Source: Ceratodon purpureus (Eukaryota; Streptophyta; Bryopsida; Pseudoditrichales; Ditrichaceae). Taken from it: DNA of 64,000 nt. A program made the translations under genes and the position numbers. Where the stretch lies: assembly GCA_014871385.1 (NCBI GenBank), contig CM026426.1, forward strand, positions 76,890,300 to 76,954,299, given 5' to 3'. Shown piece by piece: positions 1 through 64,000 of this stretch (the first letter of the stretch is position 1; every line of letters begins with the position of its first letter). Under the pieces are notes generated by a model. It was not told the origin of the DNA. It did no database searches and saw only the letters and a list, made by a program, of their open reading frames with translations.

Positions 1-193
1 GAAGTGGAATCTCTGCACCATTTCCCTAAAAAAAAAAAAATAAAATAAAATAAAATAAAAAAAATTAGAAACTCCGGAGATTTTATACATGCACAATCTC
101 TCTTCCAACCCTCTTCCATCCTTTGCTATTGATTTCAATGTATCCCTTCATCTCCCAAATCAATTGCCTTGAGCCCTTCATAACATCAACTTC
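1..193. other. A-rich leader, no gene seen
   Basis: Low-complexity sequence with an A-rich tract at about 29-64. No supported gene. It precedes the RING-like pseudogene and may hold its promoter, but no clear motif is visible. Confidence 0.4.
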
Positions 194-1850
194 GTGGAAA
201 ACGATCAAAATCCGGTAGCTAATTTGGAGGTGGTCGGAATTGGACTTACGATGGTTCTTGGCATGCCGGTTTTGGTTAGAGAAAACCTGTCTAACCAGAA
301 CAATGAGGTCGGGGAGTTGCAATTACGGGTTATAGAAAAGGATGGTCTAATTGCAGAGTCAGAAGAAACCATCCGAAAACTACGATTGGAATCAGTAGTA
401 AAAGATGCTGTAATAACAGATTTGCGCAATTAATTGCAAGAACGAGAAAGACCTCAGTCTTCTCAAGCCAATGATATACCTGTAGTTCAAGATCCAATGT
501 TGGTGGATGAATCTTACATCAACAACACGGTTGATGTTGCAACGGCCGGTGTGTTGGAGAATATTTCCACACCAGCAAAACATCGACGGGTTGGAGTGAT
601 ATTGCCTCCACTAGGCCCATACGCGCGACCCTATGTAGACATTGATGGACCATTAAGTCAAGATTCCTTATCATTTCCACCCAATGCTCAAACGGAAGAA
701 GTAGAGACATTGAAGAGAGCCAATGATGAATAGCGGCTCCTTGTTTTGATGTTCGCTAAATCATACTACGAGTGGAAAGTGGCAACCATTCTCAGCGTTG
801 ATCACGGTCGCCAAATCGCGTTAGGGTTCAAGAAGATCAACAAATAGTACTTGCAACACAACAGACGAAAGGATTTTGGCCTAACTTCATGGACTAATGC
901 AGATGATATGTTTCCATCCACTCTGCCAATGCAAGAATCGGATTCTAAACTCATAGATTGGGCGAAGTTGGATTTAGATGTGGAGAACGCAACTTCGTGC
1001 CATGATCTTCAAATGAAGGAAGGAGTTACAGGCAGAAAGCTTTGGCCAAATCCTCGACCATGGGTGTTGGATGGTTCTGAAACATGTATGGTGTGTCTAA
1101 ATCCATTTGGTCCGGAGGGTGGATGGGCACTTGGATCATGTACCCACATGTTCCATCCAATGTGTTTAATTAACATATTTTTGGTTAGGAGATTTTGTCC
1201 GGTATGCAAGTCTCCGTTCCATGAACTCTTGTACGAGGTTTTTGGACTCACTCTATACATGCCACCAAGCCATGAGAGAAATCCCAAAAACACCCCGGGT
1301 GAAAATTACCGCAATATGTGGGGGGAAGATTTGATTTGGAGTTGGCGGGCCCAGACTCACTCGGTCTTTAAGAGCAATGTAAGTGACGAGTTGGTGTGGG
1401 AGGATGACCACAAGGCGATTGTGAGGGTGTGCAAGAAGATAATTGGATCAGCGAAGGAGGACCAAGGGAAACGAAATTTTTTCTATCAGACTTTGAATGG
1501 ATACTGGGATGCGAAGCATAAGGAATTCCAACTTGGTACGCACCCACAAGGCCTCATATGGAACAAGGACGGGGAACTTGATTACAGACAATGAAGGTCA
1601 CGCCACTCTGACCGCCCGAGAGGCAGTCCAAATGTCTCTTTCGGAGTGGAAGTATCCTTTCAGAAATGAAGCTGTTGACTTTCTTCTAGAGGAACACTCT
1701 CCACAGACATTGCGTACATTGGCACAATTGAGAAACTTGCAAATTTTGCGTTCTCTCAGTGAAACCGATGGCCCATTCCGGCGGACACGGACGAGAGCCA
1801 GGTGCACCTTGACGCTGGACGATGGAGCAGGACCAAGTGGCACGGCGTAG
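194..1850 (+). pseudogene. RING-finger-like protein, decayed
   Basis: One plus-strand frame runs from the ATG at 194 to 1594, broken only by in-frame stops at 431 (TAA), 731 (TAG) and 845 (TAG). A +1-type shift near 1570-1590 then moves the likely C-terminus into the frame ending at 1850. The N-terminal third is coiled-coil-like (heptad-rich E/K/L segment). The middle (about 1088-1220) has a RING-like zinc pattern: C-x2-C in CMVCLNPF, then C-T-H-M-F-H-P-M-C, then C-P-V-C. RING domains usually act in E3 ubiquitin ligases; that role is an inference from the motif. The C-terminal part has a W/D/E-rich conserved-looking segment I do not recognise. The stops mean this copy is unlikely to make a full protein. 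It may be a gene carried by a repeat family rather than a host gene. Confidence 0.6.
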
Positions 1851-2130
1851 TAGATGCACAGTACTACTACTAGTTACAACTTAGTACTAAGCGACTAGCT
1901 TTCGTATACCGCAATTTTTGTAATGTTTTGGTTTGAAATGGTAATGAAATGCTTTTACTTTCATAAATGTAGACAACAATGCAAAGTCCATATATTACGA
2001 GTATCTCATTTTTCCTATGCTGAATTTACACAGTTGTCATTGCGCTTGGTCCCAATATATTATTCTGGTGGAAATATTAGTTTTTTTTGCATTGTCAAAA
2101 ATTTACTATATCTACAAAGTGGGCCGCACT
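1851..2130. other. Intergenic, no gene seen
   Basis: AT-rich spacer between the RING-like pseudogene and a GC-rich minisatellite. No supported coding sequence. Confidence 0.4.
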
Positions 2131-2234
2131 CTTGAACCTGCTCGCGCCCCCTCACACGCTCGCGCCCCCCTAAACCCGCTCGCGCCCCCCTTTGAACTTG
2201 CTCGCGCCCCCTCCTAAACACGCTGGCGCCCCTT
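2131..2234. repeat. GC-rich minisatellite
   Basis: Five tandem units built on CTCGCGCCCCC, separated by short A/C/T-rich linkers such as TAAACCCG or TTGAACTTG; unit length is about 20 bp. The last unit has CTGGCGCCCC. The array is a sharp GC island in AT-rich surroundings and lies between the RING-like pseudogene and the 3' end of the ParB-like gene. Confidence 0.8.
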
Positions 2235-2867
2235 TTGCATATGTAGAATTCCCCGTCAGCGTTGGTTGTCCATGTCATCAATATGTTTCCTCTATATGTA
2301 AGTTGTAAAAAAAAAAAAAAAACTAACCTAGTAATTTTTCTTCTCCCCTCAATGTCTGATTTTCACCCCGGACCAACCGGTCCGTCCGTCCAAGTCCGGA
2401 AATTTAGCCCATATTCGTCCGTTATGACAACCTTGCCAATGAAGTCAAATCAAATGAGATGAAAACAATGATAGACCAAAGCCTTCTTCAAACTGACGAC
2501 ATGCTACAATTGCTACTTCCACTCTCAGAGTTCGATGACTCTAAATCTCCTTCTACAGCCTCAACATCGACATTTACAAGAGCCCTGGGATCAAAACTAG
2601 TTGGCCGACTAGGAACATATCTAAGGGCACCTGATTGAAGCGCTTGTGCTAAGTCCTCTGCATAGTCCGGAAGTATTTAAGGCTGAATCGGGCTGGAATT
2701 CATACGCCACGATGGAGTGGACACGGCTCTTGGCCCAGGTGGCGGTGTTGCCGCAACTACTCTGCAATAGAAAACCGATAGTGGTTAGATCAAGTAGGTA
2801 GAGTTGCAAACAGAAGCAATGCTAAGATAAATTGCACAAAAGATAGATAATCTAGAGTAAGACTTAC

Positions 2868-3460
2868 ACCACTTAGAGGGTCTTGATTTCTTTGCTGGTG
2901 CTTCCTCAGCTGCTGTCGGTCTAGGATGTTTAGGAGGGCCCATGGCGGATGCTGTAGCCATATACGGTTTGAGAATGGCGTTGAATATGGCTTTGTCATC
3001 CTCAAAAGCTAGAATATGATGACTAATAACCTGGCAAGCCTTGATAGAGGCCCCTGAAACTCAAAGCGTAGCAAAGAAGTGAGACTCTGTGGAAAAAATG
3101 AGAGGAATAATTATGCAGACACATGTAATGAATGATTACCAGTTCCGGCATTCCAGTAAAGGACTATGTTGCCGGGCATTGAAAGCTCTCCAATTATGCT
3201 CTGCATCATCTCATGGGCTTTCTCCCTTGGCCATCTCCACGGAACGTCCCTGTTCATTTGTTGCGACTCCACATCGGTCCAGTTGAAAATGGCATCACTC
3301 TCAATAATGTTGAGGACCCCATGTATCATCTGGGATTTCTTTGTTTGAAAGGAGAAATTAGATGGCGCGTGGCCACCACAAACGAAGACTTCCACTTGAT
3401 GACAAGGTTCTCGGTCTTACAGTTGTCATCAAACTTCCGGGTAACAGCTTCCTCCAGCTG
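2868..3460 (-). other. Methyltransferase-like motif I region of copy 1
   Basis: Two exons (3140-3460 and 2868-3053) join through an intron whose borders complete the motif AGTG. The joined read gives PGN-x-V-x4-AGTG, then A-x3-AC, then HH, then AFE-x-D, then F-x3-L. This is the order seen around the S-adenosylmethionine-binding motif I of N6/N4-type DNA methyltransferases (PG-x-V-x-D-x-F-x-G-x-G, then AA and a strand ending in acidic residue). A DPPY-type catalytic motif is not visible upstream, where the expected strand reads SFVVATRH. A frame disruption lies near 3395. Confidence 0.45.
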
Positions 3461-4419
3461 CAACACAAAGATAATGTCGTTAAGGTCAAGAAAGATATGC
3501 GACAAAGAAAGAGTACATATAGTGTTCACTAGAAAGTTTAAACGTAATATATCCTAGCCCAAAATGCTGCCTTGTTCAACCAATGGTCGAGGTCGGCCTC
3601 CTTAAATTCTGGGGGCAGAAATCTGTAAGAAAGTCGTGAACTAGGTGAAGAGTTCCACCACCTCACCCAGCGCACTTTGAATTTGACATCCACAGCTGCA
3701 GGAACAATCTTTTGAAGCTTGTCCACTATCATCTCCGGTTTGGCAAAATCACTATAGTGCCGATTGATCTGGAAATGAAACATCACATATAAAATTGGAT
3801 GAATTTTTTGGAATTGCAATACTTGTGGATCAACTAAAGTAGGAATGTCAACCAACTCACCTCCGCGAGGAAGTCATCACCGTTTTTGGGATTGGCAATG
3901 GCCAAGTACTTCGTAAAGTCCTTCTTCTTAATGGTGTCGACCATGTTGTTTGATGCCGTAGTCATGGCATCCCAAACACCTGCCGCAATATGCTCTAGAA
4001 TGGGTGTTTTCTCCTTGAAGATCCTGGCAGCTTCGTCAGAAGCAGTCACAATTTCTTGTTGTGAAACAAAGTTATTATTTTGTGAGTTTACAAAATAGCG
4101 CAAATCAATTTTTGAATGGAAGCGTGAGAGAGGGAGGGAAAAGTGCTTACACGATAAAGAAACGCGATGAAGACTTTGGTTGGCAAGGTAAACCACGATG
4201 GAGTAGCTGGTTTGTAATTTGAAGATATTTGGTACTCCTCTAGTGTGAGTAGATCCTTGAATTCCTCCAATTTCATCACATCAAAGGAGCGAATACAAAA
4301 AAGTTTTGCTGGAAGATTACTCATTTCCTATAGACCTGTACGAATAGACGTCAGTCAATAAAATGCATAAAAAACAAGTTTAAGCAGCTGTGGACAAAAT
4401 AGAGGGAGTAAATTATTAC

Positions 4420-5003
4420 CAGCTGATGTTGTGCATGGCATGAAGAAGGTTTCCCACTTGACCGCGTGGGTCAAGAACAATGCAATGCACAGAGATGTGC
4501 CACACTGGATCTTTGCTGTGATGGTTGTTGATATGTCTGAACCATGCGGCGAGGCGATGGTTACCTTCTCAGACATAGAACATCTTCCCAGAGAACTCCT
4601 TCCAATCTGAGTCGGACAATAGCTCATCTTCGAAAGCATCGTTTGCTTTAAGCCAACAAGGGCTCCATTCAACCTTGATCTCTTCAGTGACATCCAATGT
4701 CTTCTCTTCGTGGTTGTACATGGAAATGTACATGACCCAGTCTCCATCTCTATAGCCTTTGACAAACTCTCGCTCCAAATGTTGAACTCCCATTTCTCCA
4801 ACAGATCTCACTTTTGCCATTGAGTGCATCCTACACAGGGGAACAAGGATATGGGACTTCCTCTTGGGGAGAATTTGGAGGCTATTGATGACGCCAATGG
4901 AGTCGACCTTGTGTTGTTTCCGATGTACCAATTCACTCTCTACTGCATTCGTCAAATCAATAGGACAAGATGGCGCTTGCATCGGATCCTGCGTTTGAGT
5001 TAC
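4420..5003 (-). other. ParB/sulfiredoxin-like exon of copy 1
   Basis: The exon follows an acceptor (TTGACAG at 5004) and ends at a GGTAATA donor. The translation has an N-terminal ILVPLCRMHSMAKVR segment, a glycine/aspartate-rich middle and, after an in-frame TGA, EGNHRLAAWF. The pattern (D/E)G-x-H-R-x2-A is the signature of the ParB N-terminal/sulfiredoxin fold, where it binds or hydrolyses nucleotide. Here the usual R is kept. Whether it has activity is unknown. Confidence 0.5.
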
Positions 5004-5835
5004 CTGTCAAAAGTCATACATTTTCATACTTGATTTCAAGAAAAGGATCGTAAGCAAATCAACAATTTTAAAGAAGAATAGAACAATTGCTTTCTGTACT
5101 GAAACTTTTTTTTTAAAACCCAATCATCAGCAGCAGTAATAAGTAGTACAGCGGCCACTATGTACGTGGTGCACGACTATAATATTCCCTAGCCTGTCTA
5201 CAATTCCAATTACGGCGCCTCCTCCAAAATTGCCTGGTCTGTTGGACAGGGCATGGTAGTATTGCCGGTAGGGCGAAGACAACATGGGCTCGCCTCCTCA
5301 CTCTAATAGGCCAGGAAGGAGAAGGTGGAGACATCGGCGGGGTACCAAGTCGTGGAGAAGTAGGCATGTAGCCCGAGGATATAGGCTCGTAGACAGGAGC
5401 TGTAGGCATGTATTGAAGAGAGTGGACCTTGAGAAGTCCACTACCTAAACCTACAGGGTTTCCTAAATCACACCTACAATAGGGCTGATCAAATGAATCC
5501 AAGAGGTCGGAAACATTGATCACCGTGATCAGGGAACTGATGGACAAGGGTGCATCTGAGAATACCTAGAAACAAAGGAATAAAGACAATGTGAGTTTAC
5601 CATAAAAGTTAATAAAACAACATTAAAAAGAAATAAGTTTGATGAACAATGTTATGCTCAATACAGAGAACAAATTAATGTGAAGTACCTCAGTTTCTGC
5701 CGTTGTTGGTCCATCAGCTTCATTTGCAGTGAGTTGCTCTGTAAACTCCTACAAGACAGACAATGAACATCTTGTGAGAGTTAAAGAGGAATCACTAAGC
5801 AACAAGTAGAAAGTAAGGATTGCAAAAATCACAAA

Positions 5836-6100
5836 CAATGGGGGCCTCCTCGAATGGGGTTGCGGCCTCCACCAAAGTCTCCGTACGTGCTGCGCCCACA
5901 ATGAAACCCACCACTAGAGTGGGTGTCAGATGCGAAAGCCTCTTGGCTGCCTCCTCTTCCCTCGGCGCCATGGCTTGTGCACCCTCCTCCATAGCTCGTA
6001 CTGCGGCCACATGAGGAGCTTGTGCCTCCATGGGAGGTGCAGACAACTCCCTGTCTACAACAATGGGGGCCTCCTTGGATGGGGTTGCGGCCTCTTCCAC
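5836..6100 (-). repeat. Internal duplication in copy 1
   Basis: A block near 5838-5876 (GGGGGCCTCC.CGAATGGGGTTGCGGCCTC on the plus strand) recurs near 6061-6098. On the coding strand both read about VEEAATPSKEAPIVVD and VEAATPFEEAPIVCD. This is a tandem duplication inside the Ala/Glu-rich exon. Confidence 0.65.
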
Positions 6101-7439
6101 AGCAGTCGTCGCGGCCTAAACCCACTTCTCCAATTGAACCACACCCATAATCGCAACAAATTTCAACACCCAAAACCCAAACACCCAAATCCCCCCAACA
6201 CAAATCCTCACCTCCCCTTTAGCAGGGCCGCGGTCTGATCCGCCTCCGTCGCTCTCCATCTCGCGGTCTTTACGACCCTCTCCACGCCCCTCCATCCTCT
6301 CTACAGTCGGCTCCTCCTCCGTAGCCGCGGCTACAAGTTTGAAACCAGTTTCAGTTGAAGCCCTCCCTCTCCCACCTATTCCTTTACCTCTCCCTCGACC
6401 ATCCACTTCTCTTCCTTTACCTCGCCCTCGGTGCGATACCTCAACCACCTCATAAAAGTGGTCGTCTCCGGGGCCTACCGTGGTAGCCAGCGAATCGATG
6501 TTCTCCGCACTCGTCTTAGTGGGACTTCCGAGGTCCCCTCTCCCCGCCCGCCTTTCATCGCGCTTCAAAGCCATCGCCTCCCCACCTTCGCCCGCCCCCA
6601 TAATTTCTCGCCTTGCTCTGCGAGCGACGGCTCTCAAAGTCTCAGTTTTGGAATCCTCGCCAGTAGCCACTATTGCTGTCCTTGCACCTTCAACCTCTTG
6701 TTCAACCCTTAACCAGTCAGTTCTCTCCACAAAGAATGCAGAATACCTTTAGACTAAATTAGCAGAATGGCTTATGCGGCATTACTGTCTTCAGTAGTAA
6801 AAACTTATTCACGCAACGAAGACAGTGAATTAAATTTATAATGTTCTACCACGCAAGAAAACATGATTCATATCAACTATACATGGAACAGCTATGCAGG
6901 AAACTTACTATATCCGAGTTAGAATGGCCACCTGATTGTGAATCAGTCTCCCTTGTCGAAGAATCCTTAAAACTGAAAGAAGGTTGCGGTGTCTCTAGAG
7001 TCCGACTTGAATTGAACCCTAGTTCCTCTGTCATCTCGTTATTTTTTTCGCCGCTATTTAATTCCTCATGCTCTTGAGGCTCTACTACAGTGTCTTCTAA
7101 AACCTCATCTTTTATCTCCACTATAGTCTCTAGAATGAGTTTACGAATGCTACAAAATTTCAGAGCCAAAGGCAGCCCAGCTCCCCGGGCCTTTAGTGGT
7201 GCACTCAGAAGGTTACGTTTTGTATCTACCTTCCTATGAGATGCTCTCCTCTTTCTCGCTCTCCTATTCGTAAAATCTGTGGAGTATGATTTCCTTCCCC
7301 GTTTCGGAGTGACATAAGTGGAGGGAGTAGACCCTCCACTATCCTTCATGTGTCTAAGTAACCTAATGACCCTCCTCACAATAAAAGACTCTATAGAACT
7401 GCATCTCTGCTTATATACTCCAAAATCAGTCCATTTCAC

Positions 7440-8178
7440 AAAAACTCCTCATGAAAAGATAATAGTACAAAGTGACAAGAATCTTCCACTTGCTACACTC
7501 TGAGGAACTAAAAATAATTTCATTTTGAACTAAAGTTGATGTACAAATAAATAAAATTAAAATTTATTTAAACATCAATAAAAACAAGACTATAATGGAA
7601 ATGAAGACAAATGTAACCCATCACAGATGGTCTGGCCAAAATTCCGTAACGAAAGGCGGCTAAACTAATATTGGAGATGCTCTTTTAAGAATCGAATCAA
7701 ACCATGATCTAAACTACTACTGACATGAGTTAATATAACAAGCCTTAAAATCTCATTACGGCGGTAGGAATACCTAACTCTGTTGCTTACGGTCTAACTA
7801 ACTTCCCTTACTCCTAAATCTCATTCACTTTCTATAATGCATCCAGAAGCAGCATTTGAAAAGATGAAGCATATGACGGCTCATTCTAATCTTATAATAC
7901 TTCATAACAAATAGAATCGTCTACACGATTCGAATACTGAAAGTAGAGTTATAATTATCTTCCCTGATATACTTAGGCCTGCAAAAAGCAACATTATAAT
8001 TAGTTAGAGCCGTCTCTTTTTAATCATGCATCCATTATCTAACAGAATGAAATATTATCTAGACGTCTACATGGACATTCCAACCTGAATAAAATAATCA
8101 ACATCTATGCATCATTCCTCTCACTTTGCTCTCGCAATACACCTTCGCTAATACACTCCTTCCTATCGTCTTTCCACT
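7440..8178. other. AT-rich spacer, no gene seen
   Basis: AT-rich sequence between the ParB-like gene and the MULE-like transposase. It may hold the left end of the MULE, but I could not find a clear terminal inverted repeat. Confidence 0.4.
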
Positions 8179-10930
8179 ATGGTTGACTTTCCTGCGAACA
8201 TGGGGATGGTCTGTCTGTATGCCCAAGGCATGTGAAACCCTCTACGATTTCGCGTAGATGACGATGGTCTAGCTACAGTGTTCTCTCTTTGCTTGAGTCT
8301 CAGATTTCATTTCCGTGAGAATACCATCAGTATAGAGGAGGAGATCTTTGATGACATTACTGCCAAGGTTATCCACACCCTTGGGCAACCTTCACTGAGA
8401 GATGAGAACAATATGTTGCAGTGGAGACTTTTCCCTGGATCCTATTAAGTCTTTGGTCTCACTAATTCTCTCATGGCTGCATCCACTAAGATCCTCACCC
8501 CATGTCGCTCTTCTACTTGCACAATTCAGACTCCCTTATCTCGTGATGTCAAGGTCAAAGTTGAGCCTGGCATCGAGACCTTAGATGTAGAGAAACCTCC
8601 TCCACCTTCTGTCATATCACTCTCTTCTAATGACAAAGTCAGTCCCCTGAGGTCGGTGCCTAAGGTCCAGGCTGATGCTCCTCTTTCCAATGTGTCTCCT
8701 CCATTGTCCGAGGTTAACTTTAGCATAGTTCTGCTCCTTAAACAGCTTGCAATGAGGCATGGGTCAAAAAACATTTTGAAGAAGATAGACTACTCAAGTA
8801 TTAGACACGAATGACCATATTTGTTATTTTGAGACAATTTCAGAATTTTGAGACTTTTTGAAGAAAATTTCACCAATAGTTTTTAGGCAATTTGAACCCT
8901 TTTGACTTTCTGATTATAGATTATACTTGACTCAAGGATAATCTTCCCATATATAGTCAAAAAATTTGTGACAAATATAGAATTAATCAAGAAGTCATTG
9001 AAAAAGCTATAGTTAAGCATTAAATTGAGACTATGAGAAGTCTCAATATAACGAATATGGTGTTACGAGATGATAGAGTATTTGCCTGCAAAGTTTGATG
9101 GTCCGGTCCTCTTTGAGTTGCCCCCAGCTGCTGCAGGATCCTCTAAGCTTGCCGCAAAGCCAATGCAGGGAATGGACAAACGATACGACGGACACTTGTG
9201 GACCAAGACCATCACAACAAACATCACAAACGACCTCGGACTGTCTTTTCGAAGTTCGAGATGCGTCGGATGGCTGCGCTCCAGCAACAAGGAGTGCGGC
9301 TTCCTCGAGCGCGTACCCAAGATCTTTTAGGTTAACGAGACCAAGTTTGAAGGATGTACTCTCCAAGCTTTTCCCTTTATCCAGCCTCCTCCATCCGACT
9401 TTGCGCTAGTTTGCAAGGTTTGTAAAGAACCTCCATCATGTGTTGCTACATGCGAGGCTAAGATTTTTAACGTAGTGGGCAAACCAAATCAGACTAGAGT
9501 ATGTATTCACATACGAACACATGATCACTCAGTGAAAGTTGGGGACTATAGAGACTCCAAGGCGGAGATTAGTAACTTAATACAAGAGTAGATTGCGATG
9601 AATAATAAAGCAACGAAGAGCGCCATCGTCTTGGAGGCAAGCAAACACCTCATCGGGAGCTATCTGCTACAACTTGAGGACGCACCACCAAGGAAGCTAA
9701 TGATGGAGGAGCTGGTTCCTGTTCTAGATCGATGCAAAGATATGGAGTCATCAAACATTCGCAATAAAGTCGCGACATTCAAAATCATTAGAAGGTACGG
9801 AATCATGGAAGGTATCACCAAGCTCCGTGGAAAGAGTCTGTGGGCTTCTGTCCAAGAAAATAAGTTTCCTGGTAAGGGAGCGTTGCGTGACAAAGTCTTC
9901 GTCTGCAAGATGTCGGAGGTCGGGCCGGATAGTGGAGTCGACTTGGTCAGTCGAATGCAACCTGGCAGAGATCTGGAGAATGCCTGGATCATGTTCGATC
10001 ATGTGCGACGGGTGATAGAGTGGTCAACGATGGCGTGCCATGTGTACGACGCCACCTACTGCCGCGTGATGACAATCGCGACTTGCGACATGCAGTCCGA
10101 GGACACGGAGGTCCAGCTCGTCTTCTGGAAAAACCTCAACCTCATCATGGAGAACAATGGCGTTGCAACGCCAAACTTCAAGGAGTTCATGGCGGATAAC
10201 GCACACGGTAATTAGAATGCAGTGCAAATCCTATACGGCAATGGCAACAAAGAGGACCGAATGGAGGACCGCGAGGGGTTGTGCTTGTTCCACTGGACAC
10301 AGAAGATGGTCCAGTATACGGAGAAGAACTTCCCCGAAGAACTTTGGGAATAGCACAAGAAAATGTGTACTCAGTACAGGATGGCGACCAGCATGGCAGA
10401 GGCGGACAATTTGTACCACGCGTTGCGAGCATGGTGGGCATCCATCGAGGTCGTTGGCGAGAGCGGACTTATCAAACTCGATCAGTGGCTGCCATTCTGG
10501 CACTACTGCTTTCGCTAGTGAGGGAAATTCAAATCCACTGTATGATTTCTTTATTATGTTTTGCTTTTTTTAATACATATCTCATATTCCTAACCTACAC
10601 AACTTCAATTGTTGAATCTAACAGCTTCTATTGTCTATACTACAAAAATTCACGGAAGAAGAACTTAGAGAGATGTCGATCTGCAACCTCGCCGAAAGAA
10701 TTTATAACAAGTGGCTCCAAGATTCAGGAAACAACGGTAACGACCTCTACGTTGCCACAGTGGACGATTTCGTTTGAGCATTTTTACAGGTTGTTAACTA
10801 CTACCAGTTGCTCAAAGGAGACGTCGGCGGAACAGGACCATCTAAGAAGGAACTAAAGCTGAGGATGGCGGAACGCAGGGCGAAAATCCCAGGAAATCCT
10901 ACACTGCTCAAAGATCCCATGATCGATATG
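8179..10930 (+). pseudogene. MULE-like transposase, 5' part (interrupted)
   Basis: Frame begins at ATG 8179 and runs through 8817, where a MITE interrupts it; it resumes in frame at 9066 once one copy of the MITE target duplication is removed. A frame change near 9325 leads to a zone with CKVCKEPP and C...H residues, a likely DNA-binding zinc region. The 9598-10518 block has YDATYCRVMTIATCDM, then FMADNA..N, then CLFHWTQ. These match the D-A-T-Y, D and C-x2-H parts of MULE-type DDE transposases. In-frame stops lie at 8233 (TGA), 9589, 10213, 10351 and 10516 (TAG) and 10519 (TGA). A probable intron (about 10520-10650) precedes a helical C-terminal zone ending in LLKDPMID, where a hAT-like element is inserted. 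The part downstream of that element continues at 14452. Confidence 0.7.
8812..9064. mobile_element. MITE, copy 1 (253 bp)
   Basis: Terminal inverted repeats read CCATATT(T/C)GTTAT at the left and the reverse complement at the right (ATAACGAATATGG). The flanks read ACGAA and ACGAG, a probable 5-bp target duplication. Removing the element and one duplication restores a continuous transposase frame across the site. The centre has an imperfect palindrome (GATTATACTTGACTCAAGGATAATC spans about 8925-8950). No coding capacity. Closely related to the copy at 20264-20518. Confidence 0.8.
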
Positions 10931-11810
10931 CAAGGTAGTCACGAACGTCCGGGACGCTCGAGACGTCAAGACGTCCGCGGACGTTCGCCAGCGATCCAGG
11001 ACGTCCTGTGACTTAGAAAAAGAATTCACTCTCACAGGTTTCACCCCGGGGTCAAACCAGATTCCCGGAGGCGGAAACATATTTCGCTCGTCCGATCCGC
11101 CACTCTCGCCACGCGACTCCATCTCGACCGACAGATCGCAACGACGGCCGCAGAGACCGCCCCGAGGTCGCCGGCAACAGCCGCCCTTCGATTCGGTGGC
11201 CACGATGCGGCCGTTTTGGGCCATTGCAGGCCGTCGAATGTGGGCGGCCGTCGTCGGCCGTCCGATCCCGCGGCCGTCCCTGCGGCCGACCGCGGGGACG
11301 GCCACGGGGTCGGCCTGTCCGCGGCCGCTCCGATCCGACGGCCACGATCAGGCCGCGACGACCGCATCATGGCCGCCCGATGCAGGCGCCGACGGCCGTT
11401 GGATTGGGCGGCCGTCAGCGCGGACGGCCACGGTGACGGCCAAGGAGTGCCGTCCGCGGAGATGGCCGCGAAATTAAAAAAAATAACCCCGAATTTTAAA
11501 ATGTTCATAACTTCTTCAATATTTATCCAAATCCGGCTTATGAGGTGTTTTTTCGCAATACGTTTCCTGTAGATGCCAAAAAACATCTCATAAGTCTAAT
11601 TTGGACAAGTTTTGAAGAAGTTACCGAAATTTGAAGATTCCGGGGAGTTGAGGGGTCGGCCGTTGGCGGAGACGGGGGGCCGACCCTGATATCGGCCGCG
11701 GAGACGGGGGCCGTCCGCTGGGACGGCCTCGGAGACCGCCCCTCGTCCGCATGGAGGCGGGGTCTCGCAAGGCCTTTCCTTTTCTCTTGGTTTTTCTCTA
11801 GAGACAGCCT
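10931..11810 (+). repeat. Left inverted arm of the hAT-like element
   Basis: GC-rich arm with dense CGGCCGTCC/GGACGGCCG units (about 11190-11470), then an AT-rich block with ATGTTCATAACTTCTTC, then CCGGGGAGTTGAGGGGTCGG. The right arm carries the same blocks in inverse order and orientation. Several GC-rich ORFs here are repeat shadows and not genes. Confidence 0.75.
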
Positions 11811-13660
11811 CCCCTCCTCTCCTCCCCTAGTCCAACCTTGAGAAAAATAAATCTATTTATAGATTCTCTAAAAACAAAATCATTACCGAATTAGAAATGT
11901 CAGACATATCCTTGAAATCATGGAAAATGTCCTTAAGATCTTGTAATCGGGATTGTGGAATTTGCCTTGATGTTGGGGTATACTTTAGAAGGAGATATTT
12001 ATGTCGTTCAATTGTTGGTGCTCTACTATGGTTTACAAACATAATCTTAATGTCTAGAAGGAAGAATACATTTGTTTTGGAAATGAAATTATGGCCCATG
12101 GACCTATAGAAGAGGGAGGTATAGATTGGGGGGTACAACTTAAAAGGTAATTAGAAGCTAATAAAAAATAATATTCTTTTATTTGAAGACATTATTTTGT
12201 TAGGTAATAAAATTAAAGGAGAACTCGACATGGATTTCTCTTACATTAATATGACAAGTTTGTATGTTTTTGGCTTAAATTTCATATGGTAAGACAAATC
12301 TTTTTTTTCATGAATATGGTCTTTTCCTAATTAATTGCTTTCTTGGGTATTCAAAATTATGTCCACTATAGTTTGAATATCTCAGGGTTATTTTTTGATG
12401 TTTTCAAATACCAATATATTCTATATAATTTCAATTAACTATTTTCCAATTATTGTCTTGTGCTCTATCTAATCCTCTAATCTTTAAAAAAAAAATCCTT
12501 TCTAAGATGGATATTTTTATTTAGTTACTTCTTTTGCCATAATGTTATTACCATGACATGGTTTTCTCTATTCACTTCATATTCCTTGTTTCTTCTTGTA
12601 TCTCATTTCCACTCTTGCAATTATTATTATTATTTTTTATTTGATCTTTTATTCTAATCATCTTCTTAATTTATTATTACCTCTAATGTACTTTTTTTAT
12701 TTTTTATTTTTTCCCTTGATATCTATCTTCTCTATACACATCTATTTCATTCAAACCTTTTTCCATTGTAGTTTGTCTATCTTGCGGTTATTTGTTATGT
12801 TTCATTTACCGTCATATTGTATTTTATTTCAATTGTCTGTTTTTATTATTGTCTTGTACATAACATAATCTCCTAATCTTTTATTTATTTTTCCTTTCTT
12901 CCGATAGTTAAAAATAAAAAGATAGAATGGAGGACAGATTAGAAGAATATTAAATAAGTAAATTAATGATGGAAGAGGAATGGAAGGATAGGAAAATGAG
13001 AAGATAAATTGGAAGAATAATGTTAAGATAAAAAACTAAAGAAACGATAGAATGGAAAAATAGTGTAATAATAAAAAATTAAGAGGATAGAATGGAAAAA
13101 TAGTGTAATAATAATAAAATAAGAAGATAGAATGGAAGGCAAATGGAAAAAGTATAAAAATAAAAGATAGAATTGGAGCTTAATGGAAGAATACAAAATA
13201 ATTAAATACTTAAATAAATAAATGAACAAATATAAATTATCCATTACTTCTTCGTATATTTTTTAGAAGCATTCTGTAGTAATATTCTATTCTTTACATA
13301 AGCTGGGATCCAGAACAATAGAATACTAAGAATGGAATATTAATATGAATGCCAATGATTTTAAAGAAATAAGTTGTTTAATCATAATAGATAATATTTT
13401 TGGCTATGAAGTATGTGTTTTTATTTCCACATTTAGATGAATCCACATGTTCTGTCCTTCATTCATGAAAATAATAATTTTGAACCACCTTTAAGATGAA
13501 AAAAAATTCATAAATCTCAGAATAAAAAATTGTCAAGATTTGTTAAACTCTAAGCCAAAGAGACTCAATGTTTGTCTAAAAGGAATAGAAGGCAAACAAT
13601 GTGGCATACACTAGCCCAAGTACTCAAATGTAATACTAGCATAACCTTCCATTCTATCTT
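11811..13660. other. AT-rich core of the hAT-like element
   Basis: Low-GC sequence with many T-rich and A-rich runs and purine-rich repeats (GATAGAATGGAA-type units at about 12905-13200). ORFs of 60-90 codons are low-complexity and not credible genes. Confidence 0.6.
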
Positions 13661-14443
13661 CTTATTCTGTCTCCACAGCCGTCAACGGGGTCGGCCCCCT
13701 CGTCTCCGCCGACGGCCGACCCCTCAACTCCCCGGAATCTTCTAATTTCCGTAACTTCTTCAAAACTTGTCCAAATTGGACTTATGAGATGTTTTTTGGC
13801 ATTTACAGAAAACGTAGATGCCAAAAAACACCTTGTAAGCCCAATTTGGATACATTTTGAAGAAGTTATGAACATTTTCAGATTTGGGGGTTTTCTTTTT
13901 AATTTGACGGCCGTCTCCGCGTACGGCACTCCTCCGCCTCTCCGTGTACGGCACTCCTCGGCCGTCTCTGCGTCCGTCTGTGCGGACGGCCGCCCAATCC
14001 AAGGGCCTTCGACCGCCGCCGGAATTGGGCGGCGACGATGCGGCTGTCGCGGCCCGATCGTGGCCGTTGGATCGGAGTTGCCGCGGACGGGCCGACCCCG
14101 TGGCCGTCCCTGCGGTCGGCCGTGGAGACGGCCACAAGATCAGACGCCCGACGTTGGCCGCCCACATCTGACGGCCCGCGATGGCCCAAAACAGCTGCAT
14201 TGTGGTCGTCGGATCGAAGGACGGCCGTCTCCGCGGCCGTCCCCGCGATCCGACGGCCGAGATGCGGCGTGGTGGCGGGATCGGCCGATCGTACAGTTGG
14301 GAATTTTTTAACTCCCGGAGTCTCAAAATTATTACCGCGATGTAATTCTCGAGCGTCGGGGACGCCACGTCCGGGACGAGGGACGTCCGGGTCGGACGTC
14401 CGGACGTATGGATCCGGGTTGAACGTCTATTTTGACAACCCTG
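13661..14443 (-). repeat. Right inverted arm of the hAT-like element
   Basis: Reverse-complement copy of the left arm: CCCCTCAACTCCCCGG at about 13720, the AACTTCTTCAAAACTTG block at about 13750 and GC-rich CGGCCGTC units to about 14290, then GGACGTCCGGAC units and the terminal CAACCCTG. Confidence 0.75.
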
Positions 14444-14451
14444 TCGATTTG

Positions 14452-14980
14452 CCAGGAGCGTAAGAGTTCTGCACCCGTTAGCCTATCATGGCTGGAGCGG
14501 AAGTGTTTGGTTCACAAAAGAGAAAAGCCGACGTTCCCATCGGAGCTGAGGAGGAGTCTGATTGCCCAGACAACACAAACTTCTCTCGCTCGAGAAGCCT
14601 AAGACGTGCCGTCAAGGCTCGCACTATGCAGATGCCCATCATTGTGGAGGACGACTCCGAACATGACAACGAGGGAGAAGGCACACAATCGCCTGCCCAG
14701 GAAGTTGAATCCTCCTTACATTCACCTGTGAACAAAGCCGGCATTTGCCATGTCAACACGGTTGTAGAAACCAAGGTTGATGTGAAGGAGTGGCACATTT
14801 CGAGAGTTTACAAAGCTTCTGCGAAGTTCTGCTGGGCCCTAAGAGCTGTTACGAAGAAGAAGTGCACTGTGAGAATTGTCAGGGGGCCCAATTGCACTGC
14901 TGCACCGACTTGCACCTGGGTTTGGACTAACATTCGCAGGAATACATCTGAGGACAAAGTTCTTCTTCTGCTCCGATGAT
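14452..14980 (+). pseudogene. MULE-like transposase, 3' part
   Basis: Continues the frame of the part upstream of the hAT-like element, with stops at 14461 (TAA) and 14479 (TAG). From ATG 14488 the read is open to 14979: an acidic linker (IIVEDDSEHDNEGEG), then a C-terminal block with FCWALRAVTKKKCTVRI and C...C residues ending KVLLLL. This looks like an eroded SWIM-type zinc finger, a usual C-terminal domain of MULE transposases. The element is cut off just downstream by an LTR that starts at 15002. Confidence 0.6.
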
Positions 14981-15001
14981 ATTGAGCGCTGCATGATAAG
15001 C

Positions 15002-15809
15002 TGTTAAAGGAATATTTTTCTTACTCCTTCAAAAATGAATACTGTCCTAAAACTCTCTGAAATTCTACAAAAAATTCTGTACTGCCCCTGAAACTGCCCT
15101 TGAAACCGCCCATAATCCTAGTCCTAGATCTGAAATTGCCAACTTAGATCTACTCAAATCCTGGTGGTATTTTCCAAGATCTTATACATTTTTCTACTTT
15201 CCTTAGTCTGATCTTCAATACCCATTCATTTAAACACCAGATCTACTGGACCCACCAGGTGAATTCACTAACTTGGTCCCTCAAGCACTCATAATTGCAA
15301 TTACAAACATTTACACCCAATGTAATCAATTCCTTCCCTTTACTCACTGTAATTCCGTACATGCTTCTGCTCCCTACTGATATCACTATCTGGACCCCCC
15401 AAGGTCCTGAAAACTGCTCTAACAGCATCTCTCTACAGTCCTACAACATGTCCTACACACAAACTACCATCTGAGAGCTCTGAACTGAGAGGGAGAGAGA
15501 GAGAATGAGCTTCGCAGCCCCCTCTCCCACAACCCCATCCAAAACCCTAGCCGCCACCCCCAAAACCCTAACTGCCAACAGTTTTCATCCGACTACCAGA
15601 CTTCATCCAACCACTAGATTTCATCCATCCGACAGGTTTTCATCCATCTGGCAATTTTCATCCAAAATTCGGCAGATTTCATCCAACAGAGTCACTACAG
15701 GGCAGGACAGTAACTTAACAGATTACTGCCCCCCCAGTAACTGCAGTTTTACTGCTCCTCTACAAATTTACTGCCCCTCTATTCTACTACCTTAAATCCC
15801 CGGTTAACA
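15002..15809 (-). repeat. LTR, 808 bp
   Basis: On the minus strand it begins TGTTAACCGGGG and ends CCTTTAACA, the short TG...CA inverted ends of an LTR. It is directly preceded by a purine tract (AAAAGGGGGATAA). It contains six or so imperfect TTTCATCCA-type tandem units at about 15590-15685 (plus strand). It lies against the truncated end of the MULE. Confidence 0.65.
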
Positions 15810-16362
15810 TTATCCCCCTTTTAGTCTGCATCTGCCCTGAGATGCTCGGTTTTAAGTTTTATGGGGTTAACCAACAAAAACTAAGGTATCAAAAAATCAA
15901 AAAAGAAGTCCTACTGGTCCTACCAGTAATCTGGCCTACCTCTACTATCTAGTTACTAACTTGTCCCCGCCCCTTCTACTGTTGATGGTGGTCCCCCTGG
16001 TGCTGCCTCTGGTCCTGGCGGTGCTGGTACTGGTGGTACTGCGGGAGCAGTACCCGCTGGTCCATCACCTGACTGAGATCCAATACCAGAAGTGGTCCCT
16101 AGGCCACTACTGGAAGCCCCCCAGTATCCACAGACTGCCTCCCATCGGGCATATCCTGGTCCCCCTCCTCCTAGTCATCCTGAGACCAGTACACAAAAGA
16201 TGGGTAAGTCTCAGCAAACCTCATCAAATACCTGGAGTACCTGGCCTGGTCCTCTGAGTAGGCCTGAATCTGGTCTAGAACCTACTTCTCGAAGGTAGAC
16301 AGCAGATGCCTGGTCAACCCCCTAGAAGCCTAAGTAGAACTGGCCTCAGCCAACTCTACCCT

Positions 16363-17650
16363 CTACCTGAGCTGCTGGTTCTCCCTGGCCAGCTGATCAA
16401 AGTCCCTGAACCTGGCACTGGTCTTGGCCTCCAACTCCAATCTCCTCGCCCTAACTGCCTCTGCCTGGACCCCCTGATCCACCCAAGTCTGCCTCTCCCT
16501 GTCCTGGTGCTGCTGGAGTACTATCAGCTGGTGTTGAGATTGCTGCAGCTGGTAAGTCAACTGCCGAATCTTCTCCTCCTCGACCTGTCTGGTGGTCAAC
16601 AACACTTGGTAAGTCGGTCCAGACGTGTCCTCCTGCCCTTGTAACATCTGCGCCCGAGATGCCTGGGCCAATGCCACCTTCAACTGATGGACCAACGGGT
16701 CCACCTCCTTGGTGACATCCTCTTGGTCCCCCATCCTTGCTGGTCCTAGCTGAATCCTGGTCCCTACCGCGCCTGTGGAAAAATCCACAACTGGCTCATC
16801 CTGGTGATCCATGGGATCCTGCTCTTGTACCTGGTCCTCCACATCCTGATCCTGGTGCTGCTTCTGAGGCTGGTCCTGAGGCTGGTCCTGGTGCTCGTCC
16901 TCTGAAACTCGCTGCTGCCTGGTGGGTGTCGATACTAACACCAACTCTGGGCTACTAGAGATCAGTACTGGACTGCTCACCTGGCCCCTCATCTTCCTGC
17001 CATGATGTCCTCCTGCTCCTCCTGGTGTGGTGACACCTCTCACACCCTCTTCCAAGGAATCTGGGCTGGTCACCGATATCTGGGGTTGTTCCCCATCCTC
17101 CTCAGCCTTTTGATCCTGCCCGTCTGCTGCCCTGGTCCTGGAGATGCCACGGCCTTCCTCTTGCCCTTGTTTTGCCCAGGTGAAGATGAAGACTGGCGCT
17201 CCACTAAAGTGGCCTGGTCCTCCTCTTGCCTGGTCAGCTGAGTCTCAAACCCCTCTCCACTGGCCACATCTGGGGGTAGCAGTCCTGCTGGTCAATCTGG
17301 TGTCACATCTGGTGGTCCAGCACTGTCATCCTCCTCCTCACTGGAGCTCACCTGGGGGGCTGGATCCACATACTCCTCATCATTAGGGAACCAGTTTCAG
17401 AGCAGTGCATCCATCAACTCTGCCCCCTTGATCTCTCTGGTCGGGCTGGTGTGAATCCGAATAAGTAGCCTCCTCAAGCTGGAAAGTATAAGGGGGGCTC
17501 AATTGTGGTCTCCCTTTCTCACAGCCTGGCACAAGTTTTCCAATAGCTCATTGCTGGCATACTGGGACGTCTTCTTCACACACATGATCTCCACGAGTGC
17601 CTTGACCCGTTCCTGGTGCTGTAAAGATTGAAGGACCACATTCGCATACA
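16363..17650 (-). pseudogene. Gag-like, Gln-rich coiled-coil protein of the LTR remnant
   Basis: A 236-codon minus-strand frame (16363-17073) rich in D, Q, H and P, with QDQPQKQHQDQD-type repeats and a long Q/L/E coiled coil. Further N-terminal coding lies upstream to about 17.65 kb in other frames, interrupted by stops (one TGA follows a GAELMDALL segment). Plus-strand CTGGTCC repeats are the reverse image of GGACCAG codons. I do not recognise a capsid domain; gag is inferred from position between LTR and purine tract. Confidence 0.4.
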
Positions 17651-17700
17651 GTCGACCCGTATGAACAAAGGGGTGTCACAACTCGAAAAAGGGAATAGGG

Positions 17701-18491
17701 CGGCTACATGTCAGATCTGAACTTCCACTGTAAAAATAGGCGAAAGGTAAGTAACCCAAAATTTTAGGATTTCAAATTTCAAATCTCGGATCCAAATATT
17801 TAGGATCTTAGAAATTTGAATTTTGAATTAGGGGACCTCAATTTGGGACCTCGATTTGGGACCTCGGTCGACTCTGCGAACTTCGTTTTAAGGATCTCGG
17901 ACGGCTGTGGGACGTCGTATTGGGGACGTCAGTTGACGCTTGGGACCTGGACTTGAGGTTGGCACATGTCAAAATAGACTAGTAATTTTGAGTTGCTGAG
18001 TGCATTTGGGTAGAAGGAAAACTCTGTTTTAAGTACTGTCAGCACTGTTACCAGCAGTGTAAGTCTGTAATTACTGGACTGGATTTCCTAAAAGTCAATA
18101 CAGTTTGAAAAAGGGTATAGGAACTAATTAGGGGCAATTTTGTAGAACTGCCTTAATTTGTTTCTAGTTGTTCAAAAAAAAAAAAAAAAGTGTCTATAAA
18201 CACTAATTAGATCACACAGCCGACTGCTGGGTCGATGAATGCTAAAGTGGCAGGGACTAAAAGAACGTAAGGGAAGGAGTCGAGTATTGGTAGCTGACTG
18301 ATAGGAGGAGGACAAGCAGAGCCGACCACAGCAGGCAGAGAGTAACAGCCGCCAAGACTTGGAAGAACACACAGCCGAGTGAACACAGCCAACTGAACGC
18401 AGCCGACTGAACGCAACCGACTGAACGTAGGTGACTGAATGCAGCCGATTGCACGCAGCCAACTGATTACAACAACATCGTCAGTACCAGC
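17701..18491. other. Repeat-rich spacer
   Basis: Contains imperfect GGGACCTCGATTT-type repeats (about 17830-17950), an A16 run at about 18177 and a 15-bp tandem array of CAGCCGACTGAACG units (about 18360-18455). It could be the 5' untranslated or LTR region of the gag-protease element to the right, but no primer-binding site is visible. Confidence 0.45.
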
Positions 18492-18859
18492 CGTTCACAC
18501 CCATGGAGGAAGGTGACTCAAACGATTTGCAAGCTGAGAGACAAGCTATGGAGAGGTACAAACGGTGGATGCAGCTTGAGGAGCAGACAGCAGAGCCGAC
18601 TTCACCTGAGGTACGCACCCGACTTAGCTCACATGGCAGTGCAGCTTAGCAGGAGGGGGAACTTCTTGACATGGAGGTCAAAAATGCCATTTCATTATCA
18701 GACAGAGGACAAAGGAGAGCCGATTTGAAGAGGTAAGGCAGTACAAAAAAGGGGATAGACTGAATAGTCATCCTGATGAAGCCAACATCCCCTGGAGATA
18801 TCAGGACAAGGGAAGGAGTGCGTCATTCAAAGGGGATTTCTCCACTGCAGTGGATGACT

Positions 18860-19135
18860 ACAGTACCTTCACCAAAAAAGGACGCCAGACGCAGCAAACC
18901 TTTGCAGAGCCGACGCTGTGTCCAAGTCAAGCTACTGGCAGAGCTAACTCAGGAGCACAGCCGATGCAGTGGCCAAGTCGAGCTACTGGCAGAGTCGACT
19001 TTGAGGCAGAGCCGACCCAGTGGCCAAGTCGAGATGTTGGCAGAGCCGACTTTGAGGTCGAGCCAACCCAGTGGCCTAGTCGGGATATTGGCAGAGCCGA
19101 CGTGGAAACAGAGCCGACTCAGTTACGTAGCTGAT
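18860..19135 (+). repeat. Tandem repeats in gag linker
   Basis: Units of about 45-51 bp encode AEPTQWPSRATGRVDFE-like peptides four to five times, sharing GCCGAC and TGGCAGAG cores. The same GCCGAC word is spread across the whole element, including 22.4-22.6 kb. Confidence 0.7.
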
Positions 19136-19484
19136 CAAAATCTTTGGTGCGCGTGCTGACAACTCCAGAGACATTGCTAGCTATATTTCCGAATTTGAGG
19201 CAAAAGTTGGAGGAAACGAAGAGTCGATCAGTTCAGAAGCAGCATTTTACTAACTACACTGAAGGTGGCCCTAGTAAGAATGTTCACTTCTTAGACGAGT
19301 TTAGACTTCAGGCTGAGTGGGAACAAGAAGAAGAGGACCGAAGGGCAGTTGAACATTCAAAAACGACCTGTTAGGTAAGCGAGAGTGGGCCAGACAATAG
19401 CAAACTGCACCGTCGGGAGTAGCATCGTCTCCGCAGTGGCCGGTGGAGCAACACCCGACACTACTGGAGACTCAGTTCAATCGT

Positions 19485-19600
19485 CGTGTTCGAGAGGCAG
19501 CACAGCAGTTGGCAGTTCAGCAGTTGGCAGCGCAGCAGTTGGCAACACAGCAGATAGCAACAGAGCAGTTGGCTGTACAACACAGGGAACAATAACAGCT
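19485..19600 (+). repeat. Gln/Ala tandem repeat
   Basis: A 15-bp repeat (CAGCAGTTGGCAGTT-like) encodes AVQQLAAQQLATQQ, a helical low-complexity tract in the gag leader. Confidence 0.6.
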
Positions 19601-19880
19601 TGAACGGGAGAAGAAGCAACTTGCACAAGTGCAGGACCTGCGGAAGGAACAACAAAGGAGGCAAGAGCAGGGGCAGACTGAGGGGATCATTACAAGGCCC
19701 CCGTGTCTATTTACTCCTGCACCAGAGATATCGGTGGACAGGAGCACATCTGGACCACTTCCTGCAGCGACTTCCTCGATCGCACATCGGCTTCCAGGAT
19801 ACGTGGATCATCTTACAGGCAATGTATACCAGTCTACGCACCTGACTTAGTTAGCAGGATATCCCTAGGAATCAGTAGAG

Positions 19881-21163
19881 TTGACCTTTAGAGCTGCAGT
19901 TCCTGGAACTACCCACGTGGGCCGGCCTACAGTCACGCCACTGTTCGCCGCACCTCTCGGCTATAGTACCACCGTAGTTTCCGAAGGTTCACACGTTGCG
20001 CCATCTGTTCCGCACATCCGGGCGCATTATCCAGTGACACCAGTGGTGCATCCTTCGGTATTACCAGTCGGGCGCACACCCGACTTCAGATCAGCTCTTC
20101 CACAGCCACCTATCAGCACACAGCAAAAACAGTTACCGTACAGAGCCTACATGGAGGGATGTGATCCTAATGCACATCTCAGGTATTTTGACAAGTGCGC
20201 CTGGTTCAATGGTGAGACCGATGAAACGGTCACCATCGCACTATTTGGAACCACCCTAATAGATGACCATATTCGTTATTTTGAGACAATTCCAGAACTT
20301 TGAGACTTATTGCCTACAATTTCAGCAATTGTTTTTAGACAATTTGAACTTTTTTTTGACTTTCTAATTATAGATTATCCTCGACTCGAGGATAATCTTC
20401 CCATATATAGTCAAAAAGTTTTTGACAAATATAGAATCAATCAAGAAATCAATGAAAAAGCTATAGTCAAGCATTAAATTGAGACTTTGAAAAGTCTCGA
20501 TATAACGAATATGGTGTTATAGACAAGGCCCAGTGCTGGTTTGATGATTGGCTGGACCATCATCCATACGGAACTTGGGAGGAGGCTAAGGCGGCGTTTA
20601 AGTTGCGGTACAGAGAACAAGACTCAGATGAGCAGGTGTACATGACGCTGCGGACTTTCAAACAGGGTGAAGGGGAGAAAGTCCTGGACTATTACGAGCG
20701 CTTCATGAAACTGGTCAAGTGTCTTCAAATTGAGGTGGGTGAAGGATTTAAATTGACGTATTTCAGGGCAGGACTGTTGGATTACTTGAAGGTGACGACC
20801 AGCAGTTCTATAGCTAACACCTTGATGGAACTGAAGGAGTTAGCACGACGCTGCAAGACCAACTGTACAGATGCTTCAGGGAAGAACCTGTACTTTCAGC
20901 CTAAGAGGATAGAGCCGACCAATAGCCGGTCTACTACCACGCCAGTCCCGACAATCGGAGCCGACACTACCAACCGGATATTTTGCATAGTGTGCAAGAA
21001 ATTTGGACATGAGGATGGGTACTGCTTCTTCAATCCAACCAACCCCAACAATAGACTTCCCCGACCAGAAGACAAACCGACGGTGGGAGTCAACGCCGTC
21101 TCCGCTCATGATCAGGCCAGCAGCTCTAGGAAGCTTGTCAATACCCGACCTGGGGGATATTAG
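19881..21163 (+). pseudogene. Gag (capsid) region with CCHC knuckle
   Basis: Reads a Retrotrans_gag-like domain: YMEGCDPNAHLRYFDKCAWF, then (after the MITE) AQCWFDDWLDHHPYGTWEEA, LRTFKQGEGEKVLDYYERF and a C-terminal helix. A zinc knuckle C-x2-C-x4-H-x4-C-like motif begins CIVCKKFGHEDGYC. A TAG at 21161 ends this segment; the frame continues to a second knuckle, CYLCLGTGHQMRNC, at about 21190. Gag forms the particle that packages element RNA. The MITE and the stops rule out function of this copy. Confidence 0.7.
20264..20518. mobile_element. MITE, copy 2 (255 bp)
   Basis: Same family as the copy at 8812. The inverted ends are CCATATTCGTTAT and ATAACGAATATGG. A perfect 5-bp duplication (ATAGA, 20259-20263 and 20519-20523) flanks it. 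It splits the gag frame, which rejoins in sense when it is removed. The internal palindrome (GATTATCCTCGA / TCGAGGATAATC) is perfect here, at about 20373-20397, and more degraded in the other copy. Confidence 0.85.
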
Positions 21164-21583
21164 AATGGCGGTTCTAGCAGAAATGATGCCTGCTACCTTT
21201 GTTTGGGCACTGGTCATCAAATGCGTAACTGTCCATTACGATTGAAGTTTCAGAAGTTGTTGGCCTCCAAAAAACACTGTACTCATACTGTGGGTGTCAA
21301 TAGTGTGGAGTTGCAGGAGCTAGAGGTTCCGGAGGTGGCAGTTACACTGACCGGAGCAGCCAAGGTGAAGGCTGGTCTACCCTCAAAAGATTAGGAAGTT
21401 AACGGGCCGGAACCAAGACAGCCTAAAACTAAGGCTGATTGGGAGAAGGAGAGTGTTCGGAAGGAGTTCATTTCATTCTCAGCAGAGCTAAACAGGGAGA
21501 ATGAGCTGGCTTGTCAAGGTGAGGAGGAAAAGCGGAAGTCAACCAGGGCCGACTTTGCAGCCAGTGCTCCTGCAGGACCAATT

Positions 21584-22324
21584 TTGAATGATGATTGGGA
21601 TGGTTTTCCCGACCCTGACTGCTTACAGGACATTGCAGAGGAGGCGCTTGTAGCAACAACGGACGATCGTGCCCAACCTCAAACTTTGGTCCAGACAGTC
21701 AGCCGCCACATTCTGGGAACACCAATTACTGTGTCATTAGCAAAATTGCTAGCAATGGCTCCTAACCTTTCACGGTACCTGAAGGCTCAAGTGTTCCCAG
21801 ACCGTGCCAGCGACCTGACTGGGTCTGTAGACTTGGTCGAGCCGCCTCAACGAGCTGACCTTACAAAGCCGACTGCCAATCATATTTCACCAACTTTCTC
21901 CAGTGATATAGCAGTTGTGGGAGCTGTGGATATTGATCGATGTCTTCCCATGATTTCTGTACACGTGGGGAATTTGACCTTGGAGAACGTACTGCTCGAT
22001 GTCGGCTCCGGAGTCAACTTGATTACAGAAGGGGAGCGGATACGCCTTGGTCTGAAGGCCCCATCTCCAGCCCCTTATGACCTTTGCATGGCTGATGAGG
22101 CAGTTGTCGAGCCAGTTGGATTAATTTGGAATGTAAGAATCCACATTCATGGTATTCCTTACAACATCAGTCTCACTGTTATTCGCAACCAGGAGGTAAA
22201 TGAGGCTTACAGTATGCTGCTAGGCCGACCTTGGCTGGTAGATGCTAAAGTGACTCATGACTGGGGTAACCAGTTGGTGACCATTCGAGGGCCTAGTGCA
22301 GTCAGGACCATTCCCATTAATTAG
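21584..22324 (+). pseudogene. Retropepsin-like protease region
   Basis: The block at about 21955-22310 reads SVHVGNLTLENVLLDVGSGVNLI and then a flap-like and C-terminal part ending MLLGRPWL. The usual D-T/S-G-S active site appears as D-V-G-S, so the catalytic Asp and Gly are kept. LLGRPW is typical of plant gypsy proteases. It would cut the element polyprotein. Bounded by TAG codons at 21392 and 22322, in the same frame. Confidence 0.65.
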
Positions 22325-22327
22325 GAA

Positions 22328-23368
22328 ATGCGGCCATCCCCAAAGCTGCCTGAAGTGCTGGTTTGTTACAACCTTGTCGAAGAACGGACGGACAAAGACA
22401 AAGATTACCACACTTTAGAGTTCATGAACCTTGTACGAGCCGACTTTGGTAGCGCCGACTTTCACGGAGCCGACTTTGGCAAAGCCCACTTTGCTAGAGC
22501 TGACGTCATCACAACCGACTTCAACAGAGCCGACTTTGACGGAGCCGACTCTCGGAGCACAGAATTCAGGGGAGTCAACTCTGGACCAGCCAACTTTGGG
22601 GAAGTCAGTTCTGGACAAGCTCTGCAGACCCATTCCATGGAGTACCAGGTACCGATACAGGCATTAGATGACGCCATTGGATTTGAGGAGCACATCTTTG
22701 ATGCAAGGACAACTTCACACTCAGCAGAGGGCTCTCCAAACATTGGTCGACACTGTCGACGGTTGATTCAGCATGGCCAACAGATCCGTCCGCCAAAATT
22801 TCTCTCAGCTACAACCAGGAAGCGACTTACGAGGCTAACTGGAGATGAAGAGTTGAAGAGTTACGACATCCAGCCACTAGAGCATGTCCACACTGTTCTA
22901 GACAATCGAGTCTCATTTGAAGAAAGTAGTTCCCTCAGCTGCTTTTGCGAGCCTACTTCCTTGCATAGCCGACTGCTAGAGCCTTCTTCAAGAGGCTCTC
23001 AGGCTGATCATCAGAGCTGCACTTTATTTGATTCCGCAGGTTCACCAAGGTTGGCAGATGATGAGTTACAGAGGCCTGACCCGACTTTTACACAGCCGAC
23101 TGTCTCCAATTTCAGCCCCAACCGAGGCCCAGCCGACTTCGCACCAGCCGACTGCCTAACTTCACACCCGACTACTTCAACTGTGTCTTTTAGTTTTGTA
23201 GTTTCTTTGGGGCTCGCCTTTTTTGACAGTTTGATTAGCTTAGACTTTTTCTCTAGGCTGGTTCTCATTTTTCCTCTCTTTTCTTCTGTACCTCCCGTTC
23301 TGGGGACAGAACTATCGAAAAAAGGAGATAATGTTAACCGGAGATTCCCCAATCTCCCTTTCCTTTAG
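22328..23368 (+). pseudogene. Tail ORF with pentapeptide-like repeats
   Basis: Open for 346 codons after the protease. Residues about 38-100 read as A(D/N)F-x2 pentads (ADFGSADFHGADFGKAHF..., then NRADFDGADS...). The DNA is a 15-bp GCCGACTTTGNNNGA repeat. The rest is S/T/P-rich, then a hydrophobic stretch (about residues 285-325) that may be a membrane segment or an artefact. The pentads fit the right-handed pentapeptide helix formally, but a DNA-level repeat is the simpler reading. I see no pol domain. Confidence 0.5.
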
Positions 23369-23400
23369 TTCCCCTCAGTCTCTTTTCATCCTTCATCCTT
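23318..23400 (+). repeat. Purine tract and LTR start
   Basis: AAAAAAGGAGATAA is followed at 23332 by TGTTAACCGGAGA. The same junction, inverted, is at 15801-15823, so both elements share their LTR edge. No matching LTR end is seen before 23412, so this LTR is probably truncated. Confidence 0.5.
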
Positions 23401-23411
23401 ACCTTCGACAG

Positions 23412-24086
23412 TCATCCAGTCGGCTGGATGAACTCTGTCGCCTCCCACGACTGTAGTTGGGAATGTGTAACTTTGCAATTCTCATGCCAAGATTGCACGA
23501 GGTGCTCGCAGATTCGAGTAAACGTCTTCATGGCTTTCTTTTGGTCTCTTGTCGTAGGTGCCTGTTCGTCAAATTTTGCTGCTTCAAGTACCTCACGCGC
23601 TCGTATAAACTCAAGGGAAGCTCTGTCGTGGCTGTCTGATTTCTCCGCTACTTTCCTTTCAATGGACCTCAGGCAATCTCTTTTCTCTTTCAAGCTTTGT
23701 CGAATGTTGCCGACTGTCTTCCCCAGGTCGCAGCGAGAAATGTTGATTTGGGTGCGCTCTGCCTCCAATGAACACGTCACGCTAGATCGTAGAAGGACCA
23801 ATGCCTTCACGGCGTCACTGGAGAGATTTCCACTATCCTTCTTTGATAAGTCGCCCTCGTTGTTTGCTTCAACCTGGACATTGGGTACTTTCAGCACGGT
23901 CGGACCAGCTTCAGATTTCACACGAACAACGCTCGACGGACCTGCTGTGGAAGTGTTTAGTGCCCACTGAGGAGAAATTGGTGTTTGTGTTAATTCGGCT
24001 ATGGCACCCACAGTATCCACGGTACGATCGCTCATGTCAACGTTGTTTGTCATAGCGGTGTCAAGAATATCGTCAACTGCATGGAC
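23412..24086 (-). CDS. Unrecognised gene, 3' exon (coiled-coil)
   Basis: The exon begins after a TTATCGCAG acceptor at 24087. It reads VHAVDDILDTAMTNN, then a S/T/E-rich stretch (VRVKSEAGP) and a long helical coiled coil (LEAERTQI..., RSIERKVAEKSD...) to a stop at 23412. Phase 0 fits the donor of the exon at 29015-29461, so I infer a single minus-strand gene with a copia element in the intron between them. Frame is intact, unlike most neighbours. Function unknown. Confidence 0.5.
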   Translation of the reverse strand, partial: VHAVDDILDTAMTNNVDMSDRTVDTVGAIAELTQTPISPQWALNTSTAGPSSVVRVKSEAGPTVLKVPNVQVEANNEGDLSKKDSGNLSSDAVKALVLLRSSVTCSLEAERTQINISRCDLGKTVGNIRQSLKEKRDCLRSIERKVAEKSDSHDRASLEFIRAREVLEAAKFDEQAPTTRDQKKAMKTFTRICEHLVQSWHENCKVTHSQLQSWEATEFIQPTG

Positions 24087-24120
24087 CTGCGATAATAACG
24101 TTCAGTACAGCGGATACCTT

Positions 24121-24257
24121 TGTTGACAATAGAGATATTAGCTTTACTATTTTTAGTTAACCCTAAAATCCTCTGCCGCTGCTCCTCGGCACTCTGTACA
24201 AATACCCACTCGATCAATATATAAACTCTCTTCAGAGCTCACTCTCTTTTATCAACA
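24121..24257 (+). repeat. 5' LTR of the copia element
   Basis: Starts TGTTGACA and ends TATCAACA, a short inverted repeat. Contains a TATATAAACT-type box at about 24218. Preceded by ACCTT. The length is short for copia. Confidence 0.75.
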
Positions 24258-24271
24258 TGGTATTAGAGCTC
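24258..24271 (+). promoter_or_regulatory. Primer-binding site
   Basis: TGGTATTAGAGCTC directly follows the LTR. It is one base from TGGTATCAGAGC, which pairs with the 3' end of initiator methionine tRNA and primes reverse transcription in many plant copia elements. Confidence 0.8.
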
Positions 24272-24326
24272 ATCTGGTAAAACAGATTCCTACGACCCTC
24301 TATCCCTTATCTAGTTTTTTCTCAGG

Positions 24327-25358
24327 ATGGATTCAACTCTTAGAGATTTATCCGACTCTGCTAAACTAGATGGACAGGGGAATTATCTCTTGTGGAGCTA
24401 TAGGACCAAGATGGTCCTAATGCAAGAGAATTTATGGAGGTTTATAGAAATACCTCCTACTGTTTCCACGCCCACCACGAGCAGCTCTAGCGCCACATCG
24501 GGGGCGAGTACAACCTCTGTCACGGGCGCTACATCAGCAGAAGCAGGAGCACCTGCAACCGTCAACACAACATCACCTCCACCCACCGATGACTCAGCCA
24601 GCAAGATTCGCGCTTGCAGAATCATCGTGGCCACAATTAAGGACCACATTATTCTTCACATTTTGCATTTGACAGATTCATTAGTTATTTGGAACAAGCT
24701 TAAGCAAATGTATGATATTCAATCTCCCTTACGTCGTTTAGCACTGAAGGAAAGATTACACTCACTACGGATGTCAGAGGGTAAAACTTTAGACTCTCAC
24801 CTCCAGGATGTCAATTCTATAGTTACACAGCTTGCAAGCCTAGGTGTGACAATACAAGACGAAGACTTGGTTGACCAGGTTTTAGCAAGCTTACCGAGGA
24901 GCCGGAGTACCTTTTGGACAATCCAGCAGAGTTGGCACCGGAGCCCATCGTTCTCGGAACTCCAAAGCTCTATGCTCCATGAGGAGAGTTCTCGCAACTC
25001 CCGTGACTCAGAAGACGTATTGTACGTCTAGAGGAATTACAACCAGCACAGGTTCTCCTCTAACCGCGATGGTCGAGCAAGGCGATCTACGGGAAGAGGT
25101 GGTAGAGGCCGCGGCAGAAGCTTTCCAACTCCTCGCACCTGCAAGGGATGTGGCAGCACAACTCACACTGAGTTAGATTGCGAGGCTACAAAAATTCAAC
25201 GCCAGATTCGGGATCTTCAAGTACAGCTTTTACGCATGAAGATGAACCAGTCAACTTCCTATGCTACCATTGAAAGCTTACCTGGTGAAGAATCCGAGGA
25301 GGATGAGCAGGCCGCGCTCAATGCGTGCATGACAGCTTTTTCATCAGAGGAGGAGCCC
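24327..25358 (+). pseudogene. Copia gag with CCHC knuckle
   Basis: The first 235 codons (24327-25031) fit the UBN2/copia gag family: LDGQGNYLLWSYRTKMVLM, IIVATIKDHIILHIL, then ALKERLHSLRMSEGKTLDSHL. A stop at 25029 is followed in frame by an R/G-rich segment and the knuckle CKGCGSTTHTELDC (about 25140-25180). Gag packages element RNA; the knuckle binds nucleic acid. Confidence 0.75.
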
Positions 25359-28300
25359 TAGTTCCTTGACTCGGGAGCAAGCTCCCATGTCACTGGAAAC
25401 CATAATCTTCTTACAGATGTTTCTCACTCGCCGATTTCTAGTATCCGCACGGCCGCTGGTCAAGTCCTCCATGTACAACACAAGGGCAATGTTAGTTTCT
25501 TGGACAATGAAGTAAAGATTGTAACCGATATTCTCTATGTGTCGGGTGTAAAGACCAATCTACTCTCCGTCGGAAGATTTGCAGACTTAGGCCATAGTAT
25601 CCTGTTCAATTCGAACAAATGCTTCATTTATGACTCTCATTTTCCGAGCAGAGTTTTCCTAATAGCTGACATAGACCCACGAACTAAGCTATACCGCCTA
25701 AGAGCTACATCGATCACTGCCTCAACACCCATTCTATCTGCGACTCAATCCGCAAGGATTTCTTCTGAAACTATTGAGTTATGGCATAGAAGATTGGCTC
25801 ATGCCAATCACCAAAATCTTTACCATCTCACAAATCGTGGGTTAGTAAATGGAGTTCCTAAACTCCCTTACCTCAAAAAGCACTGTACCAGCTGCGTCTT
25901 GGGCAAGTCTCATCGGCAATCCTTCCCCAAATTACGCTCCACCTTTACAACAACACCGCTTGAGTTGATTCATAGCGATCTTTGCGGTCCCCTAAACACC
26001 CTCACTACAACTCACTATAAGTACATTCTGACTTTTATTGATGACTTTTCCCGAAAAACCTGGATTTATTTCTAATAGAATAAATCACAGACATTGGGCT
26101 ATTTCATTCAATTTAAAAAGTTAGTTGAAACTCCTACCCAAAAGATTCAGGGGCTACGTATCGATAGAGGGGGGGGGGGAAATCTCTCCTCTGACTTCAT
26201 TGATTTGTGCGAAACAAACAAAATACACCATCAGCTTACTTCCAGATATTCTCCACAACAAAATGGAATTGCAGAGAGGAAAAATCGGTACCTGCTGGAG
26301 GGAATTCGAAGCGTGGCGTCTGGTACTAGAATTCCACGATTTCTATGGGACGAGGTAGCAAGAGCTGTCAACTATATTCAGAACCGACTTCCCTGTGGAG
26401 CTCTCAACCTGCAAACTCCAGAAGAAAAATACACAGGTCAGAAACCTAACATTTCCCATCTCCGTGTTCTCGGTTGCTTAGCCTTCTGCCAAATTCCTAA
26501 GGAAAAGAGAACTAAACTTGACCCAAAAGCTATACCTACTTTAGTCGTAGGCTATGACGAGTCATCTAAAGCATACAGGTGCTATAATCCAGCTATCCGT
26601 AGAATTCTAATCAGCCGGGATGTGACCTTTGAGGAGACACTATTCAGCCTAAGTCCTACACCCGAACCTTACATTCCCGCGTTTCTAGATCCTTTGGTGA
26701 CACAGACTCCAAGTATGCTAGGAACCCCCAGCCTTCCAAAACCAAACTTGGAATCAACACAAATGGACTTACCTGATATTAACCTCCCGTCCTCGCAGTC
26801 ACCATCTCCTCTCTCTCTGCAGTCTTCACCTGTACACTAGCAAACCACAGGATTAGAAAATCAAAACACAGCACCTCAGGTCCCAGTACCTCGCAGAAGC
26901 TCCAGGACCCGTGCTCCCAGCATTAAGCTGGGAGACTATTATATCTACCTCGCCCGGGATTTTCTTGACTGCTGTGCCAAACAACCTCACTCGGATACTT
27001 CACCTACACATCCAGAGGATCCGTTAGAACAGCCAGCACCTACTTTTTCTCAAGCTATTTCAGATCCCGAATGGTTAAAAGCCATGCAAATTGAAATGAG
27101 CAGTATTCACAAAAACAAAACATGGAGGTTAGAAAACCTACCTCAGGTCATTAAGCCCATTAGCTGTTGCTGGGTATATACCTCAAAACCTGGTCCATCC
27201 AATCATCCGCAAATTCGAAAAGCCCGCCTCGTAGTGCGTGGCTTTGAACAACGGGCTGGACTTGATTACCAGGAGACGTTTGCTCCGGTAATCAAGTGGG
27301 TAACGATCAGAACGACCGTAGCTCTTACTGCATCAAACAAGTGGGACGTCCATCACAAAGACATCTACACTGCCTTCCTCTATGGACTTCTAAAAGAAGA
27401 CGTGTATATGACGCAGCCTCTAGGCTTTGAGGTACCTGGGCAAAACAACAAAGTATGTTATCTACTTAAATCCCTCTATGATTTGAAACAGTCTCCGAGA
27501 GCCTGGTACAATAGAATAGACTCTGCTTTTAGAAAGGTAGGACTGAAACGCAGTTCATATGATCACAACCTATACTTTCTACACAAAAACCAGGAAATCC
27601 TACTCCTTATGCTATACGTTGACGACGTGTTCATTACAGGTAGTTGCCCTACTCAGATTCTGTGGATTAAATCATTTCTCCATGACACATTTGATATATC
27701 ATATGACTGACCTAGGCAAGGTTCGGAAATACTTAGGAGTCATCTTCGAATACTTACCTCAAGGTATCCTGCTCCATCAGGCCCAATACACTCTCTCTAT
27801 CCTTCGAGAGTTTCTCCCAAGCAACCTTCCTTCTGCTAAAATTCCATTGCCTGCTAGTGAAATTCTATCCTCCGAAACCGGCACTCTTTTTGTAGATTCA
27901 ACACACTAGTCGCAGTTAGTAGGCAAACTGATATTTCTTACAATAACTAGACCTGACATTACCTATGCTGTAAACCGCGTAGCCTCTTTCATGTCAAAAC
28001 CACAGCAAAACACCTAGACCCTGCTATCCACATACTTAGATATCTCCAACATACCAATGACTTAGGCCTCATGTACAATTACAATCGACCTCTAAGTCTC
28101 TCAGGACATACAGAGGCTGACTAGGGTTCGTGTCTAGAAACTCGAAAGAGCATCGGGGCCTACCTGTTTTGTATCTCTGGCTCACCCGTTTCCTAGCAGA
28201 GTAAAAAGCAGCTCACAATCTCTCGATCCAGTACCAAATCCGAATACCGAGCGCTCTCTGATGGTGTGCAAGAAGCAGTATGGTTATCCCGACTCCTTAG

Positions 28301-28600
28301 TGAGATTCAGGTTCTCCTGCAGCGTAGAGTACATGTCCGTCACAAGACCAGTCAGATTAGTGCAGATTTGGAACCCGCACTTCAAATTAGTTGCGACAAT
28401 CAATCAGCAATAAAGCTCGCAAAAAATCTGGTATTCCATGCCAGAAGTAAACACATCGAGATACATCATCATTTCATCCGGGAAAGAGCGCTAAAAAGGG
28501 GAAATCGACATCAAATTTATTAGCTTTTTGCTTCAACCGGCTGACATCTTAAGCAAGCCACTTGGAAGACAAAAATCCGAACAACATTGCAAAACCCTGA
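25359..28600 (+). pseudogene. Copia pol: protease, integrase, RT, RNase H
   Basis: Starting with a TAG at 25359, the frame reads the protease motif FLDSGASSHVTG, a GAG-pre-integrase H-x-RL/C-x2-C zinc part (LWHRRLAHANHQN; SCVLGKSH), the integrase core (HSDLCGPL, then SPQQNGIAERKN), the RT (KARLVVRGFEQRAG; LYGLLKEDVYMTQP; LLMLYVDDVF) and RNase H (SRSTKSEYRAL). A 10-G run at about 26168 distorts the second integrase acidic motif. Stops lie at 26073, 26076, 26838, 27907, 28122 and 28194; frameshifts near 27700, 28010 and 28500. The copy is dead. Confidence 0.85.
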
Positions 28601-28679
28601 ACCTCTTTAGCCTAAACTCCCTCCTAGGCAGAAACCCTAACCTCGCAGGTACCGTTGAACCTTGTCCATTGTTCCAAAG

Positions 28680-28819
28680 GAACGGAACTCGGCACCTCTG
28701 TACCGATCAACCTGGCTTCTGCACTCCTCCCACGAGGAGAAAATTCCAATTCTCCTACCTCTTCTAACTGCATATACTTTACCGAAAATCCTAGACTCCT
28801 TCACTCTCTTTTATCAACA
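28680..28819 (+). repeat. 3' LTR of the copia element, diverged
   Basis: The last 19 bases (TCACTCTCTTTTATCAACA) equal the end of the 5' LTR and CTCGGCAC-CTCTGTAC is shared, but the rest differs strongly. ACCTT follows at 28820. The left edge is uncertain. Confidence 0.5.
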
Positions 28820-29014
28820 ACCTTGCAGTGACCACAAGGTACAGCATGAACTTCAATCAAATTCAAAACAATTGCTACTAATACAACTCCGGCTGCTAGC
28901 CAAACCACGTAAAACAGTACAACACGCTGCATTTTGCTAATTCTCGGTTCAACCTGAAGACCGACCAAGATAACGCAATCAGATTACACAATGCGGGAGA
29001 ATAGAGAGATATAC

Positions 29015-29461
29015 CTCACGATCGGTGAGGGGCATGATTGTGTCGAGACGTGGCAGGGGAGTGGTCAAATTTGCGAACTCTGGAAGCAGACGCGGCACTC
29101 CTATGTGGCTCTGATGAGGATGTGTCTGGCGATATGCGAAATCAGCCCAATTCACCTGAACGCCCATTGCCTCTACAAGTAAGCCTCGGGAAAAATCAAA
29201 TGGGAGGACGCCATCAATCGGCCATGGCAGCTGCAGGACATGGGCGAATAGTTCCCGGACGTATGCGCCATACTCCGCAACGCCTTGGTCGTCGAAGGTA
29301 AAGCCGTGGCCGGATCTTGGTCCCCAAAACTCGGCCAGAGCACGTTGCGAAGGCATGAATTCGGATGGGATGACGGTCGGAGTGAGGCCCTCGTTAGAGA
29401 GACGCATGAAGTGCACAAACCAGGGTAGGGATGATGCGGCCGGGATCGCCATCTTCACCAA
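29015..29461 (-). CDS. Unrecognised gene, upstream exon
   Basis: Open from an ATG at 29461 (MVKMAIPAASSLPWFVHF) to a donor after GAG at 29015 (GAG|GTATAT). It reads as a globular, W/F/P-rich domain with ELFAHVLQLPWPIDGVLPFDF. Phase 0 matches the exon at 23412-24086. An earlier start or exon is possible. I know no family for it. Confidence 0.45.
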
Positions 29462-30220
29462 GTTACTCTCCGAAATGAGGAAACTTAAAACTAATAGGAA
29501 GGAAGGCTGATCACGGCGTACTTAAGACCAGCGAGAGCATAGAGCGCCTGAGTGCAAACAAAAGAGATAACGAGGATTAGGAAGTCCAGACAATGTACAA
29601 AATGAAAATGGAACTTCTCAAATTGTCAGAAGGCTTACGTAATGCACAGTCTTACAAGTGAAGTGTAGGAGGTACTTAGGGAGGAATACCTAAATCAGAA
29701 AGCAGTAATTAGTTGAGTTGATGGATGGAAGTCATGGCTGATCGGATGGCCTCAAAGATTAGTACAGCGCACTAAGGGAGATCGAATAATGAAAATTGCA
29801 AGGATCTGGGCGCCGGGATCGTGAGATCTGAGCCATCACTATGGAACGAGGTGTCACAAACCATCAATTCAAAGAGAGAAAGTGACTCACTACATAACTG
29901 ATTAGTGACTGCAAACTTCTTAAACACTACCATCTAGAACTAGTGCAAAAAATAACTAAAAGATGGACTAGTAATACTGAATTCTCATAGAACGGGAGCA
30001 GGCGGAATTGAGAGGAGGGACTTTGAACAAGGGCATACAGCAATGTTATAAGACAATATCATCAATTTTTATCGTCCTGATAAGAAGATGGCAAGTGGAA
30101 ATTCCGAACAAATACTACATGTTCTTTGACTACATTAGAATTAAACACATGCACAGAATTATTAAGGACTGTGTCTACACTTACCTGCCCTCATCTGATT
30201 CCGCTTTGGGAGAATGTAAA
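29462..30220. other. Spacer, no gene seen
   Basis: No supported gene. A 77-codon plus frame at 30008 ends near the putative CACTA left terminus and is not credible by itself. Confidence 0.4.
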
Positions 30221-30671
30221 CACTACAAGAAAATCCTGTGATGACCAAGTAAAAAACAACTAAAAAGTCTTTTGATCAAGAGCACATTTTTTTTTCAGTT
30301 GATACAAGTATCGAGTCAAGTGGTCATAAATTCTGGTTTTCGTATCAACTTAAAACTCTTAGTGCCAAGAGATCTTCCTCCGCACCGGGTGACGTGCCTG
30401 TGTCTACCTTAAGCATGTGCGAACCGTTCCGTTGTATTAGTAACCCTATCCCCTTCCACGTTGGATTTCGGAGTAGAATTACAGTTCGCCAGGTTATAAA
30501 ATATCGTTTAGTAAAACAAAAGGTAAATTCAGAGACGTTAGACGTTCAGAATCAACTCAGTCCGTGTTGAACTCCATTCCAGATTTTCAAAATGGTAATT
30601 CCAATTAATAATAGATTGACATTGTCTGCGTACATTTACTCTACTTGGAGAATATGTGACATACCTTATGG

Positions 30672-31196
30672 TTAGCCCTCAAAGAAAGCACGGTGGTGGG
30701 GGCAAACCCAGATGTCGGCCTTCGCGCTTAGCTTGCCATGCTGCTCAATCCATATCTCCTGGTTGCTGCTGCTGTTCAGTAGGAAATGCACAGCGCTCAG
30801 CTCTTCATCAGAGAGCAAACCGATTGGAGCCAGGCGGAGGCGCTCATCCGTGATTGGAGTTGCCATGTTCCACGACTGGCCAAACATGGACCAGTTCTTC
30901 CCAAATTCCTTCACCTCGAAGACTTCTCGTGTCTCCCTCGCTTTACCGTTCTCCTTGGCGAAGTCATGACGAGCGAGCCTAATACAAGCCCACTCCGGAG
31001 ACAAGTCAATTATGTCACGGAACATCTTGCATGCCGCTCGGGCGTTGTCAACGTCCTGAATACTTGACCGCTTGAGAGGTTTCTCCGGTCCCCAAGGTGG
31101 AGAGGCGCAATCCCAGGGACTGACGGGCCCGCTCATCATTGACAGCATGTTGTGCAACACTCTCTCGCACAGTGTGTATTCAAACGACGATGCCAT
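30672..31196 (-). CDS. Unrecognised ORF, paralogue of 51230-51544
   Basis: 174 codons, intact. A helical N-terminus (VLHNMLSMMSGPV) precedes WACIRLARHDFAKEN, SWNMATPITDERLR and IWIEQHGKLSAKADIWV. The last three blocks align with VFIRLARADYAEAAEH, SWTMAIPFSDSHFR and IWVECGGKISSRPDIWI in the ORF at 51230-51544. Two copies in one window argue for an element-borne or multi-copy family. No known domain. Confidence 0.5.
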   Translation of the reverse strand: MASSFEYTLCERVLHNMLSMMSGPVSPWDCASPPWGPEKPLKRSSIQDVDNARAACKMFRDIIDLSPEWACIRLARHDFAKENGKARETREVFEVKEFGKNWSMFGQSWNMATPITDERLRLAPIGLLSDEELSAVHFLLNSSSNQEIWIEQHGKLSAKADIWVCPHHRAFFEG

Positions 31197-31499
31197 AACG
31201 GAATTGAGAATAACGTCTACAAGCTTCGATGAATACCCCTCACTGAAATATCGCTCTCTGCCCCTCAGAGGTTGAGCACTCCACCAGCTCTCTATCTTCC
31301 TTATCCTCTCAACGAACGACTCTGCCTAGCACAATACACCAACTCTCTGATAACTCTGTGCATGTCGAAGGGTGTGCACTGTTTATATACGTCCCAGATG
31401 CCTACAAGAGAGCAAAGTCCTACGTTAAAATCGGAACCAATAATGCTGTGCCTGAAGGATAAGTTTCGTACCTGAATCACCAATTACGTAGAGGTAAAG

Positions 31500-33510
31500 A
31501 TCGCCTATTAATTCACCATACGCCCCGATCATAATTCAGCAGTTAATCAAAATTTTCCATCATGAGAGAAATTTCTCCCACAAGCTCCGCAGCAGCAAAG
31601 CCCATCACTTCAGACCTCTGTCCACTGATGTTCCAGTTCCTCACAGTGTCTACTCTCATGATTTTGAATCTTTTCCAAGCGTGTACTCTTCATGTTCCAT
31701 GATATTATCCTGCTCGTCATCATTTATGAATCCAATTTTTATCACTACCTCACCCGATTGTCATGTCCAATCGATTCATTTAATTTGAAAGCAAATTAAA
31801 ATTTATTTTCTACTTAACCACACTGTATTCCGAGTTCAAGTTCCCGTTAAATTAGCTTGGTTTTCTTTGTTCACCATCTCTGCTCTACCTTTGGATTCAT
31901 ATATCACCATCTTTGACTCTCTCACTTACGTTGATACAAATTACCTAGATGTTGTGGCTACTGCCGGACTGCCGAATTTTGGTTTCCGCCCCTCCTCTTC
32001 AGAGCAGATTCGTAGTTGTCCAGTATGTTTCTCGGTTTTCCACCAATATTTCGTCCAATAGATCTCCCTCCTTGTATGCATACCTTCCTATCCCAGCATC
32101 ACACAGTCATGAAATTAATTATTTTATTTTAAAAGTACAAGAATTCCACAATAGTACATACTCCATTGGTCTCCCAAGAGAAACAAATTCTGAAGATGCG
32201 GTTTAGTATTTCAGAGGGCATTCACATTTTCCTACCTCCTACTCTAATATCCATGCACATGCTTCTACATGACAACCAAGTCCAAGCACTCTTCCTTTTC
32301 CCCTACCCATAGCACTACACTCCCACTCAACTCCCCTAGTCCCTAGTGTAGCGGGTCCTCATAGCAACCTAGGGACATGACAGATTCGGCTTCAATAACT
32401 CAAGTCCACTTAATTGCTCGTACGTTAATTAATTACCGTTAGCAGCAAGGCAATATTTGTTGTACATACATAATTACACACTCCTAGCATCTAATCTTTG
32501 CATGAAGATTAATTACTCTCGGATCAATGATGAAGATTTGAAGTTAAAACAGTGTACTATGTCGGCACTCAAGGCCTACTCTATGCATTATAGGGAGGTA
32601 GGCTTACATTATATACACTGACCATATAATTCCTTACCACTTCTGCCGTTCCCCTTGATGACTTCATATGTAGGAAATCCTCGACGTGCCACTTCGAATG
32701 CGCCTGTTTGATGTATGGTGCATCTACGTCAGTAGCCGAGTTCTAAATGAAGACGAGCCCACTACATTCTTACTGTTTTTCTTCCTTGTTTCAGTTTCGG
32801 TTCTAATACTTCAGAACCCACCCTTAATGAACATATGAAGTATAAAATACTGAATTAAATATGGTGGTTTTTTAATCACTAACCTGTGCTCCACTCATTC
32901 AGTCCGATGGTATGATATGGTTTATCAACTGTAGATAGCTTCGACCAGAGATTCTGAATTGTCTTTACACATCTCTGCTGTTATTTATCTTACTACGCTG
33001 GACAATGTGCGATGTAAATTTCGTTTTTTCCTAAGCTCACCTCTTTACCAGGCACAGTACTGTGTCCCCTACTTCTCCTGCTTCTCAATCAAATAGACAA
33101 GAATATAACATCATACCTAGAGTCACCGACTCACAACTTCTACCACCCTTTAACCCGCCCACCTTCAAGCCCCGACGTATCCCAACAAGCAACCTTCCGC
33201 ATCATCCTCCCCTCACCCCCCCCCCCTCTCTCTTAAACCGCCTCCATCCCCTCGCCAGATACCAACACCGAAAAACTCCCCATCCCCCGACGTTGGCCAG
33301 GACAATAAAACAATTATACGGTATCAATGTCCTCTAACTCCTCTGGATGATTGCACAATCCGTTAGTTCCTTGTTTAAATGCCCATGCATTAAGCCTGTA
33401 CTGTCTAGACTCCCGGGGTCAAGCAGCAATTCATTCCTCTTCAGAAGACTCTCCAATGTCCCTATCATACACTTCCGTGTTGTCATTCTCAACTCCCGCA
33501 TAATAGTCAT
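31500..33510. other. Non-coding stretch
   Basis: AT-rich sequence without a supported gene. Frames seen here (for example at 31867, 31949 and 33062) are short, proline- or serine-rich and lack motifs. Confidence 0.4.
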
Positions 33511-33514
33511 CCAC

Positions 33515-34321
33515 TCAGATGACCCTACCCCCACGAGTTGGTGACTCCGGTTCTGCTGCTTCGTCCTCGGGCACTCTCAAACCAGCAAAATCTGCATCCC
33601 CACCCGGACTAAACAGTAGGCCGTTGTTGTCTTCCTCCGACGTAGCGGTCACTCTTCTACCCCTCGGCTCGGTTCTTATAACCACTTTCCAGCCTGGAGT
33701 TTTGTTACAGTCTGCGTAAAAAACCTGCTCTACGTGATTTGGAAAGGCAAACGAGTCTATTCCAAACTCAATCATTTGATTAAAATTTGCTACCGTCAAC
33801 CCCCATTTGTCACGCCTTACCGTTGCTTGTGGACCTCGATAATTTGCTTTAACCCACCATCCTACAAGTATAGTTTGATGAAACTCCCCGTAATCAAGAT
33901 CAACTATCTCATCGAGATATCCCACGTATTCTAAAGCTACCAGAACAGGATTACAATCCCTTAAGCCATACCGACAACGCCTGACAAAGGTCGCAGCTAT
34001 CCCTAAATTGCACGTTTTAAGGTGGGCCTCTGCACTACGGACTCTGAGGTGATACCCGTAAGCGTACAAACTTTGATATTTCTTGGCCCTCCTCCTCGGA
34101 AACTTTGCAAGTGCCTCAAGTGACGAATCTACGTCCTGTCCAGCCTCAATTTCGTTCACGACCGTATCTCTGAGCCAATCTGAGAAAACAGGGTACTCTG
34201 CTAACTCAGCTGGGAAATTGGGGCCTCTTGATCCATTTCTCCCCTGGTGTCTTCCTCGCCACCGTAGCCTTGTAGAGTTTCTCTCCTCCACCAAAACCTG
34301 GTACCTCCTGCACATTGACAT
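33515..34321 (-). CDS. CACTA DUF4216-containing region
   Basis: 268 codons open. Contains the block FPAELAEYPVFSDWLRDTVV seen N-terminal to DUF4216, then VGWWVKANYRG...FAFPNHVEQVFYADCNKTPGWKVVI, which is DUF4216. In plant CACTA elements this domain lies at the C-terminal side of the Tnp2 transposase gene. Follows the DUF4218 region (34485-35426) across an intron. Tail is acidic with PESPT. Confidence 0.75.
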   Translation of the reverse strand: MSMCRRYQVLVEERNSTRLRWRGRHQGRNGSRGPNFPAELAEYPVFSDWLRDTVVNEIEAGQDVDSSLEALAKFPRRRAKKYQSLYAYGYHLRVRSAEAHLKTCNLGIAATFVRRCRYGLRDCNPVLVALEYVGYLDEIVDLDYGEFHQTILVGWWVKANYRGPQATVRRDKWGLTVANFNQMIEFGIDSFAFPNHVEQVFYADCNKTPGWKVVIRTEPRGRRVTATSEEDNNGLLFSPGGDADFAGLRVPEDEAAEPESPTRGGRVI

Positions 34322-34484
34322 ATCACCTTCAATGTCAAACGAGCAACTACCTCAGTGCATCATTCGTCATGAAAACAAACCTTGATATCAATAAGTTCAG
34401 ATCATATGCAGATATGGCAAACTGTACTGAAAATGAAGAATTTAATTGCGTTAACTAATCCTGTTGGGATGCAGGAATCTGAAC

Positions 34485-35426
34485 TTACTCTCGGTAGTCT
34501 TCTGTTATACCTGCGTTGTCCACAACGAAGGTGTGCATATCTCGCCACAGCGTTTCGTCAAGCTCACGATCTTTACCCTTCCCTTCCAAGACGATGTCAG
34601 TCATAGGTGGGTCCTCTTCGGAATCCCATATTTTCTTCATATAATCGTGGCCGTCGCCGAAATACTCTGACACGAATCCACAAGCCTCCAACAATTTGTA
34701 ACCCTTTGCCATGCAGCCCTCCGGTTTCGCAGTGTTTCGGACATATCCCTTCAGTGTTTTGAAGTATCTCTCGTACGGATACATCCACCTAATATGCACA
34801 GGGCCACAAATAAAAAGTTCTTCCACAAGATGTATAGTTAAATGAACCATTACATCAAAGAATGAGGGCGGAAACATCTTCTCCATGAGACAAAGAGTTT
34901 TAGAGCATTCCTCAAATAAGGTCTCCCTCTCAGCACTGTCCACTGTTTTCAAACAGATTTTATTAAAAATCCGGCTTATCCTCACTATGACGGATGTCAA
35001 TGCATCACATCCAAGATCCCTCATACAAACCGGGAGGAGGTCTTGGATCAACATATGATAATCATGCGACTTGAGTCCGGTTAATTTGCCCTTGCTCACC
35101 TTAGAGTGTAAAGAACTACAGTAGTCTGATGGTAGCTTTATACCTTTCAGGTTGGCAAGAAATTTCTCTCGAGACTCCTTGGACAACACATACTCAGCAT
35201 TTGGCATGAACGCCCTGTTCCGTTGTTCTCCTACCATCCGCAACCAGAGGTGCCGTCGGATGCCGCGATTTTGCAAGTCGAGCCGGACCTTCGGACTGTC
35301 TTTTTCCCCGAAAATTGTTTTCAGAATATTCTCCCCCAGATTCTTCTCGCAGTGCATAACGTCTACCAAGTTGCGAATCGGGAGGTCCTGCACAGAGATA
35401 CAAAATAAAAATAAATATGCATTCAT
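34485..35426 (-). CDS. CACTA DUF4218-containing region
   Basis: 313 codons open. Starts NLVDVMHCEKNLGENILKTI, the region between Tnp2 and DUF4218, then SHDYHMLIQDLLPVCM, LCLMEKMFPPSFFDVMVHL and YPYERYFKTLKGYVRN, the DUF4218 core. Acts with the Tnp2 part as the large transposase (TNPD-like) of CACTA elements. Probably joined by splicing to 36778-37947 upstream and 33515-34321 downstream. Confidence 0.8.
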   Translation of the reverse strand: MNAYLFLFCISVQDLPIRNLVDVMHCEKNLGENILKTIFGEKDSPKVRLDLQNRGIRRHLWLRMVGEQRNRAFMPNAEYVLSKESREKFLANLKGIKLPSDYCSSLHSKVSKGKLTGLKSHDYHMLIQDLLPVCMRDLGCDALTSVIVRISRIFNKICLKTVDSAERETLFEECSKTLCLMEKMFPPSFFDVMVHLTIHLVEELFICGPVHIRWMYPYERYFKTLKGYVRNTAKPEGCMAKGYKLLEACGFVSEYFGDGHDYMKKIWDSEEDPPMTDIVLEGKGKDRELDETLWRDMHTFVVDNAGITEDYRE

Positions 35427-35559
35427 TAATATAACTAAAACCGCATTGTGATATAATGAAATCAGCCTGCCATGTCATGAATTACGGCCACAAAGTTTTT
35501 GAGAAAATTGTCCACCCATAATAATATTTAATATTCTCGACACCCAATCACCTTACATT

Positions 35560-36770
35560 CATATATTGGCGACGGCTGTAAGGTTTACGAGACAGTAGCA
35601 GCTGCGCACAGTTGAAGGTTCCGAATGCTAGTCCTTTCAAGGCGACAAAAATCAGATAAACCTTCACTGTTTTGCAACATACAGTCTAATATTGAAACAG
35701 CAAAGAATACATGTGCAAACTTCACAGACTGAGCATAATGATGGTAATCTACGCGGTCCTCATTGGATATGAATCTGCAGGAAAACAACAAGGGCCAGAG
35801 AGGTCTCCGATTAATTATCAAATGCTACTATAGTTATTTATAAGGTTCATACTAAATTGCATCGACACTATAGTGCAACAACTTCACAGAGTACATTCTG
35901 AGATGGCTATTTTACTATCCGTTGCTAAAAATGAAAAAAAAAACTTCTGGCCCTCGGCTTTGCTTGACGAGGGCTCCCATTCTTTTCTTGCAATGAATTA
36001 TGGTTAATAAAAAATAAAATTAAAACAAATAAAATTAAAGATCGGACAGTTTAAATGCAAACTGTTGACATCAGTACAGTACAAACTGAAACAGCTCTTC
36101 AATCTGGTGACGTGCGCAACTACCAATCTTTCCTCGTTATTCTACATGTGCATGTCCTCTGAGCACTTTTTATTCAGTGATCAGATGGACCATCGAAATC
36201 TGTAACTGCGAAGTTCACACATCCTACGCAGCACACTGAATACAAGTACATACTACGTTATACTTTTGAAAGAATTAATAATAACTTTAAAACTCAATAC
36301 AAGACTACTCCTTGTAGACATAAGATGATATTCTACATTATAAAGCTAAATCGAACCCATACTGCGACAATATTGTTTCTCTCTTATAATTATAACGCCA
36401 CTAAGAAGGCGGACCTACAGGAGGTCAACTGGAAAGCTGCAGAGTATTGAACACCTATTCACACAGATTATATGAAAACAAACGAAGATAACCGTGAAAG
36501 AAAGAAATCACTGTACCGGAAAGTCTCGTAAACTCAGTCTTCGGGAATAAGTACCAGACTATATTGACATCGACATTTGAAGTTGTGAATATAACTTTGA
36601 AACAACGTTACCGATATCTTTCGCCGAGAGGAAAACAGATACATTTACTCACGATGTGAATTATTAATCAATAGTTCATGTTGGACATATTAATTCTATA
36701 CGATAATGGAATAGTGATCAACATACGCCTTCTACTTCATTACCAATTATCGAACCAACTAAACATACAG
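35560..36770. other. Spacer or intron within the CACTA transposase gene
   Basis: No credible coding sequence; AT-rich, with two A-rich tracts. Most simply an intron between the Tnp2 core exon and the DUF4218 exon. Confidence 0.45.
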
Positions 36771-36777
36771 CACAACT

Positions 36778-37947
36778 TCAGATATTTGTTGAAATTTCAG
36801 AAGCACTAGTCACGACTTTCCGAAGGCATACGTGTTGGACAAGGTTTACATCACACACCTTCCAATATGGTAGAGCAAATAAAATGCTAGCCCGCTTCAC
36901 ACCATGCTCTTTGACCGGATCCTCATCAGAGTCTGCTACGCCTCCCTCCCAAAGCCACTCCGCTCTTGCTCTCCCGAGCTCAAGTATTTCTGTACTAGAC
37001 CGACGGTTTGGGAAAACTAAATCCTCGACTGAGTTGTTGAAGGGAGCTCTGGACCTGCAAAATCTATGGTCTGGACTGAGAAACCGACGGCACCCCAAGT
37101 ATACCATCTTGTTAAGCACCCCTGAATGCTCCGAGCATGTTCCTCCTCCACAGATAGGGCACGCCACGTAACCTTTCACTGTTTGTCCCGATATAAGCCC
37201 GTAGGCGGGAAAATCATGAACCGTCCACATTAATATTGCTCTCATCACAAACGATCTGCTTCCCATCTCCTTCGCCATGTTAAGCGCCGGAATGCCGTGC
37301 CACAACTGGAGGAGATCACGTACGAGCGGTTTCAAGTAGACGTCCATTGTCTCGGAAGTAGGGGCCTTCGGACCGGGAATGAGTAATGATAAGTTAATGA
37401 AAAAATTCTTCGAAGCTAACCAACCTGGAAAGTTATAAACGGCCACCAAAATTATGAATGTCGAGTGCTTGGAAGACTGGTTCCCATGAGGACATACACC
37501 ATCTGCAATAAGCGCCAACCTAAGGTGTGTAGAGACGTCTGCGAATTCCGGGTACATCCTACTAATTTCGTGCCACTGTAAACTGTCGGCTAAAGACGTC
37601 ATCACCCCTCCTATTGATCCAGCACCTTCATAATGGTTCAGGAGTTTCGCAAGCTTGGGGCACTTATAAATCCGCCTCAGCTTGTCGATTAAAGGGAAGT
37701 ACCTCAACACGGCGGAAGGAACTGTCATGGACCCTGGCACGTACCTCGAGCGTCCGCACTGAGGACATTCTGTCAAACGGCTATTTTCTTCCCCCTCAAA
37801 GAGGATGTGCCCGTCGGGGCAGCAGTGGATTCTTTCGTGTTCTAAACCGAGCCTGCGTATCATGGACTTCAGCTCATATGTTGTGCGGGGCAGGGAGTTA
37901 GACCGTGGCAGTAGAGTTCCAGCGAGGTACGTGAGAAGGGATGTCAA
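36778..37947 (-). CDS. CACTA Tnp2-like transposase core
   Basis: 389 codons. Zinc pattern HCCPDGH...CPQCGRSRY, then SLQWHEISRMYPEF, LALIADGVCPHGN, YNFPGWLASKNFF, LLIPGPKAPTSETMDVYLKPLVRDLLQLW and MWTVHDFPAYGLISGQTVKGYVACPICGG. These are the Transposase_21 (Tnp2) blocks in order. The upstream coding runs on in frame past a TGA at 37957-37959 (VFGV*DNFLTSLL). Acts in cut-and-paste transposition by binding CACTA ends. Intact over its core. Confidence 0.8.
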   Translation of the reverse strand: MTSLLTYLAGTLLPRSNSLPRTTYELKSMIRRLGLEHERIHCCPDGHILFEGEENSRLTECPQCGRSRYVPGSMTVPSAVLRYFPLIDKLRRIYKCPKLAKLLNHYEGAGSIGGVMTSLADSLQWHEISRMYPEFADVSTHLRLALIADGVCPHGNQSSKHSTFIILVAVYNFPGWLASKNFFINLSLLIPGPKAPTSETMDVYLKPLVRDLLQLWHGIPALNMAKEMGSRSFVMRAILMWTVHDFPAYGLISGQTVKGYVACPICGGGTCSEHSGVLNKMVYLGCRRFLSPDHRFCRSRAPFNNSVEDLVFPNRRSSTEILELGRARAEWLWEGGVADSDEDPVKEHGVKRASILFALPYWKVCDVNLVQHVCLRKVVTSASEISTNI

Positions 37948-37959
37948 GAAATTGTCTCA

Positions 37960-38762
37960 GACCCCAAACACTGTTGACAGTGTCATTAAGACGATACCAG
38001 CCTGCAACCTGTTCTGAGAGCATCCATCATACAGAGGGTTCACACAGTCTTGAAGAACGTTTCCAAATAAGACCTCATCCTCCACAGTGTCTTCTTCCAA
38101 ACCCATGTCGTCACCAACTTGGGCATCCGCCTATGCATGTTCACGTTGGAGACTGTCGGCCCTCCCAAATGCATCATTAACCAACTGACGATATTCCACG
38201 TCCGATGTAGGTGGCCAAGTGTACTCCCCCGCTGTATTACGTGCATTCCTGTGTCTGTAGTAAGGCTCGCCACCTTCCCTCCCATCCTGGGGTCCTTGAA
38301 GAGTACGACCGTCGACTGTCTGATCAATAGATAGACCTTCAATAATTAGTCTTTTTAACTTATACAAGCATATAATCCAAAGGAGCAAACCAATTCAACT
38401 CCGCACCAAAGGTCGACATAATGAATACATTGTGGTAAAAAGGGTACGGGCTGACTCTTACTACGTACCAAAATGGGATGAAGAAGAAAAGGGTCTCGGC
38501 CGAAATTCCGATGATGTTTAGCAATGGTCTCGAATTTCCGAACCCTCCCTCCTCTGCAACGACGGCATGCACAGGGGTATTGTGAGAGCCCCAATCGATT
38601 TGCTATAGAACGCTCGATGTGGTCCGCGGGGTTGATCCGGACTTGCCTCATTGCTTTACTCCGAAGAAGGCTGCAACCATCCAGTCTGAGCGTTGTGTAG
38701 AGAAGCATCTGTTCACCAGTGGCACGGGAGGGCACTGCAGCTAAAATGTGAAAAACTATCAA
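37960..38762 (-). CDS. CACTA Tnp2 N-terminal exons
   Basis: Two segments. 38355-38762 reads RINPADHIERSIANRLGL, CRRCRGGRVRKFETIAKHHRNFGRDP, the usual N-terminal zinc and basic region of Tnp2 proteins. 37960-38342 reads an acidic linker and NVLQDCVNPLYDGCSQNRLQAGIVLMTL before the core. An intron lies near 38342-38380. The A28 run at 38797 lies upstream of the exon. Confidence 0.6.
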
Positions 38763-38793
38763 TTTGTGAAACCGTATATGTGTTTTAGAAGAA

Positions 38794-38796
<3 letters not shown>

Positions 38797-38825
<29 letters not shown>
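38797..38825. repeat. Poly-A tract
   Basis: About 28 uninterrupted A bases after GAAATAA. On the minus strand it sits upstream of the Tnp2 N-terminal exon. Confidence 0.85.
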
Positions 38826-38827
<2 letters not shown>

Positions 38828-38829
38828 AC

Positions 38830-40196
38830 ATGCAAGAAGGAAGTGAAGTCAAATCATCACAGGGGCATCCTTACTTTGATGCGACTTTCCATTGTATAAC
38901 GTCGAGTGTTTTTTCCGTGTACAATATTATCATAGAGAAGGGATACAGTGATGCAGAACAAAACGCATCAAACGAGGAACGATGTTTAGCAAACCAGAGA
39001 AAACACTTATTACGTACCAAAGAAAACCAGAGAAAACCAGAGAAAACCATAATTTATTACGATATCGGTTTAAATTTTAATTGAGAGAAACATGGTTACT
39101 AACGTACAATTGCAAGCCAGTATTCAACCATTCAAACACCCTACCAGTGTGTTATACTTCTCCATCCACAAGACATAGCTGACGTAATGAATACCAAAAT
39201 TCCACTCAAATGCAGGGCCGTTTAGGAACATTAAGGCTGAGTACCTGTAAATGGAGTTTGGTCTCGAACTGGAATGTGAGGGCATTGCATATCAAATAAC
39301 CTGCAACCATCACCTCGTCAAATGTGTACTTAAATTATTCATATCTCAAGCTTCGAGTTCTGTCGCTACCGGTACTTATGCTAATACAACTAATACTGCA
39401 TATATAAACCTCACCAACGGAATGTATACTTACCTGCCAAGTGATTCATAATGCAGTACAAGGCCCAGCCCTGTGCCATCCATTCCTGCATTTACGAAAG
39501 TTATCACGTGGTTAGGCCTGTGGCAAATATCCGATTCTCCTGAGCAGTTGAACTGCTGCAAGCAGATCATCGGAATAGGTCATTGAATTAAGTAATTTCA
39601 ACTCTGAGGCATTCGTTCCTGCCACGAGTAAGAATTTATTGCGTGAAAGAAGGGAGCCCCATGAATGCAGATACATTAACAACACGAACCTGAACGAATG
39701 ATCCTAATAACAGAGACGACATATCAACTAGTTAAAAAAAAATATTTAATAATCACACCGACATCACATGAGAATGTGAAGTTTAACCATCAGCAAGACA
39801 GCATATATGCGTTTAGTAATTTTGCGAACTACTTACCTCGACTGTTTTGGCCAATTATTGTGTTTTGAAGATATACTAATGTCCATTAAGCTTCTACATA
39901 TTCATAGTACTTGATCCTGCACAGGATAAGCATAAGTGAGTGCAATGGCTTTGAAACAACATATTTATTCAGAATATGATATGATGGGCTTGCACATGCA
40001 AAACAATCAGCAGAGGGCATAAGATGTGCGAATAAGCTCCCGAGACACACCCTAAACCTAACAAGATTTTAATACGGCAATCCCAAAGAAACGTCTGCTC
40101 TCCTACAATAGATAGTGCAATCGTGCGGGATGTTCATTGAGAAGGCAAACTAACCTCCCCGTTCACGAAGAGACGGTCCTTGGAGATGACAGGAGT
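38830..40196. other. Non-coding stretch
   Basis: No supported gene. Contains AAAGAAAACCAGAGAAAACCAGAGAAAACC direct repeats at about 39020. A TACTTACCTGCC motif at 39428 also occurs near 30180, close to the CACTA left end, and may be a subterminal repeat. Confidence 0.4.
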
Positions 40197-40712
40197 TCAG
40201 GGCAATACGATTTCCTTGCGCTGAGCGTGGACTAGCCCCAACATAGCTCTCACTCCGGCAACCCTAACCAAGAAACGAAGCGCCTTGCACAGCAGCAGGT
40301 AACTGATCTTGGTGACTACGTGAAAGAAGCGGTGCCACCGATTGTCGACGGTGACGCACATTTTCTTCGTATAGGGCTGAATCAGAAAACGATGCACGCT
40401 CTGAGGACATGCCAGATGTTGGACACAGACGTTTGTGGCAAAACACAGCACTCCTGAGGAGGCCAGAACAAATAACACGGGGCAACGTCTCTCTCTTGTT
40501 GCCATAACAAGCGTAGTTAATGGAAACGATGTGCAATGAGTATGTTGCAATTCAGTCATGAAGCTTTGAGAGAAGTAGACACTGTAATTTAACAGTACGA
40601 CGGAACGGGCTGCGTGACTCACCTGTAAATGGGGCATTAAATGACCACCATCACAACCATCGCTTGACACGCTATACGACGACGTTGAGTCGTTGAACGC
40701 CCAAACGTACAC
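40197..40712 (-). CDS. Unrecognised ORF, 171 codons
   Basis: Open minus-strand frame rich in C, V and L with no known motif. Low confidence that it is a gene; it could be a chance frame within the CACTA composite. Confidence 0.2.
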   Translation of the reverse strand: MYVWAFNDSTSSYSVSSDGCDGGHLMPHLQVSHAARSVVLLNYSVYFSQSFMTELQHTHCTSFPLTTLVMATRERRCPVLFVLASSGVLCFATNVCVQHLACPQSVHRFLIQPYTKKMCVTVDNRWHRFFHVVTKISYLLLCKALRFLVRVAGVRAMLGLVHAQRKEIVLP

Positions 40713-41497
40713 TCAAGCGCACCGCGCTCCTCTCAACGGAAATACCGTCTGAAGCAGGTTCGGCGCCTAGAGAGAAGAAGTCACAGTGTTACTGTGGGAA
40801 AGCGTATCCTCAGACCCCACGCCACACTCGTCGACTCGTTTCGAAGACGGAGATACCCGTGGCGGGTATAAGGTAATGTGTTTCCCACATGCCGAGAGAG
40901 GGCATGATCCGAGGTCGTACACGGCGGTGCAGTTGATCCTAAATTACACCTATGGAGTGGGAGCTGTTTTCAGAGTAATGAGACCAAGGCATTCCTGTAA
41001 TCTTCGCACGGCAAGAACTCCGCTAGATGCAGAGTGCGACGGCAGTCGATGATTAGGCATGTAGCAAGCTAAAACGAAACCGTTTGTTTCCTCTACCAGG
41101 TTTTGTACCATGCACTCCTAATCATCATTCTACTTAGGAGAATGAAGCGACGCAGGAATAGCTTCGAAAATTTAGGGCAACCTCCTTGACGACGCACTTC
41201 GCTTCCGATGGGGTTATGATAGACAGTAGCGCAGTGTTATTTGATGCCATGGAGTCTACAGTTTTGTGCCTTTATAGTGTGTGCCAGAACGTGGTGTACG
41301 TATGATTCGGAAACAGAGTGGATAGAGGAACATAACCTCCTGAGCCAATGCAACAGCATATACAAAAAAAATAGGACCTTTATTTCATTACGAAGCTCAT
41401 AGAGTCATAGAACACAATGCAGAGTACGTTTGGTCTGCATAAGACTGACTACATGCCGAGTAAATACGCCATGCCATACGAAACGAGGGGTCAGAAC

Positions 41498-42208
41498 TCA
41501 AGTATTCTGTGTTGAAACGTGGGGTTTTAACTCAGAACGTTGTCGCTTCGACCGCTGCACGGTCTTGTAACGATTTGCTCTTAGGAGCCCCTCCTTCATC
41601 TGCTCCTTCCTGGAGTAAGGGAGCTCCATGCAGTTGCTGTAAATGGTGGTGAGGTCTTCGTCCGGCCCGAACTCGTCTTCTTCAGCAGGTACTTGGGAGA
41701 GAAATTCTTCCCAGCTCATCTTGAGATAAGTCAGCTCAGGATCCGTACGCACTAATCGCAGATGCTCTTCAAATCTTCGTTTCCTCTGGAGAAGGTTGGC
41801 TGCCTCCAACCGCGTCGCTTGGGTTGGGCTCATTGGAGTCGAGGCTATGGGGACTTCAGCCTCGGTCCCCACATCCGGAGGCGCAACCTTTCGCTGTTTG
41901 TATGTACAAACTGGACAAGGTGCCCAACCTGAGAAATTAGGAGATGAAGGAGGCGACGGTGGTCGTGACAAAGGCTGGACCTGTGGAGAGTCTTTGGGCA
42001 ACGAACTCGAACCAGGGTTACCTATAGGCAAGATCTGATCAACTTTAATACCCCCTTCTCCACTACGCGGATTGCAATCCCTGTCTGGAGAGGATGGAAC
42101 ATCATTCCCATCATCAGAGTTGTATCCAACACTATGCAAGAACATGTCGCTCACCGGTGCCATGTTTCGCACTTGACAGAAAACACTATGACAAACGGGA
42201 TGGCACAC
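41498..42208 (-). CDS. Unrecognised ORF, 236 codons
   Basis: Open frame with SPDRDCNPRSGEGG, a Ser/Pro-rich segment, a CPVC pair (GWAPCPVCTYKQRKV), a helical RLEAANLLQRKRRFEEHLR and an acidic segment followed by a basic tail. Size and composition look like a real but unknown nuclear protein, possibly element-encoded. Lies divergent to the Transposase_24-like gene. Confidence 0.4.
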   Translation of the reverse strand: MCHPVCHSVFCQVRNMAPVSDMFLHSVGYNSDDGNDVPSSPDRDCNPRSGEGGIKVDQILPIGNPGSSSLPKDSPQVQPLSRPPSPPSSPNFSGWAPCPVCTYKQRKVAPPDVGTEAEVPIASTPMSPTQATRLEAANLLQRKRRFEEHLRLVRTDPELTYLKMSWEEFLSQVPAEEDEFGPDEDLTTIYSNCMELPYSRKEQMKEGLLRANRYKTVQRSKRQRSELKPHVSTQNT

Positions 42209-43523
42209 AAGGAGACTCTAGATAATACGCTGTCATTCTAGAGATCAGGAGAGAGCCTGCCGTGGAGGGGGTTGATAGGAGTTCCGGAAGGATGTTTCTA
42301 TTTTCGTCACTGCAGTTATCTGTGGGAGAAGTGTCGAAGAGAGAGTGCTGTGTGCTACGTGGAACCGGAGTTCCACCGAGTTGGATGGCTTTCGATCTTG
42401 TCATAACATGTAGGTTTATGCATGTCCTTCCATTGATGCCACTCTTTTCGCTAGGCATCCCTTCAAATCCGACGCATGGATGGCCTATGGATCAGCAACG
42501 TCATCATGGAGAGCGGGGAAATGTGATCGGTTACCCTTATAAGTACGAAATTTACGCTGTGGCCAACTATGAAGTTAAGGAACTACGAAGGGGTAAGTTA
42601 GATTTCTTTGCAACTCCATTTGTCCTGTTCTGCACGATCATTGTAGTAGTATTTATGCTTTTTGCATAAATATTGGTTTCCCATTGAGGTTAGATGCAGT
42701 TGCAGTTGTGCATCTGTAAGTGATGAGGGGAACATCAATAGAGCTTGACCATTGGAAGGTTTTTCGACTATCATATTCTAATTAAAATATATCTAGCAAG
42801 GGGAGATGTAGGCAGATGAACTGCCCCATGGAAGTCATTGGGAGCTTGCTACCATCGGGTCGCACATAGAGAGTAACGGGGTCACGACATTACGTTTTTG
42901 TATCCCCTAAACAGTTGAAGAGACTCTGAGACATGTTTCATACCTTTGTTGTTGCTGGCATGCGAGCGAACAAGTGAGGGCATGGAGTGGGGAGCAGTTT
43001 AAGAAAGAGTGCAAGAGCTGTCTTTTTAGGAATGTGTAACCCTGTCAGTTGATAGTGCTGTTGTAGACAACCCTAACTATCGTTTTGCTGAGGAGCCGGG
43101 ACGCAGGTTTTCAAGTTACAAGAGCCACGGACTCGATTTGGAACTGAAACGCGAGGTATGTTATTTTTCATAACCAATGTCATATGCATGAAAGCGTTAG
43201 TAGAAGTGTGTGTATCTACCTCAGCAAGGCGGATAGCTTGGCGGCAATGACACTTCTAGTAAGGAGTTTCATATTACAAATGGAGTTGGCGAAATGCGTC
43301 TTCATTTCAAATGTGACAACACGTTCACGATGCGCGTATACATGCTACTATGCCGGTAGGAGCACAATGGTATTAGCCATAGATAGCGACAACTTGTTTC
43401 AGGTAAACACTAATCAGGACATCTGTAGTTGTGCCTGTGGAGTAGGGGCTGCTTAACATAATTAATTGTATGCATCGACTGGAGGGCTAACTGCACGGTA
43501 TTTTAGATTGTACAGAGGACTCT

Positions 43524-46440
43524 GTGGACATGGCCCCGGGAACCAAGTTGAAACGTCAGGCCCAACCATGGAAGAGCAGTAAGCAGAAATCAATTCCGAG
43601 TATGAATTGTTCACAACCAGGTGATACTCCGGTCGAAGGCGTACATGTGGGTGACGTAGTGGACTCAGGCACTGCGGAGAAAATTGGTAATGCCCGAAAA
43701 ACGGCAATGGCGAACAGAAAAAAAATCGCCAAAAAACCCCCAGGACCCGACGCAGCCACGGCTCTGGAGGAAGAGTTCTTCACGCTGAATCCTTCGAAGA
43801 CTGCATCCGGATACCATCGACATCAAATTTCGAATGTCGGCTCCGGTGACACAGCGGGTGTGGAAGCAGCAAGTAAGTTTCATGGAAACTACCATTTCGT
43901 GAAATATAAATCTAGTTTTATATTGGAGGTGATTTTAAATGGCATACCCCCTTCTTGATTTATCATGTACTCGATAGCAAAAATCAGGACTCAATAATAT
44001 AGATGACACATAGCCAATGCTGCAGGTAATGCACAGAATGCAGGTGCAGACAATGTCGTACAGATTGATCCGGAGGAAGATGTAGAGAACGGTATTCGAA
44101 TTAATGCATCATCAAAGGATATGTCAGGTAATATTCCGATTCGTGCTGTAATGACGAGCATGAAATGCCAAACAAAACCAGTTCGGATCCATACTGAAGC
44201 AGACGAGAACAATTATCATGCCATATCCACTGACGACGACGACATTACACGCGGGAGGGTGAGGCAGAGGAGTCGCAGTCCAGTTCAGGTGAGTGGAGGT
44301 TATAAGAAGTACAGACGGCATGACTATATGGAGGTTAGTGCAAAATTGAGGTATATATGTTGAGGATGATGTGTATGCGCATCTCTTTATTGATTCGGAC
44401 GGTATTAGATGGCACAATGATGATTTTTTAAACAGGTGAGATGTTAGGTAATTAGCTCGAATCTAAGCACTTGTGCCGCCTGTGATGACAGACCTCACCG
44501 GTATATGAGCGGCGCGATCAACATAGGGAGAGCCGACGCAGGCGATCTGTGTCAATATCATCTGACGATGACTTTGCATGGATATACAGGCGTGGTGCAC
44601 CAACGATCAGCAAGAGCCAGCGAAGGTACAGTTTGGAAGTGGAGGAGGAAGAAGCTCGCAATTTCAGACGTTACCAAAATTACCGACGCACTGTAGAGGG
44701 AGGAGGGCAGCGTCTGCGGGGAGAGAGACGGGATCGAGACCAGTGGAGGTCAGCGTCGCCTCATACTCCACCTAGACATGGGATGCAAATGTCGCCCATG
44801 GTTGGTCGTGGAAGCTCATCAAAGACTCATATGGACCAAAGAACACCTGAGTTTTTAGCGGTGAAAGAGGAACCAACGTCTGGTGGATCTGGCCCGAGGA
44901 GGAAGTTCTTTCCCTCACTCACGTTGAAGCCTGAATCAATCGAGCGTAACGAGCGGAAACAGCGATTGATGCAGCACACAATAGAGGAGGAACGTAGAGA
45001 ACGCGATGATGGTAGACGCCACTACATCAATGTGAACGAGGATGGAAGGCCCTACGGGTTAGGAGTCACGATCTGGAACGATGCACTCACAAAGGTCGTA
45101 AGGGGGCTGGATCCCTCTTACATAGATATCAGACACTAGCGGTACCATCTTATGGAGACCCTCACAGCGAGACTGACCGAAGATTTCGAATACGGTGCAG
45201 AGATCAATAGAACTTGGCTTCGGAAAAGAATCGGGGGCGTCCTCTCTTCCTATCGCCACGAATTAATTAAAATGATACAGGCAAAGGAGGATAGACCCCC
45301 TTGGGTGAAGGAGTCAGTATGGACAAAGCTGGCAGAACTTGAAGGTAGTGATAAGTTTAAGCGGAAATCCGAGCAGATGCGCTATGCGAACTCGTGCAGA
45401 CGAACGAAGGGGAGAACTGGCCCCTTGGGGGAGGTTGGAATAACTGAGCGAATGAGGGAGCGATTGGGAAGGTATCCCGAACCTGAAGAAATTCAACAGG
45501 AAATGCTAAGAGACAAAGGGTACTCGAGGAGGACGCGGAAAACAATCACTGCAACGTCGGAAGACTCCAACAGTGAAGACCAAGAGATGCAGGGGAGTGG
45601 TGGTTCTGGGTCTTCTATTCAAGTCGGTGAAGAGCAATTCCCACAGTCGCCCATACCTGCTCACACACCCGTTATTGGCGATGTTCCCGCAGTGAAAGTA
45701 AGCGTTCTGAGCAGTGCAGCTAGGGTAGGATCAGGAGACAAGGCCGGTGTGAAAAATGATGCTAACCCTCTGATACAGTTACAATTGCAACAGATAAAAG
45801 ACCTGAAGGAAAGGGAATACGAGAATTCGGAGGACGTATTAGTAGTGGTGGATTCGCTCATGCAGCAAGTGATGACACTCCGGTCTCGAGGCAGTAGGGG
45901 GCAACAGAAATGCGTCGTTGATTCTTTCGACAGTGGCGAAGTTGACATTTCAGCAACAAGGACCGAACCCCTTGTATGCGAAGATCCCCCGGTAAAAGGC
46001 GTAAGTAATTCTTGATGTTGGAATATGAATATCAAATATTAAAATACAGTGCACTCCTTTACATGCGTGAATGTCTCATCCAATTTCTTTGTCCAATACA
46101 ATTAACCCTGAACAGATTGTTGCCATCATTCAATGCTGTATTCGATGGCATCTACGATGACAACCTTGCTTTAACTATGTGCTACGCTTACTGTGTACAG
46201 CGAGCAGAATCACCGGCTCATGTAGAATTACCAACATTGACGGCGGAGGCATTGTGTCCAGACGGGAACGCAAAAAGAAGCAAAAGTGGAAGGATCTACA
46301 AAAAGAAAAATAAAGGTACGCCAGACCATATGTTGTGGTCGATTTTGCGGAGTTCCCTTTGTCGAACTGCATGGTGGATAACGAAGCAGACTCCTTTCGG
46401 CCAGACAGGGAAATTACAACTCTATATCCAATGTTAATTG
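43524..46440 (+). CDS. Transposase_24 (TNPA)-like spliced gene
   Basis: Exons I support: 43524-43872, 44026-44127, about 44164-44290, about 44490-46003, and a short last exon near 46197-46316. The first part is basic (NRKKIAKKPPG). The middle is rich in RS/RE (RRDRDQW, SRSPVQ). The main exon carries YLAR-like helices, then PPWVKESVWTKLAELEGSDKF, SEQMRYANSCRRTKGRTGPLGE and RLGRYPEPEEIQQEM, which match the W...S...R.nR...H..G pattern of plant Ptta/En/Spm transposases. In CACTA elements such proteins bind subterminal repeats. An in-frame TAG at 45137 interrupts it. Confidence 0.55.
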
Positions 46441-46540
46441 TTTGGTATATTTTTTTGCGACCAAACATGGGAACTTAATGTTCTGTATCTAATGTTACGA
46501 TTCCAAATTAATTGTTCTATGTATAATGTTATTTGTAGTG
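46421..46540. repeat. Subterminal-type repeats and possible CACTA end
   Basis: Three direct copies of TCTATATC(C/T)AATGTTA-like motifs at about 46421, 46480 and 46514 lead to ATTTGTAGTG at 46540, the reverse complement of CACTACAAAT. AAA follows. This could be the right end of the CACTA element or of a nested one. Confidence 0.4.
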
Positions 46541-46559
46541 AAAGGGAATAGTTGAGCAG

Positions 46560-49520
46560 AACATAAGTCACGGTCATTTCAGAAATTATGACAGTTTAAC
46601 TAGACTGATGTGAGTATAAACTTTAAGTTTAAATCAGTCGATGACATGAATCACTACTGGTGCTGTGCAGGTTCTTAACGTCATCTTGTCGCTCCCTGAA
46701 AATTGGAAATCGGTGGAAGGGGGTCCCAGGAGAAGAAATGCTAAACTACGCTGGCTGCACGACAGACAGTTGTTGGAGAATTTACTTCCTTCAGCATCGA
46801 CTATCACTAATTGGTAACGCTGATTTGGATTATGTATTATGTTTTAGAGTTCAGAAGTAGCTGCTGGTCAGGACACGGTGGGAAGTTGTTTTATCTTCAT
46901 CTCCGGAAAAAGCGATACGATATATGTGGACTCCCAGCTAGCACTTATGAATACGATGATGACACGCTGGACTCATATGAATGTAAGAGTGACTTCCATT
47001 CTGTAATCGAAAAGCTAGTTCAGTGATAAACATGTTTCTGTGGACATGAATCAGTAGTCTTAGGATGGAGCATTTGTATACATTTTCCATGTCCCTTCAA
47101 AGAAATATATGAATGAGAGCGATCCAGGATGGTTTTGATATCAAGAGGAATGTAATATTCTCAAATTACCCCCAAAACAGAATCTAATAAACAATCGATA
47201 TTATTCCGTTCCTATTATGAGAAACATTCTGTATTGCACATCCCGGTTAACCAACGGACCACAAGCATCTATTTGTTTTATCAAATATCGAAATGGATAA
47301 ACAACGTGGATAATTTTGTTTCCTTATTGGTACACGTGCATTCACCAGCATTAAAGAATCGTGAATCCGAAAATAGAGCTGCTATTGAATTAGATCGCAG
47401 TTAATGACTCCGAAGGTTGTGGAATCGCCTACTCTAAACCCTACGCAGTAGGATATGTTTTCCCAGAATCTCGGTGTCAATTATCCTACTCAGCGGGGAC
47501 AGCGGTTGTGGTAATTGATTCACGTCTGCGATAACAGGACCAAAACCTGAATTAACCCACAAAGTGAATCCGACGTGTTTTCCCGGGATATTGAGATTGC
47601 CAGCATGGAAAACGACCGAAATCATATCAAGAGATATCAAGATATAAGTGTCCACGGCCTCCGAATCAAGAGGTCCGAATCAAGACCGTGAATCAACTGA
47701 AAACTCTTCGGTATTACTTGATGGAGGCGAAATTTCCTTGTAGTGAAATAATCACCTGCAGCCCAAATGCGGAACCAAAAAGCATTAATAACTAGACTGA
47801 AATCTTCTCTCCCATACATATTCATAGGATGATTATTTGAAACATTTACAGAGCCAGTAATGTTCTTCAAATAATTATGATATTTTTGCTTAAGCTAAAC
47901 CGCACTTCGAATGTGCTGAATGGAATCAGGGGTGAGAGACACAAAAGAAGGTGTCATTTTACGAATGATAGTAGAAATAAACTCACGTTACTGAAGAAGA
48001 TCTCGTCCAAATAGGAGAACATATACGGATTCTACAAGAATGTAGAGGCAATTTATGAACATGGATTCCTAATGCTTGACTGACAATATTGCTAATGAGC
48101 TAAAAGGGATGCATATTACCTTATATTAGCGTATAATAGCCACTGCGAATATCTCAGTTGAATTCATCCGTTGTTGGTTCCCCTGCAATACCTTGTATGG
48201 GGCTGTGAAGGAAAAAAAGATTGAGTTTGGTACATTGTAGCTATCTTGTGTAGAACGCCTACTTGCTACTTATGATATATACTGTTCATGAACATTTGCA
48301 AGCAAGTACGGGTTGCAACATTGTTACGTCAATTCACCCTCACAGATGCATTGTGTTCGTCTAATCGGTGAAATTGAATTCGGCAGTACGACATATACTG
48401 GTGCCTAAGTGCCAAATTTTGAAGTGACATAGTATAAAATAAATAGTGGAAGATGAAAAATCTAACATTCCAAACTGACCTCTTGCACTTCAGTTTAGTC
48501 TTCCAGACAAGGGCGGAGATAGCCTTTGCAATTTCGAAATCTGCAGTACAAAAAAGCATAACCCTGGTTAAAATAACAAACCATAGACTAACCTCGCGTA
48601 ATACATGAGGAGTTTTAAATTTGTAAGCACACTTGTGGACTGTATACAAATAACGTCAATGCAATCTCATTGTCAAAGCTATGGATTGCACGCAGAACCG
48701 GAACTAAGCATCATTCGAGCGTTCAATCAGACAAGTGTTAATTACAATGTAGTGATAGTGCTAACCGGCTAAACTCACCTATGTGACACAGACCGCTGAC
48801 ACGGAAAGGAGCACGAATTTATTGTATTTGCAAAATGTCATCTAACACTTAGTATATTCTCGTGAGATTAGAGGGGCAACAACTGCCAGAACGGCTAAGC
48901 TGTAAATACAACTTACCGAGTGCCTGTAAACACATGAGCATCGCATTGCTAACGGATTCGTTGCAAACCACCACCTGGACGTGGAAGCACTAGCACAATA
49001 TCAACATGAAATCATAAACTTGATTTGTGACTATACGAACATATGGTCCATCGACGTCATAAAAAGATATTTTTGGAGGATCGACAGTGACACTTACAGT
49101 GAGTAGTAACATCTTCTCACGAAGATTGGTGACTGATGCTTCGCCGAGAGGAACAATCCACCGCAGGCAAATCTCTGCAGTAGTCCAGACTCTAGTATAT
49201 CGAGTTACTTCGAGATGTGGCGGTATATTAAATATCTAACAATCACATGCCAACAACTCCTATAATCGTCGGAAATTATAATGTAAATGAAAAAAAAAAA
49301 CCTAAACAAACTAGTCTAACAGAAACAGAACTATTGTCACATAAATGAGCTTGCGACATTGGTATTTGGTGGGATTGTATCAGTTTATAGACTTCATACA
49401 GACACCAAAACCGGAACAGGTTCGTTAGTGATAAGCCCGTAACGCTGAATATTACATACTAAGGATACTCATGGAGCAAATGTCCATGACCAGAATGGAT
49501 GGAGAAAGTACCTCATGCAG
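46560..49520. other. Non-coding stretch
   Basis: No supported gene in about 3 kb of AT-rich sequence, apart from the CACTA right-terminus candidate at 47731-47745. ORFs of 60-106 codons lack motifs. Confidence 0.4.
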
Positions 49521-49526
49521 ACATTG

Positions 49527-50159
49527 CTACTCCACATATTGTATCTCGACTTCATCTTCAAACTGCGTGTCATCCAAGTGGGCTTCATCGTCCGGGTGTT
49601 CTTCTTCGCGGACATATGCGTTGAAGCGTTCCACCGGAATTTTTTCTGCGTCTGCTAGTGGAATTGCTTCTTGATATGAGGTGCTTCCTACGTGATTTCT
49701 AGTCCGTGTGCTCAAAGTTGGTCTTATTGAACCTGGTGCACCAAATAGGTGTACTTCCCTCTCTCCCTGGATACGTTTACTGCGGGGATCGTGTCGAAGC
49801 ACCACCTTCCATGCTGGGTCAGTGGCATCTGATACAAAGAAAACTTGAGAGACGTTTGAGGGATAGACATATGGATTGTCTGAAGCGGATCCTTCGCGGC
49901 AGAGGTATTGAACAATCCAGAAGCCATACAAGTCTTTCCTTACAACTCTGCATCCTTGATCGCATGTCTTAATCCATGAGCCCTCCATTACAACAGGATT
50001 AGGTCTCCCATAATTCACTTGGAGTATGTTCCTTAGAATTCCTACATCAATCTGTGTACAAGTCGCTGAGGGAGGTATAGATGCGATGCCACTGTCAAAT
50101 GCTACCATGGAGGGGCGTGTCTCACTCTTACATGTGAAATGTGAGCCATACGCCCACAT
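49527..50159 (-). pseudogene. Stray DUF4216 fragment of a second CACTA
   Basis: 210 codons open: ILQVNYGRPNPVVMEGSWI...GFWIVQYLCREGS, then YPSNVSQVFFVSDATDPAWKVVLRHDPRSKR. These are DUF4216 blocks similar to those at 33515-34321. No Tnp2 or DUF4218 neighbours exist, so this is a remnant of another CACTA copy. The tail is very acidic. Confidence 0.65.
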
Positions 50160-51229
50160 GGCGTGGAAAGACCACGCATGCTACGAAGGTGGGCAATGGA
50201 GTGCCTCCAATTCCGAAGACATTGGAAACACTACAAGGAAAACCGCCTACCATCAAGAGGACAGCGAGTGAAAATTCTTGGGATCAAGAACCGGGTTCGA
50301 AATCCCAACCCGATTTCGGTTACCAAGAGCACATCGAGCATATCAACTTAGAACTCTTGAAAGCATCAAGAGCAAGATACGTGGCGCCATAGTTCGTCCG
50401 ACGTGTTTTTATGATGTGGCAGCGTTAGGGTTCAAGGTTTCGTTTCCGTAGATTTCAGGTGGGTCATTTCAGAGACGGGTTCGGACATGAGGATGTTATG
50501 TCCGAGGGATGTACATATAATGTGGAAAATCAGTTTCCTACCTTCTTCATTCAAGGATCTATATACTGAAAAGATAACGCAACATGTTTGCATGTGTTTG
50601 GCGGCACAGATTTATCATAAACGTGTTGCGAGGGGATAAGTTGACCAAAGTAGACTTAGTACTCAGAAAGAGTTCGCTGTCACAGTAATGAATATGTATA
50701 CAGTATTACATAGTATCAATTAAATATGAGATTAGAAGAGAGCATGCAATTTCATTAACAAGGCATCAAGCAAATGTGTAGAAAACAATGGATATACTCC
50801 GGTAATTGAGTTCATAAAATATAATATTGTGGTACATAATGCCTTCCAGCAAATTTCTCGGAAAAGTACTCTGGTCGTATTTACTCTACATGAGCTACCA
50901 AAATCTGCATAGTTTCCTATCATGCGCATGTGTTCTGGAGAAAAAGAACACAAAGTACCAAGAGTAATGTAAAGTGAAGGCGACACCTACACCTAATTAC
51001 ACTTTCCCAGAGGTATGTATGGATGATTGATAGAGCATCCCGCTAGCAGTTCCACGCTGACGGTGACCTCAAGACAACAGATTCACTGCACGCACAGGAG
51101 CATGTACAAAACGTAATGAACTTCTCATATTCTAGCTTTGAACCTAAAACAACGACATTTCTGTTTTAGGAAAACGACAGTTGCCAGCACGCATAGAATA
51201 GAAATGTCAACGGTAAATCAGGGGTACCT

Positions 51230-51544
51230 CTATGCCCGCTGGGATTGTGCAATCCATATATCTGGACGTGAAGAAATTTTGCCACCGCATTCCACCCAAA
51301 TTGGGGTGTTCCCTGCACCAGAGAGGCGGTCGCGCAGGTGTCGGAGCTCCTGTGTCGTCAGGTTCGCTAGCGGCAAATTCCGGAAATGTGAGTCCGAGAA
51401 TGGAATTGCCATCGTCCACGATGTGTTGAGAATGCCCCAGCTCCAGTTGAAACGTGCTGCCTCGAGCTCATCTTTCAGGACCCAATTGTGCTCCGCAGCC
51501 TCAGCGTAGTCAGCTCGTGCGAGGCGTATGAACACCATATTCAT
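51230..51544 (-). CDS. Paralogue of the ORF at 30672
   Basis: 104 codons, intact, starting MNMVFIRLARADYAEAAEH. Conserved blocks with the 30.7-kb ORF: IRLAR-x-D-x-A, SW-x-MA-x-P, IW-E-x2-GK, DIW. The N-terminal part of the other copy is missing here. Function unknown. Confidence 0.45.
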   Translation of the reverse strand: MNMVFIRLARADYAEAAEHNWVLKDELEAARFNWSWGILNTSWTMAIPFSDSHFRNLPLANLTTQELRHLRDRLSGAGNTPIWVECGGKISSRPDIWIAQSQRA

Positions 51545-51559
51545 TAATTTGGGACAAAA

Positions 51560-52090
51560 TGGTGACTTTGGGATTTAAAACTTTAGTTTTTTGGGAGCCT
51601 CAACCATGAGCTAAATCCACACTTAAGTCAACAATGAGCTGAATTATCTCAATAATTGAGCTAAATAAATATTGTTCATTGTGATCTAATATATTTGCTT
51701 CCTAATGTTGTTGATAATTGTAGGGACCATTGAGGAAATTGCCTTCTGTGATGTATGAGTAGGGTTATATTGATTCAGGTAAACTATGTGAGCCATGTAG
51801 GATATAATACATACGTTACATAAACAATTACACGACACATTAAAGTATGCATTTAGTCCAGAACGAGCTAAAATTCAACCAAACAAAGCAGTTTCTTCTA
51901 ACATCATCGCATTATGCATCTAGTCCAATGGGAGCTAAAATTTAAACAAAAGAAAGCGGTATCGTCCAACATCAAGGCATTATCATCATTTTTGAAAGGC
52001 AAATATACTGAACTGATACGACATTGTATCACATATTTATTGCATGGCGTGGGAATAATAAAACACTAAAATAAATTAAGTGAAGTAATT
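51560..52090. other. Spacer, no gene seen
   Basis: AT-rich. Contains a diverged direct repeat (GCATTTAGTCCAGAACGAGCTAAAATT and GCATCTAGTCCAATGGGAGCTAAAATT at about 51849 and 51915). No gene. Confidence 0.45.
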
Positions 52091-52103
52091 GGCCACTGAA
52101 ATT

Positions 52104-52934
52104 TCACACACGGGACTTCATCTCCTCTCTTGCCTTGAGTTCTTCCATGGCCTTCATGATCGCACTCCTCCGCGAAACTGTTCTCGGGTGGGATTCAGAA
52201 AAAACAGAAGTCTTTGTCTGAAGTCGAAGAATTGGGTGCGCTAAAGAGTCTCTCATCTGCCTCTTCAAGGTCGCTAGATCTGGGCCTGTAGAGGAACAGG
52301 AACGGGTTGGCTGAAATCTTGATAATCGAGGAGGTTTAGGGGCACCACTTGACATTGTCGGCATTGCGTGTTTCGAAACAACACGATCTAGACGATGTTG
52401 CTCAGTAATTTTCGTAGGCAAAGAAATAATACTATCTACGGATTTTGTTCCTACAACATGGTCTTTAGTAGAAATAACAACAGCATTAGCTAATGTCTCA
52501 ACTACTGGAGGGTCACATTCTGACCCAAGGCCACCGTATACTTGCCTTTGAGGGGTCAATGCTGTCTGAAGCGTGGGAGAGGTAGAACGCTCCAGTCTCG
52601 GAGTGCATCTCCCAACCAACTTCAAAGGAGAAGGTGAATTAACTGCAATTCGACCCCCTCCACTGCTAGGAGGACTATTCACAACATCTTGCTCCAAGTC
52701 CCCTCTTGAAAAATCTATAGCCGCAGAAGCAGCATCAGTTGCAGAGAACAATAAAAACGGTTTGGAGTACTCTTGACCTCCTAATGCTCCACCTTCGGAT
52801 ATGGAGCATGTACCGACCACCTCCCCACTTGAAAGTATGGATGGCGCTCCTAAAGAACGATCGTACCTGCAATCAAAGCCACCAGAAACGGAGTGTACTG
52901 GTCGAACCTGGAGAAAATATACCAAAAAAAACAT
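52104..52934 (-). CDS. Unrecognised Ser/Pro-rich ORF downstream of the FCP1-like exon
   Basis: 276 codons open; an acceptor-like TTTTCTCCAG near 52915 suggests an exon. Ser/Thr/Pro-rich with PSPLKLVGRCTPRLERSTSPTLQTALTP and a basic C-terminus (RRSAIMKAMEELKAREEMKSR). It may be a final exon of the ParB-like gene if the stop at 53272 is skipped by splicing, or a separate gene. Confidence 0.35.
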   Translation of the reverse strand: MFFLVYFLQVRPVHSVSGGFDCRYDRSLGAPSILSSGEVVGTCSISEGGALGGQEYSKPFLLFSATDAASAAIDFSRGDLEQDVVNSPPSSGGGRIAVNSPSPLKLVGRCTPRLERSTSPTLQTALTPQRQVYGGLGSECDPPVVETLANAVVISTKDHVVGTKSVDSIISLPTKITEQHRLDRVVSKHAMPTMSSGAPKPPRLSRFQPTRSCSSTGPDLATLKRQMRDSLAHPILRLQTKTSVFSESHPRTVSRRSAIMKAMEELKAREEMKSRV

Positions 52935-53053
52935 TTGGATCCATTAGAAAAAAGATCGGAAATGACAATCAATATAAATGGCAACTTAGGTGAAAGAACG
53001 TTCGAAAAAACATTTACGAAAATAATTCACAAAGTTCAAGGAATACATTTATA

Positions 53054-53327
53054 AAAACATGTACAAAATAGTCAACAGTTTAGCTCACTGTGAGCCAGCT
53101 TAGTCCTTCCTAAATGATTTCAAACAGCCCTATGTTTGCCAAAGCCGAAAACATATACTTCTGACACCCATGATCTGTGTTAAAAGACATTTACGAAAAC
53201 ATTTACAAAATAGTCAACAGTTTAGCTCACTGTGAGCAAGTTCAGTTTGACCTAAAAAAAGTTTAAAAAGACTAATGTTTGGCAACGCCGCAAACATTGA
53301 ATTTGACACCCATGTTCCGTGTTGAGA
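53054..53327. repeat. Tandem duplication, ~135 bp x2, with palindrome
   Basis: Copies at about 53054-53187 and 53196-53327 share ACATTTACGAAAA/ACAAAATAGTCAACAG, one palindrome each, a conserved TGTTTGCC(A/G)...GAAAACAT-like core and GACACCCATG. The second copy holds the last codons and stop of the FCP1-like exon. Confidence 0.6.
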
Positions 53328-54057
53328 GCGCCATCCCCTCTAGAATGTGATGAAATAGTGGATCGTCTTGGGACAGAGGAGGGAGTCCGATTCTGTTTGC
53401 ATCAACGTACTCTACTAGTTTCCCATTTCCCACATTCTTGTCCAGCGTTGACAACCACGGGGCCAATATGGACAGAAGAACACAATCTTCCGCATCTTTC
53501 TCAACCCATGATTTTAAAAAAACAGCATTTCCAGTGTTGTTACATATGCTCTTCTCTGGACTATCATCAATCAGGATTGTGTTTGCACTGTTGAAGGTGG
53601 AACTCTCCCCGAAAAGGAACCTTGACAAAGTTTTGAGAAATATTGGCTTGTCTCCGTTCGGGTACTTCAAGATACTACGACGAGATGTTTCAATACGGTC
53701 GCAATCTTCTTGACTTAGTATGATCGAAGGCATTGGCAAGCCATTGAACAGATAATTTACAACATCCATCGCTGTCGTGCTCTTCATTGAACTCCAGACG
53801 ACGACATGAGCAAAAGTGTTCACGAATGATATAAAATCTGAAAATCCCGGCCGAACATACACAGCCTTAGGACCTATAAGAGTGGGGAATGTTGGGCTTA
53901 GAACTCCTAGGTTAACGTGGTTCGTCACTAAGTCCTTCAATCCACTCCGCCTGTCGATGCATTTACTTAGAATTCCATTAATGTCCAATACAACGTTCAG
54001 CCACTTCTTGGGAGCTACACCCTTAGAACCTCGTGAGACCTTTGTAGACGCTTTAGC
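53272..54057 (-). CDS. Exon D: FCP1/HAD-like phosphatase domain
   Basis: 261 codons. Blocks: KKWLNVVLDINGIL (motif I), HVVVWSSMKSTTAMDVV (motif II), then PIFLKTLSRF and NTILIDDSPEK (motif IV). This is the order of FCP1/NLI-interacting-factor phosphatases, which act on phosphoserine of RNA polymerase II C-terminal domain. In motif I the canonical D-x-D is D-I-N, so the second Asp is lost. Several plant proteins of this family carry D-x-N-G at this place, so loss is not unique to this copy. Ends CGVAKH and stop. Confidence 0.65.
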   Translation of the reverse strand, partial: AKASTKVSRGSKGVAPKKWLNVVLDINGILSKCIDRRSGLKDLVTNHVNLGVLSPTFPTLIGPKAVYVRPGFSDFISFVNTFAHVVVWSSMKSTTAMDVVNYLFNGLPMPSIILSQEDCDRIETSRRSILKYPNGDKPIFLKTLSRFLFGESSTFNSANTILIDDSPEKSICNNTGNAVFLKSWVEKDAEDCVLLSILAPWLSTLDKNVGNGKLVEYVDANRIGLPPLSQDDPLFHHILEGMALSTRNMGVKFNVCGVAKH

Positions 54058-54501
54058 CTGGAAAAGCAATGAAACAAAACAAAAACCGTTACCTGATGAA
54101 ATGCAGAAGGACGAAAAGGCGATGTCAATTTGAATTTCTAATTTGAACAATTTGAACGCAATTCCACCTCGCTAACCAGAGATTTAACAGCAACCGGGCG
54201 ATGAACATAGTCAGTTGCTTCTAGCTGACCATCCATTCAGAACAACAATTTAAAGAAGTCAAGTTCTTGTAAAAGTCAAAACATTTGTAATGTGAAACAG
54301 AAACTACTGTGAATACAAAATTCATATTAGGGTGAAATGGAAACCAGGATGTGGAGTTATAAGCTTTATATATGTGCACTGCCACACTTAAAAATGTCTG
54401 TACAATCACTTATCATTCAGATAAGGTATACTGTTTAAGCAAAAATGATTAAGGCCTAACACTTAGAGTTTTAGATTGACGTAAATCTTAGAACCGCATA
54501 C

Positions 54502-56070
54502 CTCAAGACCGTCTGCACCCTTCTGGCTCTCCAAGACAATGGGCAAAGCATCTGGGAGTGACAGTGATACCTCCGGGGAGTTCTCATAATCTACCAACTC
54601 ATCCTCTTCTCCATCAGTAGGAAGATTTGTATCCAAGTGGCAGTCTGAGGGCCGTTCCTTCGAGCTCTGGTTGTTCACCGAGTTACCCTGCCCCTGCTCA
54701 GACACATTAGAAAAGTTCTTAACAGCTTCCATCGAGGTTCGGTCACCACTAACACCTCCATCAGTGTCATCATCCTCATCGGGAGTTTGAGGAACCGGGG
54801 TATCAGACTTGCAGGTGGTCTTCGGAATCGGCTGTTGCCAATCTTCCTCAGAGGCTGTTTCAGCCAAGACAGGGGCAATCACAGGTAATTGTAAAGGGTG
54901 AGGATTTTCAGGCATAGCAGTGTCGGCGCTTACACTGCCAGGTACATCCAAACCAGTTTGCTCACTGTGAGCTAAAACCGTCTGGTCGATACTCGGAGAA
55001 GGTGCCAAGGATGGAGCGGAGACAAAACCAGAGTTCCGAGCTACCATAAGAGCGAGCATTGCTTGCATGTCAGCAATCTCCTTGTCGCGTTGCTTCTCTC
55101 TCTCTTGTTGTTCCCTCAGTTGAGTCTCTGCCCTCTCCTTAGCAAGTCGGGCCTCCTCCACAAGAATTCGAGTGGCCTCCGCATCCCTCTCATTCTTCTC
55201 CTGTTTCTTCTTTTTCCAAGCCTGGTTCCAATCAAACCAATCAATGTCTCTCTTCACGACTGGTTCCCCAGGATGTGGAGCCTTACCGGCAACGTTAAAC
55301 ACCTCCTCTTCACCCTGTGGAACAGATTCAAGACGAACAGCAACAACAGGAATAACGGGTCTCGACGATTCGCCTTGAGAATTGGCACTAAGAAGAGGCT
55401 CATCTTCATCATCGTCCTCGGAGTCGCTAAGTGGTACTATGGGAACCCCGTCTGAAGTCTTCGCACTGACCTTCAACACAACTGTATCTTCCATCGGCTC
55501 TGGAACATCAACGTCATCGATATCTCTTGAGTCTTCCTCCTCCCCTTCTGTGCTCCTCCTTGATGATGATCCCACGCGACCAGCATTGAGATCTTGATCA
55601 AGGGTGAACTTCTTCACTAACCGGCGGCCCAATCTAGAACTCTGGCTTCTGAAACGGGATTCAGGTAGAGGGCAAGAGCCTCGAGCCCGAGCAGACATGT
55701 TTAGCTCACTGTGAGCTAAAAGCAGCTGCCTAGGCTCTGTTCGTGGGCTAGGCGGTGGCGCATCCTCTTCATCGAAGCCAGCTCCGATGTCTTGACCAAG
55801 CTCGCCATCAGCACCAGCGTTGTCATCCATGTCATCCGGTGATTCTCCGTCTTCGTCGTCGCTAGATTCCTGTACACCAACTGGACGATCGAACTCGTCG
55901 CTCTCAAGGAACTGCTGCCTCTCCACTGTGGGCTATATATCTTTTAAATCATAGACGGAGTTCTCCTGGATGAAATCATTGATATCTAGGGTCGGTACAA
56001 GCTTCGACATCTCTTTGTAACACTCACTGAAGTTGTGGTCGATGATTCCATAGTAAAACATACCATAAAT
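54502..56070 (-). pseudogene. Exon C: acidic, coiled-coil linker
   Basis: 523 codons with one TAG at 55933-55935, just after NSVYDLKDI. The rest is strongly acidic (SSDDEDGESPDDMDDN; SDSEDDDEDEP) with one long coiled coil (KKKKQEKNERDAEATRIL) at about residues 235-295 of the open frame. Two palindrome copies lie in it: one complete (55700-55720), read in frame as AHSEL, and one partial (54961-54975), read as AHSEQ. Confidence 0.6.
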
Positions 56071-56124
56071 CTGGAACAAAGACACATGAAATAACACTGT
56101 TAGTCACCTTCAAAGCTTCCCAAC

Positions 56125-58323
56125 TTAGCTCACAATGAGCTAAATGACTTACCAGTCTTACTGAGGAGATATACTACTGTTACAATCAACTTTAAGTACT
56201 AAGACATTTAATCTCCTAAAAGCAATTGACGCTGCTTTAAACTTTAAATCCGCAAACATCTGAATAAAAGGAGATCTTTCCAGGATAGTGTTATAAACAG
56301 TCAGATATAACATTTTAAGTTCAAGAGAAAAGAAATACAAGTATATAATATAGGAACATCTTAATACATCAAATGGTTTACTGAATCAACTCTGTTCTTC
56401 TATGAATCAGCTGACTGTGAGGAAATATTATTTCTGAAAAACGAAACTTAGAAAGAAATACGAAAGGCACATTATCACCTTACCATCAAGAATTTTACCT
56501 AATATATTGTATCAGATCGTATCAGAACAGTAAGGTAACTTTCAATGGTTATATTAAATTCAGAAAATTATGTATAACGTTTAGCTCACAGTGAGCTAAA
56601 TAGGTCAGTGTCAACTTCGTCATTTTTGTCAAGAGTTGAACAATATAAGATCAGATAAATACGACACAATTACAGCATTAGTTTTTCCTAAATCATATTC
56701 ACGGAAAGATATCTTACCCGAGCTGCCAACATGCACTTGGTTCCACTGAAGACCCCCCAGAAGTTCTCACCCGGCATACAGAATGTTTTTAGTAACTCCA
56801 AGTAGAACTCCATTCGCAATTCCCGAGCGTTGAGCCGTAGATGAGCTTCCTTGTACAGCCCATACACTGTATAGTAGTTCGTATTTGGAGCTGTATAAGA
56901 CGCCTTTACTTTCTTCTTGTCATGTATACCACCTGCACGCAACAAGAACACCAAGTACAGTTCGTCCTTTCCAGAGTTTCGGGTGGTGTGGTCGTTGAGG
57001 CGTTCATTCTTAGCAGGTATGTACCTAGAAGGAACTACTGTATATCCTTTCATGTGTTTCTCGGCGTAGGCGATCGCTTGGGCATTTCGCTGCTGCGTAG
57101 CAGATATCCAGAGCCACACTTCCGGGTCCGAGATTGAAGGCCCCTTCACCCCCATCAGCTTCTTCAGGAAAGCCTTGAAGAATGGATTTTCCACTGTATC
57201 GTCCTTCGTAGAGTGACCTCGTGTGTCGCGGAAATCCAGCAGTGCTAGACTCAGATGAGGGATACTATCATACTTCCATTGAACTCCAAAACTCCATCTT
57301 CAGAGCATTGAATAGCCGAGTTTGGATTCGACCGGTTGGAGCAACAAAGTTTCCCTTGACCTCCAAAAATCTGGCAAAGAACGGAAAGACCTCGAGCCAC
57401 CGCTCCGTCAAATTGTGTGCGCTCTTGAACATACCCTTCTTCTCGGCGCGAAATCCGTAAAATCCTTTGTCAGGTCGATCGAGGAGGACATTCAATGTAG
57501 CATTAGAAACACCGGACTCGGCTTTCTAGTCGTGCCACTTCTTCTTGTTAATCGTGTAGTCAGGATTGCAGAGCCCGAGACTTGGCTTGACATTGTGAAG
57601 CTCTTGGATGCAAATTCTCTTACGCTTCTTCCTCGCCATCCAATCCCCAGAAGAGTAATGATGGGGTAGCACCGTACCGCGTGTCTTGTGCACAGATACT
57701 TTCGGGTACTTGTACTTCCAGTTCTTGGTAAGCATCAATAAATGACGAACCAATGCCTTTGTTTCTTCTTCAGTCATGAAACCCATCCTGCGGAAGAAGC
57801 TACGCTGAAGCTGGAATGCTTTACCACCCTTAAATCCCTTCTTCTGATTGAAGCGCTCGCATGTCTCGGGATCTATCAGTTCACCTGTGCTGTGCTTCGT
57901 AATGAATTCCCTCCACAACGTGAAATGGTCCTCTGCTGCGGTAATAATCACCATCTCATTCTTCACATTCGCCGGCCCCTGTACACTCTTACCGTCTTTG
58001 TTCGGGTCAATATTCTGAAACCGTTTTATTAAGAGCTCAAGAAATTTCTGAAAAACAACAAGACGAAGAAAAATGTTAATAACTCTGTATTTCAGCACAC
58101 ATAAGACTAATAAACGAATTCGAACCCAATATAAGAACAATGAGTTTATTGACTGTATTAACACAGTCACTGAAAACTAAGTGATTTATAAAATAACAAA
58201 ACAGGTTATCACAATTCGGCTTAACATAATGTTTTCGAGTACGGGGTTGCAGACATCGATGCGTTTACATCGGGTTCAGTTCAAGGTGAGAGGAGATGTA
58301 GATTTAGCTCACTGTGAGCTAAA
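56125..58323. repeat. Intron palindromes of the ParB-like gene
   Basis: Sites in introns: 56125-56144 and 56580-56600 (intron B/C) and 58303-58323 (intron A/B). All match the half-site. The 56125 copy has CACAATGAG in the centre. Confidence 0.8.
56718..58047 (-). pseudogene. Exon B: methyltransferase-like domain
   Basis: Begins KFLELLIKRFQNIDPNKDG. Ends EFYLELLKTFCMPGENFWGVFSGTKCMLAAR at about 56718-56810, which matches N6/N4 methyltransferase motif I (PG-x-N-x5-F-x-G-T-x5-AA). The next exon adds IYGMFYYGII. Before it, DELYLVFLLRAGG marks the strand where DPPY would stand; DPPY is absent. In-frame TAG at 57526 and a frameshift near 57285. Confidence 0.5.
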
Positions 58324-58370
58324 TACGGGACAATGACAATTTCATATCCCTTTATAAGTAAGAAGTATAC

Positions 58371-59819
58371 CTGAAATTTCTTCACATTGTAAACCGCATC
58401 ATTGTTTCTCATATTATCCTTGATGTTCGTTGGTCTCCCCTGGCTGATCCAGACATTTCGGGCACTTAAGATATTCGTCCCCCACGTAGGTTGAGCATGG
58501 TTGAGATGGTTACACATGTTGTAGAATTCAGAAATCCTCACAAGAATAAGGGGATCCTTGGACCAAACTATATATGCATCCCAAGTTTCGAGCTCTTTCT
58601 TTCGTTTCTCCCCACATCCCTGAATTTGCAACTCCTGTGATGCAACAATACTATGTTGCCCATTGATAATCATAAACTTGCCGTCCTTGATATCACTCCA
58701 TGATGTTGGCTTCTCTGGCAACAGCTCCATATTGTCCTGCACTGGCATAAGGCAAACTTTCTGTCTTTGGTTAATATCACCCATGTGTACGAGCTCCTCC
58801 TTCACGGACTTTACTATATCCCGCTCTAAGTCACGAATGATATATTCATCCTTAGCAATGTGGCACTGCTTTACATTCACCGGGAATGTCGTATTCATAT
58901 TGAATACGTAGGCCTCGGTACAGTCGTCCCAGAAGGTCTTCTGGATCTCCGTGAACTTCTCGTAATCGGGCACCTCCTTATCCTTCTTTTTAGTCTTCTT
59001 CGTCTCCTCAGTTTGCGTGAGGACTGAACCCGAACTACCGGCCTTTGCTGTCGGCTTTCTCTTCTTCTTGGTAGGACCGTCTTCATCATCTTCCACTCTG
59101 GTTTGCTTTAAGACCCTAGACTTTGCCGGAGTTGGAACAGCCGACGAAGGTCTTTGTTGAATACTGCCCCGAGAAGGTGTAGCACAGTCGTCGCGGGTGG
59201 AGACAACACCTGCACTCTGTAACGACACGGGTGGGGTCTTCTCTACTACCGTGTCCGTTATGAAGTGGGTCAAGGTAAGGAATACCCGTGAGAGTCTTCG
59301 TCCAAGTGCCACTGCTTTCAATGGGCTACCGTCTGCACTCTTCCAGGAGACCTTCTGTATTTCGTCCATCAAACTCTCTCCCGATGTACCCATTAAGTTG
59401 CTAATCATTGGCTCCAGGTCAAAGTTCGTGATCTTTTTATCGACTTCGATGACAAGGGAGTGTACATGTGTTAGGTCACACGCAGACTCCTGATCCACTG
59501 CCCCTACAACAACAACTATGTAGCTCCCGTGATGCTCCTCAATCACCTTAACTCTCTCGACGACACATAGATCTAGATATCGAGGCGAATTCTTTTCTTT
59601 GTGTAAAATCCGCACGAACTTCTGGTACCTAGAGACAGCCATTGACCATCCGTCTACATGGTCTTTGAACTTCCATAGCGATCCGTAGGAGTGTTCCAGG
59701 GAGGCTTCGAAGAAAGGCTCGTCGGGATCCGGGTTAATAAAAGGCTCGATGAAGGGCTCGAGGTGACTCATATCATACCCGTCGGGCATGAGTACTTTAG
59801 TTGGTATAGTCATCTGCAA
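58371..59819 (-). CDS. Exon A: N-terminal region with ParB-like motif
   Basis: 483 codons from ATG 59819. Residues about 1-190 form an unknown globular domain (DGYDMSHLEPFIEPFINPDPDEPFF). A basic, likely nuclear signal (TKKKRKPTAK, about 250) and a KKTKKKDKE stretch follow. From about 300, YIIRDLERDIVKSV, the segment DGKFMIINGQHSIVASQEL (about 380-395) fits the ParB/sulfiredoxin G-x-H-(R/S)-x2-A signature. Arg is replaced by Ser, so nucleotide chemistry may be lost. Confidence 0.55.
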
Positions 59820-59845
59820 TGAATGTCGAGAACAAAGTTAAATCA

Positions 59846-60695
59846 TTTAGCTCACAGTGAGCTAAATATGCCTACTACTATACTCTAAACAAACTGTCCT
59901 ATCCATTATATAAGTGAACTCTAGAATCATGTTTTGATAATACTGAACAAGAAGTGGTATTTTTATTAATTTAGCTCACAGTGAGCTAAATTGCGTAGCT
60001 TTCAGACCCTTCGATGGATGCTCTTAGTTCCTTTTAGAACAGTTGGGAAATAAAATTGCATACCTGAATTCAGAAATGAACACGGTATTAGATTCTAATG
60101 AAATGAGAAATTACTAGCACTTGTAATGATAAACAGTCTACAAGTGAAGCAGAATTCAGATCACAGTATGCTAATATGTTGTTTATCTTTATTGTAAAAT
60201 CTAAATGCTAGTGAAACTGTCTTTGAATGTTTAAGTACTTAGCTCACAGTGAGCTAAATTAGAGTTAATCCCAAACTCAAGATGTTTCATTTTCTTCAAA
60301 CCTCCTTCTTACTCGAAAAGTCCTTGATGTAAACATATTGTTTTTCTGGTTCTTAGATATATTTAGCTCACAGTGAGCTAAATTGAGATTGGATTGGGCA
60401 GCATTTTGCCTCCTGTGACCTAAAATTTGAACAAATTCGCTCGTTCTGTATTAGGTCATTCCAAATGCTAGTAGAATTTAGCTCACAGTGAGCTAAATTC
60501 TGGTCTATCTGATAAAGGTTATGTTTTCTGTGAACATAAAACTAGTTTTACCCGGATTATTGTTCTATCTCTAAGATACATTATTGCAGATTAGACCAAC
60601 TTTAGCTCACAGTGAGCTAAACATTACAGTTTCTCAACGCACTTCTGGCTCACTCTGCATCCAATTAGTCATAGTTTAGCTCACATTGAGCAAAA
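59846..60695. repeat. Cluster of seven palindromes upstream of the ParB-like gene
   Basis: Sites at 59846-59866, 59970-59990, 60239-60258, 60362-60382, 60477-60497, 60601-60621 and 60675-60695. Half-site TTTAGCTCAC, one central A or T, then its reverse complement; some sites extend the symmetry by an outer A/T pair. Spacings are irregular (about 54-250 bp). The last site has ATTGAGC in its right half. They lie upstream of the ATG at 59819, as a promoter or subterminal zone would. No protein is known to bind them. Confidence 0.85.
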
Positions 60696-60699
60696 CGTC

Positions 60700-62560
60700 T
60701 ATTTACATTACTATTTCAAAATGAGTTTAAACTACTGTAAATCTCACATATCAATATGAAACATACAAACATGAATACTTCTGAACTTTTCTATATCAAT
60801 TAACATCAAAATGAGTTGCAACGTCTGGCAAAGACAAAAGAAAATGATAGTAGAGGGTACAAACACACAATTACAATAGGATCAAAAAATGCACATATTA
60901 AAAACACATACAACGATATCATTGAATTACGACTACATTGGAGAACAATGGATTCAACTGTACAGGGAATAAACTCTACATATGATAGAGTTCAATGAAA
61001 AACATCATGATAATTAAAACTCCCTACAAATTTGAAGAAAAGAAATTAAACCTCTGCGAATTCTACAAACAAACATTTATGAATCTACAACGATGCCGAA
61101 AATATCTAGAACCGCTAATGCAGTACTACTAGCTCATACAGTGTTAAAACAGAAAACATATAGGAGACATCATGCGATCTTCCTGGAGACCTAAACAACA
61201 CTTGAAAGGGAGAATATTTAACAACACCACAGGTCAGAGAAATGGAAATGTGCATACTAGTACTCTAAAAACTGTGATTTGCGGGCTGACTTGAAATTGG
61301 CGATCTCACACCGTTACAGAAGTCACAACGCCAGCAGTCGTATACAACCTAATAGACAAAGGTTAACATTTCAATATGAGTCTACTTCACAGGTTTGTTG
61401 TATCTATATCGAATTAAATTAACAAATCTGATGTAACAAAGTTCTATAAAACTAAGACAAACCACGCTGTTCTTGTGCAACACAATAACCACAACATAAT
61501 TAATGAAGGGTCACTCTTACCGTGTCTGTCAAAACGTTGCCTAATAAAATTTCGCACAGATTCTGACTATGAAAACCCGAAAACAGGTTTGATATCGGTA
61601 TCTGCACAAAAGACGCAAGAGTCCGATCACTTTTAGATGGGAAAGTTTAGGTCGTCGCGGGACAGAAACTGGACGCGAAAATGGAAACATAACCTTGCAA
61701 ACGCAGAACAAGAAAACAATCATTTCTACAACATAGAGAAATCTACTACCAAAACTTACATCGACTGCGGAACAGAAGTTACAGATGCTTCACTGCCTAC
61801 AAACCGTCGGTTTGGATCAACAAACGAAATCCAGGAGCAACAAGAAGACCATCAAGTCGAAATATACAAAGGAGTAATAATAACGCAACATCAGGACCTA
61901 AAGAAGCAAAAAACTAAACAACATAAGGCATACAACGTACCTTCGTATGCAGCGCCGCCCAGCAACAGTTCCCGAAAGGAAACGAAGAAATTCTATACGA
62001 ACCTAAACACCTAAACCTCAACAGAGGTAACTCTTGCGCTGAAGATGAACCGCTCTAGGGTTTCTAGAATAGTTAGAATCTAACAACAACAACTATCGAC
62101 AATGCCTTTGTTCATCCTGGACATAACAAACTCGGGAGCACCTACACCCAAATCATCACCACGGTCCTCCAGAAAACAAACCTAAAACACTAAACTGAAA
62201 TGAGAACCCTACATCTCCAACACCACGACCTTCACAAATGAAACCATAACATGGTGCTTCGCGTGGGGAGAGACGATGCGAAGCAGTCTCGGTAATTTGA
62301 CGCAGGCGAGGCAGCGAGGCAGACTCGGGCGTCGGTGACTTACACGGAGACTAAGAAGACTGTAAAAAAAATGAACGCAGTCGTGGACTGTTCACGACCC
62401 GTCGGGCAGGGCAGCGAAATAAAATCACATGGCGGCTGCGCGCAGCGACTCCAGCCATAGAGGCGGTGCCACGTATAGGAGTAACTTCTAGCATTTATAA
62501 TGTACATGTACACGAAAGCAAAATATACAGCAGTAAAGGAAACTCCATTATCTGTGAAAA
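60700..62560. other. Non-coding stretch
   Basis: No supported gene. Frames at 60816 and 61637 are lysine/asparagine-rich and unconvincing. 62250-62480 is GC-richer, with repeated CGAGGCAGCGAGGCAG-type units. Confidence 0.4.
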
Positions 62561-62564
62561 ATAA

Positions 62565-62616
<52 letters not shown>

Positions 62617-62657
62617 TTATATTTATATATATATATTTATATACATATATACATATG

Positions 62658-62708
<51 letters not shown>

Positions 62709-62745
62709 GTTCAAATATATGTATATATATATATACATGTATACT
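62561..62745. repeat. TA microsatellite
   Basis: Long (TA)n runs broken by TATTTATA and ATACATAT-type interruptions. This is simple sequence and a likely site of assembly or replication slippage. Confidence 0.9.
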
Positions 62746-63780
62746 TTTTTCTTTTCTTATTTTATATTTTTTCCAATAATCTTCTTAAACCTTAAATTTA
62801 TTTACGAAATCTACAAATTGTAAGGTTGTTTGTAGTATAAAATCATTTTTTATATTCTTTATGGTCTTTCATCAGACATAAATTTAGAATTATTTATTCT
62901 ATGCAACATTAAGTACATACGCAATAGAATACACTAAAATACATTAAAAAAAAATCATCTAAAATTTACAAAATTCAAGAGGTAAAACTATAATAGGTTG
63001 CCCTCCCATTCCCTATTTAGGTATAGGTATTTATACTTATATTTATGTATAAGTATTTATACATTTATACAATTGTAGAGGAAGATATATATATATATAT
63101 ATATATATAATCAACTAATGAAAACAAGGGTAAAAAATATAATTACACATGTACAATAATATAACTAAAAATTTTAAAAATAATCATAATATATTAATAT
63201 ACATAGATATTAATATATATATGTCCATTATATATGAATATATAAATATGAATATATATATGAATATATATATGAATATATATATATGAATATATATATC
63301 CATTATGTTCTTAAATACTGTATTGTCATAAATTGCAAAATGAATTTAGGGTGATTTGACCTAATTATATACACTTTATAAAAATATAGATGTTACAAAT
63401 GATGTAGAGCAATGAGTATTTATATCTACTAATATATATTCAATGGATTTGAGAAAATGTACCTACATTGAGAGGTATGTCTTAGGTATCTTGAAGTACA
63501 AATCTATGTACTCGATATAACATATAATATCAAATCATATTATACTATATATAAATATACGTATAGATATATGGTATATCCTATACATTATATAATATGA
63601 ACATTTTAACATATGTAAATATATAAACATTTTGACGTTTACCTCTTTAAACCCTTAACTAGAATATGCTTATAAAATATACACCTAAAAAAACTTAAAA
63701 TTATGTATAATGAATGAATAATTATTAATATAATTATGAATATATTTCCGTAGATAAAAGTATGTATGTATATCACGTAT
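62746..63780. other. AT-rich non-coding stretch
   Basis: AT-rich with short TATATAT tracts (about 63090-63110; 63240-63300) and no gene. Confidence 0.5.
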
Positions 63781-63789
63781 AAATATACA

Positions 63790-64000
63790 CCTATCATTAT
63801 ATGCAAACATATACATTATATATGTATATATATATATCTATAAATTTATATTTATAGAAATATCTTTCTATATATATATATATATGTGTGGATGAAAATA
63901 TGTACGTAACATATAAATATACACGTATCATATGCAAAATTTTACATTATATATATATAGATATATATATATATCTATATATATATATATCTATATATAT
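63790..64000. repeat. TA microsatellite at the window end
   Basis: TATATATATCTA-type units continue to the end of the window. Confidence 0.85.

Follow-up and report, generated by a model that had tools for sequence, protein, structure and literature searches.

The analyzed window, a stretch of 64,000 nucleotides of the Ceratodon purpureus genome, harbors on its minus strand a gene, hereafter gene 1, of four open stretches with ~1,700 codons overall, matching in number, order and size the four-exon gene for a protein of about 1,700 residues that the initial annotation had proposed. Exon A (58371-59813), delimited by its open frame and a splice site, encodes a PH-like N-domain (weak matches), a disordered linker and, according to the predicted structure, a ParB/sulfiredoxin-fold domain. 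Exon B-C (56718-58047), broken in the window copy, is predicted from models and profiles built on relatives to encode a helical region followed by an amino-methyltransferase fold with altered motifs. Exon C2-D (54502-56070; open frame and splice site) comprises the end of the methyltransferase domain and an acidic/coiled-coil region, and exon F (53272-54057), terminated by a stop codon, encodes an FCP1/NIF (HAD) phosphatase-like domain (Pfam PF03031, E = 2.1e-14). Downstream of F, on the same strand, lies an open frame under weak constraint, G (52104-52943; dN/dS 0.54), which is either a further exon or a separate gene. A GT donor was present at the end of exon A in all four loci where the anchor was found (six examined) and at the end of exon C in 6 of 6, and exon F likely belongs to the same transcript as A to C2-D because of exon order and splice sites. 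The gene had also been described as little decayed; the window copy contains in-frame TAGs and a frameshift, and in other copies these exons are uninterrupted (518, 495, 549, and 299 codons in locus L010).

Gene 1 belongs to a two-gene transposon and is not, as initially supposed, a lone fusion gene merely lying amid mobile DNA, as is evident from terminal inverted repeats, target duplication and a facing transposase gene. The DNA transposon is ~21.5 kb long and ends in perfect 25-bp inverted repeats with a 4-bp target duplication; its copy on C4 spans 21,544 bases (1975270-1996813; part of the interior bases read), is flanked by ATAC at both ends, and the empty site TTGTACATACGGATCC is present in adjacent host tandem repeats. 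The window contains the left part of the element (51531-64000), since the homology of two independent copies, C12 and C2, begins exactly at 51531 and their flanks differ, and at this position lies the left terminal inverted repeat AACACCATATTCATTAATTTGGGAC (51531-51555, plus strand), whose 25 bp recur perfectly in inverted orientation at the right end of the C4 copy. An AT-rich stretch between the divergent genes (62561-64000) continues into an assembly gap, and the remainder of this copy lies outside the window, past the gap, seen in L033, that extends from 64001 on. Assembly gaps were found in or near the AT-rich stretch of several copies (window 62561-64000, L015, L017, L019, L030, L032, and L033). 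A literature search, with most subscription literature outside its reach, retrieved no paper on a transposon with these parts.

The C2 copy harbors, beyond gene 1, the AT-rich stretch with an assembly gap, a palindrome array and a 944-codon frame of opposite orientation matching Pfam DUF7869 (E = 3.1e-44); a literature search for 'DUF7869' found no paper. Genome-wide, 51 matches to this transposase frame were reduced to 49 places, the others being further pieces of listed copies. An exon A lies within 35 kb of 44 of these 49 places, and the arrangement is head to head in 44 of 44; the 44 pairs include 41 distinct exon A copies, two of which adjoin two and three transposase pieces, respectively. 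The transposase of the window copy lies outside the window (C6:76967752-76970565) and has four stops. Three tandem transposase frames adjoin one exon A copy at C6:84405914-84413354.

Exon A itself has 87 matches in its own genome (362 Mb, 151 contigs), of which 73 places were used, the rest being extra pieces of copies already counted. By identity, these fall into loose families I (that of the window, ~86-100%), II (~65-73%) and III (~40-43%), with some matches at 33-49% ungrouped. The largest contig, C6, is enriched in the element, with 50 of the 73 places on 110.5 of 362.5 Mb; C6 looks like a moss sex chromosome. The initial annotation had proposed a search for copies with the same exon order, and such copies exist: in the six loci of family III (~42% identity), exons A, B, C and F are collinear in 6 of 6, C2 in 5 of 6 and D, by similarity, in 1 of 6, a long open frame being present where exon D is expected. 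The order and conservation of the exons are far beyond chance. Comparison of L010 with L018 yielded dN/dS values of 0.08 for A, 0.04 for B-C, 0.29 for D, 0.25 for F, and 0.54 for G, which indicate strong constraint on A and B-C and weaker constraint on D, F and G; among closer copies exon F looks relaxed, judging by values of 1.03 (L010 vs L009) and 0.56 (L010 vs L011 and L016). For the same pair of copies, synonymous divergence is far lower in exon F than in exon A (0.16 and 0.76, respectively), and the two halves of gene 1 therefore differ in history. Between L022 and L024, D-F-G are more similar than A and B-C, pointing to exchange between copies (L009-L028, exons D to F).

Inside the element only, the window contains 14 copies (with up to 3 mismatches) of a 21-bp palindrome, TTTAGCTCACWGTGAGCTAAA, all within positions 53079-60695, against a mean chance expectation of 0.00 (100 shuffles). 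Seven form a cluster upstream of exon A (59846-60695; starts at 59846, 59970, 60238, 60362, 60477, 60601, and 60675), one lies in intron A/B (58303-58323), where the family III loci L022 and L024 likewise have palindromes, two in intron C/C2 (56124-56144 and 56580-56600), two within coding exon D (54956-54976 and 55700-55720), and two degenerate ones downstream of exon F, within a tandem duplication of 142 bp (53079-53241). In frame, the exon D palindromes translate as LAHSE or LAHSEL, and the 142-bp duplication (53045-53323) contains a palindrome together with the end of exon F. The 14 palindromes, the element end at 51531 and the 87 genome matches of exon A had been missed at the initial annotation. 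Genome-wide, the inner 19 bases of TTTAGCTCACWGTGAGCTAAA occur 606 times and the reversed control 0 times; among 50 matches listed of the 606, visual inspection placed 45 no more than 25 kb from an exon A match. The other five, exact sites with no exon A match nearby, form an array at C3:20697253-20697401 with a spacing of 26 or 52 bp.

The family I palindrome is absent from the family III loci, which carry in similar layout a different palindrome of equal size, TTATCCTCGASTCGAGGATAA, whose exact inner sites number 206 in the genome (control, 0). In both families, palindromes lie upstream of each of the two genes and within introns A/B and C/C2; family I has them in exon D as well, and the two palindromes have no evident shared sequence. 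Array unit lengths vary between and within families and the palindrome sequence is kept (the array sites were chosen by similarity, so that part of the information content of the sites themselves follows from that choice, which does not hold for the drop at their flanks). The palindrome is thus family-specific and stays constant while the surrounding unit lengths change.

Some family III sites stand alone, namely 18 among 50 matches listed of the 206 (by eye). All five lone sites that were read lie mid-way in a single repeat of 243-259 bp, whose copies are 82-99% identical and flanked by perfect 4-bp target duplications. The right end of this gene-less repeat matches 25 bases of L028, which were taken for one end of the family III element; the terminal 12 bases of the gene-less repeat are the outer 12 bp (AACACCATATTC) of the family I inverted repeat. 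The window itself contains two gene-less copies, a 256-bp one at 20263-20518 (98.8%), which has an exact family III palindrome at its centre and the target duplication ATAG, and an older one at 8811-9064 (88.7%), which has a palindrome with 3 mismatches, of which two fall on CpG sites, and the target duplication ACGA. Target duplications of 4 bp thus flank 7 of 7 gene-less copies (ACTA, CGCT, AAAA, TGAT, TATG, ATAG, and ACGA) as well as the C4 copy. The retention of the palindrome in gene-less copies suggests selection, and is put no more strongly because these copies were found largely via the palindrome itself; both copies in the window were also found by a left-half probe, and in the one at 8811-9064 the palindrome is kept no better than its flanks.

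Families I and III share the transposase (56% identity) and the inverted-repeat core, do not share the palindrome, and are more diverged in gene 1 (~42%), so the simplest reading would be that gene 1 reads the palindrome. The reader could alternatively be the transposase or a host protein. If the palindromes were binding sites of the DUF7869 transposase, used for internal synapsis, gene 1 would act elsewhere, for example as a CTD-phosphatase regulator; the palindrome array right upstream of the transposase gene (L032 4170-4840) and the central position of the palindrome in a gene-less mobile repeat would fit this, but the palindromes are without evident common sequence despite a 56% identical transposase and the recurrence of the outer 12 bp of the repeat, and the sites lie at least 1.5 kb from the left end, within introns and coding exons, so that we consider this explanation rather unlikely. 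Plain transcriptional autoregulation, by which gene 1 would repress or activate the two divergent promoters via the palindromes and do nothing more, agrees with the highest site density being upstream of both genes, whereas the sites in introns, coding exons and the gene-less repeat speak against it, and it appears quite unlikely.

As to the protein, the ParB-type motif noted initially corresponds to a ParB fold in structure comparison of the predicted exon A model, in which ranks 1-14 among the best 50 matches are ParB, Noc, KorB, PadC or pNOB8 ParB (a second look at the 1000 chains ranked highest by Foldseek). The modelled exon A product has the ParB N-domain fold, and its kinship to ParB is one of fold only. 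Sequence-profile searches returned no ParB match, and hhalign of exon A against a profile of only seven ParB-like proteins gave P = 0.13, with 4 of 60 shuffles scoring as well (6 of 60 in global mode). The ParB nucleotide motif is Arg-containing and GERR-like; its Arg pair is absent from the consensus of 30 exon A sequences, which reads INGQHS, and Q381 and H382 are invariant in that alignment. Together with the arrayed palindromes and the long AT-rich stretch between the genes, a ParB-type fold might be seen as part of a genuine system for partitioning or replicating the element in an extrachromosomal form, but the copies are integrated, with target duplications, which makes this highly improbable.

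The DNA-methyltransferase assignment of the initial annotation likewise withstood both structure comparison and a profile comparison scoring above its shuffles. The best 50 matches to the predicted structure of relatives in this region are all amino-methyltransferases, the fold resembling that of beta-class methyltransferases and MT-A70, and the HH-suite match to a methyltransferase profile had P = 0.0012 (local) and 0.00013 (global), with low probabilities of 18.9% and 26.7%, respectively. Canonical motifs of amino-methyltransferases are LDPFxGSG (motif I) and (D/N/S)PP(Y/F) (motif IV). Among 32 aligned relatives these patterns are missing, save for the motif I Asp kept in sequence P0076; motif I reads xxGxK, with Asp replaced by G, S, T or A in all others, and motif IV is D[FL]RxxP-like. 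Residues G436, K438, D272, R274, and P277 are near-invariant in the 32 sequences. Gene 1 might alternatively encode an enzyme with adenine or N4-cytosine methyltransferase activity, by which the palindromes of the element would be marked, palindromic targets being typical of amino-methyltransferases and the fold being of the right kind, yet the altered motifs I and IV render such activity very unlikely. Finally, the FCP1-type domain claimed for exon F is borne out by a PF03031 score of 53.9 bits, against a gathering cut-off of 21.8. The catalytic motif of FCP1/NIF is DxDx(T/V); exon F has DxNG in 16 of the 17 loci read (of 20) and DLDG in L025, and LID(D/N)S in 16 of 17 (L026 is cut).

Our preferred reading, to which we give about an even chance, is that the gene 1 product is a sequence-specific factor that targets the palindromes of its element in anti-silencing and/or mobilisation, in the manner of VANC. 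The ParB-fold protein would recognize the palindrome on members of its own family, where the methyltransferase-like domain, probably without catalytic activity, would serve as a second DNA-binding part, and would be loaded or multimerise at the palindromes; the acidic and FCP1 parts may then keep both promoters and the chromatin of the element open, and open chromatin would license transcription as well as mobilisation, also for those gene-less derivatives that have the site. Because the sites spread over introns, exons and gene-less copies, they fit an action on the whole element and not on a promoter alone. A bolder version, which we hold only tentatively and regard as doubtful, is that a eukaryotic transposon has built a parS/ParB-like system from a ParB fold, an inactive methyltransferase and FCP1, which loads at and spreads from the 21-bp palindromes, shields the element and its gene-less derivatives from methylation or silencing, and switches specificity as families diverge.

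If the preferred reading holds, the element would provide a second, independently built system of sequence-specific anti-silencing or licensing in a transposon. Its components would be a ParB fold of bacterial type, an inactive methyltransferase and a phosphatase of the polymerase-CTD type, and the protein would diverge together with its DNA site. The way in which a nuclear parasite tags copies of itself would become testable on a natural set of protein-site pairs, comprising two palindromes, many copies and gene-less derivatives. The enrichment on C6 suggests that the element may bear on the repeat filling of moss sex chromosomes, if C6 is one.

Bacterial ParB/Noc/KorB systems with parS share with this element the ParB N-domain fold and the presence of palindromes repeated along its DNA, and differ in that here the nucleotide motif is altered, profile similarity is not significant and the element is a eukaryotic transposon. 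ParB-methyltransferase proteins exist in bacteria and phages, and resemble gene 1 in placing a ParB-type fold ahead of an amino-methyltransferase fold; the moss gene differs by its altered motifs, the added FCP1 and acidic coiled coil, its introns and its own palindromes. Sola DNA transposons, known from the moss Physcomitrella, also have 4-bp target duplications and some exceed 15 kb (PMC10741241); the likeness lies in target duplication and moss host, and no comparable accessory gene is described for Sola in the available part of that source (PMC10741241). The closest functional parallel is offered by VANDAL transposons of Arabidopsis, for which the available part of the published account describes an experimentally shown arrangement of this kind, in which the anti-silencing protein VANC acts on the DNA of its element as a whole, VANC containing DUF1985/DUF287 and VANC21 reading the 9-base motif YAGTATTAY (PMC5735166). 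Pfam scans of six stretches gave no match to DUF1985 or DUF287 with E up to 1. As far as that account goes, both systems combine a better conserved transposase with a faster changing accessory protein, and a short family-specific motif with tandem arrays that vary between related elements, whereas the moss element has a ParB fold, a methyltransferase fold with altered motifs, FCP1, a 21-bp palindrome and a DUF7869 transposase (PMC5735166). By this analogy gene 1 may, in our evenly balanced judgement, work like VANC while being built from unrelated parts.
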